A DNA stretch of 64,000 bases from Rubrivivax sp. (GTDB lineage: Bacteria > Pseudomonadota > Gammaproteobacteria > Burkholderiales > Burkholderiaceae_C): contig JAHCKS010000010.1 of the NCBI GenBank assembly GCA_026125665.1, positions 1 through 64,000 of the forward strand, written 5' to 3'. Each line of letters opens with the position of its first letter. Position 1 is the stretch's first letter. Below the pieces are notes generated by a model. That model made no database searches. It was not told the origin of the DNA and was given only the letters and a program-made list of their open reading frames with translations. Made by a program: the position numbers and the translations under genes. Of this stretch, positions 1-64,000 are shown piece after piece.

Positions 1-1656
1 GCGGGCGCGGCGGCGCAGGGTGGCGTGCCGTTCGTCTACCGCCCGACGCGGCGCGGCGGCGGCGGCACGCTGCGCATCCTGTCGTGGCAGGCGCCGACGA
101 TCCTCAACCAGCACTTCACTTCGGGCTCGAAGGACACGCTCGCGGCGCGCTTCTTCAGCGAGCCGCTGGCCGCCTACGACATCGACGGCTCGCTGCACGC
201 GGTGCTGGTCACCGAGGTACCCACCCTCGACAACGGCGGCGTGGCGCGCGACGGCCACTCGGTCACCTGCCAGCTCAAGCGCGGCGTGAGCTGGCACGAC
301 GGCGAGCCATTCACCGCCGACGACGTGGTGTTCACCATCGAGTTCCTGAACCATCCGGAGACGGCCGCCTTCACGGTGGGCAGCGTGCAGGGTGTCACCG
401 CGCGCAAGCTGGACAGCCACCGCGTGCGCTTCGACTTCGCGCAGCCGCGCCCGGCCTGGGCCGACCTGTTCGTGCTGCAGATGCTGCCGAAGAAGCACTT
501 CGCCGCGTACACGGGCGCCAGGTCGCGCGAGGCGCCGGCGAACCTGAGGCCGGTGGGCACCGGGCCCTACCGCATCGTCGACTTCCGCCCGGGCGATGTC
601 GTTCGCGGCGAAGCCAACCCCGCCTACCACATGCCGAACCGGCCGCACTTCGACGCCTTCGAGATCAAGGGCGGCGGCGACAGCCTCTCGGCCGCCCGCG
701 CCGTGCTGCAGACCGGCGACTTCGACGTCGCGTGGATGATCGCCGCCGAGGACGAGCTGCTGCGGCGCATGGAGAACACCGGCCGCGGGCGCCTGCACCA
801 CGCGGCGGGCGGCGACACCGAGTACATCATGCTCAACCATGCCGACCCGTGGACCGAGGTCGACGGCGAGCGCTCGAGCCCGGCGAGCCGGCACCCCTTC
901 CTGCTCGACCCGGCCGTGCGGCAGGCGCTCGCGCACCTGGTCGACCGCGACTCGGTGCAGCGCTACGTGATGGGCCGCAACGGCGTGGCCACGCACAACT
1001 TCCTGAACAACCCGGCGCCGTTCAACTCGCCGCGCAAGGGCCTGCCGTTCGACCCGGGGCGCGCCAACGTGCTGCTCGACGCCGCCGGCTGGGCGCGCGG
1101 CCCGGGCGGCGTGCGCGCCAAGGGCAGCCAGCGGCTGAAGATGGTGTTCCACACCAGCACCAGCCCGCCGCGGCAGAAGGTGCAGTCCATCGTCAAGGCG
1201 GCGGCGCAGTCGGCCGGCATCGAGATGGAGCTGAAGTCGACGACGCCGGCCGTCTACTTCTCCGGCGACCACGGCAACCCCGACACCAGCGGCCGCTTCG
1301 TCGCCGACCTGCAGATGCACACCATCACGCGTGGCGGCACCGACCCGCTGCGCTTCATGGAGCTGTTCTGCTCGTGGCAGGTGGCGGCGAAGGCCAACAA
1401 GTGGCTCTACCGCAACCTCGTTCGCTGGCGCAACGACGAGTACGACCGCACGTGGCGCGCCGCCGAATCCGAGCTCGACCCGGTGAAGCGGGCGTCGATG
1501 CTGATCCGCCTGAACGACCTCGTCTGCGACGACCTGGCGGTGCTGCCCCTTTTCGTGCGGCCCAAGCTCGCCGCGCTGGGCAGCCGCATCCAGGCGCCGC
1601 TCACCGGCTGGGGCGTCGAGACCGGCCGCGTCCACGACTGGTATCGCACCCCCTGA
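1..1656 (+). CDS. Peptide/opine-type ABC transporter substrate-binding protein (family 5), 5'-truncated
   Basis: Periplasmic solute-binding protein of the DppA/OppA family that captures peptides or similar solutes for an ABC importer. The frame is open from base 1, so the signal peptide and true start lie upstream; the GTG at 25 is internal. Family features read along the frame are GTLRILSWQAPTILNQHF near the N-terminus, a VSWHDGEPFTADDVVFTIEF motif typical of family 5, GTGPYRI, and a C-terminal lobe ending RVHDWYRTP. About 550 residues are visible, close to full length. The partner permease and ATPase genes are not in the window on the right side, so they are presumably upstream. Substrate is not deducible. 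Confidence 0.9.
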   Translation, partial: AGAAAQGGVPFVYRPTRRGGGGTLRILSWQAPTILNQHFTSGSKDTLAARFFSEPLAAYDIDGSLHAVLVTEVPTLDNGGVARDGHSVTCQLKRGVSWHDGEPFTADDVVFTIEFLNHPETAAFTVGSVQGVTARKLDSHRVRFDFAQPRPAWADLFVLQMLPKKHFAAYTGARSREAPANLRPVGTGPYRIVDFRPGDVVRGEANPAYHMPNRPHFDAFEIKGGGDSLSAARAVLQTGDFDVAWMIAAEDELLRRMENTGRGRLHHAAGGDTEYIMLNHADPWTEVDGERSSPASRHPFLLDPAVRQALAHLVDRDSVQRYVMGRNGVATHNFLNNPAPFNSPRKGLPFDPGRANVLLDAAGWARGPGGVRAKGSQRLKMVFHTSTSPPRQKVQSIVKAAAQSAGIEMELKSTTPAVYFSGDHGNPDTSGRFVADLQMHTITRGGTDPLRFMELFCSWQVAAKANKWLYRNLVRWRNDEYDRTWRAAESELDPVKRASMLIRLNDLVCDDLAVLPLFVRPKLAALGSRIQAPLTGWGVETGRVHDWYRTP

Positions 1657-1669
1657 ACCCTGCGCTTCG

Positions 1670-2113
1670 TCAGCGGATCTGCAGCGGGATCGTCACCGGC
1701 CCGTCGTTGACGAGATGCACCTGCATCTCGGCGCCGAAGCGGCCGGCGGCCACCGGACCGGCGTGGCGCTCGCGTGCGATGCGCAGCACGGCCTCGTAGA
1801 GCGTGCGCCCCTGCTCGGGCGGCGCGGCGGCGCTGAAGCTCGGCCGGTTGCCGCCGCCCGTGTCGGCGGCGAGCGTGAACTGCGAGACGACGAGCAGCCC
1901 GCCGCCGACATCGGCGACGCTGCGGTTCATCTTGCCGGCGTCGTCGGCGAAGATGCGCAGCTTGAGGATCCTCGCCACCAGGCGCTCGGCACTGGCTTCG
2001 GTGTCGGCCGGCTCGGCGCAGACGAAGACGAGCAGGCCCGCGCCGATGGCGCCGGCCACCTCGCCGGCCACCTCGACGCGGGCCTCGCGCACGCGTTGCA
2101 GCAGGGCCAGCAT
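1670..2113 (-). CDS. dtd: D-aminoacyl-tRNA deacylase
   Basis: Cytosolic proofreading enzyme that hydrolyses D-amino acids from mischarged tRNAs. The 147-residue length is typical. It carries both family signatures: [17 protein letters not shown] at about residues 77-93 and the NDGPVT cis-Pro motif near the C-terminus. The ATG at 2113 starts the usual [12 protein letters not shown]-terminus; longer readings upstream are artefacts of the high GC. It starts two bases after the stop of the upstream CDF transporter gene, so the two are probably co-transcribed. It converges with the binding-protein gene ending at 1656. Confidence 0.95.
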
Positions 2114-2115
2114 CG

Positions 2116-3021
2116 CTACAGCGGGTCGCCGCCGCCGGCCGGGTCGTCGGCCGGCACGTGCGCCTCGACGTCCATCGGCAGGAGCTGGATCGTCGCGCGC
2201 AGGCCCGGCACGGCGCTCATCAAGGCCTGCTCGACGCTGCCGCGCAGCGACGCGGCGCGCCCGAGCGTCCAGCCGGCGGGCATGTGCATGTGCAGGTCGA
2301 CGAAGCGGCGCTGGCCGGCGCGGCGCGTGACGACATGGTCGAAGCGGATCGCGTGATGCGCGAAGCCTTCGAGCACCTTGCCGATCTGTGCCTGCGCCTC
2401 GGGCTCGAGCGCGCGGTCCATCAGGCCGTCGGCCGAGCGCCGCACGAGCGACGTCCCTTCGCGCAGGATGTTCAGCGCCACGGCGATGGCGATCGCCGGA
2501 TCGAGCCAGGCCCAGCCCGTGGCCTTCACGGCGACGAGGCCGCCGACCACGCCGACCGAGGTCCACACGTCGGTGAAGAGGTGGCGCGCATCGCCTTCGA
2601 GCGCCATCGAGCGCACCTCGCGCGCCTTCCTCAGCATCGCCCACGCCATCACGCCGTTGAGCAGCGTGCTCAGCGCCGACAGCGCCATGCCGAGGCCGAG
2701 CGCCTCGAGCGGGCGCGGCTCGAGCAAGCGCTGCACGGCCGCCCAGACGATGGCCAGCGCCGCCGCGAAGATGAGCACGCCCTCGAAGCCGCTGCTGAAG
2801 TACTCGGCCTTGTGGTGGCCGTACGGATGCTCGTCGTCCGGCGGCAGCGCGGCCCAGCTCACCATGGCCAGCGCGAAGGTCGCGCCCGCGAGATTGACCA
2901 GCGACTCCAGAGCGTCGGACAGCAGGCCGACGCTGCTGCTCACCCACCAGGCCCCCGTCTTCAGCGCGATGGTGGCCACCGCCACCACGGCGCTGAGCTT
3001 GAGGTACGCGGCAGCGTGCAT
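2116..3021 (-). CDS. Cation diffusion facilitator (FieF/CzcD-type) transporter
   Basis: Inner-membrane proton-coupled exporter of divalent metals such as Zn, Fe, Co or Mn. At 301 residues it has the usual six-helix N-terminal domain followed by a cytoplasmic C-terminal domain. Metal-site residues are visible: SDALES in the second helix region, [13 protein letters not shown] in the following loop, and HLFTDVWTS (HxxxD) in the fifth helix. The tail has a VDLHMHMP strand typical of the dimerising domain. It is the first gene of a two-gene unit with dtd. The exact metal cannot be fixed from sequence; no metalloregulator is adjacent. Confidence 0.92.
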
Positions 3022-3064
3022 GCCGGCGACGGGCCGTGGAACGCGGGCGTGCGCAGTCGTCGCG

Positions 3065-4294
3065 TCAGGTGCCGAGGGTGACGCGCACGAACTTGCGCTT
3101 GCCCACCTGCACGACGCAGGTGCCGGCGGCCACCTTCAACGCCTTGTCGCTGACCACGGCGCCGTCGATGCGCACGCCACCCTGCTCGACCATGCGCATC
3201 GCCTCGCTCGTGCTCGGCACGAGGCCGGCCTGCTTGAGCAGCGCGCCGATCGGCAGCGGCGCGCCGGCCAGCGACACCTCGGGGATCTCGTCGGGCACAC
3301 CGCCGGCGGCGCGGCGGCGGAAGTCCTGCTCGGCCGCGTCCGCGGCCGGCCCGCTGTGGAAGCGCGCCGTGATCTCCCTGGCCAGCATCACCTTCGCGTC
3401 CATCGGGTTGCGACCTCCTGCCACCTCGGCCCTGAGCCTGCCGATCTCCGCCTCGGGCCGGAAGCTGAGCAGCGTGTACCAGCGCCACATCTGCTCGTCG
3501 CTGATCGACATCGTCTTGGCGAACATCGTGTTCGCGTCCTCGGTGATGCCGATGTAGTTGTTCTTGCTCTTGCTCATCTTCTCGACGCCGTCGAGGCCCT
3601 CGAGCAGGGGCATGGTCAGGATGCACTGCGGCTCCTGGCCGTACTCCTGCTGCAGCGCGCGGCCGACGAGCAGGTTGAACTTCTGGTCGGTGCCGCCGAG
3701 CTCGAGGTCGCTCTTCAGCGCCACCGAGTCGTAGCCCTGCATCAGCGGGTACAGCAGCTCGTGCACGGAGATCGGCGCGCCGGCCTTCAGCCGCTTGCTG
3801 AAGTCGTCGCGCTCGAGCATGCGCGCCAGCGTGTAGCGGCTGGCCAGTTGGATCATGCCGCGCGCGCCCAGCGGGTCGCTCCACTCGCTGTTGTAGCGGA
3901 TCTCGGTCTTCGCCCGGTCGAGCACCATGCCGGCCTGAGCGAAGTAGGTCTGCGCGTTGGCCTCGATCTGCTCGCGCGTCAGCGGCGGTCGCGTCGCGTT
4001 GCGGCCCGAGGGGTCGCCGATCATCGACGTGAAGTCGCCGATGAGGAAGATGACGACGTGGCCGAGGTCCTGCAGCTGGCGCATCTTGTTCAGCACCACG
4101 GTGTGGCCGACGTGGATGTCGGGCGCCGTGGGGTCCAGCCCGAGCTTGATGCGCAGCGGCTGGCCGGTGGCCTCGCTCCTGGCGAGCTTCTTCAGCCAGT
4201 CCTCCTGCGGCAGCAGCTCTTCGCAGCCGCGCAGCGAGACGGCCATGGCCTCGCGCACGCGGTCGGTCACGGGGTGTTCGGGGGGTGGGTTCAT
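3065..4294 (-). CDS. tyrS: Tyrosyl-tRNA synthetase
   Basis: Class I aminoacyl-tRNA synthetase attaching tyrosine to tRNA-Tyr. The 409-residue protein shows the HIGH-type motif HVGHT, preceded by [10 protein letters not shown], the [11 protein letters not shown] signature, and a C-terminal S4 RNA-binding domain with [15 protein letters not shown]. The start is set at the ATG at 4294 ([17 protein letters not shown]), which matches the beta-proteobacterial long form; the reading frame stays open further upstream but that part has no protein-like character. It is divergent from the M23 peptidase gene, with about 200 bp between them for both promoters. Confidence 0.97.
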
Positions 4295-4500
4295 GCGGGA
4301 TACGGGTCGGGGCCGTTGGCCGATGCGGGGCTGCCCCAGGGGCGATGACTCGGAGCCGCTGGCATACTGCGCGGCGCGAACGCGTGCCGGCGCTGCTCGC
4401 GAGGGCGCGAATTCTAGTGGGCGGCATCGGCGCATCCGCGCTCGCCTGCCTCGCACGGCTCGCCGATCCAAGACACGCCCGACCCACCCCGACCGACCGC

Positions 4501-5934
4501 ATGCCTCGCCCGCGCATCGACCCGGCCGCGATGATCGAACAGCTTCGCGCCCGCGCCGCCGTCTGGATGCGTGCGCGCAGGCCCTGGGTGGCAGCGGCCG
4601 TGATGGTGGCGGTTGCCGGCACCGGGCTCACGGCCCTGGCCGTGGCGCCGCTCGCCGCGCTGTCGACGCTGGCGCCCGACCCTGCCGCACTGCCACGCCG
4701 CACCGTCAGCGAGACCCTGCCCCTGCCGGCGCTGGCCGGGCAGGTGCAGGCCCTGGCCGAGCAGGACCTCGAGCTCGTGCGCGGCACGGTCTCGCACTAC
4801 ACCGACAGTGCCGAAGCGCTGCTGTCGCGGCTGGGTGCCGGCGACGCCGAGGCCGCGGACTTCCTGCGCCGCGACGCCGCGGCGGCGCGCCACCTGCACG
4901 GCCGCGGCGGCCGCCTCGTGCGTGCACGCGTCGACGGCACCGGCCGCGTGCTCGAGCTGAGCGCCCGCTTCCCGGCCACCGAGGCGGCGCGCCGCGGCAC
5001 GCACTTCGGCCGCCTCGTCGTGCGGCGACAGGCCGACGGCACGTTCGTCTCGCAAGTGCATGAGGCGCCGTTCGAGCTGCAGCTGCGCCTGGCCGCGGGC
5101 ACCATCACGACGTCGCTGTTCGCCGCCACCGACGCAGCCGACGTGCCCGACGCGGTGGCCGTGCAGTTGGCCGAGATCTTCGCGGTGGACATCGACTTCC
5201 ACCGCGAGCTGCGGCGCGGCGACCGCTTCGTCGTCGTCTACGAAGTGCGCAGCGCCGACGGCGAGCCCGTGCCGTGGAACGAAGGCAGCGGGCGCGTGCT
5301 GGCCACCGAGTTCACCAACGCCGGGCGCACGCACAGCGCGGTGTGGTACGCCGGGCCCGGGGCCGCGGACGGGGGGGCCTACTACGGCCCGGACGGCTCG
5401 AGCCGGCGGCGCGAGTTCCTGGCCAGCCCGCTGGAGTTCACGCGCATCAGCTCGGGTTTCGCGATGCGGCGCGACCCGATCAACGGGCGCTGGCGCGCCC
5501 ATCGCGGCGTCGACTACGCGGCCCCGACGGGCACGCCGGTGCGCGCGCTGGGCGACGGCAAGGTCGCCAGCGCCGGCTGGATGGGCGGCTACGGCCGTGC
5601 CGTGACGGTGGACCACGGCGGCGGCCGGCTGACGCTCTACGCGCACCTGTCGCGCATCGGCGTGAAGCCGGGCGAACGTGTGCAGCAGGGGCAGGTGGTC
5701 GGTGCCGTCGGGTCCACGGGCTGGGCCACCGGGCCGCACCTGCACTTCGAGTTCCGCGTGCGTGGCGCACACCAGGACCCGCTGGCGATCGCGCGGCGTG
5801 CCACGGCCGTGCCGCTGGCCCCCCAGGCGCTGGCGCAGTTCATGGCGCAACGGGGGCCGGTGCTGGAGAAGCTGGCGCTGGCGGCCTCGCTCGTCGACGA
5901 CGCCGCACCGGTGGCCGAGACGGCGGCGCGTTAG
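4501..5934 (+). CDS. M23-family peptidoglycan metallopeptidase (LytM-type)
   Basis: Membrane-anchored periplasmic endopeptidase, expected to cut peptidoglycan cross-links or activate amidases. The 477-residue protein has an N-terminal hydrophobic segment (about residues 35-60), a middle domain rich in charged residues, and a C-terminal LytM domain with the zinc ligands [13 protein letters not shown] and [10 protein letters not shown], plus [14 protein letters not shown]. All catalytic elements look intact. The ATG at 4501 precedes the Arg-rich cytoplasmic stretch and membrane segment; upstream in-frame sequence overlaps the promoter region shared with tyrS. It lies just upstream of anmK, a common Burkholderiales order linking wall turnover and recycling. 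Confidence 0.92.
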
Positions 5935-6007
5935 TGTTCGCCAGCGCGCCTCGCGCAGGCCGTCCTCGCCCGGGCCGTCGGCATCCCCTGACGTGGCGCG
6001 AGGACGG

Positions 6008-7150
6008 ATGGCAGTGAGCCTGTTCGCCGGCCTGATGTCGGGCACCTCGATGGACGGCGTGGACGCCGTGCTGGCCGAATGGCCCACGGCCGCGGCGTCC
6101 TCGCCGGCCCGGCCGCTCGGGCGCGCTTTCGTGCACCTTCCCATGCCCGCGAGCCTGCGTGCGGAGTTGCTGGCGCTGAACAGCGACGGCCCCGGCGAGC
6201 TGCACCGGGCGGCGCTCGCCGGGAACGCGCTGGCGAGGCTCTACGCCGAGGCGACGCACGAGCTGTTGCGGCGCGCCGGCGTGTCCGCCGCGCAAGTGCG
6301 TGCGCTCGGCGCGCACGGGCAGACGGTGCGGCACCGGCCCCAGGCCTTCGACGGCAACGGCTACACGCTGCAGCTGCTGAACGGCGCGCTGCTCGCCGAG
6401 CTCGGCGGCGTCGACGTCGTGTGCGACTTCCGTGCGCGCGACGTGGCAGCCGGCGGCCAGGGGGCGCCGCTGGTGCCTGCGTTCCACGCCGAGGCCTTCG
6501 GCGGCCACGCGGACACCGCGGTGCTCAACGTCGGCGGCATCGCCAACCTGACGCTGCTGCCGGCGAGCAGGAAGGAGCAGCCGGTGCGCGGCTTCGACTG
6601 CGGCCCCGGCAACCTGCTGATGGACCTGTGGTGCGAGCAGCACTTCGGCCGCCCGTTCGACGCCGACGGCGCGCTCGCCGCCACCGGCCGGGTGCACCCA
6701 GGCCTGTTGCGGCGACTGCTGGCCGACCCGTTCTTCTCGCTGGCGCCGCCGAAGAGCACCGGGCGCGACCTGTTCGACGCACGCTGGCTGGACGAGGCGC
6801 TCGCAGCCACCGCGCCAGGCCTGCCCCCCGCGGACGTGCTGGCCACGCTCGCCGAGCTGACGGCGAAGGCGGCGATCGACGCGCTGGCGCGCCACGCGGC
6901 CGGCACGAACGAGCTGCTCGTCTGCGGCGGCGGCGCGCGCAACACCCACCTGATGCGCCGTCTGGCCGCGCTGGCCGGGCCCGGCGTGACGGTGGCCGGC
7001 ACCGCGGCCCGCGGCGTCGAACCCGACCAGGTCGAGTCGCTGGCATTCGCCTGGCTGGCCCGAGCCCTCTGCGAACGACGGCCGGGCAATCTCGTCGAGG
7101 TGACCGGCGCGCGCGGCCCGCGGGTGCTGGGAGCGCTGTACCCCGCCTGA
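6008..7150 (+). CDS. anmK: Anhydro-N-acetylmuramic acid kinase
   Basis: Cytosolic enzyme of cell-wall recycling that opens and phosphorylates 1,6-anhydro-MurNAc to MurNAc-6-phosphate. The 380-residue protein starts with the family hallmark GLMSGTSMDGVDAVL. It also contains GAHGQTVRHRP, FRARDVAAGGQGAPLVP, LNVGGIANLT and FDCGPGNLLMD, all in expected order. The ATG at 6008 is chosen because it places the ATP-binding GTSMDG motif at the usual distance from the N-terminus. It follows the M23 peptidase gene by about 70 bp, in the same direction, which fits co-transcription. A strong hairpin follows the stop. Confidence 0.96.
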   Translation: MAVSLFAGLMSGTSMDGVDAVLAEWPTAAASSPARPLGRAFVHLPMPASLRAELLALNSDGPGELHRAALAGNALARLYAEATHELLRRAGVSAAQVRALGAHGQTVRHRPQAFDGNGYTLQLLNGALLAELGGVDVVCDFRARDVAAGGQGAPLVPAFHAEAFGGHADTAVLNVGGIANLTLLPASRKEQPVRGFDCGPGNLLMDLWCEQHFGRPFDADGALAATGRVHPGLLRRLLADPFFSLAPPKSTGRDLFDARWLDEALAATAPGLPPADVLATLAELTAKAAIDALARHAAGTNELLVCGGGARNTHLMRRLAALAGPGVTVAGTAARGVEPDQVESLAFAWLARALCERRPGNLVEVTGARGPRVLGALYPA

Positions 7151-7164
7151 TCGCCGGAAACGGA

Positions 7165-7186
7165 AACGGCGCCTCGCGGCGCCGTT
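7165..7186. terminator. Perfect 9-bp hairpin between converging anmK and erpA
   Basis: AACGGCGCC and GGCGCCGTT pair perfectly around a TCGC loop, 15 bp after the anmK stop and 22 bp before the erpA stop on the other strand. Its placement between two convergent genes fits a bidirectional terminator. There are short A and T runs beside the stem but no long T tract. Confidence 0.65.
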
Positions 7187-7207
7187 CGGCAGGAAGATGC
7201 GGCGTCT

Positions 7208-7582
7208 TCAGACCGAGAACGACGAGCCGCAGCCGCAGGTGGTGGTGGCGTTCGGGTTCTTGATCACGAACTGCGCGCCCTGCAGGTCTTCCTTGTAGTC
7301 GATCTCGGCGCCGACGAGGTATTGCAGGCTCATCGCGTCGATGAGCAGCGTCACGCCGTTCTTCTGCATCTGCGTGTCGTCCTCGTTGACGATCTCGTCG
7401 AACGTGAAGCCGTACTGGAAGCCCGAGCAGCCGCCGCCCTGCACGAAGACACGCAGCTTCAGCTCGGGGTTGCCCTCCTCGGCCACGAGATCGGCGACCT
7501 TGGACGCGGCGCTGTCGGTGAAGATCAGCGGCGCCGGCATCTCCTCGGTGGCGGGGCTCAGCGGTTCGGCGACGGTGTTCAT
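7208..7582 (-). CDS. erpA: Iron-sulfur cluster insertion protein
   Basis: A-type carrier that delivers Fe-S clusters to apoproteins. The 124-residue protein has the three conserved cysteines of the family: [11 protein letters not shown] near residue 50 and the C-terminal CGCGSSF. The long N-terminal lead [14 protein letters not shown] is typical for beta-proteobacterial ErpA, distinguishing it from IscA. It is followed on the same strand by the bactofilin gene upstream. Function in respiratory and isoprenoid enzyme maturation is inferred from the family. Confidence 0.95.
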
Positions 7583-7619
7583 GGCAGGCAGCTCCGGTTC
7601 GGCCAGGGGTGGCGGGGTT

Positions 7620-8015
7620 TCAGGCGTCGTTCGACGCGGCCAGCTTCAGCTGCGGCTTCTCGGCGCTCTTCAGGCTGCGCAGCTCGCCGTCGACCAGCGC
7701 GCCCGGGTGCATCTCCAGCACGTCGTAGCGGATGTCTCCCGTGACGCGCGCCTTCGGCTGCAGTTCCAGCATCTCGTGGCAGACGATGGGGCCTTCCACC
7801 TCTCCATTGATGATCACATGCGCCGCCATGACCTTCCCGATGATGCGGGCTTTTTCGCTGATCACGAGGATGGACTGCGTGTCCCCGGTGGCGATGACAT
7901 CGCCCTCGACGCGGCCGTCGATGCGCAGGCCCTCGCTGAACTGCAGCGTGCCTTGCACGGTCATGCCTTCACCCACCAGGCTGCGGATGGGCGGCGGCTT
8001 CTTCTTTCCGATCAT
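7620..8015 (-). CDS. Bactofilin (polymer-forming cytoskeletal protein)
   Basis: Small cytoskeletal beta-helix protein that polymerises without nucleotide and helps localise cell-envelope machinery. The 131-residue sequence has a short basic start ([17 protein letters not shown]), then a repetitive beta-rich core with [30 protein letters not shown] and ARVTGDI, spaced as in the DUF583 fold, and an unstructured tail. It lies upstream of erpA and downstream of the DUF6776-like gene on the same strand. Adjacent genes for an M23 peptidase fit the known functional link of bactofilins to peptidoglycan enzymes, though that gene is not in the same transcript. Confidence 0.92.
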
Positions 8016-8036
8016 CTGGGTCTCCTGCGGCGCGCC

Positions 8037-8741
8037 TCAGAGCTTCAGGGTCTGCGTCGTGCGCACCGCGCCCTTGGCATCGAAGACGCGCACCTGCACC
8101 GACTTGATCACGACGCCGGGCGGATGTTCCACGAGGCCCTCGACCCGCGCGTACTGCTTCAGCGTGATGGGACGCGCGCCCCCGGGCAATGCTAATGTCC
8201 AGGGCCGCCCTTCCAGCTGGCCCGTCAGCAACAAGTCGTAGCGACCCTGGAACTCGGCCACGTTGCGGCCGAGCTGCATCACCAGCATCTGGAAGCGCAG
8301 CCCGTCGTCGCCCGGTTCGGCCATCAGGCCGCGCACCTGCAGCCCTTCACCCTCGGCGGGCAGGAGCCGCTCGAAGAAGCCGAGATCCTGAAGCAGGCGC
8401 TGGCGTTCGGCCTCGAGCTGGCGCACCTGCTGCGCCAGCCGCTCCTGCGCCGCGCGCTCGGTGCGCAGCAGGCTCTCGGCGGTGTTCGACAGCGACTTGG
8501 CCGCCTCGTTCTCGCGCGTCAGGCGATTGATCTCGTCGCGCAGGCTGGCCAGTTCCTTCTTGGCGCCGATGTCCAGGCCGGCGATCTCGCGCCCGAACTC
8601 GAACGCCCACAGCGCGATGGCGGCCGAGAAGCCGAGCACCACCGCCGCCGCCGCCCAGCGCAGCGGCCACGGCAGGTGGCTGCGGATCATGACCCGCGGC
8701 GCGCTGATCGACAGACGGCGGCGAAGGAGCTTCCAGCGCAT
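8037..8741 (-). CDS. Membrane-anchored coiled-coil protein (DUF6776-like)
   Basis: Predicted single-pass inner-membrane protein of 234 residues. After a basic N-terminus (MRWKLLRRRLS) comes one transmembrane helix at about residues 30-50, then a coiled coil rich in Glu/Arg/Leu (about 60-120) and a globular C-terminal beta domain ending TTQTLKL. This layout matches the DUF6776 family found beside bactofilin genes in Burkholderiales. The start at 8741 is chosen because residues upstream in frame are antisense to rpsI. It lies 21 bp upstream of the bactofilin gene, so the pair is likely an operon. Biochemical function is unknown. Confidence 0.8.
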   Translation of the reverse strand: MRWKLLRRRLSISAPRVMIRSHLPWPLRWAAAAVVLGFSAAIALWAFEFGREIAGLDIGAKKELASLRDEINRLTRENEAAKSLSNTAESLLRTERAAQERLAQQVRQLEAERQRLLQDLGFFERLLPAEGEGLQVRGLMAEPGDDGLRFQMLVMQLGRNVAEFQGRYDLLLTGQLEGRPWTLALPGGARPITLKQYARVEGLVEHPPGVVIKSVQVRVFDAKGAVRTTQTLKL

Positions 8742-8832
8742 CGGCGACTTGCGGCCGTGCGCGAAGCCCAGGCCCCGCGCACGCCCATCCGGGACGGTCT
8801 CGTCAGGATAGAACGAGCCGTGCCCGGAGACG

Positions 8833-9225
8833 TTACCGCTTGCTGAACTGCTTGCGCCGCCGCGCGCCATGCAGGCCGACCTTCTTGCGCTCGACCTCGC
8901 GGGCGTCGCGCGTGACGAAGCCGGCATGCGACAGTTCGCCCTTGAGGGCCGCGTCGTAGTCGATGAGCGCGCGCGTGATGCCCAGGCGCACCGCACCGGC
9001 CTGGCCGCTCTCGCCGCCGCCGTGCACGTTGACCTTGATGTCGAAGCCGGCCTCGTTGCCGGTGAGATACAGGGGCTGCTTGACGATCATGATCGACGTC
9101 TGCCGCCCGAAGTAGTCGTCGATGGCCTTGCCGTTGACGACGATCTTGCCGTCGCCCTTCTTGATGAAGACGCGGGCGACGCTCGACTTGCGACGGCCGG
9201 TGCCGTAGTTCCAGGTTCCGATCAT
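8833..9225 (-). CDS. rpsI: 30S ribosomal protein S9
   Basis: Small-subunit ribosomal protein contacting the P-site tRNA. The 130-residue sequence is standard: [15 protein letters not shown] at the start, [17 protein letters not shown] in the middle, and the basic C-terminal tail ending RRRKQFSKR, whose last arginine reaches the decoding centre. It follows rplM with only eight bases between the genes, the universal rplM-rpsI pair, and should be translated from the rplM transcript. Confidence 0.98.
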
Positions 9226-9233
9226 CGCGTTCC

Positions 9234-9662
9234 TCAGATCGCCAGCGGCTTGGGTTGCTGCGCGGTGTGCGGGTGCGTGCCGCCCGCGTACACCTTCAGC
9301 TTCTTGATCATGGCGTAGCCCAGGGGTCCCTTGGGCAGCATGCCCTTGACCGCCTTCTCGAGGGCACGGCCGGGATGCTTCTTCTGCATGTCCTTGAACG
9401 ACGTGGCGTAGATGCCGCCCGGGTAGCCGCTGTGGCGGTAGTACATCTTGTCGGTGCTCTTGGCACCGGTGACGCGGATCTTGTCGGCGTTGACGACGAC
9501 GATGAAGTCGCCGGTATCGACGTGAGGCGTGTAGATGGCCTTGTGCTTGCCGCGCAAACGGAGTGCCACTTCGCTGGCGACACGTCCGAGCACCTTGTCG
9601 GTGGCGTCGAGCACAAACCATTCATGCTTCACCTCGGCCGGCTTGGCGCTGAAGGTCTTCAT
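9234..9662 (-). CDS. rplM: 50S ribosomal protein L13
   Basis: Large-subunit ribosomal protein required early in assembly. The 142-residue protein starts [20 protein letters not shown] and contains the conserved [18 protein letters not shown] and [11 protein letters not shown] segments. It is the first gene of the rplM-rpsI operon. The 5' region up to the divergent gene at 9989 holds a candidate promoter and would give a long leader. Confidence 0.98.
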
Positions 9663-9988
9663 GAGGGTCTCTCGCTGCGCGCCGTCGGCCCCCTCGGCCC
9701 GACCGGGCGGGGCACGCAGGAACGTCCGGCGCATGGACGGCTGGCGGACACGGGCCATCTCGTGGCCCTCGCCGCCTCCCTCGGAACCGCTTGTCCGCCT
9801 CGGGTGCCGCGGGCATCTTCGATGCCGACGGCCCCTGAGGTCCCGGGCCTCTCGGGAGTCTTCCCGGCCGTGATCGGGAAAAGCCGCGCAGTATAGCCTC
9901 TCCAGAGGCACGCTCGGACTTGGTATCGTGGGGGTCGGGCTTGGGTCCGGCATCCCGGCCGCAGCCAGAGCCCCCCGGCAGGACCCCC
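9663..9988. promoter_or_regulatory. Divergent intergenic region: rplM leader and promoter
   Basis: No credible protein is encoded here. Reading the minus strand, a good -10 hexamer (TATACT, 9895-9890) lies about 230 bases upstream of the rplM start; its -35 is weak. If used, it gives an unusually long untranslated leader of about 220 nt with several GC-rich inverted repeats, a plausible site for autogenous control by a ribosomal protein. The right edge must also carry the promoter of the DUF2726 gene, for which I see no clear hexamers. Confidence 0.4.
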
Positions 9989-10723
9989 ATGACTCCCACG
10001 CTCGCCTGGATCCTCGTGCTCGTGGTCGCCGGCTCGGTGGGCGCTCTCGCGTACGTCGGTCTCGGACGTCGCCGCAAGTCAGAACCTTCACTTCCCACTG
10101 AGTGGTTGCTCACACAGAGGCCGGTGTTCAACGCCCACGAGCGTCGCGTGCACCGCCAGCTGCGCGAGGCGCTGCCGCAGCAGGTGGTGCTGGCGAAGCT
10201 GCCGCTCATCCGCTTCTGCCACCCCACCGACCCGGCGCAGGTGCAGTTCTGGTTCGACCTGCTGGGCGGCATCCACGTCACCTTCGCGGTGTGCAGCCCG
10301 AACGGCCGGGTGCTGGCTGTGATCGACCTCGAGGACGGCCGCAGCCCTTCGCGTCGCTCGGTGCAGATCAAGCAGGCGGTCCTGGCTGCCTGCCACATCC
10401 GCTACGTGCGCTACGCCGCCGAGCACACCCCCTCGGTCCCGGAGCTCCAGCTGCTGGTGCCGGCCGCCGCAGCCGCGGCGCCCGGTCCGGCGGCCTCGAG
10501 CCTCTCCGCGGCCGTGATGCGCGGCGGCCTGCGGCCGGCCAGCGCCAACGGCGCCGGCGCGCACGCCCCGCGAGCGGCCACGCGCCGGGCCGCGGGGTCG
10601 GCCTTCCTCACGGACTCGTCGTTCGGCCGCGACAGCGTCATCAGCGGCTTCTCGCACAGCCTGCCCAGCGTGCTGCCCGACCGAGCCGGCGAGGTGGTCG
10701 AGGCACCGCCGATGCGGCATTGA
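9989..10723 (+). CDS. DUF2726-domain membrane-anchored protein
   Basis: Protein of 244 residues with an N-terminal transmembrane helix ([20 protein letters not shown], residues 3-22), then a DUF2726 domain at about 45-160 with [19 protein letters not shown] and [11 protein letters not shown], followed by a low-complexity Ala/Pro/Gly tail. DUF2726 resembles nuclease-like folds of the restriction-endonuclease superfamily, but no activity has been shown and I infer none. The ATG at 9989 is preferred over earlier in-frame codons because it directly precedes the membrane helix. It is divergent from rplM. Confidence 0.8.
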
Positions 10724-10784
10724 GCCGGCACGAGACCGCGCCGTTCGCGCCGGGGACGCTCCAGCTGCCGAACACGCGCCGCGC

Positions 10785-11843
10785 GTGGGCTACGAAGACC
10801 TGACGCCACAGCAGGTGCTCGCCGCGCTCGATGCGGTGGGCCTGCGCGGCGACGGCCGCATCCTGCAGCTCAACTCGTACGAGAACCGCGTCTTCCAGCT
10901 CTTTCTCGAGGACGGGCGGGCGGTCGTGGCCAAGTTCTACCGGCCCGGCCGCTGGAGCGACGCGCAGATCCTGGAAGAACATGCCTTCGCGCTCGAGCTC
11001 GCCGAGGCCGAGGTGCCCGTGGTTCCGCCGCTCGTGCTGGCCGCTCAAGCGAGCGTCGCGGACGGCTCCCTGCCTGCCGGCAGCGCGCCGTCGGCCGCCC
11101 GGTGCCTCGGTGCGCCGCCCACGCTTGCCCACTTCGCCGGCCACCGCCTGGCCGTCGCCGCGCGCTGCGCCGGGCGCGAGCCCGAGCTGGAGGCCGCCGG
11201 CGTGCTGCAGCGCATCGGCCGCTTCATCGGCCGGCTGCACGCGGTCGGCCGCCGGCGGGCGTTCCTGCACCGCCACCGGCTCGATGCCGCGGCCGACGGC
11301 CGCCGGGCCATCGACCTGCTCGCGGCCGGCGGCTTCGTGCCGCCGGAGCAGCAAGCCGCGTGGCGCGACGCCGCCGAAAGGGCGCAGGACTCGCTCGCTC
11401 GCGCCTTTGCGGCCGCCGGCCCGCTCGGCACGCTGCGCCTGCACGGCGACTGCCACATCGGCAACGTGCTCTGGCGCCACGCCGGCGACGGCGAAGGCCC
11501 GCACCTGGTGGACCTGGACGACGCGATGCAGGGCCCGGCGGTGCAGGACCTGTGGATGCTCGTCAGCGGCGACGCGGCCGGCATGTCCCGCCAGTTCGGC
11601 GAGCTGCTGGCCGGCTACACGCAGTTCAGCGACTTCGACCCGCACGAGCTGGCGCTCGTCGAGCCGCTGCGCACGCTGCGCATGCTGCGCCACAGCGCCT
11701 GGCTGGCCGAGCGCTGGAGCGACCCGACCTTCCCGATCCACTTCCCGTTCTTCGGCACCGCAGCCTACTGGAGCCAGCAGACGGCACAGCTGCGCGAACA
11801 GGTCGAGCTGATGCGCGAGGCGACGGGCCGCGCCGCGGGCTGA
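10785..11843 (+). CDS. srkA: Stress-response Ser/Thr kinase of the SrkA/YihE (APH-fold) family
   Basis: Cytosolic kinase of the aminoglycoside-phosphotransferase fold; the E. coli relative counteracts MazEF-linked death and oxidative stress. The 352-residue sequence begins GYEDLTPQQVLAALDAVGL and carries LNSYENRVFQL, VVAKFYRPGRWS (ATP-binding Lys), the catalytic LHGDCHIGNVLW and the magnesium-binding LVDLDDAMQGP. The GTG at 10785 is the only reasonable start: no upstream in-frame ATG exists before the preceding gene, although homologues often have a few more residues. No strong ribosome site is visible. It follows the DUF2726 gene by 61 bp. Confidence 0.88.
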   Translation: MGYEDLTPQQVLAALDAVGLRGDGRILQLNSYENRVFQLFLEDGRAVVAKFYRPGRWSDAQILEEHAFALELAEAEVPVVPPLVLAAQASVADGSLPAGSAPSAARCLGAPPTLAHFAGHRLAVAARCAGREPELEAAGVLQRIGRFIGRLHAVGRRRAFLHRHRLDAAADGRRAIDLLAAGGFVPPEQQAAWRDAAERAQDSLARAFAAAGPLGTLRLHGDCHIGNVLWRHAGDGEGPHLVDLDDAMQGPAVQDLWMLVSGDAAGMSRQFGELLAGYTQFSDFDPHELALVEPLRTLRMLRHSAWLAERWSDPTFPIHFPFFGTAAYWSQQTAQLREQVELMREATGRAAG

Positions 11844-11890
11844 GCCGGCTGCGCGGAGCGCGTGCAACGCCGCTGCGCCTCAGGCGGACC

Positions 11891-12199
11891 TCAGGCGGTG
11901 CTCCCGGCGCCCGCCGGCGCGCTGCGCCGCTGCGGCCACAGCAGGTAGGCGAGCGGACCGAACGAACCGGCCGCCAGCGTCACCAGCGCCCACGGCCACC
12001 ACGTGCGCCCGTTCGCGCGTGCGTCGCGGACGACGAAGCCCACCAGCAGCACGCAGCTGATGACGAGGTCGAGCAGGATCTGGAGCGTTGCCGGGCTGGA
12101 GAGGCCGGCCTGCCACAGGCCGATGTAGCCCACCTGCGCCATGACCCAGAGCGAATAGGCGCCGAAGGCGAGCGTGACGAGCCAGAGAACGATGCGCAT
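11891..12199 (-). CDS. Small integral membrane protein (DUF2834-like)
   Basis: A 102-residue protein predicted to cross the membrane three times: IVLWLVTLAFGAYSLWVMAQ, a central LQILLDLVISCVLLVGFVV segment, and WWPWALVTLAAGSFGPLAYL. A short charged loop (RDARANGR) separates the second and third helices. Size and pattern fit DUF2834, a family of unknown function. The ATG at 12199 is chosen because it directly precedes the first helix; upstream residues are not protein-like. It converges with the SrkA-like gene. Confidence 0.75.
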   Translation of the reverse strand: MRIVLWLVTLAFGAYSLWVMAQVGYIGLWQAGLSSPATLQILLDLVISCVLLVGFVVRDARANGRTWWPWALVTLAAGSFGPLAYLLWPQRRSAPAGAGSTA

Positions 12200-12317
12200 G
12201 TTGCGTTTGCCGTGGTGTGGTGGTGCGGCATCCTCGCCGCACGCCGGCCGCGCGACGATGACCTGGCAGGTCATGGCCCGGCCGGCCGCGGCCGCGTGCC
12301 GGCGCAGGCCACGCAGT

Positions 12318-13403
12318 TCAGCGGCCAGCGCCCGCCAGCTGGCGGCAAACCGCCTGGGTCACCTCGTCCGTCGTCGCACGGCCACCCAGATCGCGGGTGC
12401 GCAACCCGGCCGTGGCGGTGACCGCTTCGATGGCCTGCATCAGCCGCGCCGCGGCTTCGGCCTCGCCCAGATGCTCCAGCATCAACACGCAGCTCCAGAA
12501 CGTGCCCACGGGGTTGGCCGTGCCCTGGCCCATGATGTCGAAGGCCGAGCCGTGGATCGGCTCGAACATGCTCGGGTAGCGCCGCTCGGGGTCGAGGTTC
12601 GCCGTCGGCGCGATGCCGAGGCTTCCGGCAAGCGCCGCGGCGAGGTCGGACAGGATGTCGGCGTGCAGGTTCGTCGCGACGACCGTGTCCAGCGACGCCG
12701 GCCTGTTGACCATGCGCGCCGTCATCGCGTCGACCAGTTCCTTGTCCCACCGGACCTCGGGAAACTCGCGCGCCACCTCGGCCGCGATCTCGTCCCACAT
12801 CACCATCGCATGGCGCTGCGCGTTGCTCTTCGTCACGACGGTGAGCTGCCGGCGCGGCCTTGAACGCGCCAGCCCGAACGCAAAGCGCAGGATCCGCTCG
12901 ACGCCGGCGCGCGTCATGATCGACACGTCGGTGGCGACCTCGATCGCGTGGCCCTGGTGTGCGCGTCCGCCGACGCCGGCGTACTCCCCCTCGGAGTTCT
13001 CGCGCACGATCACCCAGTCCAGGTCCTTCGGGCCGCAGCGCTTCAGCGGCGCGTCGATGCCGGGCAGGATGCGCGTGGGCCGCACGTTCGCGTACTGGTC
13101 GAAGCCCTGGCAGATCCTCAGGCGCAGGCCCCACAGCGTGACGTGGTCGGGGATGTCCGGGTCGCCGGCCGATCCGAACAGGATCGCGTCCTTGTGGCGC
13201 AGCAACGCCAAGCCGTCGGCGGGCATCATCTCGCCGTGCGCGCGGTACCAGTCGCCGCCCCAGCCAAAGCTCTCGAACTCGAACGACAGGCGGTGCGCGA
13301 AGGGCCCGGCCGCGGCCAGCGCCTGCAGCACCTCCTGCCCCGCCGGCACCACTTCCTTGCCGATGCCGTCGCCCGGGATCGTGGCGATGCGATACGTCTT
13401 CAT
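12318..13403 (-). CDS. Tartrate/D-malate dehydrogenase (isopropylmalate dehydrogenase family)
   Basis: NAD-dependent beta-decarboxylating dehydrogenase of 361 residues. It shows the family nucleotide start TIPGDGIGKEVVPAG, substrate-loop VRENSEGEYAGVGG, the catalytic VTKSNAQRHAM with its Lys, the metal-binding NLHADILSDLAAAL, and MFEPIHGSAFDIMGQG. The WGLRLRICQGFDQYANVRP segment and the FGWGGDWYR stretch are typical of tartrate/D-malate dehydrogenases (TtuC/DmlA) rather than LeuB, and no leuCD genes are adjacent. The ATG at 13403 is chosen because it directly precedes the TYRIATIPGDG start. Exact substrate is uncertain. Confidence 0.88.
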   Translation of the reverse strand: MKTYRIATIPGDGIGKEVVPAGQEVLQALAAAGPFAHRLSFEFESFGWGGDWYRAHGEMMPADGLALLRHKDAILFGSAGDPDIPDHVTLWGLRLRICQGFDQYANVRPTRILPGIDAPLKRCGPKDLDWVIVRENSEGEYAGVGGRAHQGHAIEVATDVSIMTRAGVERILRFAFGLARSRPRRQLTVVTKSNAQRHAMVMWDEIAAEVAREFPEVRWDKELVDAMTARMVNRPASLDTVVATNLHADILSDLAAALAGSLGIAPTANLDPERRYPSMFEPIHGSAFDIMGQGTANPVGTFWSCVLMLEHLGEAEAAARLMQAIEAVTATAGLRTRDLGGRATTDEVTQAVCRQLAGAGR

Positions 13404-13451
13404 CGGAGGGCCGGCCCGTCGTCGTCGCATCGACCCCGTGCGGCGCGCGGC

Positions 13452-15329
13452 TCAGCCCGTCAGCAGGGCATTGACCCGCCGGACGTACGCCGCCGGGTCC
13501 TCCAGCTGCCCGCCCTCGGCCAGCACGGCCTGATCGAACAGCACCTGCGCCAGATCGTCGAAGCGTTCGCTGCCCTCGGCCGAATCGAGCTTCTTCACCA
13601 GCGCGTGCTCGGCGTTGATCTCGAGGATCGGCTTGCCGGCCGGCGCGCTCTGCCCGGCCTGCTTCAGCAGCCGCGCCAGATGCCCGCTCATGTCGCCCTC
13701 GTCGACGACGATGCAGGCCGGCGAGTCCACCAGGCGCGTGGTCACGCGCACGTCCTTGGCGCGCGCCTCGAGCGCCTTCTTCAACCGCTCGACGAGCGGC
13801 CTGGCCGCCTCCGCCGCCGCCTCGGCCTGCTTCTTCTCCTCCTCGTCCTGCAGCTTGCCGAGATCGACCGAACCCTTGGCCACGCTCGTCAGCGAATGGC
13901 CCTCGAACTCGTACAGGTGCGTGAGCATCCACTCGTCGACGCGGTCGACAAGCAGCACCACCTCGATGCCCTTCTTGCGGAAGATCTCGAGCTGCGGGCT
14001 GGCCTTCGCGGCGGCCAGCGTGTCGGCGGTGATGTAGTAGATGTCCTCCTGGCCTTCCTTCATGCGCTTGACGTAGTCGTCGAAGGAGACCCCTTCGTCG
14101 GCATGCGTGGAGGCGAAGCGGTACAGCTTGGCCAGGCGCTCGCGGTTGGCGAAGTCCTCGCCGATGCCCTCCTTCAGCACCGCGCCGAACTGCTTCCAGA
14201 ACTCGGCGTACTTGTCCTTCTGGTTCTCCGCCACGTCCTCCAGCATCGACAGCACGCGCTTCGTGCTGCCCTCGCGGATGGCCTTCACGTCGCGGCTTTC
14301 CTGCAGCAGCTCGCGGCTGACGTTGAGCGGCAGGTCGGCCGAGTCGATCACGCCCTTGACGAAGCGCAGGTACACCGGCATCAGCGCCTCGGCGTCGTCC
14401 ATGATGAAGACGCGCTTGACGTACAGCTTCACGCCGCCGCGCTTGTCGCGGTTCCACAGGTCGAACGGCGCCTTGGCCGGCACGTACAGCAGCTGCGTGT
14501 ACTCCGTACGCCCTTCGACGCGGTTGTGCGTGTAGGCGAGCGGCGCCTCGCTGTCGTAGCTGATCTGCTTGTAGAAGTCCTGGTACTGCTGGTCGGTGAT
14601 GTCGCTCTTGGCGCGTGTCCACAGCGCCGCCGCCTTGTTCACCGTCTCCCACTCGCCGGTGTCGACCTGCGCCTTCTTCTCCTCGTCCCACTTCTGCTTC
14701 TTCATCAGGATGGGCAGCGAGATGTGGTCGGAGTACTTGCCGATGATCGATTTCAGCTTCCACGCCGAGAGGAACTCGCTCTCGTCGTCGCGCAGGTGCA
14801 GGATGACGTCCGTGCCGCGCTCGGGCCGGGTGATCGTCTCGACCTCGAACTCGCCGGTGCCGTCGCTCATCCAGCGCACGCCCTCCTCCGGCTTCAGGCC
14901 GGCGCGGCGGCTTTCCACCGTGATGCGGTCGGCGACGATGTAGCCCGAATAGAAGCCGACGCCGAACTGCCCGATCAGGTTGGCGTCCTTCTTCCTGTCG
15001 CCTTCGAGCGCGGCCATGAACTCGCGCGTGCCGCTCTTGGCGATGGTGCCCAGGTGCTGGATCGCCTCGTCGGCACTCATGCCCACGCCGTTGTCGCGGA
15101 TGGTGATCGTCTTCGCCTCGGCGTCGAAGGAGACGCGGATCTCGAGATTCGGCGCGTCCTCGAACAGCGCCGGCTTGTCCAGCGCCTCGAAACGCAGCTT
15201 GTCGCACGCGTCGGAGGCGTTGGAGATCAGTTCCCGCAGGAAGATCTCCTTGTTGCTGTACAGCGAGTGCGTGACGAGGTGCAGGATCTGCTTGACCTCG
15301 GCCTGGAAGGAATGGGTCTTCTTGTCCAT
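13452..15329 (-). CDS. htpG: Molecular chaperone Hsp90
   Basis: ATP-dependent cytosolic chaperone, 625 residues, full length. The N-terminal GHKL ATPase shows [22 protein letters not shown] and [11 protein letters not shown]. The middle domain includes [11 protein letters not shown] and [11 protein letters not shown], and the C-terminal dimerisation domain ends at 13452. The ATG at 15329 gives the standard [16 protein letters not shown] start. A heat-shock-type promoter lies about 70 bp upstream on the minus strand. It is followed 48 bp later by the dehydrogenase gene, probably a separate function. Confidence 0.98.
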
Positions 15330-15396
15330 GGGGTGCGGTGACGGTGAATCCCAGGCGGGGCCGCGACGCCCCTCCTTTGACAGATGCCGGCAGGCA

Positions 15397-15424
15397 CTAT
15401 GAGGGCCGGCCCGCGCCTTTCAAG
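15397..15424 (-). promoter_or_regulatory. Sigma-32 (RpoH)-type promoter for htpG
   Basis: On the minus strand the sequence reads CTTGAAA (15424-15418), a 12-base spacer, then CCCTCATAG (15405-15397). This matches the heat-shock consensus CTTGAAA-N(11-16)-CCCCATnT closely and would start RNA about 60 bases before the htpG ATG. Promoter use is inferred from the match and from what is known of htpG regulation. Confidence 0.75.
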
Positions 15425-15534
15425 GGTGGGATTCTGCGACCCGCGCCGGGCCTCGCGCCATGGACCGCGCCCCGAACGCGCTACCGCCAGCCCCCGAAGG
15501 CGGGCAGCGACCCGCCGCCGGGGCCCACCCGGGC

Positions 15535-15786
15535 TCAGTGCTGCATGTGCACGGCTTCGGCCATCGGGTCGGGCTCGCCCTCACCGGGCGCCGGGGAAGG
15601 CGCCAGGAGCATCGCGTGGTGCGGGGTCTGCGGGCCGGCCGCCTCGGCAGCCGTTCCTTCGCCGGGGCTGGGGCCGCCCGTCCCCAACAGCGTGCTCACC
15701 ACCGCCGCCACGATCAGGGCCGGCATCACGTGCGCCTGCCAGGAGGGGCTTCGCACGAGGTCGAACGATTGATGCCTGCGGTTCAT
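15535..15786 (-). CDS. Small membrane/secreted protein of unknown function
   Basis: An 83-residue open frame with a good ribosome site (GGAGAG) ahead of the ATG at 15786. It has a hydrophobic segment at about residues 20-36 (VMPALIVAAVVSTLLGT) followed by a Pro/Glu/Ala-rich tail ending AEAVHMQH, consistent with a membrane-anchored or exported small protein. It lies between htpG and a Crp/Fnr regulator and is divergent from the latter, sharing a 150-bp promoter region with a regulator-type palindrome. I recognise no family; reality as a gene rests on the ribosome site and context. Confidence 0.5.
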   Translation of the reverse strand: MNRRHQSFDLVRSPSWQAHVMPALIVAAVVSTLLGTGGPSPGEGTAAEAAGPQTPHHAMLLAPSPAPGEGEPDPMAEAVHMQH

Positions 15787-15865
15787 CTGGCTCTCCTTCG
15801 CCGGTCGGTCGATGGGTGACCGGTGCGGGCAGTGTCGCGGCCGGCCGGCGCGTCGGCGCAGGTGC

Positions 15866-15879
15866 GTTCAATAGTGAAC
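15866..15879. promoter_or_regulatory. Candidate Crp/Fnr-type operator
   Basis: GTTCA-ATAG-TGAAC is a perfect dyad with the four-base spacing used by Fnr-like dimers. It sits in the divergent region between the small membrane gene (start 15786) and the Crp/Fnr-family gene (start 15937), suggesting autoregulation or control of the small gene by that regulator. Confidence 0.45.
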
Positions 15880-15936
15880 ATGGCACCCCCTTGTGTGGGT
15901 ACAGTGCCGCCATCGCCTCGTCCGTGCAGGAGGGTG

Positions 15937-16575
15937 ATGATGGATGCGGACCCGATCCGGGAGGACTCGGCCGAGTTCCTGCGCCAGTTGGCGCGCCACG
16001 GCGAAACACGCACCTGGGAGGTCGGGGCCACGGTGGTCGGCGAAGGCGACGTGGCCGACTGCATGTACGTCGTCCACGAGGGCGAGCTGCGGGCCTTCAT
16101 CACCGGCGAAGGCGGGCGCATCCTGGAGCTGAACACGCTGCGCCCCGGCGAGGTGTTCGGCGAGCTGATGCTCAGCGGCGAGCTGCGCTCGGCCACCGTG
16201 CAGGTGACCCGGCGCGCCCGGCTCACGCGCGTCACGCGGGCCGAGGCCGAGCGGCTGCTCGCGACGCGGCCCGACCTCGCGTTCGAGCTCGTCCAGCGCC
16301 TGGTGCAGCGCGTGCGCGCGCTCACGCGCACGGTGCGCAGCCTCGCGTCGGCCGACGTCTACGGCCGCCTGGTGGGCCTGTTCGACGCGCTCGCCGTCGA
16401 CGAGGGTGGGCGGCGCGTGGTGCCCGGGCCGCTGAGCCAGCAGCGCATCGCCGAGCGCGTGGGTGCCTCGAAGGCGATGGTCAACCGGCTGCTGCACGAC
16501 CTCGAGCGGGGAGGCTACGTCGAGCTCGCGCGCGAGCGCATCGTGCTGCTCAGGAAGCCACCGCCGAAGTGGTGA
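15937..16575 (+). CDS. Crp/Fnr-family transcriptional regulator
   Basis: Cytosolic DNA-binding regulator of 212 residues. The N-terminal cNMP-binding-type beta-barrel (about 10-125) contains LRPGEVFGELMLSGELRSATV, the phosphate-binding-cassette region with Glu and Arg-Ser retained. A long helix follows, then a winged-helix domain with LSQQRIAERVGASKAMVNRLL as the recognition helix region. No cysteine cluster is present, so it is not an oxygen-sensing Fnr. Start is one of two adjacent ATGs at 15937/15940 behind CAGGAGGG. Ligand unknown; the divergent region holds a matching dyad. Confidence 0.9.
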   Translation: MMDADPIREDSAEFLRQLARHGETRTWEVGATVVGEGDVADCMYVVHEGELRAFITGEGGRILELNTLRPGEVFGELMLSGELRSATVQVTRRARLTRVTRAEAERLLATRPDLAFELVQRLVQRVRALTRTVRSLASADVYGRLVGLFDALAVDEGGRRVVPGPLSQQRIAERVGASKAMVNRLLHDLERGGYVELARERIVLLRKPPPKW

Positions 16576-16635
16576 GAGAGGCGCGGGGCGGCGGCTCTGC
16601 GTCGCCGCCGCGGCCACGGCGCCCCCGGGGCGCGC

Positions 16636-18126
16636 CTAGACGCGCCGCTCGCGCCCGGCCCAATAGGGCTCGCGCAGCCGGCGCTTGAAGATCTTGCCCG
16701 TCTCCTCGCGCGGCAGCTGCGCGTGCAGCGTCACCACTTTCGGCACCTTGAAGCCGGCGATGCGCTCGTGCAGCCAGGCGCGCACGCCCTCGGCCGTCAA
16801 CGCCGCGCCGGCCGGACCCGGCACCGGCTGCACCGCCGCGGCCAGCGCTTCGCCGAACTCGTCGTCGGGGATGCCGAAGACGGCGCAGTCGGCGACACCC
16901 GGCATGCCCTGCAGCACATGCTCGATCTCGACCGGGTAGATGTTCACGCCGCCGCTGATCACCATGTCGGCCTGGCGGTCGACGATGAAGAGGAACCCCT
17001 CGTCGTCGAGGTAGCCGACATCGCCCATCGTCTTCAGGCCGTCGCGTTCCATCTGCGCGCGCGCACCGGCGTTGCCGACGTAGCTGAAGTCCGGCGACGC
17101 CGGCTGGTCGATGTAGATCAGCCCCGGCGTGCCCGGTGGCTGTTCGCGCCCTTCGTCGTCGAGGATCTTCAGCACCACGCCGGGCAGCGGCAAGCCGGCC
17201 GAGCCGGGCTTGCGCAGCGCCTGCTCGCTGGTCAGCAGCGTCATGTAGCCGAGCTCGCTGGCGCCGTAGCACTCGTTGATCACCGGCCCCCACCAGTCGA
17301 TCATCCGGCGCTTCACGTCCGGCGGGCACGGGCTGCCGGTCGAGCAGACGAAACGCATCGAACCCAGGTCGTACCTCGCGCGCACGTCGGGCGGCAGGGC
17401 CAGCAGCCGCACGTACATCGTCGGCACGAGGTAGGCGTGCGTCAGGCGGTGCTCGTCGACGAGCTGCAGCGTGCGCTCGGCGTCGAAGCGCTCCTCGAGG
17501 AAGAGCGTGCCGCTCTCCTGCACGAGGCCGAGCGCGTAGCTGTTCGGTGCGCTGTGGTACCAGGGCGCGCTCAGCAGCGCGCGCATGCCGGGCTCGACGC
17601 CGTAGGCCGCGCGGCGCATCGCGACGTTGGCCTGCAGCTGCGCCGGCGTCATCGGCTGGCGCACGATGCCCTTCGGCCGGCCCGTGGTGCCCGAGGTGTA
17701 GAACATCGCGCCGCGCGGTGGCGCGGCGGGGCTGGCGATCGGCGGCGTGGCGTCGCGCAGCGGCTCCCAGGCCGGCACGCCAGGCACCGCACCCCGCGCG
17801 ACGAAGACCTTGGCATCGCCCGTGTCCAGCCCCGGCAGGTCGGCCAGCAGTGCCGCGTCGGCGATGAACACCCTGGCGCCGCTGTTGCCGATGATGTAGC
17901 GCACCTCGTCGCCCTTGAAGTGCCAGTTCACCGGGCACCACTGCGCACCCAGGTGCCGGGCGGCGATCATCAGCTCGATCGCCAGCGGGCTGTTGCGCAT
18001 CAGCAGCGCGACGACGTCGCCCTCGCCCACACCGGCCCGGGCGAGGGCTGCGGCCGAGCGCAGGCAGCCTTGCTCGAAGGCGTCGGGGCCGGCCACCTGG
18101 CCCTGGAAGACAAGCGTCGGTCGCAT
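16636..18126 (-). CDS. Acyl-CoA synthetase (AMP-binding, class I adenylate-forming)
   Basis: ATP-dependent ligase that activates a carboxylic acid to its CoA thioester through an acyl-AMP. The 496-residue protein has the P-loop-like FYTSGTTGRPKGIV, the YGASELGYMT aromatic-acid motif region, GDVGYLDDEGFLFIVDRQAD hinge region, and the catalytic Lys motif PREETGKIFKRRLR near the end. The ATG at 18126 (MRPTLVFQG) is chosen because upstream residues in frame are not conserved-looking. Substrate is not predictable; the divergent neighbour is a SnoaL-like protein. About the usual family length. Confidence 0.88.
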   Translation of the reverse strand: MRPTLVFQGQVAGPDAFEQGCLRSAAALARAGVGEGDVVALLMRNSPLAIELMIAARHLGAQWCPVNWHFKGDEVRYIIGNSGARVFIADAALLADLPGLDTGDAKVFVARGAVPGVPAWEPLRDATPPIASPAAPPRGAMFYTSGTTGRPKGIVRQPMTPAQLQANVAMRRAAYGVEPGMRALLSAPWYHSAPNSYALGLVQESGTLFLEERFDAERTLQLVDEHRLTHAYLVPTMYVRLLALPPDVRARYDLGSMRFVCSTGSPCPPDVKRRMIDWWGPVINECYGASELGYMTLLTSEQALRKPGSAGLPLPGVVLKILDDEGREQPPGTPGLIYIDQPASPDFSYVGNAGARAQMERDGLKTMGDVGYLDDEGFLFIVDRQADMVISGGVNIYPVEIEHVLQGMPGVADCAVFGIPDDEFGEALAAAVQPVPGPAGAALTAEGVRAWLHERIAGFKVPKVVTLHAQLPREETGKIFKRRLREPYWAGRERRV

Positions 18127-18342
18127 GGGTCTCGTCGGGGCGCGGATTATCCCGCCCGGCGAAGCGCGCCTGGTTGGCCGCGCGCCGTGGCCGGAGCTTC
18201 CGGCCACCCCCGCGCATCCGGATGCGTCATCCGCTCGTAGACGCTCGGACGGATGGGCGCCAGCGCCTCTCGGCGTGTCGCCTTCGTCCGCCCTGCCCGC
18301 CACGCCCGCGCGCCCCGCGCGGCCTTACGAGAGGAGCCCGCC

Positions 18343-18747
18343 GTGACCCCCATCGAGCGCATCCAGCAGATCTACGCCGCCTTCGGCCGCGGCGACATCC
18401 CCGCCATCCAGGCCGCCCTGGCCGAGGACGTGCAGTGGGAATACAACGCCTTCCCGAACCCGGCGCCCTGGCTGCAGCCGATCACCGGCCGCGCCAACGT
18501 CACCCGCTTCTTCGAGGCGCTCGGCGCGATCGAGCTGACCCAGTTCGAGCCCAAGCACTTCTTCTCCGAGGGCAACCTCGTCGTCGATCTCGTCGACGTG
18601 GCCTTCACCGTGCGCGCCACCGGCAAGCGCGTGGTCGAGCCCGAGGCGGTGCACATCTGGCACCTGAACGACGCCGGCCTCGTGACGCGCTTCCGCCACC
18701 GCGTGGACACGTGGCAGACGGCGCAGGCGCTGAAGGCCGGCAGCTGA
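18343..18747 (+). CDS. SnoaL-like / NTF2-fold protein
   Basis: A 134-residue cone-fold protein. It begins TPIERIQQIYAAFGRGDIPAIQAAL, the hallmark first helices of ketosteroid-isomerase-like proteins, and continues with EDVQWEYN, VTRFFEALGAIELTQFEP and IWHLNDAGLVTRFRH. The family includes isomerases, cyclases and many stress proteins of unknown role, so no reaction is assigned. The GTG at 18343 has a ribosome site (GAGAGGAG) six bases upstream. It is divergent from the acyl-CoA synthetase. Confidence 0.85.
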   Translation: MTPIERIQQIYAAFGRGDIPAIQAALAEDVQWEYNAFPNPAPWLQPITGRANVTRFFEALGAIELTQFEPKHFFSEGNLVVDLVDVAFTVRATGKRVVEPEAVHIWHLNDAGLVTRFRHRVDTWQTAQALKAGS

Positions 18748-18773
18748 TCGGGCGCCGGGCGTGCAGCCTTCTG

Positions 18774-18795
18774 GCGCCGGCGCAGGCGCCGGCGC
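18774..18795. terminator. GC-rich hairpin between converging genes
   Basis: Two copies of the self-complementary GCGCCGGCGC separated by AG lie between the SnoaL-like gene stop and the Bug receptor stop. They can fold into one long stem. There is no T tract, so terminator function is inferred from position only. Confidence 0.35.
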
Positions 18796-18808
18796 GGGCG
18801 CGGGCAGG

Positions 18809-19807
18809 CTACTCCGGCTCGATCTTCGCCGCGCGGATCACCGCGCCCCAGCGCTGGATCTCGCTCGTCAGCAGCGCCTGCAGCTCGGCGGGCGTGCTGG
18901 CCGCAAGGCGCATGCCGAGCTTGCCGAGCTTCTCCTGCACGGCCGGCGCGGCCACCGCGTCGCGCGCCGCGCGGTTGAGCGCCTCCACCACGTGCGCCGG
19001 CGTGCCCGCCGGCGCGGCGATCGCGTTCCAGCTCGCCACGTTGTAGCCGGCCACGCCCGCCTGCATCACGGTGGGCACGTCGGGCAGCGCCGGGTTGCGC
19101 TTGTCCGACGACACCGCCAGCGCCTTCACCGCACCCGCCTGCACCTGCGGCACCATCGGCCCGACGATCTCGAACGCGAGGTCGATCTCGCCGGCGCGCA
19201 GCGCCGTCAGCACCGCGGGGCTGCCCTTGTACGGCACGACCAGCGCGTCGATGCCGGCCACCGTCTCGAACATCTTGGCCGACAGATGCTGCGTGCTGCC
19301 CGGTGCGATGGTGCCGATGTTGAGCTTGCCCGGGTTGGCCTTCGCGAAGGCCACCACGTCCTTCAGCGCCGCGAAGCGCGAGCTCGCCGGCACGAAGAGG
19401 CCGAGGTCGAAGGTGCCGAGCGTGGTGACCGGCGCGAAGTCCTTCACCGGGTCGTACGGCAGCTTCTTGAACAGGCCCACGCTGACGGCGTTGCCGTTGC
19501 TCATCAGCAGCAGCGTGTGGCCGTCGGGCTTGGCGCTGGCCACCGCCTGGCTCGCGACGATGCTGCCGGCGCTCGGCTTGTTCTCGACGACGATCGGCTG
19601 CCCGAGCGTCTTCGCCATGTGCTCGGCCACGGCACGCGCCGTGAGGTCGGCGATGCCGCCGGGGCCGAACGGCACGAGCAGCGAGATCGGGCGCTCGGGG
19701 TAACGCACCTGCGCGAATGCCGGCCGCACATGGCAGGCCGCCGCCGCGGCCGCGGCGAACATCAGGGCCGAACGGCGGTTGCAGGCTTGAGGGAGTCTGG
19801 GTTGCAT
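18809..19807 (-). CDS. Tripartite tricarboxylate transporter substrate-binding protein (Bug family)
   Basis: Periplasmic receptor of 332 residues for a carboxylate. An N-terminal signal peptide (Arg-Arg, then ALMFAAAAAAACHVRPAFAQ) is followed by the Bug hallmarks YPERPISLLVPFGPGGIADL, VVENKPSAGS and LNIGTIAPGSTQHL. The ATG at 19807 has GAGG seven bases upstream and is preferred over the ATG at 19813. It ends the tcuA-tcuB-aldolase unit, 104 bp after the aldolase gene. Orphan Bug receptors without tctA/tctB nearby are common in Burkholderiales; here it probably supplies or senses the tricarboxylate used by TcuAB. Confidence 0.92.
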   Translation of the reverse strand: MQPRLPQACNRRSALMFAAAAAAACHVRPAFAQVRYPERPISLLVPFGPGGIADLTARAVAEHMAKTLGQPIVVENKPSAGSIVASQAVASAKPDGHTLLLMSNGNAVSVGLFKKLPYDPVKDFAPVTTLGTFDLGLFVPASSRFAALKDVVAFAKANPGKLNIGTIAPGSTQHLSAKMFETVAGIDALVVPYKGSPAVLTALRAGEIDLAFEIVGPMVPQVQAGAVKALAVSSDKRNPALPDVPTVMQAGVAGYNVASWNAIAAPAGTPAHVVEALNRAARDAVAAPAVQEKLGKLGMRLAASTPAELQALLTSEIQRWGAVIRAAKIEPE

Positions 19808-19911
19808 CGGCATGCCTCGGATGGAACGCGCTGCGCCGGCGCCGGCGCGGTTGCGCGCGAATGCTAGCCGCCGCCGGCTCTGCCGGGCGCCCGTGCAGCT
19901 GCCACGATGGT

Positions 19912-20685
19912 TCAGGTGCGATAGCCGGGGTCGAGCCGGTCCAGCTTGCGCAGCAGCGCCGGCCACTCCATCAGCCCGTAGGGCCGGCGCGTGCCGCGCT
20001 GGTAGTTGTTCCACGTGGCTTCCAGCACCGGCTGCGGCACCGGCACGAACGGCGAGTTCGTCGCCATCGCCGCCAGCTGCGTGCGGCAGGCGAGCTCGAG
20101 CCGGTGCGCCCAGTTGAAGGCCTCGCCGACCGTACGCCCGGTGACGATGGCGCCGTGGTTGCGCAGGATCAGCACCTCGCTCGTGCCGAGGTCGCCGATG
20201 AGCGAGGCCTTCTCGGCGTCGTCGAGCACCACGCCCTGGTAGTCGTGGTAACGCACCTTCAGGAAACGCATCGCCGTCTGCGTGACGGGCAGCAGGCCGC
20301 ACTGCAGCGCGCTCACGGCCATCGACGCCCAGGCGTGCGTGTGGATGATGCAGGCCACCTCGGGCCGCGCCTCGTGGATCGCGCTGTGGATCACGTAGCC
20401 GGCGCGGTTGATGCCGTAGTCGAGCTCGCCGAAGTCGGGCTTGGCGAGGATCTCGCCGGCCAGGTTCACCTTCACCAGGCTCGACGCGGTGATCTCCTCG
20501 TACATCATGCCGTAGGCGTTGATGAGGAACGCGCCCGGCTCGCCCGGCACGTGCGCGCTGATGTGGTTGGCCATCATGTCGCTCATGCCGTAGAGGTCCA
20601 CGAGGCGGTAACAGGCCGCCAGGTCGATGCGCGCTTGCCACTCCGCCGGCGTGCAACGCGGTTTCATCGATGGGATCTCGAGCAT
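19912..20685 (-). CDS. Class II aldolase/adducin-domain protein
   Basis: Cytosolic 257-residue zinc-dependent aldolase-fold protein. Metal-ligand motifs are visible: IIHTHAWASM (HxH) and the later ILRNHGAIV. The N-terminal ACYRLVDLYGMSDMMANHIS is typical of the adducin-like branch. The start at 20685 is supported by AGGAG with a seven-base spacer. It lies 25 bp after tcuB and before the Bug receptor gene. In this context it may cleave or decarboxylate an oxidation product of the tricarboxylate, but that reaction is inference. Confidence 0.88.
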   Translation of the reverse strand: MLEIPSMKPRCTPAEWQARIDLAACYRLVDLYGMSDMMANHISAHVPGEPGAFLINAYGMMYEEITASSLVKVNLAGEILAKPDFGELDYGINRAGYVIHSAIHEARPEVACIIHTHAWASMAVSALQCGLLPVTQTAMRFLKVRYHDYQGVVLDDAEKASLIGDLGTSEVLILRNHGAIVTGRTVGEAFNWAHRLELACRTQLAAMATNSPFVPVPQPVLEATWNNYQRGTRRPYGLMEWPALLRKLDRLDPGYRT

Positions 20686-20710
20686 CTCGCCGCTCCTCTT
20701 TCTCACGGCC

Positions 20711-21892
20711 TTATTCGGACCCGAGCTGCAGCCGGCTCGGCTGCCGGCGTTCGACCGCCCACTTCAGCAGCGCCGCTGCGCGGTAGACGCCGTGCGCGAA
20801 CTTGCCGCAGGGCATCGTCGCGAAGAAGGCCAGCACCGCGCCCAGGTGCAGGCACAGCAGCAAAGGCAGCGCCGCGGTCTCGCGCGCGAGCGCCAGCGCC
20901 AGGCCGCTGGCGGCCGTGAGGAACAGCAGCGCGACGAAACCGAGGTCCATCGGCCGCTGCTCGCGCGCCACGTGCTGCGGGTGCCGGCGCGCGTGCAGGC
21001 GCGCGAGGCCCGCGGTTCCGAGCACGAGCATCACGCCGCCGGCCGTGCCGAGCAGCTTCGGCACGCTCGTCCAGGCGTACGGTGCCACCCATCCGAAGGC
21101 GTAGTGATAGACCGTGGCCACACCCGTGGCGGCGAAACACAGCGCGAAGCCGTAGAAGACGAGGTGGTGCAGCCGCCGCCGCGCCAGGGTCCAGGCATCG
21201 TCTTGCTCGTTGCAGCCCTCGCCGTGGCCGCCGTCGAGGTACTTCAGGCGCAGCGCGTCGTGCGCCGCCTCGCCGATGGCCGCGGCCCGCACGGGCCCGG
21301 GCGTCTCGCTGCGCCAGAAGCGCAAGGCGCCGATCGCCAGCGCCAGCAGCGCGAACACGAACACCGGCGCGAACAGGCCCACCATCAGCCCGTGCGGGAA
21401 GAGCGCGTAGAAGCTGCCCGCCCCCGGGTGCGTCCACAGCGCCGCCAGCGAACCGTGCGTCGCCACCGCCAGCGCGAGGAAAAGCGCCAGGCCTGCGGCC
21501 AGCGCCACCGTGAGCGTCAGGCCGTTGCGCTCGTACAGCCGCCCGAGCGCCGCCGGCCACGCGAACTGCGCGTAGGTGCGCCCGCGCACGCGCGCCATCG
21601 CCTGCGGCACGTTCACCGCGAATTCGTGCGGCGGCGCGTACTGGCACGCGTGCAGGCAGGCGCCGCAGTTGTGGCACAGGTTGGCCAGGTAGTGCAGGTC
21701 GGCGCGCGGAAACTCGAGCCGCCGCGTCATCGCCGGGAAGACGGCGCAGAAGCCTTCGCAGTACCGGCAGGCGTTGCAGATCTGCAGCTGGCGCGCGAGC
21801 TCGGCCTCGTCGCGCACGCCCGCATCGGCCAGCGGTATCCGGCCCTCGGCCAGGCCGCTCGCCTGGCGCACGAGCAACTCCAGCGTGCTCAT
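20711..21892 (-). CDS. tcuB: Tricarballylate utilisation electron-transfer protein TcuB (CitB-like)
   Basis: Membrane-bound partner that reoxidises the flavin of TcuA and passes electrons to quinone. The 393-residue protein begins with a soluble ferredoxin-like part holding two cysteine clusters ([11 protein letters not shown] at about 40 and [11 protein letters not shown] at about 73), followed by roughly six transmembrane helices with several conserved His residues (for example LHHLVFYGF and [14 protein letters not shown]). The ATG at 21892 overlaps the tcuA stop as ATGA, showing translational coupling. Confidence 0.92.
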
Positions 21893-23406
21893 GGGTGGGC
21901 TCTGGCGCGCGCACGCCGCGGTGCGAGCCCTTCGCTCGGCCGGGCGGGCTCCTGCCGACCTGGCGCGTCGGGCGCCGCCTGCCCGTCGTCGTTCGACGCT
22001 TGCGCCGTGGTCACGCGGGCTGCCGCTGCCGCCGAACGGCCGGCGATGCGCCCGAACACCGTGCCGATGGTCATGCCCACGCCCGCCGTGTAGCCCCGCC
22101 CGAGCACGTTGCCGGCCATCACCTCGCCCGCGGCAAAGAGGTTGTCGCTCGGCGCACCCCCGAAGTGCACGGCCGCGCGCGCGTCGACCTTCAGGCCGAG
22201 ATAGGTGAACGTGACGCCCGGCCGCAGCGTGTAGCCGAAGAAGGGCGGCGTGTCGATCGGCCGCGCCCAGTGCGTCTTCTGCGGCGTGACCCCTTCGGTA
22301 CGGCAGTCGTCGAGCACCGCGTGGTCGAACGCACCCACCCGGCACGCGGCGTTGAACTCGCGCACCGTGGCCTCCAGCGCCGCCTCGGGCAGGCCGAGCT
22401 GACGCGCGAGCTCGGCCAGCGTGTCGGCCCGCGCGCCGCGGAACACCGGCGGCATGAAGCGCCCCACCGCCTTCGCGTCGATGATCGAGTGCGCCACCTG
22501 CCCCGGCTGCAACGCCACCAGCCGCCCCCAGATGGCGTAGCGCTTCGGCCAGAAGTCCTCGCCCTCGTCGTAGAAGCGCCGGCCTTCGCGGTTGACCATG
22601 ATGCCGAGCGAGACGCTGTCCACGCGCGTGACGATGCCTCCGTCGTACAGCGGCGCCCGCGCGTCGATGGCCACCATGTGCGCCTGCGTCGCGTCGCCGA
22701 TCGCGTCGGCGCCCTGCGCGATCAGGTCCTTCAGCAGCACACCCTGGTTGAAGCGCGTGCCGCGGATGAGGAACTGGTCCGCCGGCCACTCGCCGCGCTC
22801 GTTCTCGCCCCACGCCTCGCGCAGCCAGGCGCGGTTGCTCTCGAAGCCGCCGCTGGCGACGACACACGCGCGCGCGGCGATGCGCTCGCCGCTCTCCAGC
22901 ACCGCAGCGGCGAAGCGGCCGCCTGGTGACCCGGGTACGAGCTCCAGGCGCGCCACCGGGGCTTCATAGCGCACGGCCACGCCGGCCGCCTGCGCGCTGC
23001 GGTAGTAGGCGTTGACGAGCGCCTTGCCGCCGCCCATGAAAAACGCGTTCGTGCGCGACAGATGCAGCGTGCCCGACAGCGACGGCTGGAAACGCACGCC
23101 GTGGCGCCGCATCCACGGCCGCAGGCGCGCCGATTCGCGGATGACGAGCCGCGCCAGCGCCTCGTTCGTGCGGCCGGCCGTCACCTTCTTCAGGTCCTGC
23201 CAGAACTCCTCTTCCGGGTAGGCCTCGGTCAGCACGTCCTCGGGTGCGTCGTGCATGCAGCGCAGGTTGCGCGTGTGCATCGAGTTGCCGCCGCGCCATT
23301 CGCGTGGCGCCGCCTCGAGCATCGTCACCGACATGCCGGCCTCGCGCGCCGAGATCGCTGCGCACAACGCCGCATTGCCGCCGCCGATCACCAGCACGTC
23401 GAGCAT
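21889..23406 (-). CDS. tcuA: FAD-dependent tricarballylate dehydrogenase TcuA
   Basis: Flavoprotein oxidising tricarballylate to cis-aconitate in the known Salmonella pathway. The 505-residue protein opens with the Rossmann motif [17 protein letters not shown] and has [23 protein letters not shown], and the C-terminal FAD/substrate region [16 protein letters not shown] and [17 protein letters not shown], as in fumarate-reductase-type flavoproteins. The last 40 residues are a low-complexity basic tail. It heads the operon; a dyad 57 bp upstream may be the operator. The usual tcuR and tcuC genes are absent from the neighbourhood. Confidence 0.92.
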
Positions 23407-23462
23407 CCGGGGACTCTAGGCGGCGCCGGTGCCGCAGGCCAGCACCGGGCCGGCAACGGGCC

Positions 23463-23477
23463 TTCACGCATCGTGAA
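23463..23477. promoter_or_regulatory. Candidate operator upstream of tcuA
   Basis: TTCACG-CAT-CGTGAA is a perfect dyad 57 bp upstream of the tcuA start and contains the T-N11-A pattern of LysR-type binding sites. No regulator gene lies next to the operon, so the cognate protein is unknown. Confidence 0.4.
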
Positions 23478-23726
23478 CACCCGAGCGCGGGGCGGGGCAA
23501 GACCAAAGCCACCTCAGCCGCGCCGGCCGTCATGGACATTTCGCCAAACGCTGCGACGCCGCGGGCACGGTCCGAGCGCAGTTGGTCAGGCTCCAGCCAC
23601 TGACAAGGCACGGCACTTCGACAGTCCACGCGCCCTCATCGAGGCACTTGGCACCTGTCGGCAGCTGCCGGCCTGGTCCGGGGCCCCGTCTCGAGCCGAC
23701 CTGAAGGCGGTTGAATCTCCTATCGC

Positions 23727-23834
23727 CGGCACCTGTGCCAGGTACATCGAGCCGAACTTGCCGGCGCCGATGAGGCCCACGCGCACCGGCTTGCCGACCG
23801 CGGCGCGCTGCTGGAGCCTGGCGCAAAGGCTCAT
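23727..23834 (-). pseudogene. 5' fragment of a NAD(P)-dependent oxidoreductase (homoserine-dehydrogenase-like)
   Basis: Starting at the ATG at 23834, overlapping the PhyH gene stop as ATGA, about 36 residues read as the N-terminus of a Rossmann-fold oxidoreductase: MSLCARLQQRAAVGKPVRVG then LIGAGKFGSMYLAQVP. After that the frame loses all protein character and stops near 23586. An intact member would continue for about 400 residues. The tail was therefore lost, with the junction near 23726, next to the tcu operon. The translational coupling to the dioxygenase shows the ancestral two-gene operon. Confidence 0.7.
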
Positions 23835-24724
23835 TGGATCGGGTCCGGTGAAGTTTCGAGGGCGCTCGCCGGCATGCCCTGGGCCCAGGGCAGCTCGACC
23901 GCGCTTTGCGCGAGCAGGCAGTCGTCGGGCAGGCATTCGATCGGCTCGAAGCGCCGGTGCGCGATGTACTCCGGGCGCTTGAAGCGCCGGATGTGGTTGC
24001 TCACCGCGCAAAGGCTCAGGTAGACGCTGACGCGGTTCCACGGGCTCAGGTTGCTCGTGCTCGCGTGCACGAGGCAGCTGTGGAAGACGAGCATCGAGCC
24101 TGCGGGGCCCTTCGGCGCGACGATTCCGCCGGGCAGGTAGTGGCCTTCGGCGTCGAAGCGCCCGGCCCCGCCTGCCTGCTCGACGAGCTGCGCGATGAGC
24201 GCGTGCTCGAGCGTCCACAGCGGATAACTCGTCGTCGTCACGTCGTGCCCCGCTTCGAGCACGCCGCGCCGGTGGCTGCCGGGGATGAACATCAGCGGCC
24301 CGTTGAACTCGTTCACGTCGTCGAGGAACACGGCGATGTTCATCGCCCGGGCGCTGGGCATCAGGTCGTCGGCCTGCCAGGTGCCGTAGTCCTGATGCCA
24401 CTGCCAGACATCGCCCTCGAAGGCCATCTTGCCGTTGATCTTGAACTGGTGCAAGTAGAGCCTTTCGCCGAGCAGGTCCTCGACCGGCCGCACCATGCGC
24501 GGGTGGCGCGCCAGGCGCGCGAACGGGGCGGAATACAGGTGCGCGGCGAAGTTCGTGCGCACCGCGTCGCTGCCCTTCTCGCGCACGTTGTAAGCCTCGC
24601 GCCGGGCGTACAGCGCGGGCACCTCGGCGTTCAGCAGCGCCACCTCGGCGGCGCTGAAGTGGCCGGGGAAGAAGAGGTAGCCGTCGCGTTCGAAGGCGGC
24701 CGTCTGGTCGGGTGTCAGGTGCAT
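23831..24724 (-). CDS. Phytanoyl-CoA dioxygenase (PhyH) family protein
   Basis: Predicted Fe(II)/2-oxoglutarate-dependent dioxygenase, 297 residues. It starts MHLTPDQTAAFERDGYLFFP, typical of the family, and has the iron ligands in WQWHQDYGTW (HxD) and the distal His in the region MLVFHSCLVHAS, with a downstream Arg (NRVSVYLSLC) for 2-oxoglutarate. The ATG at 24724 is preferred; upstream residues are not conserved-looking. It was originally followed by an oxidoreductase, now only a stub, so the pathway it served may be dead. Substrate unknown. Confidence 0.88.
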   Translation of the reverse strand: MHLTPDQTAAFERDGYLFFPGHFSAAEVALLNAEVPALYARREAYNVREKGSDAVRTNFAAHLYSAPFARLARHPRMVRPVEDLLGERLYLHQFKINGKMAFEGDVWQWHQDYGTWQADDLMPSARAMNIAVFLDDVNEFNGPLMFIPGSHRRGVLEAGHDVTTTSYPLWTLEHALIAQLVEQAGGAGRFDAEGHYLPGGIVAPKGPAGSMLVFHSCLVHASTSNLSPWNRVSVYLSLCAVSNHIRRFKRPEYIAHRRFEPIECLPDDCLLAQSAVELPWAQGMPASALETSPDPIQ

Positions 24725-24777
24725 GGCAGCGCTTCCTCGATCGCACCGCGGCGGCACGCCGGCGGTTCGGCCGCATG

Positions 24778-24936
24778 TTAGCCGTGGGCGAGGACGCCGC
24801 ACTCGAGGAAGGCGTCGTCCTTGATGAACCGCGGCAGTTCACTGCCGGTGCCGGCCTCGGTGTACGCGATGAAGCTGGCTGCTTGCTGCTGCACCGGCCG
24901 GTACAGCGTGGTCTGCTCGGGACGGCCGATCGTCAT
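24778..24936 (-). pseudogene. N-terminal stub of an IS91-family transposase
   Basis: Fifty-two residues from the ATG at 24936 read MTIGRPEQTTLYRPVQQQAA, then LPRFIKDDAFLECGVLAHG, which is the characteristic N-terminus of IS91-type rolling-circle transposases just before their CxxC zinc motif. The stop at 24778 cuts it there and the catalytic Tyr domain is missing. One or two residues seem lost inside the KDEF-type motif. It is the remains of a mobile element next to the broken oxidoreductase and may explain the local decay. Confidence 0.65.
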
Positions 24937-25188
24937 GCGCCGCGAAGCGGTGGCGCGCTGGTGCCGGGAGCGCAGCGAGGCCTTCGCGCCGGGAAGCCGG
25001 TGCCGTGCAGCGCGCTGGATCGACTTCGCGAGGCCCGCTTGGTGGCCCACGCCGTCCAGCACCAGGGGCCCCGCAACGAGTCCAATGATGAAGAGCATCC
25101 TTTCGGCCTCGAAGATCACTGCCCGGCACGTGGCGCGGTCCCTCGCCCGCTCGCTGCCGATCTGCGCCACTCCCGGCCGCGCTCCTCG

Positions 25189-25228
25189 GCGCGCCTGCTC
25201 AGCCGGCGCGCCGGCTGAGCAGGTGCGC
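25189..25228. repeat. Near-perfect 40-bp palindrome
   Basis: The core 25194-25223 is a perfect 30-bp inverted repeat without a loop (each arm CCTGCTCAGCCGGCG); it extends to 40 bp with one G-T mismatch. It spans the stop codon of the 78-residue gene read on the minus strand. It could act as a terminator after that gene, or be a terminal hairpin of the decayed IS91-type element 250 bp away. Which of these applies cannot be decided here. Confidence 0.7.
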
Positions 25229-25435
25229 ACGCCCGAGCGCGCTGACGGCGACGGACGCCGGGCTGCCCGGCCGGTGCCGGCGATCGACGAAACCGCGCCG
25301 GTTCGCCTCCTCCCACACCGGCAGCCGCGGACACGAGGTGCGCCAGGCCTCGATGACCTCGGCGTAGGGCCGCGATCGCGGCCCGATCCACTCGAGCAGG
25401 TCGAGGATCAAGACATCGACGGTGTCGGCGGCCAT
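25199..25435 (-). CDS. Conserved small hypothetical protein
   Basis: A 78-residue protein starting MAADTVDVLILDLLEWIGPR, then PYAEVIEAWRTSCPRLPVWE, EANRRGFVDRRH and SVAVSALGRAHLLSRRAG. This pattern recurs as a small winged-helix-like protein in many beta- and alpha-proteobacteria; I know no function. The start is backed by AGGAG six bases upstream. Its 3' end lies inside a 40-bp palindrome and its promoter region holds a 13-bp tandem repeat. Confidence 0.7.
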   Translation of the reverse strand: MAADTVDVLILDLLEWIGPRSRPYAEVIEAWRTSCPRLPVWEEANRRGFVDRRHRPGSPASVAVSALGRAHLLSRRAG

Positions 25436-25447
25436 CTTGCACTCCTG

Positions 25448-25499
25448 TCTCGCGCTCTTGTCCCGCGCTCTTGTCCCGCGCTCTTGTCCCGCGCTCCAT
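25448..25499. repeat. Four tandem copies of a 13-bp unit
   Basis: The unit TCCCGCGCTCTTG occurs four times in a row; the first copy differs by one base (TCTCGCGCTCTTG) and the last is cut short (TCCCGCGCTCCAT). The array begins 12 bp upstream of the 78-residue gene start and could vary in copy number and change spacing of its promoter. Confidence 0.85.
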
Positions 25500-25580
25500 T
25501 CTGTCAGGCGCGAGCATCGGCCGCGCCGATGGTGCCTTCGTGTCGGCGCGGATTGCAGCGGTAACAGGCCACGCAGCCGC

Positions 25581-26531
25581 TCAGAACTCCCTGAGCAGCC
25601 TTCCGCCGCCCGCGAGCGGCGAGTCGAATCCGTTTTCGCGCAGCGCGTACCAGAAGGTCACCGGGTTGATGCCGAGGATCGGAATGCCGAGCACGGGCTC
25701 GAGCCTCTCGGCGACGTCGACGAGGCTCATGTTCGTCCCGCACTGGACCACCGCGTCGAGCCGGTTCCGGCCGGTCGCGAGCAGCTCGAGGATCGCTTTC
25801 TCCTTGGCCCAGTCGGGCAGATGCGCGATGTGCAGCGCGTTCGTGCAGTGCAGGCCGACGCTCGCGATCACCTCGAAGCCGAGCTCCTCGAACATCCGGG
25901 TCGCGTTGCCGTTTCCCTTCGCGTCGAACGGCGTCAGGATGCCAACTCGCTTCGCGCCGTACTTGCCGAGCGCGGCCAGCACCGCGTCGTGCCAGGTCGC
26001 CCAGGCGAGGCCCGAATACGCCTCGACGTCGGCCACCACCGCACGGATCGGCTCGATGCCGCCGAGGATGTGCTCCAGGCTCATGCCCATGATCATGTAC
26101 TGCGGCTGCGCGAGCCGCGCGGTATCGACCGCGGCCCTCAGCCCGCCGAGGAACTGCTCGCGGTACTCGATCAGGTCGCGCTCGGTCGCGAGCCTCGGGC
26201 TCGGAGTCACGACGTTGACGGTGTGCAGGCCGACGCCCGCGAGCCCGCGCGGGCCCCGGTTGCCGAACACGATGCTCCACAGGTCGTGCTCCATGCTCGT
26301 GTTCGTCGCCGGAATCACGAGCCCGAACTTCCTCGCGAAGCTCCTCACGTCGGGGTAGCCGCGCGCGGCGTCGATCACGCCGAAGGCGGTGGCCGGCCTG
26401 CCGTCGTGGATCACGGCCGCGACAGCGGGCATCGGTGCGGCGTTCACCTCCGGGATCGCGATCGTCCTGCCGGAGAGCTTGCCGGCGAAGCGCAGCGCGC
26501 CCCGCTCGCTTGCGACGTTTGGCAGGTTCAT
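25581..26531 (-). CDS. Asp/Glu-racemase superfamily protein (maleate isomerase/arylmalonate decarboxylase-like)
   Basis: A 316-residue protein. After an unusual N-terminal extension of about 70 residues comes KFGLVIPATNTSMEHDLW, matching the substrate-carboxylate loop of maleate isomerases, then RVGILTPF and VVQCGTNMSL with the C-terminal catalytic Cys264. The N-terminal catalytic Cys expected in a GC(T/S) motif is replaced by Met150 (MGMSLEH). A one-cysteine active site resembles arylmalonate decarboxylase more than racemases. It is 10 bp downstream of the epimerase gene in an operon facing a LysR regulator. Substrate unknown. Confidence 0.8.
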   Translation of the reverse strand: MNLPNVASERGALRFAGKLSGRTIAIPEVNAAPMPAVAAVIHDGRPATAFGVIDAARGYPDVRSFARKFGLVIPATNTSMEHDLWSIVFGNRGPRGLAGVGLHTVNVVTPSPRLATERDLIEYREQFLGGLRAAVDTARLAQPQYMIMGMSLEHILGGIEPIRAVVADVEAYSGLAWATWHDAVLAALGKYGAKRVGILTPFDAKGNGNATRMFEELGFEVIASVGLHCTNALHIAHLPDWAKEKAILELLATGRNRLDAVVQCGTNMSLVDVAERLEPVLGIPILGINPVTFWYALRENGFDSPLAGGGRLLREF

Positions 26532-26541
26532 GGCCTCGCCC

Positions 26542-27435
26542 TCAGGCCTCGGCACGCGCGCGAATCGCCGCGGCCAGGATCGGCGCTTCGGCGACGAAGC
26601 CGGCGTGCCGCGCGCGCCAGCCGAGCTCGCGCTCGGCGCGCGCGGCGCTCACCTGCTGGTCGAGCGCGAGTGCATCGGCGAACGGGCCCATCGTCCGGCG
26701 CGCCTCGGCAAGCGCGATCCAGCCCGGCCCGCCTCCGATCCCGGCGGCTCTGCGCGCCGCAGCGCGCAGTTCACCGACGGTGGCGCGCGAGCGATCGGCG
26801 ACGATGTACGCCGACCCCGCGCTGCCGCGCTCGGCGCAGCGGACATAGGCGTCGGCCAGGTCGTCGACGTGAACGAGCGGCCAGTGGTTGCGGCCGTCGC
26901 CCGCCACCGGATGCTCGCCGAACCAAGGCGCGGTGAGCCCGCCCTGGCGCCCGTAGACGATCGCGGGCCGGATCACGATGCCGCGCAGCGCCGGCGCGCC
27001 GAGCACGAGCCGCTCGGTCTCGACGCGCGGCGCGACGAGCTCGATCGGCGCGAGCGGCGCCGTCTCGTCGACGACGCGGCCGGCCGTGTCGCCGTGCACC
27101 CAAACGCCGCTCGTGTAGATCAGCGTCGCGCCGCGCGTGGCGGCGCCTTGCAGCAGCGCCTGCACGGCCGCGCGGTCGAGCGCCATCGTGTCGCCGGCGT
27201 AATCGACCGCGGCGTGCACGAGCACTTCGGCCGACGCGGCCGCCGCGCGCCAGGCCGCTGGCTGCTGCAGCGTGCCGAGCACCGGCACGATCTCCTCGGC
27301 GGCGAGGCCGCTCGCCTTGGCCGCGTCGCGCGCGAGGCCGAGCACGCGATAGCCGGCGCGGCGAAAGGCGCGCGCGACGTTGCGGCCGATGTGGCCGGTC
27401 GCTCCGGTGATGAAGACGGTCCTGAGCGAAGTCAT
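26542..27435 (-). CDS. NAD-dependent epimerase/dehydratase (extended SDR)
   Basis: A 297-residue Rossmann-fold enzyme with the nucleotide motif FITGATGHIGRNVARAF at the N-terminus, IYTSGVWVHGD near residue 120, and IRPAIVYGRQGG, the region that carries the substrate-binding loop. The classical YxxxK pair is altered (the Ser of TSG is present but a clear YxxxK is not visible), as in atypical SDRs, so it may reduce or bind rather than epimerise. The start at 27435 directly precedes the Rossmann strand. It leads the two-gene operon with the racemase-like gene. Confidence 0.82.
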   Translation of the reverse strand: MTSLRTVFITGATGHIGRNVARAFRRAGYRVLGLARDAAKASGLAAEEIVPVLGTLQQPAAWRAAAASAEVLVHAAVDYAGDTMALDRAAVQALLQGAATRGATLIYTSGVWVHGDTAGRVVDETAPLAPIELVAPRVETERLVLGAPALRGIVIRPAIVYGRQGGLTAPWFGEHPVAGDGRNHWPLVHVDDLADAYVRCAERGSAGSAYIVADRSRATVGELRAAARRAAGIGGGPGWIALAEARRTMGPFADALALDQQVSAARAERELGWRARHAGFVAEAPILAAAIRARAEA

Positions 27436-27493
27436 CGAAGGTCCTTGCGTGATGGATCCACCTGATTGGCCACGAAACTCAGCGGCGCCTCGG

Positions 27494-27550
27494 CCCCGTT
27501 CGGGCCGAGCCTCGCATTCCGAGCATCCTGAGCTTGTCGAAGGAAGCCCG
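27494..27550. repeat. REP-like intergenic repeat
   Basis: Two imperfect copies of a widespread bacterial intergenic motif occur in the same orientation: CCGTTCGGGCCGAGCCTCG at 27497-27515 and CCTGAGCTTGTCGAAGGA at 27527-27544. They lie in the divergent promoter region between the epimerase gene and the LysR gene. Identification is from memory of the CTTCGACAAGCTCAGG-type repeat, not a search. Confidence 0.45.
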
Positions 27551-27644
27551 GCGCGCCCCTTCGTCGGTGGCGCGGACATTAGGTCTAACCGTCCAGTTCG
27601 ATAATCACCTCGGGCGGACATTGGATCTTTCCGGCGCGGACACG

Positions 27645-28580
27645 ATGAGCAGCGACTCGCTCGAGGGGCTCGATGCCTTCGTCGCCGTCGTCGAGGCGGG
27701 TGGCTTCGCCGCGGCGGCTCGGCGCCTGGCGATGACGACTTCGGCCGTGAGCAAGCAGGTCGGCCGGCTCGAGGCGCGGCTGCACGCGCGGCTGCTGCTG
27801 CGCACGACGCGCCGGCTCGCGCTGACCGAAGCGGGCGAGGTGTTCCTGGCGCATGCGCGGCGAGCGCTCGCCGAGCAGGCTGCCGGCCGCGAGGCGGTGA
27901 TCGAGCTCGGCGCGGCGCCGCGCGGCGAGCTGCGCCTGGCCGCACCGATGTCGTTCGGCATCCTGCACATCGCGCCGGCGATCGCGCCGTTCCTCGCCGC
28001 GTACCCGGAGATGCGAGTCGAGATGGTGCTCGACGACCGCGTGCAGGACCTGGTCGCCGGCGGGTTCGACCTCGCGATCCGCATCGGCGCGCTCGGCGGA
28101 TCGGGCAGCGTCGTCGCGCGCCGGCTCGCCAGCGCGAGCGGCGTGCTGTGCGCGAGCCCGGCCTACCTCGCGCGGCGCGGCACGCCGCGTGCGCCGGCCG
28201 ACCTGCTCGAGCACGAGACCTTGCTGTATGCCTATGGCGCCAATCCGGGCGAATGGCGCCTCGACAGCCCCGCGGGGCCGGCGAGCGTGGCGGTCGCGCC
28301 TCGGCTCACCTCGAACAACAGCCTCGCGCTGCGCGAAGCCGCGCTCGCCGGCGCCGGGGTGCTGCGAGTGCCGACCTTCGTCGTCGCGGCCGACCTGCAC
28401 TCCGGGCGGCTCGTGCGCGTGCTGCCCGAATGGCGCGCGCCCGGGCTCGACGTGCATGCGGTGTTCCCCGAGCGCGCCTACGTTCCGCTGAAGGCGCGCG
28501 CCTTCGTCGAATTCCTGCAGGCCCGCCTCGGCGACCCGCCGTACTGGGAGCGCAGCGAGCAGGGGCCGGCGCTGCGCTGA
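27645..28580 (+). CDS. LysR-type transcriptional regulator
   Basis: A 311-residue regulator with the N-terminal winged helix (LDAFVAVVEAGGFAAAARRL, TSAVSKQVGRLEARLHARLL) and a type 2 periplasmic-binding-like effector domain starting APRGELRLAAPMSFG. It belongs to the CrgA/PA2206-like branch by the RTTRRLALTEAGEVFL signature. The ATG at 27645 is chosen because the upstream frame runs through the divergent promoter. It is divergent from the epimerase/racemase-like operon and most likely controls it. Confidence 0.93.
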   Translation: MSSDSLEGLDAFVAVVEAGGFAAAARRLAMTTSAVSKQVGRLEARLHARLLLRTTRRLALTEAGEVFLAHARRALAEQAAGREAVIELGAAPRGELRLAAPMSFGILHIAPAIAPFLAAYPEMRVEMVLDDRVQDLVAGGFDLAIRIGALGGSGSVVARRLASASGVLCASPAYLARRGTPRAPADLLEHETLLYAYGANPGEWRLDSPAGPASVAVAPRLTSNNSLALREAALAGAGVLRVPTFVVAADLHSGRLVRVLPEWRAPGLDVHAVFPERAYVPLKARAFVEFLQARLGDPPYWERSEQGPALR

Positions 28581-28705
28581 GCAGCGCGCGCGGCGGTCCT
28601 CAGGCCGCGACCGCCTGTCGCGCCGCCGATCGCCTCCAGCCAGAACACGACGCAGGCGAGCCAGCCTGCGCGGCTGCTGCACCGCGCGACGCGCCGGCTC
28701 GCGCC

Positions 28706-30088
28706 TCACTCGAACAGCATCGCGCTGGCGACGTCGGCGTAGCGGTTGTCCCAGCCGCCGAGGATCAGCACGCGGCCGTCCGCGAGCCGCGTCACGCTGT
28801 GCCCGGAGCGCGCCTGCGGCATCGGCGGCAGCGGCGTGCCGCCGTCGGCGCTGCCGTAGGCCTCGGCCGAGGCGGTCGGGAACAGGCCGTCGTTCAGACC
28901 CCCGAACATCAGCACGCGGCCGTCGGCGGCGAGCACGCTCGAGACCTCGCCGCGCGGCGCGGCGAGCGGTCTCGCGCGCTCGATCGTCCGCTGCAGCGGG
29001 TCGTAGCGCAGCACGGTCGGGCTGGCCGCGCTGTGCATGTTGTCCTCGCCGCCGAGCAGCAGCACGCTGCCGTCGGCGAGGCGGTGCGCGGCGTGCAGCG
29101 CGCGCGGCTCCTGGTCCGCGCTCTGCACGACAGTGAAGGTCTCGGTCACCGGATCGAAGCGCTCGGCCCAGTGGTAGCGGGCGTCCCACGAGTGCCCGCC
29201 GGCGATCAGCACCGTGCCATCGGCGAGCGCGGTCGCGCTGTGGCCGGCGCGCGCGTTGCTCATCTCCGCGGCGAGCAGCCGGAACTGGCCGCTGGCGGGA
29301 TCCCAGATCTCGGCGCTCGCGAGCAGACCGATCGACCCGCCGGCGGTCCATCCGCCGGCGACGAACACGCGTCCGTCGGCGAGCAGCGTCGCGCTGTGCC
29401 CTTGCCGCGGGTGATTGAACGCGCCGCTCGGACGGGCGCTACCGTCGCGCGGATCGACGAGCTCGCCGGCGCGAAAGCCGTTCAGGCTCACCGTTCCGCC
29501 GAGCACGAGCACGCGGCCGTCGGCGAGCAGGGTGGCGCTGTGGAACTGGCGCCCGGTGCCGAGCTGGCCGATGGTCGTGAAGCTTTCGGTCGCCGCGTCG
29601 TAACGCGTGATGTTCGACGACAGCGTGTTCTCGCCGCGCGAGCCGCCGATCGCAAGCACCGAGCCGTCTGCGAGCAGCAGCGCCGTGTGCCCGCCGCTGA
29701 CGAAGGGTTGCGCCAGCGTGCGGTAGCGGTTGCGGTAGCCCACCGGCAGCGCGAGCTCGCGGCTCACCTGCCGTGCGCCGCCGACGACGACGAGGCGGAA
29801 CGTGGTGTCGGCCATCAACGGCGGCGTCTGCACGGGCTGCCCCGAAGCGACCGGCCCGACGCCCGGTTCGATGCGGCCCGCGCCGTTGGCAAAGCGCGCC
29901 GTCAGGCGCACCGACTCGCCGACGAACGCGCTCGTGCGGTCGGATTGGAATTCGGCGATGCTCGGCCCATCTTCGTCGCCCCCGCCTCCGCCGCAGGCGG
30001 CGAGCAGCGCGCTGCCCGCCAGGCCGAAGACGAAGCCGCGACGTGCCGCGCGGGCTCGTTCGATGCTTCTCGTTTCGGTGCCGTTCAT
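28706..30088 (-). CDS. Kelch-repeat lipoprotein (galactose-oxidase-like propeller)
   Basis: A 460-residue exported lipoprotein. The signal peptide ends with a lipobox (SALLAAC) followed by a Gly-rich linker. An Ig-like segment is followed by at least six Kelch blades recognisable by repeats of the type GHSATLLADGRVLVLGG and LLADGSVLAIGG. No copper-site Cys-Tyr pair of galactose oxidase is obvious, so an enzymatic role is not claimed; binding of carbohydrate or protein at the cell surface is more likely. It is 35 bp downstream of a small gene on the same strand. Confidence 0.85.
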   Translation of the reverse strand: MNGTETRSIERARAARRGFVFGLAGSALLAACGGGGGDEDGPSIAEFQSDRTSAFVGESVRLTARFANGAGRIEPGVGPVASGQPVQTPPLMADTTFRLVVVGGARQVSRELALPVGYRNRYRTLAQPFVSGGHTALLLADGSVLAIGGSRGENTLSSNITRYDAATESFTTIGQLGTGRQFHSATLLADGRVLVLGGTVSLNGFRAGELVDPRDGSARPSGAFNHPRQGHSATLLADGRVFVAGGWTAGGSIGLLASAEIWDPASGQFRLLAAEMSNARAGHSATALADGTVLIAGGHSWDARYHWAERFDPVTETFTVVQSADQEPRALHAAHRLADGSVLLLGGEDNMHSAASPTVLRYDPLQRTIERARPLAAPRGEVSSVLAADGRVLMFGGLNDGLFPTASAEAYGSADGGTPLPPMPQARSGHSVTRLADGRVLILGGWDNRYADVASAMLFE

Positions 30089-30123
30089 GCGTAGTCTCTG
30101 CGGAAGAAGATCGGGTTTGCGGC

Positions 30124-30345
30124 TCAGAGCCCTCGGTGCAGCAGCACCGGGAGCAGCGCGGGTGTGGCGAAGTCGCGCCCGACCGCCGCGAGCGCACGCA
30201 GGCAGTTGCTGCGCGCGCGCTCGCTCAGGCGCTCGAGCTCGACCCGGCCCGCGGCGGCGCAGGGGAAGGCCTGCGCGCTGCCTTCGCCGAACAGCGACTG
30301 GAAGCGAAGCTCGTATGCGCTCCCGCGCGAGGCACAGGCGTGCAT
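30124..30345 (-). CDS. Conserved small beta-proteobacterial protein
   Basis: A 73-residue protein with the core YELRFQSLFGEGSAQAFPCA, ELERLSERARSNCL and AAVGRDFATPALLP, a pattern I recall from short Burkholderiales proteins of unknown function. The ATG at 30345 has AAAGGGG upstream. A longer reading from 30408 is possible but its extra 21 residues are not family-like. It precedes the Kelch lipoprotein gene and may be co-transcribed. Confidence 0.6.
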   Translation of the reverse strand: MHACASRGSAYELRFQSLFGEGSAQAFPCAAAGRVELERLSERARSNCLRALAAVGRDFATPALLPVLLHRGL

Positions 30346-30740
30346 CGCGGCGACCCCTTTCTGCCTTTCCGGAGGCTCTGGCGAGCCCGCCGGCTCGAAG
30401 GCTGCCATTGCACGCCGCCCGGGTGGCGCGCCCGTTGCACCGCACGGCAGCGGCGATTACCGCTGCAATGCAAGCGTGGCGACGGCAGCGAGGGCAGGCG
30501 CCGACGCCGCCAGGCGCGCCTTGCAGGCCTTGCGCGCTCGGCGGCCGCGGCGGGCGCAACTGCCGTCGGCGGGCGCTCTAGCTGGAGCACCGCATGCCTG
30601 CCCTCCACCAACGTCGGCCAATGGCCGTCGGCGTGAGCAGGCCGTTCGTCCGGCAACGGCCGGTCGCGCTGCAGACCGGGCCATCGGCCCGCCTGGCACG
30701 GGTCGCCGTTCGGAACGGCATCCGTTCGCCGTTCAGCCCT
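30346..30740. other. Gene-free stretch
   Basis: Nearly 400 bp without a convincing gene. All open frames are short and of arginine/alanine-rich shadow character. It should hold the promoter of the small gene on the minus strand and the terminator of the EAL-regulator gene; I see no clear promoter hexamers, RNA gene or repeat. Confidence 0.5.
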
Positions 30741-31946
30741 TCACGACGGGGCGCTTCGACCGAGCTCCTGCCTCCGCTGCATCCAGGCCCCCGCCCACGC
30801 AGGCAGCGCCTCTCCTGACATCGGCTTGGCGATGAAGTAGCCCTGGGCGACGTCGCAGCCGTGCTCGACCAGGAAGTCCCAGTCCGTTCGCTCCTCCACG
30901 CCCTCGGCAACCGAAGTGATGCCGAGTTGCCGCGCCATGGCCAGGGTGCCGTCGACGATCGCCGCCAGCGAGGCGTCGTTCACGGCCCCGCTGACGAAGC
31001 TGCGGTCGAGCTTCAGCTCGTCGAACGGCAGGTCCCGCAGCTGCGCCAGCGAGGAGTGGCCGGTCCCGAAGTCGTCGATGGCCAGGCCGATGCGCTTCAA
31101 GCGCAGGCGGGTCAGGATGTCCAATGGTGCGAGCACGTCCTTCATCAGCCGGCTCTCCGTCACTTCGAGCACGACGGCGGAGAGCGGCACGCGTGCCGAG
31201 TGCGCCATCGCCGCCACGACGTCGGGGAAGTCGAGCGAGGCCAGGTTGTCCATCGACACGTTCACCGACACGTGCAGCGCGAGACCGGTGTCGAGCCAGG
31301 TGCGTACCTGCCGCAACGCCACCTCGAGGACGGCACGCGTCAGCGCATCGATCAGGCCATGTTCCTCGGCCACGCCGATGAACTGGTCGGGATAGACGAG
31401 GCCGGCCTCGGGGTGGCGCCATCGCACCAGGGCTTCGGCTCCCACGAGCTCGCCGGTGACCAGCGAGACCTTCGGCTGATAGTGGTTGGTCAGCTCGCCG
31501 GCTTCGATGGCACGGCGCAGCTCGTCCGGCGAGCGTGACCTGCCGGGGCGGCGGACCCGCGCCACGCGGCCTGCGCTGTTGTGCTCGACGATCTCGCGCA
31601 GCTGTGCCACCGCGACCGGCTTGGAGATGGCCCCGAGCAGGCGAATGCCATGGGCACGCGCCAGTCGCTCGGCCGTCTGCAGCACGCGCGGGTCTTCGCC
31701 GCTCACGAGCACGAGCCCGCCGTGCCACCCGACTCCGGCAAGGTGGCGGACGAACTCCACGCCGTCGGTGCCCGGCATCTGCAGGTCGCAGAAGACGAGG
31801 CCGATCGAGTCGCCCTCGGCGCGCAGCAGGTCCAAGGCTTGCTCGGCGCGCTCCACCAGCAGCACGGGCGATACGCCCAGATGCTCGAGCTGCCGGTCCA
31901 GCAACTTCAGCGCGAACGGATCGTCGTCCAGGACAAGGGTCTTCAT
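30741..31946 (-). CDS. Response regulator with EAL (c-di-GMP phosphodiesterase) domain
   Basis: A 401-residue output protein that degrades cyclic-di-GMP when activated. The receiver domain (1-125) has the acidic pocket LDDD, phospho-acceptor Asp54 in FCDLQMPGTDG, and SKP lysine. The EAL domain (about 150-390) retains the catalytic set: GAEALVRWRHPEAGL, SVNVSMDNL, EVTES, IDDFGTGHSSLAQL, KLDRSFV and AEGVE. It should be enzymatically active. It lies 31 bp downstream of a hybrid histidine kinase gene, in one transcriptional unit, and is the probable final target of that phosphorelay. Start at 31946 precedes KTLVLDDD. Confidence 0.95.
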   Translation of the reverse strand: MKTLVLDDDPFALKLLDRQLEHLGVSPVLLVERAEQALDLLRAEGDSIGLVFCDLQMPGTDGVEFVRHLAGVGWHGGLVLVSGEDPRVLQTAERLARAHGIRLLGAISKPVAVAQLREIVEHNSAGRVARVRRPGRSRSPDELRRAIEAGELTNHYQPKVSLVTGELVGAEALVRWRHPEAGLVYPDQFIGVAEEHGLIDALTRAVLEVALRQVRTWLDTGLALHVSVNVSMDNLASLDFPDVVAAMAHSARVPLSAVVLEVTESRLMKDVLAPLDILTRLRLKRIGLAIDDFGTGHSSLAQLRDLPFDELKLDRSFVSGAVNDASLAAIVDGTLAMARQLGITSVAEGVEERTDWDFLVEHGCDVAQGYFIAKPMSGEALPAWAGAWMQRRQELGRSAPS

Positions 31947-31977
31947 GCAGCTTTCCGCCATCGTGGGTGGTGCGGAC

Positions 31978-34900
31978 CTACGGCCCGCCGGACAGGTCGG
32001 CGATGCGTGCATCGACCGCGGCGATCAGCTCCTCGAAACGGCCGAAGACCTGCTCGATGCCGTCGCGCTGGCCGCTGCGGCAGGCGTTCTCGAGCTCGGC
32101 GCAGAGGTCACCCAGGCCGTGTGCGCCGACCGAACGCGAGGCCGCCTTCAGCCGGTGGGCAAGGGCGCCGACCTGGCGCAGGTCATCGGCCAGGCGCGCG
32201 GCGCGGATGTCCGTTCTCAGCTGGCCGGCCGAGCGGCGAAAGTCGCCGAGGAACTCGAGCACGACCGCGGGCTCGTTGCCGACGAGCGCGCGCAGGGTGT
32301 CCAGGTCGATCAGCGTGGTGTCCTTGTGCGCGGGCCGAGGCTCGACCAGGTCTGCGGGTGCCGTGGGCGGCGCATCCATGGGCAGCCACTTGCGCAACGT
32401 GGCCGCCAGGGCCTGCAGCCGAAGCGGCTTGGTCAGGTACTCGTCCATGCCGGCCGCCTCCGCACGCGCTGACTCGCCGCGCAGCGCATTCGCGGTCAAG
32501 GCCACGATCGGCAGCCGCGGCTTCCCGTGGCTTCGCCGCTCCGCTTCCTCGGAGCGGATGGCACGGGCCAGCGCGTAGCCGTCCATCTCGGGCATGTGCA
32601 GGTCCGTCAGCAGCAGCGCATGGCTCCCATCCCGCCACATCCGCAGGGCCTCGGCGCCGTTGTCGGCCAGTTCCGCGGCGTAGCCCAGCATGGCGATCTG
32701 GCGCAGGATGACCTTCCGGTTGATCTCGTCGTCCTCGGCAACGAGCAGCAGCTGGCCCTGCGCCCGCGCCTGCGCGACGGTCGGCGGCACGACGTGCTCG
32801 CAGGCCGCGGCTGGCGATGGCGCGTCGTGGAAGACCTCCGGTGAAGCACGTCCGGCCGCCACGGCGACGGCGCGCAGCAAGGCGGCTCGCCGGATGAACG
32901 TGCCGTCGAGGCTCACGACGTCGCGACGGGTCATGCGACCGCGCCGGCGGCGTCCGCGCGCGATGACGACGTGGCGGACGTCGTCCAGATGGGCGGTGGC
33001 CGCCTGAAGCGTCTCGGGGGTCGGCGCGTCCGGACCGCGGTTGTGCACGACCACGGGCCGATGCATCGAGGCGGCCAGCCTGGCGGCCTCGTCGAGATCG
33101 CCCACCAGGTGAACGCCGGCACCGGCGTGCTCCAGGTAGGCACGCAGGTCCTGCGGATCGATGTTCGAGCCCACGACGAGGCAGCGCAGACCGCAGAGGT
33201 CCGTCGCCGGCGGTGATGCCCACCCCGGAACCGGGTCGAGCGGCAGCGTGACCGTGAAGGTCGAACCCTGGCCGACCGCGCTCTCGACGTCGATCTCGCC
33301 ACCCATCATCGTCACGAGGCGCCGGCAGATGGCCAGCCCCAGCCCGCTGCCGCCGAATCGCCGCGTCGTCGACGCCTCGGCCTGCGTGAACGCGGAGAAG
33401 AGCTGGGGCAGCACGTGCGGCGCGATACCGATGCCGTTGTCGCTGACCCGGAGGACGAGCCTGGAGCGATCGCCGTCCCGGAGGGTCGCGCGTGCGGCGA
33501 CGCGCCCCTCCACTCGAGGTCGCCCGGCGCTGAACTTGATCGCGTTGCCGACGAGGTTGAAGAGGATCTGCCGCAGGCGGGTGGCGTCGCCGAAGACACG
33601 GGCCGGCACGTCCGGCGCGACGAACAGGCTCAGATCCACGCCCTTGTCGGTGGCCACCGGGAACAGCGTGTCGCAGATGCTCTCGATGAGCTCGGGCAGG
33701 TCGATGGCCGCTCGTTCGAGCTCGAGGCGGCCCGCTTCGATCTTCGAGAAGTCGAGGATGTCGTCGATCAAGCCCAGCAGCGCGAAGGCGGACGCGCGGA
33801 TGGTGCGCACGGCATCGGCCTGGTACTCGGTGAGGCGGGTGTTCGCCAGCACGTCGGCCATGCCGATGACGCCGTTCATCGGCGTGCGGATCTCGTGGCT
33901 CATCGTCGCGAGGAAGGCACTCTTGGCCCGGTTCGCGGCCTCGGCGGCTTGCCGGGCCTGCACGGACTCCGCCGTGCGTTCGGCCACGCGCTGCTCGAGC
34001 TCGACGTTCGTGGCGCGGATCTCGGCCTCGGCCCGCCGCCAGGCGGTGATGTCGAGGCTGAAGATGGCGATGCCGGCAGGGATCGGGATCGCCGTCACCT
34101 TGAACCATCCGTGCGACCCATCCGGGAAGACGAACTCGGTCTCCGTGTGCTGGGGAATGCGCTCGTGCATGCAGCGGCGCAGCTTCTCGTGCACCGCGGT
34201 CTTCTCGATCCCCGGGAACACCTCCATCTGGGTCCGCCCGATGAAGGTCTCGCCGGGCAGGCGGTTCTGCAGCATCGCCGTCACATTGAGGTAGCGATAC
34301 CGCCACTCGAAGTCGACGATCTGGCAGCCTTCCATCATGTGGTCGAGCGTGTACCGGTACACCTCCTCGCTCTGGCGCAGCGCGTCCTCGATGCGCGTGC
34401 GCTCGCTGATGTCGCGGATCGCGGTCAGGACGACCAGCCCGGCGTCGGCGGTGCGCATCGGGCCGAGGCTGATCTCGGCGGGGAAGCTGTCGCCGTTGCG
34501 GCGCCGGCCAGTCACCTGGCGCACGATCGGCGGGTCGTCGCCCTGCCCGAGGTCGCTGCTGCGCAGCATCCGGCGGTGCTCTTCCATGGCGCCGGGCACC
34601 AGCGTCTCGATCGGCCGGCCGGCCAGCTCGGCCCCGCTCCAGCCGAACACCTTCTCGGCCTGGTGGTTGGACTGGACGATGCGCCCCTCGCGGTCGCTCA
34701 TCACCACCGCGTCGGGAGCGAACTCGAACAGGTCGGCGAAGCGGCGTTCGTTGTGCGCGAGCTCCGAGGTTCGCTCGGCCACCCGCCGCTCGAGACCCGC
34801 GTTGACCGCGCGCAACTCGCCCTCGACACGCTGCCGCGCACGGATCTCGCCGCGGATCGAACGCAGCATGTACGCGAACACCGCCGCTGCGGCGGCGAGC

Positions 34901-35649
34901 GTGCCAACCAATGCCACGACCTCGTCGCCGCCGCGGTAGATGATGCCGCCACCGATCAGCAGCGTCAGGCAGGCGGCCACGAGGCCGCCGATGACCTGGG
35001 GCTCGACCGTGCGGCCCGCCCCGCCTTCCGACCCGGCCCCATCGGCCGAGGGCCAGTGCAACGCCAGCAGGCCGCTGCCGAGGCACGCAAAGGCCAGCCC
35101 CGTGTGCACGGGCATCGGGGGCAGCAGTCCGTCGGTCACGAACTCGTCGGCACCCCACAGGTGGCCGAGCAGCGCCAGCGCGCCGACGGCCGTCACGACG
35201 ATGGCGAGTGCCAGGGCCGGCACCTGCCACCGGGGCGCCCCCGGGGGCACCGCGAGCGCAGCGCCGACCAGCGTGAAGGCCGTGGCCGCGTACGGCGACA
35301 TGCGCCCCGGCATCAGGTCGGACGCGACGGCGCTGTCACGCACGAGCAGCTCGTCGATGCCGAGCTGCCACCCGAACGTGTACTGCCCGAGCGTGCCCGC
35401 ACCCAGCAGCGCCACCAGTGCGGCCAGCAGGGGCACCGCGCCGGCCCATCGCGCCGGCACGGCGCCGGTGCGCAGATACAGCGCAGTTCCGGCGACGACC
35501 AACCCCGCCGCCGTGTTCGCCTTCATCTGGACCGCGCCGGGCAGCGCGCGCTCGAGAGGCGGCACGTCCAGCATCCACCCAGTCAAGACGGCCAGTCCGA
35601 TGGCCAGGCAAACCACCGCCGCCACGCGGCAGGCACGTGTGCGCAGCAC
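31978..35649 (-). CDS. Hybrid sensor histidine kinase (membrane-PAS-PAS-HisKA-HATPase-pseudoREC-REC-HPt)
   Basis: A 1223-residue inner-membrane kinase. Residues 1-265 contain about seven hydrophobic segments (MASE-like sensor). PAS domains follow at about 300-420 and 425-540, then a short coiled coil. HisKA has the phospho-His585 in MSHEIRTPMNGVIG; the ATPase shows NLVGNAIKFS, DNGIGI and GGSGLGLAI. Next is a degenerate receiver (about 820-945) in which the acceptor Asp is replaced (VVVHNRG), a true receiver with Asp1016 (LLLTDLHMPEMDG), and a C-terminal HPt with His1165 (AHRLKAAS). All steps of a four-step phosphorelay are thus in one chain, with the EAL regulator encoded next. Confidence 0.93.
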   Translation of the reverse strand: MLRTRACRVAAVVCLAIGLAVLTGWMLDVPPLERALPGAVQMKANTAAGLVVAGTALYLRTGAVPARWAGAVPLLAALVALLGAGTLGQYTFGWQLGIDELLVRDSAVASDLMPGRMSPYAATAFTLVGAALAVPPGAPRWQVPALALAIVVTAVGALALLGHLWGADEFVTDGLLPPMPVHTGLAFACLGSGLLALHWPSADGAGSEGGAGRTVEPQVIGGLVAACLTLLIGGGIIYRGGDEVVALVGTLAAAAAVFAYMLRSIRGEIRARQRVEGELRAVNAGLERRVAERTSELAHNERRFADLFEFAPDAVVMSDREGRIVQSNHQAEKVFGWSGAELAGRPIETLVPGAMEEHRRMLRSSDLGQGDDPPIVRQVTGRRRNGDSFPAEISLGPMRTADAGLVVLTAIRDISERTRIEDALRQSEEVYRYTLDHMMEGCQIVDFEWRYRYLNVTAMLQNRLPGETFIGRTQMEVFPGIEKTAVHEKLRRCMHERIPQHTETEFVFPDGSHGWFKVTAIPIPAGIAIFSLDITAWRRAEAEIRATNVELEQRVAERTAESVQARQAAEAANRAKSAFLATMSHEIRTPMNGVIGMADVLANTRLTEYQADAVRTIRASAFALLGLIDDILDFSKIEAGRLELERAAIDLPELIESICDTLFPVATDKGVDLSLFVAPDVPARVFGDATRLRQILFNLVGNAIKFSAGRPRVEGRVAARATLRDGDRSRLVLRVSDNGIGIAPHVLPQLFSAFTQAEASTTRRFGGSGLGLAICRRLVTMMGGEIDVESAVGQGSTFTVTLPLDPVPGWASPPATDLCGLRCLVVGSNIDPQDLRAYLEHAGAGVHLVGDLDEAARLAASMHRPVVVHNRGPDAPTPETLQAATAHLDDVRHVVIARGRRRRGRMTRRDVVSLDGTFIRRAALLRAVAVAAGRASPEVFHDAPSPAAACEHVVPPTVAQARAQGQLLLVAEDDEINRKVILRQIAMLGYAAELADNGAEALRMWRDGSHALLLTDLHMPEMDGYALARAIRSEEAERRSHGKPRLPIVALTANALRGESARAEAAGMDEYLTKPLRLQALAATLRKWLPMDAPPTAPADLVEPRPAHKDTTLIDLDTLRALVGNEPAVVLEFLGDFRRSAGQLRTDIRAARLADDLRQVGALAHRLKAASRSVGAHGLGDLCAELENACRSGQRDGIEQVFGRFEELIAAVDARIADLSGGP

Positions 35650-36047
35650 CGGGCGCTACCCGCTGCGAGCGGGGAATGGCCAGCCGACGGCACCGGATGA
35701 CCAGGGCATGCGGACCTCCCGACACCAGAGGCGGCGCCGCAGCACCGCCGGGTGCCTTTGTGGATTGATACAAGGGCATTCTGACCAAAAGCTGCGGTGC
35801 TGTCAGCTTCGGATCGCGGCGTCGGGTTGCCGAGCAACGGGGCTCTCGAGCCCCGCACTGTGCGGGCGGGCGCCGTCGTTGGGAAGGGCGCCTCGTCACC
35901 TTGCCTTCGTGCTTCGACCCCTAGATTGAAGGGCATGAATGGGCAGCAAAGACCCTCGTTCGAGTGCGCCATTTCGGCAGTTAGCCGTGCAAGCACACAA
36001 AGTGTCCACGTCCTGCCGGAACCGGAAGCGCCGTCCCAGGAGGTGCC
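35650..36047. promoter_or_regulatory. Divergent intergenic region, kinase gene / Ser-Thr kinase gene
   Basis: About 400 bp separating two divergent signalling genes. Base composition drops in the middle (for example TTTGTGGATTGATACAAGGG around 35757-35776), as expected of promoters. A candidate minus-strand -10 could lie there, but no pair of hexamers is convincing. No protein-like frame is visible. Confidence 0.4.
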
Positions 36048-37442
36048 ATGACCGCTCGTCACGTCCCGCACGAAGCTGCCCGCGCCGCCGCGGTGCCGAC
36101 GGCCCGGCACGACGAGGCCACGGAGCGCGTGGCCGAGCGCATCGGCAAGTACCTCGTGAAGGCGAAGATCGGCGAGGGGGCCACGAGCGAGGTCTTCCTC
36201 GCCGACGACCCGTTTCGCGGCCGCGAGGTGGCGATCAAGCGCATGCGAGCGACACCGGCACTGGACGCACAGGAGGTGCACTACCGCTCACGCTTCTTCG
36301 CGGCAGAGGCTGCGCTCGTCGGGCGTCTGCACCACCCCAACGTCGTGCAGATCCTCGACGCGGTCTCGGAGGGCGAGAGCTTGCCCTATCTCGTCATGGA
36401 GCACGTGCCCGGCGGCTCCCTCACGCGCTTCTGTCGAGCCGATTCGCTGCTGCCGCTGGCGCAGGTGATCGAGATCGGCTTCAAGTGCGCGATGGCGCTC
36501 GACTACTGCTGGCGGCAAGGCCTCATCCACCGCGACGTGAAGCCGGCCAACGTACTGGCGGTGCTCGACGGCGACGGGATCGTCGACCTCAAGATCAGCG
36601 ACTTCGGCAGCGTCTACGACAGCGGCGCCGACATCACGCAGGTCTACCGCGTGGGCTCGCTCGCCTACATGTCGCCAGAGCAACTGGAGGGAGATTCCAT
36701 CGACTGCCGCGCCGACATCTACTCGCTGTGCGCAGTGCTGTACCACCTCATCGCCGGCCGGCCTCCGTTCGACGCCACCGAGCAGCGCGCGATGATGTTC
36801 CAGATCTTCACGGCAACGCCCCCATCGCTGATCGGCCAGCGCGAAGGTCTGCCGCCGCCGTTGGCCGAGCTCGTCGAGCGAGGCCTCGCCAAGGATCGGC
36901 AGCAGCGGCCGGGGAGCTGGGAGGAGTTCGCTCAGGCCCTTTCGCAGATGGCCAGCGCGCGGCTCGCGCCACAAGGCGCGGATCAGGCGGTGCTGGACTC
37001 GGAGCGCTTCACGCTGCTGCGGGCCCTGGACTTCTTCGCCCGCTTCGGCGACGTGGAGCTGTGGGAGGTGGTGCACCGTGCCAGGTGGGAGCGGCACCCG
37101 ATCGGCCGGGCCCTGTACCGCAAGGGCGAGACGGGCAACACCTTCCACATCATCACGCAGGGCGAGGCCGATGTCTTCCGCGACGGCGTCCGCGTGGCCC
37201 GCCTGGGTGCCGGCACGTCGGTCGGCGAGATGGCCTACCTGGCGCCGAGCCCGGAGCTTGGCGTGCACGGCGCCGACATCGTCGTCTCGAAGCCGGCGAC
37301 GACGGTGTCGTTCACGCCGGACCTGCTGGCGCAACTGTCGCTGACGACGACGAGCGCCTTCGACAAGGCCTTCATCGGCGTGCTCGTGCGGCGGCTGCAC
37401 GCCGCGCACGAAGCGCTGGCGCACCCGCGGAGGGTTCTGTAG
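36048..37442 (+). CDS. Ser/Thr protein kinase fused to a cyclic-nucleotide-binding-like domain
   Basis: A 464-residue Hanks-type kinase. Kinase motifs are complete: GEGATSEVFLA glycine loop, VAIKRM Lys64, HRDVKPANVL (Asp163), SDFGSVY (Asp185) and a MSPEQLEG activation segment end. A helical linker leads to a C-terminal cNMP-type barrel (about 330-435) with ALYRKGETGNTFHIITQGEAD and GTSVGEMAYLAPSPE. The Arg normally following in the phosphate-binding cassette is missing, so the barrel may bind another ligand or act as autoinhibitor. The ATG has an excellent ribosome site (AGGAGGT). No phosphatase partner is adjacent. Confidence 0.92.
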   Translation: MTARHVPHEAARAAAVPTARHDEATERVAERIGKYLVKAKIGEGATSEVFLADDPFRGREVAIKRMRATPALDAQEVHYRSRFFAAEAALVGRLHHPNVVQILDAVSEGESLPYLVMEHVPGGSLTRFCRADSLLPLAQVIEIGFKCAMALDYCWRQGLIHRDVKPANVLAVLDGDGIVDLKISDFGSVYDSGADITQVYRVGSLAYMSPEQLEGDSIDCRADIYSLCAVLYHLIAGRPPFDATEQRAMMFQIFTATPPSLIGQREGLPPPLAELVERGLAKDRQQRPGSWEEFAQALSQMASARLAPQGADQAVLDSERFTLLRALDFFARFGDVELWEVVHRARWERHPIGRALYRKGETGNTFHIITQGEADVFRDGVRVARLGAGTSVGEMAYLAPSPELGVHGADIVVSKPATTVSFTPDLLAQLSLTTTSAFDKAFIGVLVRRLHAAHEALAHPRRVL

Positions 37443-37577
37443 GGACCTGGGCCTTCGGCCGTGCCCCTGAGCCAGCCCGGCAGGCCGCCGGCGCGGACTG
37501 ACGGATCCGGGGGGGTGCGCAAGAAGATCCTGAGGCTGTGGGACGCAAAGGAGACGCGACGCCGAACGCCGGCGCGG

Positions 37578-38513
37578 TCAGCGCTCGCGCAGGCGCGCCC
37601 CCGGCCAGCGGCCTTCGCGCACGAGCTGGCGCGCCACGTCGGCGATGACCACCCGCGCCGCCAGCCCGGCCGGCGAGAGCTCGTCGTCCGACAGGCTGAC
37701 GAGCAGGTTCGCGCGCGCCACCTGCGCGTCGGCCACCTCGCAGAGCCTGAGCCGTTCGTCGGCCAGCCGAGCGATGGCCGCGCCCGGCTGCACGGTGGCG
37801 GCATGACCTTCGCGCACGGCGTCCATCAGCAACGCCAGCGAGTCGATCTCGGCCACCACGTTCGGCCGCACGCGCGCCTGCGCGAAGGCGGCGTCGATGG
37901 TCGCGCGCAGCCCGTGCGGACCGGTGGGCAGGATGAGAGGCAGCTCGCCGAGTTGGGCGACGCGCACGCGCTTGCCGCGCGGCAGGCCCGGCAGCGCCGC
38001 CAGGCCGATGACGAAGAGCCGCTCTTCCAGCAGCGGCAGCACGCTCCAGCGCCGCGCCGCCTCGGCGCGGAACAGCACCGCCAGGTCGAGCTGGCGCGCG
38101 TTGAGCATGTTCGTCAGGTGCCCCGACAACGTCTCCACGAGGTGCAGCCGCACGTCGGGATAACGCTCGCGCATCGCGCGCATCAGCGGCAGGCCGAGCA
38201 CGGCGGCGGTCGTCGGCGCCAGGCCGATGCTCACCTGCCCCGACAGGCGCGACTGCTGCGCCGCCTGCACGGCGGCATCGGCATGGCGCAGCACGAGCTG
38301 TGCCTGGCGCAGGAAGGACAGCCCGGCGTCGGTGGGCACGACGCCGGTGGACGTGCGCTGCAGCAGCCGCGTGGAGAGCTCGCCTTCGAGGCGGCTGATC
38401 TGCTGGCTGAGCGCCGAGGTCACCACACCGAGCTCGGCCGCGGCCCGGCCGAGGCCGCCGAGCTCGGCGACACGCACGAAGTAGCGCAGCTGGCGCAGTT
38501 CCACGCTGCGCAT
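37578..38513 (-). CDS. LysR-type transcriptional regulator (Nac/Cbl-like branch)
   Basis: A 311-residue regulator starting MRSVELRQLRYFVRVAELGG, with HTH residues AAELGVVTSALSQQISRLEG. The branch signature RLLQRTSTGVVPTDAGL resembles the nitrogen-assimilation/aromatic-degradation type. The effector domain starts GQVSIGLAPTTAAVLG. It is divergent from osmC, with 166 bp between the starts, and may control the osmC-glyoxalase II pair. No redox-active cysteine pair like OxyR is apparent. Start at 38513 is the only one giving a normal N-terminus. Confidence 0.92.
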   Translation of the reverse strand: MRSVELRQLRYFVRVAELGGLGRAAAELGVVTSALSQQISRLEGELSTRLLQRTSTGVVPTDAGLSFLRQAQLVLRHADAAVQAAQQSRLSGQVSIGLAPTTAAVLGLPLMRAMRERYPDVRLHLVETLSGHLTNMLNARQLDLAVLFRAEAARRWSVLPLLEERLFVIGLAALPGLPRGKRVRVAQLGELPLILPTGPHGLRATIDAAFAQARVRPNVVAEIDSLALLMDAVREGHAATVQPGAAIARLADERLRLCEVADAQVARANLLVSLSDDELSPAGLAARVVIADVARQLVREGRWPGARLRER

Positions 38514-38679
38514 TCTCGGCTGCGGCGGGGCAGCCTGGGCCGAGATGTCCCGCCGGCTCACTGCCCGCTGCGGCCTCGCGCCACCGCGGCGCCCGGCCGC
38601 AAAGCCCGCATCGTGGACGCCGCGCCGCCACCGGTGGTAGGGTGAGCAGCCCAACCCCCCAACGACGAGGAGATCCGCA

Positions 38680-39102
38680 ATGGCCACCGCCAAGGCTCAA
38701 GCGAAATGGACCGGCACGCTGAAGGAAGGCTCGGGCTCGATGTCCGGCGCCTCGGGGCACTTCAAGGCCCCGTTCACCTTCGCCACGCGCTTCGAGGGCG
38801 CCGCAGGCGGCACCAACCCCGAGGAGCTGATCGGCGCGGCGCAGGCCGGCTGCTTCTCGATGTTCCTCGCCGCGCAGCTCACCAACGCCGGCCACCCGCC
38901 CACGAGCATCGACACGACGGCCACGGTGACGCTGGGCGAAGGGCCGACGGTGACGAAGATCGAGCTCGTCACGGTGGCCGTGGTGCCCGGGGTCAGCCAG
39001 GCCGTGTTCGACGAGAAGGTGGCCTTCTCGAAGAAGAACTGCCCGATCTCCAAGGCGCTGGCCAGCGTGCCCGAGCTGGCGCTGACGGCGACGCTGAAGT
39101 GA
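38680..39102 (+). CDS. osmC: OsmC-family peroxiredoxin
   Basis: A 140-residue thiol peroxidase that reduces organic hydroperoxides. It shows the two reactive cysteines in AAQAGCFSMFLA and KKNCPISKAL, with the typical N-terminal strand AQAKWTGTLKEGSGSM. Length and motif order match OsmC rather than Ohr. The ATG at 38680 follows a GAGGAG ribosome site. It is followed 37 bp later by a glyoxalase II-type gene, forming a detoxification pair. Confidence 0.93.
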   Translation: MATAKAQAKWTGTLKEGSGSMSGASGHFKAPFTFATRFEGAAGGTNPEELIGAAQAGCFSMFLAAQLTNAGHPPTSIDTTATVTLGEGPTVTKIELVTVAVVPGVSQAVFDEKVAFSKKNCPISKALASVPELALTATLK

Positions 39103-39139
39103 CGCCGGCGGCCCCTGCGCGCAAGGAAGGAGCACGCGC

Positions 39140-39940
39140 GTGATCGTCGAGCGCCTTTGGACGGCCAACGCCTACCGCAACTACAACTACCTCATCGCCT
39201 GCCCCGAGACGGGCGAGGCGCTGGCCATCGACCCGCTCGACCACGGCCAGTGCCTGGCGGTGGCGAAGAAGAACGGCTGGCGCATCACGCAGATCCTGAA
39301 CACGCACGAGCACCACGACCACACCGGCGGCAACGCCGCCGTCGTCGAGGCCACCGGCGCCAAGGTCATCGCGCACCACCGCGCCGGCGGCAGGATCGAA
39401 GGCGTGGACCGCGGCGTGAAGGCGGGTGACGTGGTGCGCGTCGGCAAGACGGTCGAGCTCGAGTGCATGGACACGCCCGGGCACACGATGTGCCACATCT
39501 GCCTGCGCGCGCACGCGCGCGGCAGCCAGAAGCCCGCCATCTTCTCCGGCGACACGCTCTTCAACGCCGGCGCCGGCAACTGCCACAACGGCGGCGACCC
39601 GGCCGAGCTCTACGCCACGTTCGTCAACCAGCTCGCGACGCTGCCCGACGACACGCTCGTCTACCCCGGGCACGACTACATCGAGAACAACCTGAAGTTC
39701 ACGCTCGCGCGCGAGCCCGGCAACGCCGACGCCGCGGCCTGGCTGCCCGAGGTCACCGGGCACGACCCGAAGGCGGCGCGCGTGACGACGCTCGCCGACG
39801 AGAAGCGCTTCAACACCTTCTTCCGCCTGACGAGCCCGGGCGTCATCGCCAGGCTGCGCGAGGCGTTCCCCGAACTGCCCGAGCAACCCGACGCGAAGAC
39901 CGTGTTCATCAAGCTGCGCGAGCTGCGCAACAGGTGGTAG
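39140..39940 (+). CDS. gloB: Hydroxyacylglutathione hydrolase-like metallo-beta-lactamase-fold protein
   Basis: A 266-residue enzyme of the glyoxalase II type, hydrolysing S-D-lactoylglutathione or related thioesters. The zinc motif NTHEHHDHTGG, then CMDTPGHTMCHIC, SGDTLFNAGAGNC and VYPGHDYIENNLKFTL follow the GloB order, and the C-terminal region contains NTFFRL, akin to the glutathione-binding segment. The GTG at 39140 has AAGGAAGGAG upstream. It is probably co-transcribed with osmC. Confidence 0.9.
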   Translation: MIVERLWTANAYRNYNYLIACPETGEALAIDPLDHGQCLAVAKKNGWRITQILNTHEHHDHTGGNAAVVEATGAKVIAHHRAGGRIEGVDRGVKAGDVVRVGKTVELECMDTPGHTMCHICLRAHARGSQKPAIFSGDTLFNAGAGNCHNGGDPAELYATFVNQLATLPDDTLVYPGHDYIENNLKFTLAREPGNADAAAWLPEVTGHDPKAARVTTLADEKRFNTFFRLTSPGVIARLREAFPELPEQPDAKTVFIKLRELRNRW

Positions 39941-39967
39941 GGTGGCAGGGCCTGCCGCGCCGGCACC

Positions 39968-40759
39968 TCAGCGCCGCGCGACGATGAAGAGGCGCCGGAA
40001 CGGAAACAGCGTGCGCCCGTCGGCACGCGGCGGGTAGGCCGCGCGCACGCGCGCCGCGTAGTCGGCCTCGAAGGCCGCACGCTCGTCGTCGCTGGCCAGC
40101 GCGGCGAGGAACGGCGCGAGCCACGTGCCCTTCGTCCACTCCTTCACCGGGTCGGCGCCGGTCAGCACCTGCAGGTACTCGGTCTCCCAGAGGTCGAGCT
40201 CGGCCGCGTGCAGTGCCAGCAGGTCGAAGTACCAGGCCGGCTCGGCCACCGGACTTTCCTTCAGCATCGGCGCGAGCCGCTCGTGCCAAGGGCCCGCGCG
40301 CACCGTGTCGGCGATGGCCGTGTGCGAAGGCGCGCTGAAGTTGCGCGGCATCTGCACCGCCAGCACGCCGCCCGGCGCCAGCGCCTGCGCGAGGCGCGGG
40401 AAGAGCGTGGCGTGCTCCGGCAACCAGTGCAGCGCGGCGTTGGAGTAGACGAGCTGCGGCGGCGCCCCCTCGGGCTGCCACCGCGAGAGGTCGGCCTGGC
40501 GCCACGTGATGCGCGCCGCGGCCGCCTGATCGGTGGCCGTCTCCGCGCGCGCCTTCGCGAGCATGGCCTGCGACGCATCGACGCCGAGCACGTGCGCGGC
40601 CGGCCAACGCTGGGCCATCAATCGCACGAGCTGGCCGGTGCCGCAGCCGAGGTCGATCACGCGCGCGGGCGCGTCGAGCTCCACGCGGGCCAGCAGGTCC
40701 AGCGCCGGGCGCAGCCGCGGCGCGGCGAACTTCAGGTACTGATTCGGGTTCCAGCTCAT
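39968..40759 (-). CDS. tam: Trans-aconitate 2-methyltransferase
   Basis: SAM-dependent methyltransferase of 263 residues that detoxifies trans-aconitate by monomethyl esterification. Hallmarks are MSWNPNQYLKF at the start, the SAM motif VIDLGCGTGQLVRLM, VLGVDASQAML, SNAALHWLPEH and PGGVLAVQMPRNF, all typical of Tam. It converges with the glyoxalase gene. The presence of tam in the window fits with a lineage handling tricarboxylates such as the tcu operon substrate, although the two loci are far apart. Confidence 0.93.
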   Translation of the reverse strand: MSWNPNQYLKFAAPRLRPALDLLARVELDAPARVIDLGCGTGQLVRLMAQRWPAAHVLGVDASQAMLAKARAETATDQAAAARITWRQADLSRWQPEGAPPQLVYSNAALHWLPEHATLFPRLAQALAPGGVLAVQMPRNFSAPSHTAIADTVRAGPWHERLAPMLKESPVAEPAWYFDLLALHAAELDLWETEYLQVLTGADPVKEWTKGTWLAPFLAALASDDERAAFEADYAARVRAAYPPRADGRTLFPFRRLFIVARR

Positions 40760-40950
40760 GGCCGGCGATGCTGTCCCGCGGCCAGCGAAAAGTAAACGTG
40801 GCCGGCATTGCAGACGCAATGCGTGCGTGACCGCGCCGTGACGCCGGCGCAACCGCGGCACGGCGAAATCCTCCTGCCCGCCAACTTGCCCCGAGCGGGC
40901 GCATCCGCCCGGTCGGCATCCGGGAGATGCCGAGGGCCCGGGAGGACCGA

Positions 40951-41598
40951 ATGTTCAGCACGCGCCATCTCACCCGCTTCTTGCGCAGCGCGCTGCCGGC
41001 CACCGGCGGGTCGGCGTGCGTGGCGCTGCTTCTCGCCGCCGCGGCGTCGTTGCCTGCGGCCGCGCAGCCCGCGCCGCCCGACACCGCCCCGCCGGCCCAC
41101 CCCTTCTACCGACCCGACGCCGCCTTCGTGCAGGCCGGTCGCGCACGCGACGCGCATGCGCTCGTCTTCGGTGCCACGTGGCCGTGGAGCTGGCGGCGCG
41201 AGCTGTGGGGCGGCGAGCTCGGCGGCTACTGGGAGGCGTCGTTCGGCCGCTGGTACGCCGAGCTCGACGACGGCCAGCGCAGCTCGAACTGGGTGACGCA
41301 GCTCGGCGTGACGCCGGTGCTGCGCTGGCATCCCGGCCACGCAGGCGGCTCCGCGCCACGCCGCTGGTTCGTCGAAGGCGGCATCGGCGCCAACGTGCTG
41401 CTGCCCATCTACCGCAGCCGCGACAAGCGCTTCAGCACCACCTTCAACTTCGGCGACCACCTCGGCGTGGGCTGGTACGTCGGCGACGGCGAAGCGCACG
41501 AGCTCGTGCTGCGCATCCAGCACTTCTCGAACGCCGGCATCCGGCATCCGAACCCCGGCGAGGACTTCGTTCAGCTGCGCTACACGTGGCGGCTGTGA
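40951..41598 (+). CDS. pagL: Lipid A 3-O-deacylase / acyloxyacyl hydrolase
   Basis: Outer-membrane beta-barrel esterase that removes the 3-O acyl chain of lipid A. The 215-residue protein has a signal peptide (about residues 1-38, ending LPAAAQP), barrel strands, and the PagL catalytic residues His191 and Ser193 in RIQHFSNAGI with Glu204 in NPGEDFVQLRY, ending with the aromatic C-terminal strand YTWRL needed for barrel assembly. The ATG at 40951 follows GGAGGA; a longer start at 40927 is less likely. Confidence 0.9.
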   Translation: MFSTRHLTRFLRSALPATGGSACVALLLAAAASLPAAAQPAPPDTAPPAHPFYRPDAAFVQAGRARDAHALVFGATWPWSWRRELWGGELGGYWEASFGRWYAELDDGQRSSNWVTQLGVTPVLRWHPGHAGGSAPRRWFVEGGIGANVLLPIYRSRDKRFSTTFNFGDHLGVGWYVGDGEAHELVLRIQHFSNAGIRHPNPGEDFVQLRYTWRL

Positions 41599-41914
41599 GC
41601 GCCTTCCGCTCGGCCGAGGGCCAAGAGTTCGAGCAGCGCAAGGGAAGGCCCGAGCGTCAGCGAAGGCCCGCCGCACACGCGCCCCGCCGCACTCCCGCCC
41701 GCGGCCTTGCTCGCCGCGACCACCACTCGCCTGCCGCCACGTCGCGGCGTGCACTGCACCCGACTCGCGCCCACCCACCTCCCGCGAAGCTGAACCCTCG
41801 CTTCGTGCGGCATCGCGGCGCGCGAGTCCGAGGCCGCGGGGGGCCGCTCAGGGCCTCTTCGCGAACGCCGGTCGCAGTCACGGGCCGGGATGCTCTCTAG
41901 CAGGCCCGCCCGCA
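41599..41914. other. Gene-free stretch between converging genes
   Basis: About 316 bp between pagL and the seven-PAS kinase. I see no protein-like frame, RNA gene or clear terminator with a T tract. Short GC-rich inverted repeats around 41838-41860 could stop transcription from either side. Confidence 0.4.
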
Positions 41915-44900
41915 TCACCCGCCGTTGCGCAGCGCCCCGGCCAGGCTGCGCGCGATGTCGCGCGCCACCAGCGGCTTGGCCAGCACCTCGGCGACGCCCG
42001 TGTCGCGCGCGCGCTGGTTCAGCGCCGGCGTGACGTAGCCGCTCATCAGCACGATCGGGATGTCGGCGCGCAGCTCGCGGATGGCGCGCGCCAGCTCCGA
42101 GCCCGTCATCTCGGGCATCGACTCGTCGGAAAGCACGGCGTCGAAGCGCCCGGGCGTGGCGCGGAACACTTCCAGCGCGGCGCGGCTGGAGGTGAATCCC
42201 ACCGGCTCGTAGCCGAGCTCGGCGATCATCTCCTCGCCCAGGCGCACGAGTGCCTCTTCGTCGTCGACCAGCAGCACCGTCTCGCCGTGGCCGGCGGGCG
42301 CCTCGGCGCTCTTCTCCTTCGCCGCCGGCGCGACGCAGCTCTGCCATGGCAGGTACACGGTGAAGGTGGAGCCGGCGCCGAGCTCGCTGACGACGCCGAT
42401 GCCGCCGCCCAGGTCGCTGACGATGCCGTGCACGAGCGACAGGCCGAGGCCCGTGCCGACGCCCACCTCCTTGGTCGTGAAGAACGGGTCGAAGATGCGC
42501 TCCAGCACCTGCGGCGCGATGCCGCAGCCGGTGTCGCGCACGCGCAGGCGCACGTAGTGGCCCTCGGGCAGCGGGCCGGTCATGCAGTCGGGCTCGGTCT
42601 CGTGCACGCGCTCCAGCGCCACCTCGAGCGTGCCCTGCGAGCGCATCGCCTGCACGGCGTTGGCGGTGAGGTTCATCACCACCTGGTGCACCTGGGTCGG
42701 GTCGCCGAGCACGGCCGAGTCGCCGCAGTCGAGCCGCCGCTGCACGGTGATGCCGGCCGGCAGCGAAGCCTGCAGCTGGTCCAGCGCCTCGCCGACGACC
42801 GACTGCACGTGCACCGGGATGCGCTCGCCGATGCCGCTGCGGCTGAAGGCGAGGATGCGCTCGACCAGCGACTTGGCGCGCATGCCCGCGCTGATGGCCG
42901 CCTCGATGTGCCGGCGCTGCGACGAGCCGGGCGCGGCGTCCTTCACGGCCATCTCGCCGTAGCCGAGGATGGCGGCGAGGATGTTGTTGAAGTCGTGCGC
43001 GATGCCGCCGGCCAGCGTGCCGATGGCCTCCAGCTTCTGCGCCTGGCGCAGCTTGGCCTCGAGCCGGTCGCGTTCGGCGTCGGCGTTCTTGCGGTCGGTG
43101 ATGTCCTCCATCGAGCCGGCCATGCGCGTCGGGCGGCCGAGCTCGTCGCGCACGGCGATGCCGCGCTGGCGGTACCAGTGCCAGCTGCCGCCGTGGTGGC
43201 GCACGCGGTATTCCACCTTGAAGCTGCGCGTGCCGCCGCGCAGGTAGGCGGCGATCGCCTCGCGCACCGGCGCGATGTCGTCGGGGTGGTACGGCGTGAG
43301 CGCGATCCACTCGCGGCGCGGCCGCTGCGGCGCGCCCGGCTCCAGCCACAGCAGCTGCTGCGCACGCGCGCTCAGGAACAGACTGTCGGTGACGAGGTCC
43401 CAGTCCCACAGCCCCTGGTCGCTGCCGGCCACGGCGAGCTGGTAGCGCTCGTCGCTGCGGCGCAGCGCCTCCTCGGTCTTCTTCTGCGCGTCGATGTCCG
43501 AGAGGGACCCGGCCCAGCGCACCGGGCGCTGCTGCCCGTCGCGGATGCTCATGCCGCGGAAGCGGATCCAGCGCCAGCCGCCCGAGCCGCCGGCACCCTC
43601 GGCGCGCACGCGGTACTCCCCTTCGTGCAGCGGCGGGTGCGCATCGGGGTAGGCACGCAGCTCGGCGGCCAGGCGGGCCGCGTCCTCGGGGTGCAGGCGC
43701 GGCATCAAGGCATCGGCCCACTCGCGCTGCGTGGCGATCGGCGTCGTGACCTCGATGCCGACGATCTGCAGCGCACGCTCGGAGACGTACATGCGGTCGT
43801 TGACGACGTCCCAGTCGAGGATGCCGTCCTTGCTGCCGGCCACCGCGAGCGCGAAGCGTTCCTCGCTCTGGCGGCGCGCCTCCTCGGCGCGCTTGCGGGC
43901 GTCGATGTCGGTCACCGAGCCGGCCATGCGGTACGGGCGCCCGGTGGCGTCGCGGATGCACAGCGCCCGCACGTGGATCCAGCGGTACTGCCCGTCGTCG
44001 TGCAGCACGCGGTAGTCGCACTCGTAGGCCGGCGTCTCGCCGGCCAGGTGGGCGCGGATGCCTTCGGCGCGGCGCGGCGCGTCGTCGGGATGCACGCGCA
44101 GCGACGCGACGAGCTCGTCCACCGTCTGCACCTCGGGCCCCGGCGGCAGCCCCTGCAGCTGGCGCGCACGCGCCGACTCGAAGGCGATGCCGGCGTCGAG
44201 GTCCCAGTCCCACACGCCGTCGTCGCTGCCGGCCACGGCCAGCGCGTAGCGCTCCTCGCTGCGGCGCAGCGCCTCCTCGGCGCGCTTGCGCGCGGTGATG
44301 TCCACGGTGGAGCCGGCCAGCCGCAGCGGCCGCCCGTCCTCGTCGCGGAAGCACTGCGCGCGCGTGTGCACCCAGCGCAGCTCGCCGGAGACCGCGTGCA
44401 CGACGCGGAACTCGTGGTCCAGCCGCGGCGTGAGGCCGGCCACGTGCTCGCCGCGCGCGCGGTGCACGCGCTCGCGGTCTTCGGCGTGCAGCGGGATCAG
44501 GTCGAAGTACTGCGCCGCCGGCACGACGCGCGATTCCTCGCCCAGCCAGAACAGCTGCGCCAGCCGCGCCGACACGTAGACCTGCTGCGTGCCGAAGTCC
44601 CACACCCAGTGGCCTTCGTTCGAGCCGGTCATCGCGAAGGCGTAGCGCTCCTCGGACTCGCGCAGCGCCGCCTCGACGCGCTTGTAGGCGTCGATGTCGC
44701 TCACTGAACCGGCCAGGCGCGTCGGCCGCCCTTCCGCGTCGCGCACGCAGATCATGCGCACCCGCAGCCAGCGCCAGGCGCCGGCCACGCGCACGCGGTA
44801 CTCGCCGTCGCGCACGTCGCTGGTGCCCTCGAGGTGGCGGCGCAGGTCCTCGGCGTGGCGCTCGCGGTCCTCGGGGTGGATCTCCAGCAGCGCCATCCAC

Positions 44901-46882
44901 TCCGCCCGCGTGCGCGTCGTCACGTCGCTCTCGACGCCGAGCATGCGCATGGCGCGCTCGCTGGTGTACATGCGGTCGTTGACGAGGTCCCAGTCGAGGA
45001 TGCCGTCGTTGCTGCCCGCCACGGCGAGCGCGAAGCGCTCCTCGGACAGGCGCAGCGCCTGCTCGGTCTCCTTGCGCGGCGTCACGTCGACGCTGACGCC
45101 GGCCATGCGCAGCGGTTGCCCGTCCTCGCCGCGGAACGACTGCGCGCGGGTCAGGATCCAGCGCGGCCTGTCCTCGCCGGGCAGCACGATGCGGTACTCG
45201 AAGTCGATGCGCTCGGCCCGCCCGGCGATGCAGTCGGCCTCGATGCGCGCCAGCCCCGGCAGGTCCTCGGGGTGCACGGTGACGTGGCGGAAGTACTCCA
45301 GCCGGGTCGTCACCGTCGTGTCCTCGGGCAGGCCGAACAGGCGGTGGATCGACGGCGAGACGAAGAGCGCGTCGGACGGGATCTCCCACACCCAGTGGCC
45401 GCCGGTGAGGCCGGCCATCGCCAGCGCGTAGCGCTCTTCCGACAGGCGCAGCGCGTCCTGCGCGCGGCGGTGGGCGTCGATGTCGGTCACCGAGCCGGCC
45501 ATGCGCAGCGCGCGGCCGTCGGCGTCGCGCACGGCGACGCCGCGCACGCGCACCCAGCGCCACGGGTCGGCGCAGCCGGCGCCCGCCTGGCCGTCGATCT
45601 CCGAGTCGGCGCGCCGCACGCGGTATTCGCCGGCGTACACCGGCGTGCGGCCCTCGAGGTGGTCCTCGAGCAGCGCGATGCGGCGCGCCACGTCGTCGGG
45701 GTGCAGCCGCATCTGCCGGTGCCACTCGCTTCGCGGCTGCGTCTCGGGGCCCGGCGGCAGGCCGTAGATCTCGCGCGCACGCGGCGAGGCGTAGACGGTG
45801 TCGGTCGTGACGTCCCAGTCCCAGATGCCTTCTTCGCTGCCGGCGGCGGCCAGCGCGAAGCGCTCGCGCGAGAGCTCGAGCGAGGCACGCATCTTCGCCA
45901 GGCGCAGCAGGTGCCGGCGCAGCATCGCCAGCAGCGCCACGGCCATGGCCACCAGCGCCAGCGTGCGCCACGCGGTGCCGATGGCGCTCTCGCGCCAGCC
46001 GGCGAGGGCGGCCTTCGCCTCCCGCGTGACGACCACCGCCAGCGGCCGTTCGGCAACCTCGGCGCGAACGCCGAACACCTCGCGCCCGTCCGGTCCGCTG
46101 GCGCGGGCCACGGCCGCGGGGTCGCGCCGCCATGCGGTGGCCAGCAGGTCGAAGGCGGCGTGGCGCTGGCCGAGGCCGGCCGCATCGGGCGGCTGGCGCG
46201 CGACGAGCGTGCCGTCGGCGTGCACCAGCGTGATCACGGTGCCGGGCTCGGGCCGGATGTCGTGGTAGAAGTTCTGGAAGTAGTCGACGCGCACGCTCGC
46301 GGCGATGCCGCCGGCGAAGCGGCCGTCGGCGGCCTCGAGCCGGCGCGCCACCGGCACGAACCACGTGCTGGAGAGCAGGCGGCCCGCACGCGCCGGGCCG
46401 AGCAGCAGCGCGTGCCCACGCTGCGCGCGCAGCCACTGGAAGGCGGGGTCGGCGGAGAAGTCGGCCGGCGGCTGCGGCGGCTCGGGCGCGAGCGAGTGCG
46501 CGACGAGGAGGCCTTCGGCGTCAAAGAGGGCCAGCGCCTCGGCCTGCACGAGGCCCAGCGCCTGGTTCTTCAGGTAGCCGTGCAGGTCAGCCGGTGCGAG
46601 GCGGCCGACGAGGCCGGCGCGGTGGTCTTCGGCCACCTGCCGCAGCACGCCGTCCACCGCCTGCAGGCTGCGCGCCGCCTGCTCGGCCAGCATGCGCGCC
46701 TGCGCCTGCAGGTCGCGCCCGGCGTCCGCCACCGCCTGGCGGTAGCTGCGCACGATGTCGTAGACCGACAGCGCGGTGATGGCCAGCACGAGCAGCGCGC
46801 CCGCCGCGGCGATGCGGCGCCACGGCCACCAGGGGTCGGTGCCGGACGCTGCGGGCCGCGCGGGCAGGTCGCGCTCGTTCAC
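41915..46882 (-). CDS. Hybrid histidine kinase with Cache-like sensor and seven tandem PAS domains
   Basis: A 1655-residue sensor kinase. A first membrane helix (about 21-43), a periplasmic Cache-like domain to about 300, and a second helix (about 304-324) precede seven PAS/PAC units of about 125 residues, each opening with the pattern RFALAVAGSNDGILDWDL or a variant and closing with AGSVTDIDA(R/Q)KR. The kinase core has phospho-His about 1296 (GGIAHDFNNILAAILGY), NLTANAVQAM, RDTGCGIAP and GTGLGLSLV; a receiver with Asp about 1586 (LSDESMPEMTG) ends it. The GTG at 46882 starts just before the first helix, 14 bp after the receiver-protein gene. Confidence 0.92.
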   Translation of the reverse strand: MNERDLPARPAASGTDPWWPWRRIAAAGALLVLAITALSVYDIVRSYRQAVADAGRDLQAQARMLAEQAARSLQAVDGVLRQVAEDHRAGLVGRLAPADLHGYLKNQALGLVQAEALALFDAEGLLVAHSLAPEPPQPPADFSADPAFQWLRAQRGHALLLGPARAGRLLSSTWFVPVARRLEAADGRFAGGIAASVRVDYFQNFYHDIRPEPGTVITLVHADGTLVARQPPDAAGLGQRHAAFDLLATAWRRDPAAVARASGPDGREVFGVRAEVAERPLAVVVTREAKAALAGWRESAIGTAWRTLALVAMAVALLAMLRRHLLRLAKMRASLELSRERFALAAAGSEEGIWDWDVTTDTVYASPRAREIYGLPPGPETQPRSEWHRQMRLHPDDVARRIALLEDHLEGRTPVYAGEYRVRRADSEIDGQAGAGCADPWRWVRVRGVAVRDADGRALRMAGSVTDIDAHRRAQDALRLSEERYALAMAGLTGGHWVWEIPSDALFVSPSIHRLFGLPEDTTVTTRLEYFRHVTVHPEDLPGLARIEADCIAGRAERIDFEYRIVLPGEDRPRWILTRAQSFRGEDGQPLRMAGVSVDVTPRKETEQALRLSEERFALAVAGSNDGILDWDLVNDRMYTSERAMRMLGVESDVTTRTRAEWMALLEIHPEDRERHAEDLRRHLEGTSDVRDGEYRVRVAGAWRWLRVRMICVRDAEGRPTRLAGSVSDIDAYKRVEAALRESEERYAFAMTGSNEGHWVWDFGTQQVYVSARLAQLFWLGEESRVVPAAQYFDLIPLHAEDRERVHRARGEHVAGLTPRLDHEFRVVHAVSGELRWVHTRAQCFRDEDGRPLRLAGSTVDITARKRAEEALRRSEERYALAVAGSDDGVWDWDLDAGIAFESARARQLQGLPPGPEVQTVDELVASLRVHPDDAPRRAEGIRAHLAGETPAYECDYRVLHDDGQYRWIHVRALCIRDATGRPYRMAGSVTDIDARKRAEEARRQSEERFALAVAGSKDGILDWDVVNDRMYVSERALQIVGIEVTTPIATQREWADALMPRLHPEDAARLAAELRAYPDAHPPLHEGEYRVRAEGAGGSGGWRWIRFRGMSIRDGQQRPVRWAGSLSDIDAQKKTEEALRRSDERYQLAVAGSDQGLWDWDLVTDSLFLSARAQQLLWLEPGAPQRPRREWIALTPYHPDDIAPVREAIAAYLRGGTRSFKVEYRVRHHGGSWHWYRQRGIAVRDELGRPTRMAGSMEDITDRKNADAERDRLEAKLRQAQKLEAIGTLAGGIAHDFNNILAAILGYGEMAVKDAAPGSSQRRHIEAAISAGMRAKSLVERILAFSRSGIGERIPVHVQSVVGEALDQLQASLPAGITVQRRLDCGDSAVLGDPTQVHQVVMNLTANAVQAMRSQGTLEVALERVHETEPDCMTGPLPEGHYVRLRVRDTGCGIAPQVLERIFDPFFTTKEVGVGTGLGLSLVHGIVSDLGGGIGVVSELGAGSTFTVYLPWQSCVAPAAKEKSAEAPAGHGETVLLVDDEEALVRLGEEMIAELGYEPVGFTSSRAALEVFRATPGRFDAVLSDESMPEMTGSELARAIRELRADIPIVLMSGYVTPALNQRARDTGVAEVLAKPLVARDIARSLAGALRNGG

Positions 46883-46896
46883 GCTCGGCGAAGTCG

Positions 46897-47406
46897 TCAG
46901 CAGCGGCGGCCTGCAAGCACCCGGCGCACCGCGACCAGCAGCGTCTCGCGCGTGGTGGGCTTGGCGACGACGCAGTCCACGCCCAGCGTGCGCGAGACGC
47001 CACCGCACGTCTCCACGCTGGAGAAGAAGGCGGGCGACAAGGCGATGATGGGCACCCCCGGATGGCGCGAGGCGAGCTCGCGGATCGAGTCTACGCCGCC
47101 GTTGCGGCGCGGATGGGGGAGGTCGACGATGACGACGTCGGGCGCGGCCGGCGGTGCCGGCGGCGCCGCCGTCACGGCCAGCCCCTCGGGGGCGAGCCAC
47201 TCGTCGATGAGCTGCGCGAGCAGCGGGTCGGCATCGACGAGTAGCGCGCGGCGCTGCGGCGTGCCTTCGGTCGCGGGCGTCGGTGGGGTGGGCGGCGCCG
47301 GCAGCGGCGGCGCCGGGGGCGCGTCGTTCATGGGGTGGGCGAAGTCATCAGTTCCCATCTTCGGGCTGGCCGGCGTCGCCGCGGTTTCACCGTTGCGGTG
47401 CCGCAT
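46897..47406 (-). CDS. Stand-alone receiver-domain protein
   Basis: A 169-residue protein with a Pro-rich N-terminal region (about 28-47) followed by a receiver-like domain: ALLVDADPLLAQLIDEWL, VVIVDLPHPRRNGG (acceptor Asp region), IIALSPAFF and VVAKPTTRETL (conserved Lys). It has no output domain, so it probably shuttles phosphate or tunes the kinase encoded 14 bp downstream. The ATG at 47406 is backed by GGGAGG at an 11-base spacing; internal ATGs at 47358 and 47331 are alternatives. Confidence 0.8.
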   Translation of the reverse strand: MRHRNGETAATPASPKMGTDDFAHPMNDAPPAPPLPAPPTPPTPATEGTPQRRALLVDADPLLAQLIDEWLAPEGLAVTAAPPAPPAAPDVVIVDLPHPRRNGGVDSIRELASRHPGVPIIALSPAFFSSVETCGGVSRTLGVDCVVAKPTTRETLLVAVRRVLAGRRC

Positions 47407-47625
47407 TACGTTTGAAACCTCCCGCCCGCGGGGCTGCGGGCTTGCCCGACCCGGCGCCTTCGGTCGATGGCAGCGGTTGCAGATGTGACGGCCGCGCCCG
47501 GCACTGAAATGGCAGCGGCACCGCCGCGACGAACAGTACGTGCCTGAAGCGCACTCGTCACGCGCAGCTCACGAACATCGCGGCCCGGCAACGGGCGCAC
47601 CCGAAAGCCCCGAGGGAGAAGCACC

Positions 47626-48048
47626 GTGCAGCCCCTGCACCCCCCGCACGCAGACTGGCCGCCTGGAACGCACCTGGTCTCGCCGCGCCGCGGCTACCAG
47701 CACCACGGCCTGTACGCGGGTGAAGGCCGCGTCATCCACTACGCCGGCTTCGGCCGCGCGTTCCGCCGCGGCCCGGTGGAGGAAGTGAGCCTGGCGCGCT
47801 TCACGCGCGGGCGCGGCGTGCACGTGCAACCGCATGCCACCCCCGCCTTCGCCGGCGAGAGCGCCGTGGCGCGTGCGCGCACGCGCCTGGGCGAGGACCG
47901 CTACCGCTTCTGGAGCAACAACTGCGAGCACCTCGTGCAGTGGGCCCTGAACGGCACGCCGCGCAGCACGCAGGTGGAGCGCTGGGTCTCGGGCTGGCGG
48001 CGCCTGCTCGGCCGCTTCGCGATGGCGGCGGTGCCGGCCGCGCGCTGA
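47626..48048 (+). CDS. LRAT/NC-domain (NlpC/P60-superfamily) protein
   Basis: A 140-residue thiol hydrolase/acyltransferase-fold protein. The permuted papain-like triad is visible: His26/27 in GYQHHGLYAGEG, His38 in VIHYAG, and Cys100 in WSNNCEHLVQWAL. It therefore belongs with lecithin:retinol acyltransferase-like proteins, which may act on membrane lipids or lipoproteins. The C-terminal stretch VSGWRRLLGRFAMAAV could be an amphipathic membrane anchor. The GTG at 47626 has GAGGGAGAAG upstream. It is divergent from the receiver-protein gene. Substrate unknown. Confidence 0.85.
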   Translation: MQPLHPPHADWPPGTHLVSPRRGYQHHGLYAGEGRVIHYAGFGRAFRRGPVEEVSLARFTRGRGVHVQPHATPAFAGESAVARARTRLGEDRYRFWSNNCEHLVQWALNGTPRSTQVERWVSGWRRLLGRFAMAAVPAAR

Positions 48049-48090
48049 GCCGGCAAGCGCGCCGGGTGCTGGCGGCGCCGGGGCCACGTT

Positions 48091-48110
48091 GCAGGCGTCC
48101 AGACGCCTGC
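48091..48110. terminator. Hairpin between converging genes
   Basis: GCAGGCGT-CCAG-ACGCCTGC forms a perfect 8-bp stem with a four-base loop, 42 bp after the LRAT-type gene and about 100 bp from the end of the DUF2917 gene. Terminator role is inferred from position; no T tract follows. Confidence 0.5.
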
Positions 48111-48217
48111 CGACCCCGAGGCGATGAAGAGTTGAGGCAAGGACACCGCGGCCCTCCGCGGATGAAGCCCAGGCTCGAGCCCGGCCACGAGCCCTGCGTC
48201 GAGCTCGAGACGCGGTG

Positions 48218-48628
48218 TCAGGCGCGCGCGGCAGCAGCAAGGCGGGCGAACCCGCGACGCAGCAGGCCCCACAGCGCCTGCATTGCATCGGCCACGGCCT
48301 GCTGCCGCAGCGCCAGCGCCTCGCGCTCGTACTCGCTGACGCTGCGCGGTTGCTCCGGCAAGGCGGGAGCCGCGCCCGCCGCTGCGGTGCGGCCGGCGGG
48401 CTCGAACAGCATGATGCGCGAGTCGTGCAGTGCCTCCACGACCGCCAGGCCCGTGCCCTTCAGCACGACGCTGTCGCCGGGGCCGAGCACCTTGTCCTCC
48501 ATGTCGCCGGCTTCGGTGACCCAGACGCGACCGCTGAAGACGGCCACGGCACGCCCGGCACCCTGCGGCAGCGCGAGCAGCGCGCGCCGCGCCAGGGGCG
48601 TGAGCGACAGGTCTTGCGTGTGTGCCAT
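48218..48628 (-). CDS. DUF2917-domain protein
   Basis: A 136-residue protein with the DUF2917 core: a cupin-like stretch VFSGRVWVTEAGDMEDKVL, PGDSVVLKGTGLAVVEAL, then an alanine-rich helical C-terminus. The family is common in Burkholderiales; function is unknown, possibly a small beta-barrel regulator. It is downstream of an OmpR-type regulator gene on the same strand (132 bp gap) and may be its target. Confidence 0.82.
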   Translation of the reverse strand: MAHTQDLSLTPLARRALLALPQGAGRAVAVFSGRVWVTEAGDMEDKVLGPGDSVVLKGTGLAVVEALHDSRIMLFEPAGRTAAAGAAPALPEQPRSVSEYEREALALRQQAVADAMQALWGLLRRGFARLAAAARA

Positions 48629-48760
48629 CGTCGTTGCTCCATCGATCGTCGGGATCCGACGGGAAGGAGCATCGCGGCAGCCCGTTGCAGCATCCTTGCG
48701 CTGCGGCGCGCCTGGCGTTGCACCTGCAACGCGCGGGCGCCGGCGCGCGGCCGGCGACGT

Positions 48761-49597
48761 TCAGCGCACGACTTCGACCGGCGTGTCGAACAGATAACCG
48801 ACGCCGCGCTCGGTCTTGATGAACACCGGCCGCGCCGGCTCGGGTTCGATCTTGCGGCGCAGGCGCAGGATCTGCACGTCGATCGAGCGGTCGTAGACCT
48901 CGGCGTTGTGCAGCCGCGAGAGGTCGAGCAGCTGGTCGCGCGAAAGCACGCGCTGCGGCGCCGAGACGAACGCGGCAAGCAGGCTGAACTCGCCGTTCGT
49001 CAGCTCGACTTGGCGGCCGTCGGCGCCGCGCAGGCGGCGCAGCGGCACGTTCAGCTCCCACGGCCCGAAGCGGTAGGCACGCACCTTGGCGATGGCGTCG
49101 GCCACCGTGGCGCGCGACTGCGCGCGTCGCAGCAGCGCACGGATGCGCGCCAGCAGCTCGCGCGGGCTGAACGGCTTGGTGAGGTAGTCGTCGGCGCCGA
49201 GCTCGAGGCCCATCACGCGGTCGGCTTCCTCGGCGCGGCCGGTGAGCATGAGGATCGGGATGGCCGAGGTCTCGCGCAGGCGCCGCGCGATGGCCATGCC
49301 GTCCTCGCCGGGCAGGCGCAGGTCGAGCACGACGAGGTCGATCGTCTCGCGGGCCAGCACGTGGTCGAACTCGCGGCCGCTGGCCACCGCCGTGCAGCGC
49401 AGCTCGTTCTCGCGCAGGTAGTCGGTGAGCAGCGCGCGGATCGCCGGGTCGTCGTCGAGCGCCAGCACGTGCGGCGCCACGGCCACGCCGCCCACGGCGA
49501 CCGGGCCACCGAGCACGGCCGGCGCCTGCGCCGACAGGGCCAACGCGGCCGGCGGAGCGCTCGGGGCCGTCGGCGAGGAGTGGGCTTCGGTGAACAT
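48761..49597 (-). CDS. OmpR/PhoB-family response regulator
   Basis: A 278-residue two-component regulator. A 40-residue Ala/Pro-rich lead precedes the receiver domain: VLALDDDPAIRALLTDYL, acceptor Asp in LVVLDLRLPGEDGM, and LTKPFSPREL. The winged-helix domain contains VELTNGEFSLLAAFV, RVLSRDQLLDLSR, YDRSIDVQILRLRRKI and TERGVGYLF, standard for the family. The ATG at 49597 is chosen; longer frames are antisense to the lipoprotein gene. No histidine kinase gene is adjacent, so its partner is elsewhere, possibly one of the nearby orphan-type kinases. Confidence 0.93.
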   Translation of the reverse strand: MFTEAHSSPTAPSAPPAALALSAQAPAVLGGPVAVGGVAVAPHVLALDDDPAIRALLTDYLRENELRCTAVASGREFDHVLARETIDLVVLDLRLPGEDGMAIARRLRETSAIPILMLTGRAEEADRVMGLELGADDYLTKPFSPRELLARIRALLRRAQSRATVADAIAKVRAYRFGPWELNVPLRRLRGADGRQVELTNGEFSLLAAFVSAPQRVLSRDQLLDLSRLHNAEVYDRSIDVQILRLRRKIEPEPARPVFIKTERGVGYLFDTPVEVVR

Positions 49598-49712
49598 GGC
49601 CGGCGATCGTTCGCTGCCTTCGTTGCGCGACCGTTGCGTCGCGAAGCCGCTTCGTTGCAGATGAAATCGGCGGCGTGGCCGGGCGCCTCGTGCCCTGTGA
49701 GAAGCTGGACAC

Positions 49713-50288
49713 ATGCACCCTGCTCGCCCGTTCCTCCTGCCCCTGCTTCGTGCGTTGGCACGGCCGGCGTGCCTCATGGCGCTGCTCGGCACGCTGCCCG
49801 GATGTGCCTCGCTGCCCGCGCCGGGCGAGACGGTGACCGTGGCCGTGCATGCGCCGATCACGCCGCACGACCTGACGCGGCGCCGCCAGATCGCCGCGGC
49901 CCGCCCGGCGCTTCAGGCCGCAGGCATCGGCGAGGCCGACGTCGCCGCCGGCCGCGTGCTCTTCGTGCATTGCGCCGTGACGAGCGACGGCTGGTGGGAC
50001 AGCCTGGCCGTGCTGCCGCCGGGCTTTGCCGGCTCGCTCGACGGCCGCGCGTTGACGCTGCAGGTGGCGGACCGCGGCGACAACGACCGCCTCCCGGTGA
50101 ACCGTGTCGTCGCCGTGGCGCAGCCGCGGCTCGGCCCGGGCGGCCTCGCCTACCGGGCCATCCCCGACTGGCGCGAGCGGGGCCTGCGCAACAACTTCGA
50201 GGAGCAGCCGCCGGCCGGCGGCCCGCGTGCGGCCTACCTCATCGTGCAGGGCTCGTGGCTCGTGCGCTGCCGGCAGCCCGGAGGGTGA
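49713..50288 (+). CDS. Lipoprotein of unknown function
   Basis: A 191-residue exported protein. The N-terminal region has a basic start and a hydrophobic core ending in a lipobox-like LGTLPGC, so it is probably lipid-anchored. The mature part contains VTVAVHAPITPHDLTRRRQI, VLFVHCAVTSDGWWDSLAVL and YLIVQGSWLVRCRQPGG. I recognise no family. It is divergent from the response regulator, sharing a 115-bp promoter region, and could be regulated by it. Confidence 0.65.
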   Translation: MHPARPFLLPLLRALARPACLMALLGTLPGCASLPAPGETVTVAVHAPITPHDLTRRRQIAAARPALQAAGIGEADVAAGRVLFVHCAVTSDGWWDSLAVLPPGFAGSLDGRALTLQVADRGDNDRLPVNRVVAVAQPRLGPGGLAYRAIPDWRERGLRNNFEEQPPAGGPRAAYLIVQGSWLVRCRQPGG

Positions 50289-50310
50289 GCCGCGCCGGCG
50301 CGCGCCGGAG

Positions 50311-50694
50311 TCAGCGCGGCGTCTCGTTCGTCTGCGCGTAGGCGCTGGCGCGTTCGTGCTCCAGCGGCCGCACCTCGAGGCTCAGGCCGCAGGCAACGCA
50401 CGGGTTCTGCGCCGCCAGCGCCACGGCTTCCTCCAGGCTCGCGGCGCGGAAGAACCAGTAGCCGCCGACGACCTCCTTCGCCTCGGTGAACGGGCCGTCG
50501 AGCACGCCGTCGCGCGAGACGAGCCGGCACGGCGTGGCCAGGCGGTGCCCGCGCAAGGCGCGGCCCTCGGCGAGCAGCCGCTCGTACCACGCGTAGAAGG
50601 CGTCGATGGCGGCCTGGATGCGCTCGGGCGGCAGTGCGGGGTCCCACCGGCCGCGCGAGAGGACGAGGTAGTCGTGCAGTTCGGGGGTGGTCAT
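50311..50694 (-). CDS. YCII-like domain protein (DGPF-type)
   Basis: A 127-residue protein of the YCII/PhnB-like group: HDYLVLSRGRWD at the start, GHRLATPCRLVSRDGVLDGP then FTEAKEVVGGYWFFRAASLE (the DGPF-TE-KE-GG signature typical of DGPFAETKE proteins), and ARNP-like AQNPCVACGLSLEVRPLE. Members often sit beside ECF sigma factors, but none is present here. Function is unknown. It is divergent from the tautomerase gene. Confidence 0.85.
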   Translation of the reverse strand: MTTPELHDYLVLSRGRWDPALPPERIQAAIDAFYAWYERLLAEGRALRGHRLATPCRLVSRDGVLDGPFTEAKEVVGGYWFFRAASLEEAVALAAQNPCVACGLSLEVRPLEHERASAYAQTNETPR

Positions 50695-50931
50695 GGCGAC
50701 GTCGGGGCCGGTGCGGCCAGGGCAGCGGGAGCGGGCTGCGCCGGATCGTAGAAGAACTCTTCGCGCACGATGCGCCCGCCCTGCCCCTGCTGCCCTGCGC
50801 GGCAGCGGCCGGCGCGGTCTTGCACTCGCTGCAAAACGACGTTGGCGCGGCTGCGCTTTCCCGCAGCGCTTCCGCCTTCTAGATTGCGCGCCGCGTCGGC
50901 ACCTGGCCGGCAACGAGAGAGAACCGACACC

Positions 50932-51363
50932 ATGCCCACGCTGACCCTGAAGATCACCCCGCCCGTGGACGCCACACGGGCGCGAGCCCTGGCCACCGCG
51001 CTCACAAGCCTGAGCACCACGCTGCTCGGCAAGCGACGCGAAGTCACCGCCGTCGTCGTCGAGCCGCTGCCCGCCGGGCAGTGGTTCGTCGATGGCCGCA
51101 TCCCTTCGCGCCCGACGGCGCTGCTGGCGATCGACGTCACCGCGGGCACCAACAGCGCCGACGAGAAGGCGCGTTTCGTCGCCGCAGCCTACGCCGAGCT
51201 GCAGCGCCAGCTGGCGCCCGAAGCGGGGCTGGAGCCGGCGAGCTACGTGCAGGTGCATGAGCTGGCCGCCACCGACTGGGGCTACGGCGGGCTCACGCAG
51301 GCCGAGCGCGCGGCGCAGCGCCAGGCGCCCGCCACCGCCATCACCGCCACGGCAGTGGCCTGA
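50932..51363 (+). CDS. Tautomerase-family protein
   Basis: A 143-residue protein of the 4-oxalocrotonate tautomerase superfamily. After Met removal the N-terminal Pro (MPTLTLKITPP) would be the catalytic base. It is about twice the size of a single 4-OT unit, like the fused beta-alpha-beta members, with a second unit around TALLAIDVTAGTNSADEKARF. The start at 50932 is set by the requirement for Pro2. It lies upstream of the MmgE/PrpD gene and may share its transcript. Substrate not predictable. Confidence 0.82.
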   Translation: MPTLTLKITPPVDATRARALATALTSLSTTLLGKRREVTAVVVEPLPAGQWFVDGRIPSRPTALLAIDVTAGTNSADEKARFVAAAYAELQRQLAPEAGLEPASYVQVHELAATDWGYGGLTQAERAAQRQAPATAITATAVA

Positions 51364-51439
51364 GCTCCGCCGGGCCGGCACCTGCGAAGATGGCGCCCGG
51401 CGCCGGCGTCGCGGGCGCCGGTCCACCCGGAGCTCCCGC

Positions 51440-52810
51440 ATGACCGACCTCGACCCTGGCCGCCGGCTTGCCGAGTTCGCGGCCACTCTCGCCTTCGAAC
51501 ACATCCCCGCCCCGGTGCTGCGTCGCGCCGAGGACCTGCTGCTCGACTGGCTCGGCAGCGCGCTGGCCGGCAAGGGTGCGCGGCCCGTCGAGGCGATCTG
51601 CGAGGTCTACGAGTCGATGGGACCGGCGGACGGCCCCTGCGAGGTGCTGATCCATCGCCGCACGACGAGCCCGATGGTCGCCGCCGCCTGCAACGCCGCG
51701 GCTTCGCACTTCGCCGAGCAGGACGACGTGCACAACGGCTCGGTCTTCCATCCCGCGGCGGTCGTCTTCCCGGCGGCGCTGGCCACCGCGCAGGCCCTTG
51801 GCGGCTCCGGGCGCGAGCTGCTCGTGGCCGCGGTGGCGGGCTACGAGGTCGGCATCCGCGTCGGCGAGTTCCTCGGGCGCAGCCACTACAAGATCTTCCA
51901 CACCACCGGCACCGCGGGCACGCTGGCCGCCGCGGCCGCGGCGGGCAGGCTGCTCGGGCTGGACGCGGCGCGCATGGCGCACGCCTTCGGCAGCGCCGGC
52001 ACGCAGGCGGCCGGCCTGTGGGAGTTCCTGGGCGACGGCGCGGACTCCAAGCAGCTGCACACCGCCCACGCGTCGTCGAGCGGGCTGATGTCGGCGTGGC
52101 TCGCGCGCGAGGGCCTCACCGGTGCGAACCGCATCCTCGACGGTGCGCGGGGCCTGGCCGCGGGCATGTCGCGCGATGCGCAGCCGGCGCGGCTGACCGA
52201 CCGGCTCGGGCAGCGCTGGGCGACCGCCGAGACGTCGTTCAAGTTCCACGCGTCCTGCCGGCACACGCACCCCGCCGCCGACGCGCTGCTGCAGGTGATG
52301 CGTTCGCACGGCCTGGAGGCGCCCGACATCGAGCAGGTGACCGCGCACGTGCACCAGGGCGCCATCGACGTGCTGGGGCCGGTGGTGGCACCGGCCACCG
52401 TGCACCAGTCGAAGTTCTCGATGGGCACGGTGCTCGGCCTGATCGCCGTGCACGGCCGCGCGGGCCTCGCCGAGTTCGACCAGCACTTCCGCTCGCCCGA
52501 AGTCGTGGCGTTCCGCCAGCGCGTGGCGATGCAGCTCGACGCCGAGGTCGACGGCGCGTACCCGCAGCGCTGGATTGGCAAGGTGAGCGTGACGACCACG
52601 CGCGGCGAGCGGTTCGAAGGTCGCGTCGACGAGCCCAAGGGCGACCCGGGCAACACGCTGACGCGGCCGCAGGTCGAGGAGAAGGCGGTGCGGCTGGCGC
52701 TCTATGCCGGCGCGGCGACGCAGGCCGAGATGGAGGTGCTGGCACGCCGGGTGTGGGGCCTGGAGGCGGCACCGTCGGTAGGCACGCTGCTGCAGGGCGC
52801 GCCGCCGTAG
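51440..52810 (+). CDS. MmgE/PrpD-family protein
   Basis: A 456-residue protein of the 2-methylcitrate dehydratase/cis-aconitate decarboxylase family. Typical segments are LLDWLGSALAGKGARPV, FAEQDDVHNGSVFHPAAVV, VAGYEVGIRVGEFLG, GTAGTLAAAAAAGRLLGLD, FKFHASCRHTHPAAD and PKGDPGNTL. No prpB or prpC is nearby, so it is not assigned to the methylcitrate cycle. It follows the tautomerase gene by 76 bp, a pairing consistent with metabolism of an unsaturated acid. Confidence 0.9.
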   Translation: MTDLDPGRRLAEFAATLAFEHIPAPVLRRAEDLLLDWLGSALAGKGARPVEAICEVYESMGPADGPCEVLIHRRTTSPMVAAACNAAASHFAEQDDVHNGSVFHPAAVVFPAALATAQALGGSGRELLVAAVAGYEVGIRVGEFLGRSHYKIFHTTGTAGTLAAAAAAGRLLGLDAARMAHAFGSAGTQAAGLWEFLGDGADSKQLHTAHASSSGLMSAWLAREGLTGANRILDGARGLAAGMSRDAQPARLTDRLGQRWATAETSFKFHASCRHTHPAADALLQVMRSHGLEAPDIEQVTAHVHQGAIDVLGPVVAPATVHQSKFSMGTVLGLIAVHGRAGLAEFDQHFRSPEVVAFRQRVAMQLDAEVDGAYPQRWIGKVSVTTTRGERFEGRVDEPKGDPGNTLTRPQVEEKAVRLALYAGAATQAEMEVLARRVWGLEAAPSVGTLLQGAPP

Positions 52811-52906
52811 GCGGGGCGGACCGCGGCGCGCCCCGGTTGTGTGCATCGCGAGTCCTGCATTACCCTGCGCAGCGCCGCGCGGCGGCGAGAACAACAGGGA
52901 GGGAGG

Positions 52907-54508
52907 ATGGCCACCAACGCGATCGACGGTCTGCCGACCTACGGCGCCGTCTATGTCGTCTCCGACCTGCACCTCGGCGGCTTCGAGGAGGAGCGCGGAC
53001 GCAACTACCGCATCTTCCGCGCCAGGGAGGCGCGCGCGCTGGAGTGGCTGATCGACCAGGGGCTGGCGAAGGAGAGCGTCAGTGGCCGCCGTTGCCTGGT
53101 GCTCAACGGCGACATCGTCGACTTCCTGGCTCACCGCACGCCACGCTACTTCGACTGGGCGCACGCGGTGGACAAGCTGAACGACGCGATCGGCGACAAG
53201 GAACAGGCCATCGTCTGGCAGGCGCTGCGCCGTTTCGTCACCGAGGACATCGGCGACCTCGTGATCGTGCTCGGCAACCACGACGTCGAGCTGGCCCTGC
53301 CCGAGCCGCAGCAGGTGCTGCTGCACTATCTCACCCAGGGCCGGCTCGACCTGCGCGGCCGCATCCACTTCGCGCTCGACGGCGCCGGTTTCGCCTGCCG
53401 CGTGGCCGGCCCGGGCGGCGGCAAACGCGTGCTGTGCCTGCACGGCAACGAGGCCGACCCCTGGAACGCGATCGACTACGGGCGGCTGTCGCTCATTCGC
53501 CGGGCGCTGGCCCGCGGCAGCATGGATCGCAACGCCCTGGTGCTCGACAACTGGATCCCCAACGCCGGCACCCAGCTCGTCATCGAGTACCTCAACGGCC
53601 AGAAGCGCAAGTACCAGTGGATCGACCTCCTCAAGCCCGAGGAGGAGGCCGTCGGGATGATCACCGCGGCCCTGTGCAACCTGCCGGCAGTGCGCACGTT
53701 CGCCGAGACGATGGCCCAGCAGTCGCGCACCAGGAAGCAGCTGGCCGACGGCTTCATGGCCGGCACGCACGTGCAACCCTCGACCGCCGCGGACGCCGCC
53801 GCGGCGGTTGCCGTGGCCGACCCGCCGCTGCCCGTGCCGACGGCCGTGGCCCGCGCCATCGACGCGCTGGGCAGCGGCCAGACCCCCGAGGACCTGGTGC
53901 GCGAGCCGGACGACGCGTACCTGATGGGCAAGATCGAGCTCGCCGCGCGCACGTTGCAGCTCAAGGCCTGGCCGAGCTCGCTGCGCGAGGTGCTGGCCTC
54001 GACGCTCGCCGACGACCGCAGCTTCGAGTTCAGCGAGACCGACGCCACGTTCCGCGAGCTCGACAACCTGGTGGGCCCCGACCCGGACTTCCTCGTCGCC
54101 GGCCACACGCACCTGCACCGCGCCTGCGAACGCAAGCGCTTCCCCGGCAAGTACTACTTCAACTCGGGCACCTGGATCCAGATCCTGTCGATCCCGAAGG
54201 AACTGCTGGCACCCGATCTCTACCCGTTCCTCAAGGAGCGCCTGGAGGACGGCAGCATCGACAGGCTCGAGCAGGCGATCCACACGCCGCGCGGCGAGTT
54301 CTCGCTGCTGCGCACGCGGCGCACCGTCGTCTGCATTGCGCCCGGCGCCGGCGGCACGGTGCGAGGCGAGCTGCGCACGGTCGAAGAGGCCGCCGTCCCC
54401 GCCAAGGGCACGGCCGCGGCGGGCAGGAAGGCGGGCGCGACGCCGGCCGGCTGGAAGCTCGTCCCCGTCGGCGGCTCCACCTTCCCTTCCGAAGGAGGTG
54501 CCGAGTGA
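52907..54508 (+). CDS. Calcineurin-like metallophosphoesterase
   Basis: A 533-residue phosphoesterase with all five metal-binding blocks: VVSDLHLGG (Asp20, His22), LVLNGDIVDFL (Asp69), VLGNHDVEL (Asn125-His126), VLCLHGNEADPW (His179) and VAGHTHLHRACE (His400/402). A helical insertion of about 200 residues separates the last two. The nearest known fold is UDP-diacylglucosamine-hydrolase-like, but the insert and C-terminal extension are different. The ATG at 52907 follows GGGAGG. Its TGA overlaps the GTG of the CHAT protease gene, so the two proteins are made together, a layout suggesting a partner or effector-regulator pair. Confidence 0.9.
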   Translation: MATNAIDGLPTYGAVYVVSDLHLGGFEEERGRNYRIFRAREARALEWLIDQGLAKESVSGRRCLVLNGDIVDFLAHRTPRYFDWAHAVDKLNDAIGDKEQAIVWQALRRFVTEDIGDLVIVLGNHDVELALPEPQQVLLHYLTQGRLDLRGRIHFALDGAGFACRVAGPGGGKRVLCLHGNEADPWNAIDYGRLSLIRRALARGSMDRNALVLDNWIPNAGTQLVIEYLNGQKRKYQWIDLLKPEEEAVGMITAALCNLPAVRTFAETMAQQSRTRKQLADGFMAGTHVQPSTAADAAAAVAVADPPLPVPTAVARAIDALGSGQTPEDLVREPDDAYLMGKIELAARTLQLKAWPSSLREVLASTLADDRSFEFSETDATFRELDNLVGPDPDFLVAGHTHLHRACERKRFPGKYYFNSGTWIQILSIPKELLAPDLYPFLKERLEDGSIDRLEQAIHTPRGEFSLLRTRRTVVCIAPGAGGTVRGELRTVEEAAVPAKGTAAAGRKAGATPAGWKLVPVGGSTFPSEGGAE

Positions 54509-56652
54509 GCACGATCGCGCCGCGCAAGGTGAGCCTGCGCTTCCTGCGCGAGGGGCCCACGCACAACCATCTGCTGTCGCCGCTGACGCCCTATCTCGCC
54601 ACCGTCGGCCGCAACGACGCCGTGACGGTGCGCATGCCCTACGAACACCGTCGGCTGCTGCGCGACCTGGCGGCGCTTCGCTACGGCGCGGACGCCACGC
54701 AAGGGCCCGACGCAGCACGCATCAAGGCGCCGGAGCGCCGCCTGATCGCCGACGACGTGAGCGCGATCTTCGAGTCCATTCCGGGCCTCGGCGCCGAGAT
54801 CGGGACAGCGCAGGCGTGCCACCCGGGCCTGGTCCACCTCGAGCTGGTGTTCTCGGCGGCCGAGCTGTCGATGCTGCCCTTCGAGCTGGCCACCTCGCCG
54901 CGCGGCTTCCCCGGCGAAGGCTTGCCGCTCTCGGTGCAGGTGAGCACGCCGATCACGATCACGCGCAGCGTGCCCTCGGCGCCCGGGCGGGACCGCAAGT
55001 GGAACCTGAGGCCGCGCATCCTCTTCGCCTGGGCCTCTCCCCCCGGGCTGCCGCGGGTGCCGCACGAGGCACACCTGGCGGCGCTGGTCAAGGCGCTGCA
55101 GGCCTGGACCGGGCCGCTGCACGAACTGCCCGGCGGCGACGCCGATCGCGCCGCCGCGCTGGGCCGGTACCTCGTCGTGCTGCCCCAGGCCACGCGCCGC
55201 CAGATCGAACGGCTCTGCCGCGAAGACACCTTCACGCATGTGCACCTGCTCGCCCATGGCGCCACGGTGGACGATGCGGCCGAAGCGCAATACGCGCTGG
55301 CCCTGCACGCGGCGGGCGGCCGCGGCACCGAACTGGTGGGCGCCGAGCGGCTGCAGGCGGCGCTGCGCCTGCCGCTCGAGCGCAGCGCCGGCGAGAGAAG
55401 CCTGTCGCATCCGCTGGTCGTGAGCCTGGCCACGTGCGACTCGGGCAACCTGTCGCAGGTGGTGACGCCGGGCATGAGCCTGGCGCACGCCATCCATGCC
55501 GCCGGCGTGCCGCTGGTGGTGGGGTCGCTCTTCCCGATCACCTATGGCGGCTCCGTCGCGCTGGCCGAGGGCCTCTACGAAGGCCTGCTCGGTGGCAAGG
55601 ACCCGCGCTGGGTCCTGTACGAGACGCGGCACCGGCTGTTCCGACGCGACGAGCGCACCCATGACTGGGCGAGCATGGTCGCCTACGCCTCCCTTCCCGA
55701 CGACATCGGCGACCAGGCGACCGACGTCCGATACCTCGCCGCCTGCGATCTGATCGATGCGCGCATCCGGCTGGCCACCTTGCTGGCGAGGCGGCTCGAA
55801 CGACCGGGCGCGGGCTCCGAGGGCGGCGCGACCGCAGCGGGTGAACATCTGGCCAGCTTCGATGCGCAGGACAAGGCGATCCGCGACGCCGAGAGCAAGC
55901 TTCCCGACCAGCGGGCCTACCTCATCGAAGGCCACGGCATGCGCGCCAGTGCCGAGAAGAAGAGGTCACGTGTGCTGTTCGATGCAGCCATGGCACTGTC
56001 GCCGGCCGGCTCCCCGACACCCGGGCCAGGGCGTGCCGCCGCGCGGCCGAGGCAGAGCAGCCCGGGTGAAAGTGCCGCGCAGGCCAGCCTCCTCCAACGC
56101 TCCGTCGAGGCGTTGCGCAACGCCCAGGGCATCTACCGGCGCACGGCGCAGATCCCGCCGTGGGTGGTGCAGCGCCCCGTCATCGGTCCGGAGATGCTGC
56201 CCACGCAGCACTGGGTGCTGACGCAGGCGCTCAGCCTCGAGTTCGTGCTGCACCGGACGATGGACGTGACCGACTGGCATGCGGCGGTGAGCAACGCGCA
56301 GATGCTGTTGTCCAGCGGCGAAGTGCTCGCGGGCACGGGCACGTCCGGTGAGGCGGGCGACCCGATCTGGGCGCACGGCTCGTTGATCGAGCTGCACCTG
56401 CTGGCCCATGGGCTCGGGCTGGTGGCGCACGCCGATGCGAAGGCCCGCCAGCATCTCAAGGCCTTCATCGACGCCACTCGCCACAGCCCCGTGCCCTTCT
56501 TCCGCAGCTCCACCATCGCCCAGCTCAAGCGCTACACGGAGTGGTGGTTCGACCCCGCGTTTGCGCGGGCCTGCGGACTGCCGAGCGAAGACAAGAAGGC
56601 GCGCCTGGTCCGGGCGCTCGCCGGCGAGTTGATCGAGTCACTGCAGGCGTAG
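54505..56652 (+). CDS. CHAT-domain (caspase-like) protease
   Basis: A 715-residue protein. After an N-terminal domain of about 170 residues the CHAT core carries the catalytic dyad His251 in VHLLAHGATVDD and Cys311 in VVSLATCDSGNL, followed by SLAHAIHAAGVPLVVGSLFP, the substrate-pocket region typical of CHAT. The remainder (about 430-715) is mostly helical and may be a TPR-like sensor. GTG at 54505 has GAAGGAGGTG upstream and overlaps the metallophosphoesterase stop (GTGA). CHAT proteases act in several bacterial defence and cell-death systems; that role here is inference. Confidence 0.9.
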   Translation: MSTIAPRKVSLRFLREGPTHNHLLSPLTPYLATVGRNDAVTVRMPYEHRRLLRDLAALRYGADATQGPDAARIKAPERRLIADDVSAIFESIPGLGAEIGTAQACHPGLVHLELVFSAAELSMLPFELATSPRGFPGEGLPLSVQVSTPITITRSVPSAPGRDRKWNLRPRILFAWASPPGLPRVPHEAHLAALVKALQAWTGPLHELPGGDADRAAALGRYLVVLPQATRRQIERLCREDTFTHVHLLAHGATVDDAAEAQYALALHAAGGRGTELVGAERLQAALRLPLERSAGERSLSHPLVVSLATCDSGNLSQVVTPGMSLAHAIHAAGVPLVVGSLFPITYGGSVALAEGLYEGLLGGKDPRWVLYETRHRLFRRDERTHDWASMVAYASLPDDIGDQATDVRYLAACDLIDARIRLATLLARRLERPGAGSEGGATAAGEHLASFDAQDKAIRDAESKLPDQRAYLIEGHGMRASAEKKRSRVLFDAAMALSPAGSPTPGPGRAAARPRQSSPGESAAQASLLQRSVEALRNAQGIYRRTAQIPPWVVQRPVIGPEMLPTQHWVLTQALSLEFVLHRTMDVTDWHAAVSNAQMLLSSGEVLAGTGTSGEAGDPIWAHGSLIELHLLAHGLGLVAHADAKARQHLKAFIDATRHSPVPFFRSSTIAQLKRYTEWWFDPAFARACGLPSEDKKARLVRALAGELIESLQA

Positions 56653-56789
56653 CGCCGAGCCGCTGCGGCCCCGACGCGACGCGCCGCCGACCGTTTGGCG
56701 GCGCTGCCGCGGGTCGAACGAGTCGGGAGGGCGCCAGCGTTCGTGTCTTGCCGAGGCGCCCGCCCATCGGCGGCCCGGCCACCCTGTTC

Positions 56790-56818
56790 TTGACACGATC
56801 GACTCATGTGGATATCTT
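56790..56818 (+). promoter_or_regulatory. Sigma-70 promoter of the toxin-antitoxin operon
   Basis: TTGACA (56790-56795) is a perfect -35, followed by exactly 17 bases and TATCTT (56813-56818), a four-of-six -10. Transcription would start near 56825, giving a short leader to the ATG at 56848. The -10 overlaps the operator dyad. Confidence 0.8.
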
Positions 56819-56828
56819 TGAGATATCC
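56810..56828. promoter_or_regulatory. Operator palindrome over the -10 element
   Basis: GGATATC-TTTGA-GATATCC is a perfect 7-bp inverted repeat with a five-base spacer. Its position over the -10 and start point fits autorepression by the antitoxin or the toxin-antitoxin complex. Confidence 0.75.
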
Positions 56829-56847
56829 AGTTTGGGACGATCATGCC

Positions 56848-57135
56848 ATGGCCACTCGCAGCTCCACCGATCAGATCGCGTTCCGCTACCGCCCGGCAGA
56901 CAGCACGACCGGAGTGACCCGCAGCACCGCCAAGCGGCTGGCGGAACGCCTGGGTGTCGATGAGACCCAGGTCATTCATCTCGCGCTGCATGAGATGGCA
57001 GTCAAGCTGCTCCCCCAGTACGAGGCCGACGACGCGCCTCTGACGGCGGCACAGATTCGGCAGATCAAGAAGCGGGCCCCTCAGGGCAAGAAGCAATCGG
57101 TCCGTTCGAGCCTGTTCGAGGTCACACCGGCATGA
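56848..57135 (+). CDS. Antitoxin (ribbon-helix-helix-like)
   Basis: A 95-residue protein. The N-terminal part (TRSSTDQIAFRYRPADSTTG) and the following helices STAKRLAERLGVDETQVIHL and ALHEMAVKLLPQY fit a small DNA-binding antitoxin; the C-terminal basic tail would wrap the toxin. The ATG at 56848 is required because an earlier in-frame ATG (56806) lies inside the promoter. Its TGA overlaps the toxin ATG (ATGA). Family name is not certain. Confidence 0.72.
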   Translation: MATRSSTDQIAFRYRPADSTTGVTRSTAKRLAERLGVDETQVIHLALHEMAVKLLPQYEADDAPLTAAQIRQIKKRAPQGKKQSVRSSLFEVTPA

Positions 57136-57542
57136 CGCCGCGCTGGTGGGCCGAGCCCACCGCCGGCGACATCGTCTGGTGCCACTTCCCCGACGACATC
57201 CATCCACGCCCCAAGCCACGGCCCGCTCTGATCCTGGCCGTGTTCGACGACGACGCGCCGCAGTTCACGGTGCGAGTGGCCTACGGCACGAGCCAGAAGA
57301 CCACCACCCTGCACCGGGGCGAGTTCTCGATCCTGCGCAACCGGAACCCGGCCGCCTACGAGGCCGCGGGCCTCAGCTACGACACGAAGTTCAACCTGCG
57401 CCAAGCCCTCGACCCGCCGTTCACGACCGAGTGGTTCTCGGTGCCGCCGGCCGCGCCGCACGGGCAGACGCCGAAGCTGGGCACCCTGCATCCTTCGCTG
57501 GTGCGCGCTGCCCAGGCGGCGTTTCGGGCTGCTGCCGAGTGA
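57132..57542 (+). CDS. PemK/MazF-like toxin
   Basis: A 136-residue protein. The start AGDIVWCHFPDDIHPRPKPR followed by PALILAVFDD matches the GDIVWVxFP...KxRPALVL opening of PemK/MazF ribonuclease toxins; VRVAYGTSQKTTTLH is the next beta strand region. It would cut mRNA when the antitoxin is lost. Translation is coupled to the antitoxin upstream (ATGA) and to a third gene downstream (GTGA). C-terminal half is longer than classical MazF (about 110 residues). Confidence 0.75.
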   Translation: MTPRWWAEPTAGDIVWCHFPDDIHPRPKPRPALILAVFDDDAPQFTVRVAYGTSQKTTTLHRGEFSILRNRNPAAYEAAGLSYDTKFNLRQALDPPFTTEWFSVPPAAPHGQTPKLGTLHPSLVRAAQAAFRAAAE

Positions 57543-57889
57543 GTCCGAACGAGGCTGCGCCTTCCCCCATCCTGCGTGCGCTGCAAGGGGCACTTGGACG
57601 ATCGTCCGGACGTCCAAGGAGCAAGGCCGACCGGCGTGCCGACGCGTTCTGCGCTGAACGACGGCTGCCGATCGATGCGTTGACGGTTGCGGTCAAGGAC
57701 CTCGGCCCGCTGGCCAACCCGTTGACGCCCGCGACCGCGCAGGCACTGCACGGGGCGAGCACGCCGGCACGCCACGGGCGGCACGACAAGACCCTGCTGG
57801 ACAAGCGTGTGCGCGACACCGGCGTGTGGCACGCCGACAGGCCCACATTGCGCTGGGCCGATGAGGTCTGCGACGCACTGCAGGCCTGA
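57539..57889 (+). CDS. Third gene of the toxin-antitoxin operon, unknown
   Basis: A 116-residue protein starting at a GTG that overlaps the toxin stop. Segments are PSPILRALQGALGRSSGRPR, KADRRADAFCAERRLPIDAL, TVAVKDLGPLANPLTPATAQ and DKTLLDKRVRDTGVWHADRP, then TLRWADEVCDALQA. I recognise no family. The coupling implies it is made in step with the toxin; it could be a chaperone, a second antitoxin, or unrelated cargo. Confidence 0.55.
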   Translation: MSPNEAAPSPILRALQGALGRSSGRPRSKADRRADAFCAERRLPIDALTVAVKDLGPLANPLTPATAQALHGASTPARHGRHDKTLLDKRVRDTGVWHADRPTLRWADEVCDALQA

Positions 57890-58239
57890 GGTCACATCGG
57901 CGCTCGGGCTGCAGCAGATCGACGAACTCGGCGGCGTCCCGCTTCTCCACCCCGAGGCGGATCATCAACTCTGGCCGACCCGAAGAACGCCGCCTCCGAC
58001 CATGCTGCACTCTGGGTTGACCTCGGTCTAACGGTCTAACAGCTCGCCCAGCCTCCCAACTGCGATGGTCCAGCGCTACACGCATCTCGCCGCCGACCAC
58101 CTGGTGCCTTGGGCCGAGCGGCTGACGACGCGGCGTGCAGACCGCGGCACGAATCCGTCACATCAGACGGAAAGCGACAGCGACCCAACGACCTGCGCGC
58201 GCTCGCATCGCGCAAGTCGTTGTGATCAAAGAGGAAACC
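57890..58239. other. Gene-poor stretch left of the attachment core
   Basis: No complete gene. It contains an integrase tail (listed separately) and otherwise scrambled sequence, consistent with a decayed element end. Confidence 0.5.
58041..58139 (+). pseudogene. C-terminal remnant of a tyrosine recombinase
   Basis: Around the ATG at 58065 the frame reads SLPTAMVQRYTHLAADHLVP then WAERL, the standard end of tyrosine integrases including the catalytic Tyr (QRYTH). Upstream the frame is broken by a stop at 58029 and no integrase core is found. The tail points towards the tRNA-Lys core 100 bp away, the usual integrase/att arrangement, so it is the residue of an older element. Confidence 0.65.
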
Positions 58240-58290
58240 TGGTGGGCCCTGTAGGATTCGAACCTACGACCAACGGATTAAGAGTCCGTC
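58240..58290 (-). repeat. Attachment core: 3' half of tRNA-Lys (anticodon CTT)
   Basis: On the minus strand these 51 bases give the anticodon arm (stem ACGGA/TCCGT, loop CTCTTAA), variable region, T arm (GTAGG-TTCGAAT-CCTAC), acceptor 3' strand and CCA of tRNA-Lys(CTT). The sequence beyond 58290 does not match a tRNA D arm or 5' acceptor strand, so this is a 3' fragment, as left by site-specific integration into a tRNA gene. Confidence 0.85.
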
Positions 58291-58454
58291 CAACCGTCGA
58301 AGGGGTCGCAGAGTTCAGATCGGCTGAGACTGCTTGCATACCCCACGTGCGAAATTGTGCCCGTTCTCGCGGGATGCCGTCAAAGTGCCGTGACGCCGTC
58401 CGCATTCGCACCCCTCCAAGTGGAGGTGGCACGACCGTCACAGTCTGAGGCAGG

Positions 58455-59423
58455 CTACAAGGCGCCCAGTGCGTCGCGCATCGCTTGCAGGTCCGGGTGC
58501 ACGTAGCCGTAGGTCGTGGATATCGACGTATGCCCGAGTTGTTGCTGAACAACCTTTAGGTTCGGGACTGCATTTGCGAGGATTGTGGCCGTCGTGTGCC
58601 GAATGCGGTGAGCGCTCAGCCTCGGCATGGAGCTTGGCACGTGAGCACGCAGGCGCCGGAAGAAGCTGTCGAGGTTGTGTGTCCTCATCTCGCGGGTGAC
58701 GAACACGGTCGGGCGCACGCTGAACAGTGGCAGGCAGAACACCTGCCTGCCGGAAAGCTCGGGCCCGACGACGTGCCGCGTGTGCTGTCTGAGACGCTCC
58801 AAGTCCGGCGTCAGTGCCGTTGGCAGTGGAATGCGCCACTCCCGGCGGGTCTTGCTCGTCTCCGATCGCAGGCAGATCGTTTGCTCGTCAAACGAGACAT
58901 CGTTCCAACGCAGTCCGAGGAGCTGTCGCTTGCGCATCCCGGTCAGGTAGAAGGTTCGCAGCACAGCGAGCCAGAACCACTGCGGCGGGATGACTTCGAC
59001 GAGGCGACCTTTGGAATCGCAGCGCCGCTCCGACTCCAGGAATGACAGGAAGGCAAGCATCTCCTTCTTGCTCACGGCTTTGGGGCCAGCCTGCGGTGTG
59101 GGGATGGAAGGCACGTCGCGATACGGGTTGCGCTCCATGCACCCTTGGCGGCAGGCGAAGTTGAACAGCGTCGAGAGGTGCCGCCGCTCGGTGTTGACGC
59201 TGGTGGGTCTCATCCTGCGTCGGCAATCGTCTCGGAAAGAGATCAGGACATCGGCTGTGATCAGCTGAAGCGCCACGGCCTCGGAACATGCTCCTGGGCC
59301 GAGCAAGTGACGGGCAAGATTTGTCGCGCACAGCCGGTAGCGCTTGCAGGTCTCGGGGGCAAGTACCTTGAAACGAAGGTACTCGTCGCAAAGCCTGCCC
59401 AACGTTCGTATGGCCGAGCTCAT
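58455..59423 (-). CDS. Tyrosine recombinase/integrase of the element
   Basis: A 322-residue XerC/D-like recombinase. The N-terminal SAM-like domain starts GRLCDEYLRFKVLAPETCKR; the catalytic domain has Arg164 in TGMRKRQLLGLRW, the His-x-x-Arg motif AHRIRHTTAT (272-275), His298 in QQLGHTSIS, and the nucleophilic Tyr at 307 (TTYGYVHP). All five catalytic positions look intact. It is transcribed toward the tRNA-Lys core 165 bp away. The ATG at 59423 is chosen; the frame stays open upstream with some protein-like character, so a longer N-terminus is possible. Confidence 0.9.
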   Translation of the reverse strand: MSSAIRTLGRLCDEYLRFKVLAPETCKRYRLCATNLARHLLGPGACSEAVALQLITADVLISFRDDCRRRMRPTSVNTERRHLSTLFNFACRQGCMERNPYRDVPSIPTPQAGPKAVSKKEMLAFLSFLESERRCDSKGRLVEVIPPQWFWLAVLRTFYLTGMRKRQLLGLRWNDVSFDEQTICLRSETSKTRREWRIPLPTALTPDLERLRQHTRHVVGPELSGRQVFCLPLFSVRPTVFVTREMRTHNLDSFFRRLRAHVPSSMPRLSAHRIRHTTATILANAVPNLKVVQQQLGHTSISTTYGYVHPDLQAMRDALGAL

Positions 59424-59844
59424 TGGCCGGCACCTCCCAAAGGCGCGGATATCGGCGGAAGGGACGCCAAACTCAAGGGCGCGGACGACTGTTCTTGAGG
59501 CGCGACCTGCATGGGCGAGGCAGTGTGCACGCTTGACGATGCGGCGCCAAGCCATCCACTCTTTGCGAGAGCGGCGGGACCCAGGAGTTGCAGAGCCCGC
59601 TCCGGCGAATATCAGACAACGAAGGACGAGCAAGCGAGGCCCGCCACAGCGGAACGCCCGGCCCGTCATAGGCATCCCAAAGTCGTGGTCACCACCGATG
59701 CCACCGATGGACTGGGAGGAGCAATGCACGGCTGTTCACCGGCAAGGGCGCGGTCGTTCTTGTGGCCGGCGCGTCGATCGCATCTGAAGCGCAATGCCAA
59801 CTCGGCGCGGCCTCGCAAAGCGCGGAGGCGGCTGCCAACGTCCG
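59424..59844. other. Gene-free stretch upstream of the integrase
   Basis: About 420 bp up to the IS5 target duplication. It should carry the integrase promoter. The minus-strand frame continuing from the integrase is open to 59729, but I cannot show that it is translated. No other gene, RNA or repeat is apparent. Confidence 0.4.
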
Positions 59845-59848
59845 CTAG

Positions 59849-61050
59849 GGGAAGCGCTGATCAATGCGTCGGCGACGAGGCTCCACCGCGTGCGGTGGAG
59901 CTCATCTCGATGAACAGAGGCCTTGGAGGCCGACGACGCGTGATTTGAAGGCCCACGGCAGCTCGCTCTTCAAGCTGCGGACGCACCAACGCTCACGGGC
60001 GCCAATCGCCGCCTGGCGATGTAGAGGTTCGCGAGCGCCGCATGCACCTTCGCGCGGGCCGCGTTCTTCGCAAGGCCGCGGTAGCTGACCTTGCGGTAGC
60101 CGAACAGGTTCTTGATGACGTGGTACGGATGCTCGACGCGCGCACGAACGCGCGCCTTGATGCGCTCGCAGATCTGCGTCAGCGCCTTCACCGGCCCTTC
60201 CGCCATGCCGCGCACCGTCCCGGGCTTCATGGCGATGTTCCACTTGATGTCCTTGCGCAGCTTGTCCTCACGCTGGGCTTGCGTGATCTCCTCGCGCTTG
60301 TGCAGTCCGGTGTAGCCGCTGTCGGCGCCCACCGTCGTCTCCTGCCCGTGCAGCAGCTCGTGCGCGTGCGCGACGTCGGATTCATTGGCGGCCGTGCAGA
60401 CCACGCTATGGACCAGGCCCGAGTCGGCATCGACACCCGTGTGCATCTTCATGCCGAAGTGCCATTCGTTGCCCTTCTTGGTCTGGTGCATCTCGGGATC
60501 GCGCTCGCCCTTGCTGTTCTTCGTCGAGCTTGGCGCGGCGATGATCGTCGCGTCCACGACCGTGCCCTGCCGCATCAGCAGCCCTCGCTCGGTGAGATGC
60601 GCGTTGACCTCCGCGAGGATCGCCGCACCGAGTTCGTGCTCCTCGAGCAGGCGGCGGAACTTCAACAACGTCGTTGCGTCCGGCACGTCCTGCTGCGACA
60701 GGTCGATGCCCGCGAACTCGCGCATGGCCTGGCTGTCGTACAGCGCATCCTCCAGCGCCTCGTCGGCCAGCGTGTACCACTGCTGCAGGAAGTACATGCG
60801 CAGCATCTTCGACAGCCCGACCGGCGGCCGGCCGACCTTGCCGCTCTTCGGATAGTGTGGCTCGATGAGCGCCTCCAGCCGCGCCCACGGCACGACCGTC
60901 TCCATGTCCGCGAGGAACTTCTCGCGTCGCGTCTGGCGCTTCTTGCCCGCGAACTCCGCGCTGGCAAAGCTCGTCTGCTTCATGCAAGCATCTTGACCGC
61001 CCCGCGCGCCCTCGGCCATCGAGGTCTGCCCGGATAAATCAGCGCTTCCC
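59849..61050 (-). mobile_element. IS5-family insertion sequence
   Basis: About 1.2 kb bounded by 13-bp inverted repeats: GGGAAGCGCTGAT at 59849-59861 and its complement at 61038-61050. The left flank is CTAG; the right flank would also read CTAG if the IS630 element inserted there is removed, giving a 4-bp (or 3-bp TAG) target duplication. It contains one intact transposase gene. Confidence 0.88.
59970..60983 (-). CDS. IS5-family DDE transposase
   Basis: A 337-residue transposase starting MKQTSFASAEFAGKKRQTRR. DDE residues are Asp144 (TVVDATIIAAPSSTKN), Asp221 (VGADSGYTG) and Glu284 (VEHPYHVIKNLFGYRK), the last in the family Y-2-R-3-E-6-K-like signature. All are intact, so the element may be active. 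The ATG at 60983 is used; the frame is open to 61019 but that extra part crosses towards the element end. Confidence 0.93.
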   Translation of the reverse strand: MKQTSFASAEFAGKKRQTRREKFLADMETVVPWARLEALIEPHYPKSGKVGRPPVGLSKMLRMYFLQQWYTLADEALEDALYDSQAMREFAGIDLSQQDVPDATTLLKFRRLLEEHELGAAILAEVNAHLTERGLLMRQGTVVDATIIAAPSSTKNSKGERDPEMHQTKKGNEWHFGMKMHTGVDADSGLVHSVVCTAANESDVAHAHELLHGQETTVGADSGYTGLHKREEITQAQREDKLRKDIKWNIAMKPGTVRGMAEGPVKALTQICERIKARVRARVEHPYHVIKNLFGYRKVSYRGLAKNAARAKVHAALANLYIARRRLAPVSVGASAA

Positions 61051-61052
61051 TA

Positions 61053-62156
61053 GTCCACTGAATCGTTAAAATCGGCTGTGTATGCTCCATCTTGGATGGC
61101 ATGCACAGGATGACTTTTGACGGCCGCCGAGCGCGGTGAACTTGAGGCGGTGATTCGTAGGCGCCACGGCAACGCGGCACTGGCGGCGGGCGCGATGCGT
61201 ACTGCTGTGGGCCGACGGCGAGCGACGCGTGGACATCTGCTCTAAGCTGGCCCGCAACGATGCGTTCGTGTCTCGCTGGACCAAGGCGTTCGAAGTGCGA
61301 GGCTTGGCCGGCCTCGTGTCGCTTCATCCGGGGCGAGCGCCCAAAGTGCCGACGGCCAAGGTCGAAGCGCGGGTGCTGAACAAGACGCTCAAGCACAAGC
61401 CCCGCGACGGCTCGACGCATTGGAGCAGCCGCAAGCTCCCTGCCGAACTGGGCGACGTGTCCTTCTCGGCCGTGCAGCGCATCTGGCGCAAGCACGGCCC
61501 GCGGCCACACCGGCTCGAGCGGCACTTGGTGTCCAACGACCCGGACTTCGAGACCAAGGCGGCCGACGTGATCGGCCTGTACCTGAACCCGCCGGCGCAT
61601 GCGGCCGTGTTCTGCGTCGACGAGAAGACCGCGAGCCAGGCGCTCGATCGCAAGGACCGCATGCTGCCGCTGTCGCCCGGGCGCGCCGAGAGCCATGGGT
61701 TCGAATACAAGCGCAACGGCACCTTGAGCTTGTTCGCCGCGCTGAACACGGCCACCGGCGAGGTCCTGGGGATGACTGCGCCACGCCACACCAGCGAGCA
61801 GTTCGTCAGCTTCCTCGCCGACGTGGTGGCCAGCCAGCCCGACGGCCGCGAGATCCATGTCATCTGCGACAACGTCAGCAGCCACAAGACCGACCTCGTC
61901 CAGGCGTTTCTCGCCAGGCATGAACGGGTGCGAATCCACTACACGCCTACCTACTCTTCGTGGCTGAACCAGGTCGAGAACTGGTTCTCCCGCATCCAGC
62001 GCGACGTGATCAACCGAGGCATCTTCGCTTCGGTCAAAGACCTAGACAAGAAGCTCATGCGCTACATCCGGCACTACAACAAGAACCCAAAGCCGTTGAA
62101 GTGGAAGTACGACGACCCGTCACGCCGACACCGCCAATTCTTCTGATTCAGTGGAC
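61053..62156 (+). mobile_element. IS630-family insertion sequence
   Basis: Bounded by inverted repeats GTCCACTGAATC (61053-61064) and GATTCAGTGGAC (62145-62156), flanked by a TA duplication (61051-61052, 62157-62158) as expected for IS630. It lies directly against the IS5 right end. Length about 1.1 kb. Confidence 0.88.
61110..62146 (+). pseudogene. IS630-family transposase, probably frameshifted near its start
   Basis: From 61229 an open frame of 305 residues carries the DDE core: Asp131 in VFCVDEKTASQAL, then HVICDNVSSH and QVENWFSRIQ. The expected N-terminus lies upstream in other frames: TAAERGELEAVIRRRHGNAA in one frame (from 61120), then RARCVLLWADGERR in the frame of the core. An ATG at 61110 is in a third frame. 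Two single-base insertions (near 61115 and near 61185) would explain this, so the gene is likely inactive unless the shifts are sequence errors. Confidence 0.75.
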
Positions 62157-62158
62157 TA

Positions 62159-62469
62159 GCAGGCAGTCGACCCGCCTTGGCTCCCTCGTCGACTCTTCGG
62201 AGGAGCTTCGCCCTACGAGCACTGGGCCGGCCTTGAGCCTCCAACCCCTCGGGTGGATCAGCGGCGAGGCATCTGGCGGTGGCATTCGATCGCAGCAGCA
62301 GGCCTTTCTGAGCTAGCGGAGGAAGTCGCGGGCTACCGTCTCTGGGGCGGTGGCGCACGGCTTCTCGGATGGCTCAAACCAACGCTGGGTCCCGCTTTGG
62401 CCTGGCCGCGACAGCGGGAGCTGCCGGTGGCGCCTCGTTGTGGACGCGGTCAACGAGATTCACTGCGAG
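62159..62469. other. Gene-free stretch right of the IS630 element
   Basis: About 310 bp between the IS630 end and the DUF4400 gene stop. No protein-like frame, RNA gene or clear terminator is visible. Together with the stretch at 59424-59844 it formed one region before the insertions. Confidence 0.4.
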
Positions 62470-63243
62470 CTACGCGTACTTCTTGTAGTACGCGACTTGC
62501 AGTCGAGCGGCCAGCGCCACGAGTAACACGACAGGCAGGAGGAGCCGGCCGGGTTCCCGCATGGAAGGTGCACCCACGCACGCTACGTAGCCCAAGATCA
62601 ACACAAGACTGAGCGTGAGCTTCGCGCGGTGATAGATGCTCGCGGACTCGCGGCCGGCGCAAGCCTTGCGGCACGCTCGCGCGACGAGACCGTCCGTGAT
62701 CCCAACGCCTGCGAGTAGCGCGAGGAGCGGCAAGCTGGCAAGGTACAGAGCCGTGCGGACGGCGAAGATCTGCGTGCCTGTTGCCAGCACGCCCAGCGTC
62801 TCGCTGCCGGCTGCGAGTTGGTCGGCAACGAGCTGTGCACCGGCGTCGAACTCGACAGCGGGGGAGGTCACGCCGGCAACTTCAGATTGCCGGGAGCGCC
62901 CCTCTCGATATCGGGTGGGCCAGTTCATGAGAGTGCGTGCCGCCTCAACACATACGTCGAGAACGCCGTCCTGCAGTGTGGAGGCGATCCAGCTGGCCAC
63001 TCGCACGGGTTCGAGCAGTCGAGAGCGCAGTGGCGCGAGTGCGGCCAGGTCGGATTCGAGAACCACGCGGATGTGGGCCAGCGGCCGCTGCGGCGTAGCG
63101 CGCCATGCCCATAGCCAGTGCGCAGCGATCGCGTACACCCACACGCAAGTCGCGATCATCGCCCACCAGAACATCAAGCGCAGCGGCCACTTCCACTGCC
63201 GCACGAGCATGCCGTGCTCGATGTGGTTCCGTTCAGCCGGCAT
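62470..63243 (-). CDS. DUF4400 ICE membrane protein (PFL_4697-type)
   Basis: A 257-residue inner-membrane protein of integrating conjugative elements. It has an N-terminal helix (LRLMFWWAMIATCVWVYAIA), a middle soluble region, and three C-terminal helices, including TALYLASLPLLALLAGVGI and LTLSLVLILGYVACVG. The pattern and the position directly after the coupling-factor gene match the PFL_4697 family. It overlaps the upstream traD stop by 11 bp, so the two are translated together. Role in the conjugation machine is unknown. Confidence 0.88.
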   Translation of the reverse strand: MPAERNHIEHGMLVRQWKWPLRLMFWWAMIATCVWVYAIAAHWLWAWRATPQRPLAHIRVVLESDLAALAPLRSRLLEPVRVASWIASTLQDGVLDVCVEAARTLMNWPTRYREGRSRQSEVAGVTSPAVEFDAGAQLVADQLAAGSETLGVLATGTQIFAVRTALYLASLPLLALLAGVGITDGLVARACRKACAGRESASIYHRAKLTLSLVLILGYVACVGAPSMREPGRLLLPVVLLVALAARLQVAYYKKYA

Positions 63244-64000
63244 AGCCCTCTCCCTCTATCGTCAGCGGCCCATCCGGCGTGCGCACGGCGTGCTCGTCGT
63301 AGGTGGCCCGCATCCGCCCGAGCATCTGCGCCCACGACGCCGGCGCGATGTCGTCGTCGGCCGGCAGCGGCAGAGGAATTCGCAACTTGACGAGGCGCCC
63401 GCCCTCCAGCAGCGCGAAGGCTTGCCCCTTGGGCAGTTTCATGAGCCAGGCCGGGTCGAGCATCGGCACCTTCTCGGTGGCCACGCGATCCTCGTTGCGC
63501 GAGCTGAAGTCGGCGATGTCGGTTGGGTCGTTGGTGTCGGAGGCGCCGCTGGCCAGCACCTTCGTGAATACACGCACTTGCTCGAGCTGGTGAGTCAGGC
63601 GCTCGGCCGTGGCGAGGTTCTTCACCCGCAGCATCACCACCGAGTTCAAGTTGCCACCGATCTGCTCGGCCTTGGCTGCGGAGCCGACCTTGGCCTCGAT
63701 GTCCTGGGCGGTCTGGATGTAGCCCGTGATGAACAGACCCGCACCACCGCCCTTGTTGGCCGCCTGTACGAACTCCGGGCCGATCAACTCGTTGAGTTCG
63801 TCGGCGTGCAGACGCACACGGCGCAGGGGCTCGTGCGAGCTCATCCCGTAGCTCGAGCCGTGCTTGTACACGCGACCGAAGGTGGAGGTCAGGTCGGCGA
63901 GCATCGAGGCGCTGACTGCTTCCGCTACGTCGCGGATCGTGAGTGCGTCGAACCCGCAGTAGACGACGCCCCCGCGGTTGATAACGCTCATCCAGTCGAG
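63233..64000 (-). CDS. traD: Conjugative coupling factor TraD (SXT/TOL type), 3' part
   Basis: C-terminal 255 or more residues of the type IV coupling ATPase that feeds DNA-protein complexes to the mating channel. The frame is open to the window edge, so the N-terminus with the Walker A motif is outside. Visible are RVRLHADELNELIGPEF (Walker B-type region), GAGLFITGYIQTAQDIEAKV, and VVMLRVKNLATAERLTHQLE, typical of the TraD SXT/TOL subfamily. It overlaps the DUF4400 gene. Confidence 0.88.
   Translation of the reverse strand, partial: LDWMSVINRGGVVYCGFDALTIRDVAEAVSASMLADLTSTFGRVYKHGSSYGMSSHEPLRRVRLHADELNELIGPEFVQAANKGGGAGLFITGYIQTAQDIEAKVGSAAKAEQIGGNLNSVVMLRVKNLATAERLTHQLEQVRVFTKVLASGASDTNDPTDIADFSSRNEDRVATEKVPMLDPAWLMKLPKGQAFALLEGGRLVKLRIPLPLPADDDIAPASWAQMLGRMRATYDEHAVRTPDGPLTIEGEGYAG

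What the first reader, a model, noticed from the sequence alone, without database searches (positions are those of the whole stretch)
52907..56652. Metallophosphoesterase translationally coupled to a CHAT caspase-like protease
The phosphoesterase stop and the CHAT start share bases (GTGA), so the proteins are made in fixed ratio. Both active sites look complete (five metal blocks; His251/Cys311). CHAT proteases are known effectors in several bacterial immune or suicide systems, and nucleotide- or lipid-cleaving phosphoesterases act as partners or second-messenger controls. A two-gene module next to a toxin-antitoxin operon and an att site has the look of an undescribed defence or cell-death unit. 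The phosphoesterase has a roughly 200-residue insert that could be the substrate- or partner-binding part.
Basis: partly seen in the sequence, partly recalled or inferred. Interest (0 to 1): 0.78.

Follow-up and report, generated by a model that had tools for sequence, protein, structure and literature searches.

The report
Phosphoesterase paired with CHAT protease
Two neighbouring bacterial genes, a metal-dependent phosphoesterase and a caspase-like protease, travel together between distant bacteria and resemble known immune pairs in which a protease switches on a DNA-cutting enzyme, but with a different kind of cutter.

Summary
A calcineurin-like metallophosphoesterase (MPE, 52907-54508) overlaps by GTGA a CHAT protease gene (54505-56652); both active sites are intact. 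The pair is a real, mobile unit. Of 80 CHAT relatives kept, 73 have the MPE just upstream on the same strand. The two gene trees mirror each other (r = 0.944, n = 72). In 398 sampled genomes the 3 with a strong MPE are the 3 with a strong CHAT.

Key lead: in one clade (5 of 80) the same CHAT family lacks the MPE and is fused to a metallo-beta-lactamase domain; the three tested match LmuA, RTasMBL and Avs1a. Tuck et al. 2025 showed that MBL nucleases of such systems are activated by partner proteases. I therefore propose a CHAT-activated MPE effector in an immune or cell-death module: a new variant of nuclease-protease pairs.

Not shown: cleavage of the MPE, its substrate, phage defence, enrichment near defence genes. 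Against: in one gammaproteobacterial clade the pair ends a six-gene lipid-enzyme cluster, and in two genomes a divergent MPE without CHAT takes that place.

The parts
52897..52906 (+). purine-rich stretch as ribosome-binding site of the MPE gene
   Evidence: read directly; function inferred
52907..54508 (+). calcineurin-like metallophosphoesterase gene (MPE), 533 aa
   Evidence: PF00149, 2.1e-8; homologues upstream of CHAT in 73 of 80 loci
53462..54091 (+). insert of the MPE between metal blocks IV (H179) and V (H400), residues 186-395: conserved part with W..NAG and DLLKPE, then a variable part
54492..54499 (+). AAGGAGGT, Shine-Dalgarno-like site of the CHAT gene inside the end of the MPE gene
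   Evidence: read directly; function inferred
54505..54508 (+). GTGA overlap: CHAT start codon and MPE stop codon
54505..56652 (+). CHAT-domain protease gene, 715 aa: conserved N-terminal block (GP.HN.LLSPLT.Y), CHAT domain (107-394), C-terminal extension ending in a conserved Q..RY block
   Evidence: (PF12770, 1.6e-21)
55255..55257 (+). codon of catalytic His251 of CHAT
   Evidence: 88 of 88 aligned
55435..55437 (+). codon of catalytic Cys311 of CHAT
   Evidence: 88 of 88 aligned

Best explanation
The two genes are one horizontally exchanged conflict (immune or cell-death) module. The CHAT protein is the conserved hub. Its N-terminal block and C-terminal extension are proposed to hold or sense a trigger (inferred). 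When triggered, the protease cuts its co-made partner, the MPE, in the insert that lies between metal blocks IV and V, and so frees the two-metal active site (inferred). The freed phosphoesterase then destroys a phosphodiester substrate, most likely nucleic acid or nucleotides, and stops the infected cell (inferred). In a sister clade the same CHAT family is fused to an MBL domain of the kind found as LmuA, Avs1a and RTasMBL, so the MPE looks like a non-homologous replacement of that effector. Shown here: pairing, co-inheritance, intact sites, partner swaps. Not shown: cleavage, substrate, trigger, defence.
For: MPE just upstream of CHAT on the same strand in 73 of 80 loci; 74 of 81 measured pairs lie within -8 to +18 nt, 19 of them at -4. 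The same 8 plasmid records of 72,556 hold both genes. In 398 genomes strong MPE and strong CHAT coincide, 3 and 3, adjacent. Mirror-tree r = 0.944 against a maximum of 0.157 in 1000 shuffles, n = 72. Phylum changes 19 on both trees, shuffled mean 26, least possible 6. Partner swaps on the CHAT tree: an MBL clade of 5 with support 100, and one subtilase (PF00082, 8.7e-39). MBL halves of the three tested match LmuA (1.6e-70 to 2.7e-63), RTasMBL and Avs1a. Tuck et al. (PMC12799240, abstract and Results read) showed gated MBL nucleases activated by trypsin-like or caspase partners. ThsA (7e-202) and ThsB (1.1e-52) models match genes beside the pair in G400.
Against: No sharply conserved cleavage site was found in the variable part of the MPE insert; it keeps spaced leucines, so it may be a folded cap and not a loose gate. 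In one gammaproteobacterial clade the pair ends a six-gene cluster with an alpha/beta-hydrolase, an acetoacetate decarboxylase-like gene, a patatin and a GMC oxidoreductase, and in G856 and G864 that cassette carries a divergent MPE and no CHAT. Some pairs sit beside housekeeping genes. Enrichment near defence genes was not shown: TIR_2 2 of 118 near, 2 of 135 control. The window's MPE matches no PADLOC model beyond E 0.022, and its CHAT only SAVED_CHAT, over the CHAT part. A distant MPE (L129) has no CHAT partner: its neighbour gave no CHAT match. At least two copies look damaged: L010 (frame broken) and L095 (in-frame stop). No relative of CHAT in viral contigs or phages, which neither supports nor refutes.
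Confidence: 0.47

Rival explanations
1. The MPE is the switch and CHAT the effector: the MPE breaks down a nucleotide signal that would otherwise activate CHAT, limiting the response, as ring nucleases limit type III CRISPR effectors.
For: Calcineurin-superfamily domains are predicted as nucleotide phosphodiesterases in conflict systems (PMC7159879, passages). TPR-S/MAP3K_TRAF_bd, TIR-like and SLATT-like genes lie near some pairs.
Against: No nucleotide sensor domain (SAVED, CARF) was matched in CHAT outside the protease part. It does not explain why an MBL of the LmuA/Avs1a kind or a subtilase takes the MPE's place.
Confidence: 0.2
2. The pair works in lipid or envelope metabolism: the MPE is a lipid phosphoesterase (LpxH-like; resemblance recalled) and CHAT a processing or quality-control protease.
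For: Complete cassette alpha/beta-hydrolase, ADC-like, patatin, GMC upstream on the same strand in 8 of 80 loci (L027, L033, L040, L043, L045, L047, L053, L085), GMC alone in the short contig L048, and an inverted cassette near the pair in L060. Divergent MPE without CHAT in the cassette of G856 and G864. Patatin-like genes near CHAT-MBL genes in G227.
Against: On the tree the eight loci lie in one clade of ten; its member L031 shows no cassette. The other loci, and the window, lack it. It does not explain the MBL and subtilase swaps.
Confidence: 0.22
3. MPE and CHAT are two independent effectors under common control, with no action of one on the other.
For: They are separate genes in the loci examined (the apparent fusion in L023 is an artefact); no cleavage site could be recognised.
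Against: Very tight spacing and strongly mirrored trees.
Confidence: 0.11

Closest known systems
Nuclease-protease pairs of Hachiman (HamM), AVAST (Avs1a), Lamassu, DRT and canu (CanA/CanC), Tuck et al. 2025, PMC12799240
   Same: Adjacent genes for a metal-dependent hydrolase and a protease, patchy and horizontally moved; a sister clade of this CHAT family carries an MBL domain, which in the three tested matches LmuA, RTasMBL and Avs1a.
   Different: In the window the hydrolase is calcineurin-like and not MBL, the protease is CHAT and not trypsin-like or the CanA caspase; no fused sensor or conserved cleavage residue was identified. The main text of that paper has no occurrence of CHAT, calcineurin or phosphoesterase; its supplements were not seen.
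CHAT proteases of CRISPR systems: Csx29 (TPR-CHAT) and SAVED-CHAT of type III (names from listings and from PADLOC)
   Same: CHAT domain with His/Cys dyad; PADLOC SAVED_CHAT matches residues 223-395.
   Different: No SAVED domain was matched; the partner is an MPE. Neighbouring CRISPR genes were not searched for specifically.
Conflict systems with calcineurin-superfamily effector domains (Kaur et al. 2020, PMC7159879; 2021, PMC8195603)
   Same: Calcineurin-like domains listed as effector domains beside caspase, TIR and others (passages).
   Different: In the passages seen they belong to STAND, TRADD-N, vWA-MoxR and GTPase-centred systems; a two-gene MPE-CHAT unit is not in those passages.
Borvo (CHAT protein)
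   Same: CHAT domain (PMC10952713, one passage).
   Different: Here a two-gene unit; no PADLOC model other than SAVED_CHAT matched the window's CHAT at E up to 1. That PADLOC holds a Borvo model is recalled, not checked.

Membership tests
CHAT peptidases (PF12770) | profile match above the curated cut-off | tested here: met
   77.5 bits against 24
CHAT peptidases (PF12770) | His/Cys catalytic dyad | tested here: met
   H251 and C311 in 88 of 88 aligned; that these are the catalytic pair is recalled from the family
Calcineurin-like phosphoesterases (PF00149) | profile match and metal-binding blocks | tested here: met
   35.3 bits against 21.5; eight residues complete in 76 of 78
Nuclease-protease pairs (Tuck et al.) | metallohydrolase and protease in adjacent genes | tested here: met
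   73 of 80 loci
Nuclease-protease pairs (Tuck et al.) | hydrolase of the MBL superfamily | tested here: not met
   the window's is PF00149; MBL only in the sister clade, 5 of 80
Nuclease-protease pairs (Tuck et al.) | gating insert with a conserved cleavage residue | tested here: inconclusive
   insert present and partly variable; no cleavage residue recognised; structure prediction off
Nuclease-protease pairs (Tuck et al.) | protease-dependent hydrolase activity and phage defence | not testable with these tools
   needs biochemistry and phage assays
SAVED-CHAT / CRISPR effectors | SAVED domain in the CHAT protein | tested here: not met
   PADLOC match covers profile positions 127-267 of 498; no Pfam domain but CHAT at E up to 1
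LpxH-type lipid phosphoesterases | match to a curated model of that activity | tested here: not met
   no NCBIfam model above its cut-off, best E 0.024; no convincing PDB match with the profile; activity untested

The most novel reading that the evidence does not exclude
An undescribed, widespread two-gene immune module in which a CHAT protease activates a calcineurin-like pro-phosphoesterase, showing that protease-gated effectors evolved more than once: the same protease family drives either an MBL of the LmuA/Avs1a kind or an unrelated MPE.
Probability: 0.43. Interest if true: 0.78.

Novelty: new variant of a known kind. Interest (0 to 1): 0.61.

Why it matters
It would show that protease-activated effectors in bacterial immunity are not limited to MBL nucleases: one protease family has swapped its metallohydrolase for a different fold. 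It also gives a ready set of named pairs (Azotobacter, Shewanella, Paraburkholderia, Adhaeribacter, Desulfoluna and others) for a direct test.

Tried and rejected
Fusion of MPE and CHAT in L023: suggested, rejected because a stop codon lies between the two; the long frame was an artefact of my script.

CHAT next to the distant MPE of G569 (L129): I first read the N-terminus of the overlapping 1135-aa protein as CHAT. Tests do not bear this out: no Pfam match for its first 420 residues at E up to 10, a score below zero with a profile of the 87 CHAT rows, while a divergent CHAT (L014) scored 304 bits, no BLAST hit, no PADLOC CHAT. It is a P-loop (GIGKT, weak STAND/NB-ARC matches) and TPR protein.

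Enrichment near PADLOC families: 118 of 265 near genes matched 227 models, 135 of 243 control genes matched 56. One protein hits many models, members are not counted, two genes (L025:1-408, L098:18495-19892) are in both sets, and 18 of the 118 'near' genes lie more than 3 kb away because my gene caller skipped nearer ones. I draw no conclusion. Pfam TIR_2 was 2 of 118 near and 2 of 135 control; TPR-S 4 of 118 near and not among the 25 families shown for the control.

PDB relatives: no convincing match for MPE or CHAT, single sequences or profiles. The delta-crystallin match of the MPE profile (E 0.021) I take as chance.

Viral contigs and phages: no relative of CHAT found (one search used exact peptide patterns from one sequence).

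An att-site repeat within the contig: none of 15 bp or more for 58151-58480, so I could not place the pair inside or outside an element.

Placement of the window's CHAT next to L046 in the tree is not reliable: the tool flagged long branches meeting.

Bias of the sample: the 80 loci are the best 80 of 149 relatives found with a six-row alignment, four of whose rows came from MPE-bearing loci, so 73 of 80 leans towards the window's own type. Of the other seven, L082 has too little sequence upstream to judge. For alignments I dropped three short MPEs (L034, L084, L095), and for the trees near-copies L008-L012 and L095 and L081.

Papers: PMC12799240, abstract and Results read and a term search; PMC8195603, PMC7159879, PMC12419801, PMC10952713, passages only; others in search listings only. 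In the listings of searches I saw no title or abstract start on an MPE-CHAT unit; some listings were capped, papers outside that library were not searched, and supplements were not read.
Full report
What is there. The window carries an MPE gene at 52907-54508 and a CHAT gene at 54505-56652, both on the + strand, sharing GTGA. Pfam finds PF00149 in the first and PF12770 in the second and nothing else at E up to 1. CHAT has its own AAGGAGGT five bases before its GTG (read). Coupled translation is plausible, but a fixed ratio is not implied.

Is it more than chance? Yes. A scan of genome contigs with a six-row CHAT alignment gave 149 relatives, of which the best 80 were kept. In 73 of these 80 an MPE homologue lies just upstream on the same strand. 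In 81 measured pairs (those 73, the window and 7 plasmid copies) 74 have a spacing of -8 to +18 nt and 19 of exactly -4; the other seven are L010, L020, L022, L023, L025, L080 and L092 (start codons chosen by alignment, so single values may shift, and the L023 value is an artefact). In the plasmid collection 8 of 72,556 records hold a CHAT match and the same 8 hold an MPE match: seven Paraburkholderia replicons and one 37.6 kb Methylobacterium plasmid. One of these eight, L010, has a broken frame. In 398 genomes of the phylum the matches over 300 bits are 3 for the MPE profile and 3 for the CHAT profile, in the same three genomes and adjacent. The weaker matches, 6 genomes for MPE and 11 for CHAT, are listed in those calls; G639 is in both lists, at different contigs. 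In 300 genomes of the order, strong MPE matches are in the window's genome, G400 and G465, both of the latter with CHAT adjacent; a fourth, G391, is weak and its locus L103 shows no CHAT.

The pair is accessory and mobile. In 250 genomes of its family 4 have any CHAT match, counting its own, and one of these (G098) is weak. The MPE and CHAT trees of 72 common loci correlate at r = 0.944 against a maximum of 0.157 in 1000 shuffles, and both need 19 changes of phylum, where 6 would be the least and shuffles average 26. The two genes have thus moved together between phyla. The window's own nearest neighbour in the tree is uncertain (long branches meet).

Active sites. Eight metal-site residues are complete in 76 of 78 aligned MPEs, and H251/C311 in 88 of 88 aligned CHAT proteins. 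The MPE insert between H179 and H400 has an almost invariant part (W..NAG...DLLKPE) and a following stretch of 124-160 residues with lower conservation (0.43 against 0.58) but several near-invariant leucines.

Partner swaps. Seven of the 80 loci have no MPE. In five (L069, L087, L093, L097, L099) the CHAT reading frame runs on into an MBL domain, and on the tree these are one clade with support 100 (Pfam's Lactamase_B is over its cut-off in L097 and just under it in L087 and L093). The MBL halves of the three scanned (L069, L087, L099) match PADLOC LmuA (E 1.6e-70 to 2.7e-63), RTasMBL and Avs1a. One (L059) has a subtilase gene directly before CHAT. One (L082) is cut off upstream. In the family sample, G133 also shows a CHAT-MBL frame; G227 holds the L087 locus again and a second, divergent CHAT preceded by genes that I read as MBL and patatin.

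Why this matters for mechanism. Tuck et al. (PMC12799240; abstract and Results read) showed that MBL nucleases of Hachiman and AVAST are gated pro-enzymes cut open by partner proteases, and that a caspase complex activates the MBL nuclease in canu. The CHAT family here joins, in one clade, with an MBL of the Lamassu/AVAST/DRT kind. The simplest reading is that the MPE holds the same slot in the other clades. That is inference from partner exchange, not a biochemical result.

Further context. In G400 two genes with ThsB_TIR matches, one ThsA gene and a HET-domain gene follow the pair on the same strand. A TPR-S/MAP3K_TRAF_bd gene follows CHAT in 6 of 80 loci; an RyR-type gene adjoins CHAT in 7 of 80, one of them on the other strand (Pfam confirmation for L060 and L065, and for L030 and L073). 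These are suggestive; a proper enrichment test was not achieved. A distant MPE in G569 (106 bits) overlaps by 4 bp a P-loop and TPR protein, and a 41% relative in G620 follows the end of a like protein. I had first read CHAT into that protein; the tests say no.

Evidence the other way. In eight loci of four gammaproteobacterial genera (Azotobacter, Methylobacter, Shewanella, Rheinheimera) the pair closes a same-strand cluster of an alpha/beta-hydrolase, an ADC-like gene, a patatin and a GMC oxidoreductase (the hydrolase is under its Pfam cut-off). L048 shows only the GMC because its contig begins there, L060 has the cassette inverted nearby, and L031, a Methylobacter of the same clade, shows none. 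In G856 and G864 the cassette carries a divergent MPE and no CHAT. In 197 genomes of that order the ADC-like gene is strong in 3: these two and G1035, whose contig has the length of the Shewanella contig of L033 and carries the pair; two further matches are weak. So in this clade the MPE may serve lipid chemistry. Some other pairs sit beside housekeeping genes, for instance thymidylate kinase and RNase E/G genes by Pfam, as a mobile insertion also would.

Surroundings in the window. Left lie tautomerase and MmgE/PrpD genes. Right lie a PemK-like gene, a 49-bp stretch identical to a place on another contig (within the ARAGORN tRNA-Lys call), an integrase, two transposases and, further on, a conjugative element with F-type TraC. 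I could not show that the pair belongs to that element.

Verdict. Observation confirmed; interpretation partly supported. The pair is a real, conserved, horizontally moved unit, best read as a new variant of nuclease-protease pairs with an MPE in place of the MBL.

Noticed in passing
window 58240-58308 and 58455-59729: The ARAGORN tRNA-Lys may be a tRNA remnant: 49 bp match another contig (C112) exactly, with two near copies there. It lies near a phage-type integrase, two transposases and a conjugative element (TraC) reaching into the rest of the contig, with genes near its end that I read as mercury resistance.
   Followed up: partly
L045 2999-8332 and seven like loci: Conserved alpha/beta-hydrolase, ADC-like, patatin and GMC oxidoreductase cassette upstream of MPE-CHAT in gammaproteobacteria; in G856 and G864 it carries a divergent MPE and no CHAT.
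   Followed up: partly
L129 63-4846; L128 2255-4143: A distant MPE overlaps by 4 bp a gene for a P-loop and TPR protein whose N-terminal 420 residues match no Pfam family; a like arrangement is seen at a contig end in G620.
   Followed up: partly
L059 8812-9996: Subtilase gene in the place of the MPE directly before CHAT in Telluribacter.
   Followed up: partly
L006 9186-14084: On the Methylobacterium plasmid beside the pair: genes for a D12 adenine methyltransferase, a second calcineurin-like phosphoesterase (weak wHTH-Calcineurin_assc match) and two unknown proteins in a row.
   Followed up: partly
L137 24-3999: A truncated MPE relative in G639 lies next to genes that look like a Vsr endonuclease, a HerA-type ATPase and a NurA-like protein (my reading, no family search).
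   Followed up: no
L030, L038, L051, L052, L055, L062, L073, next to CHAT: Small RyR-type gene directly after CHAT, on the other strand in L073; Pfam checked for L030 and L073 only.
   Followed up: partly
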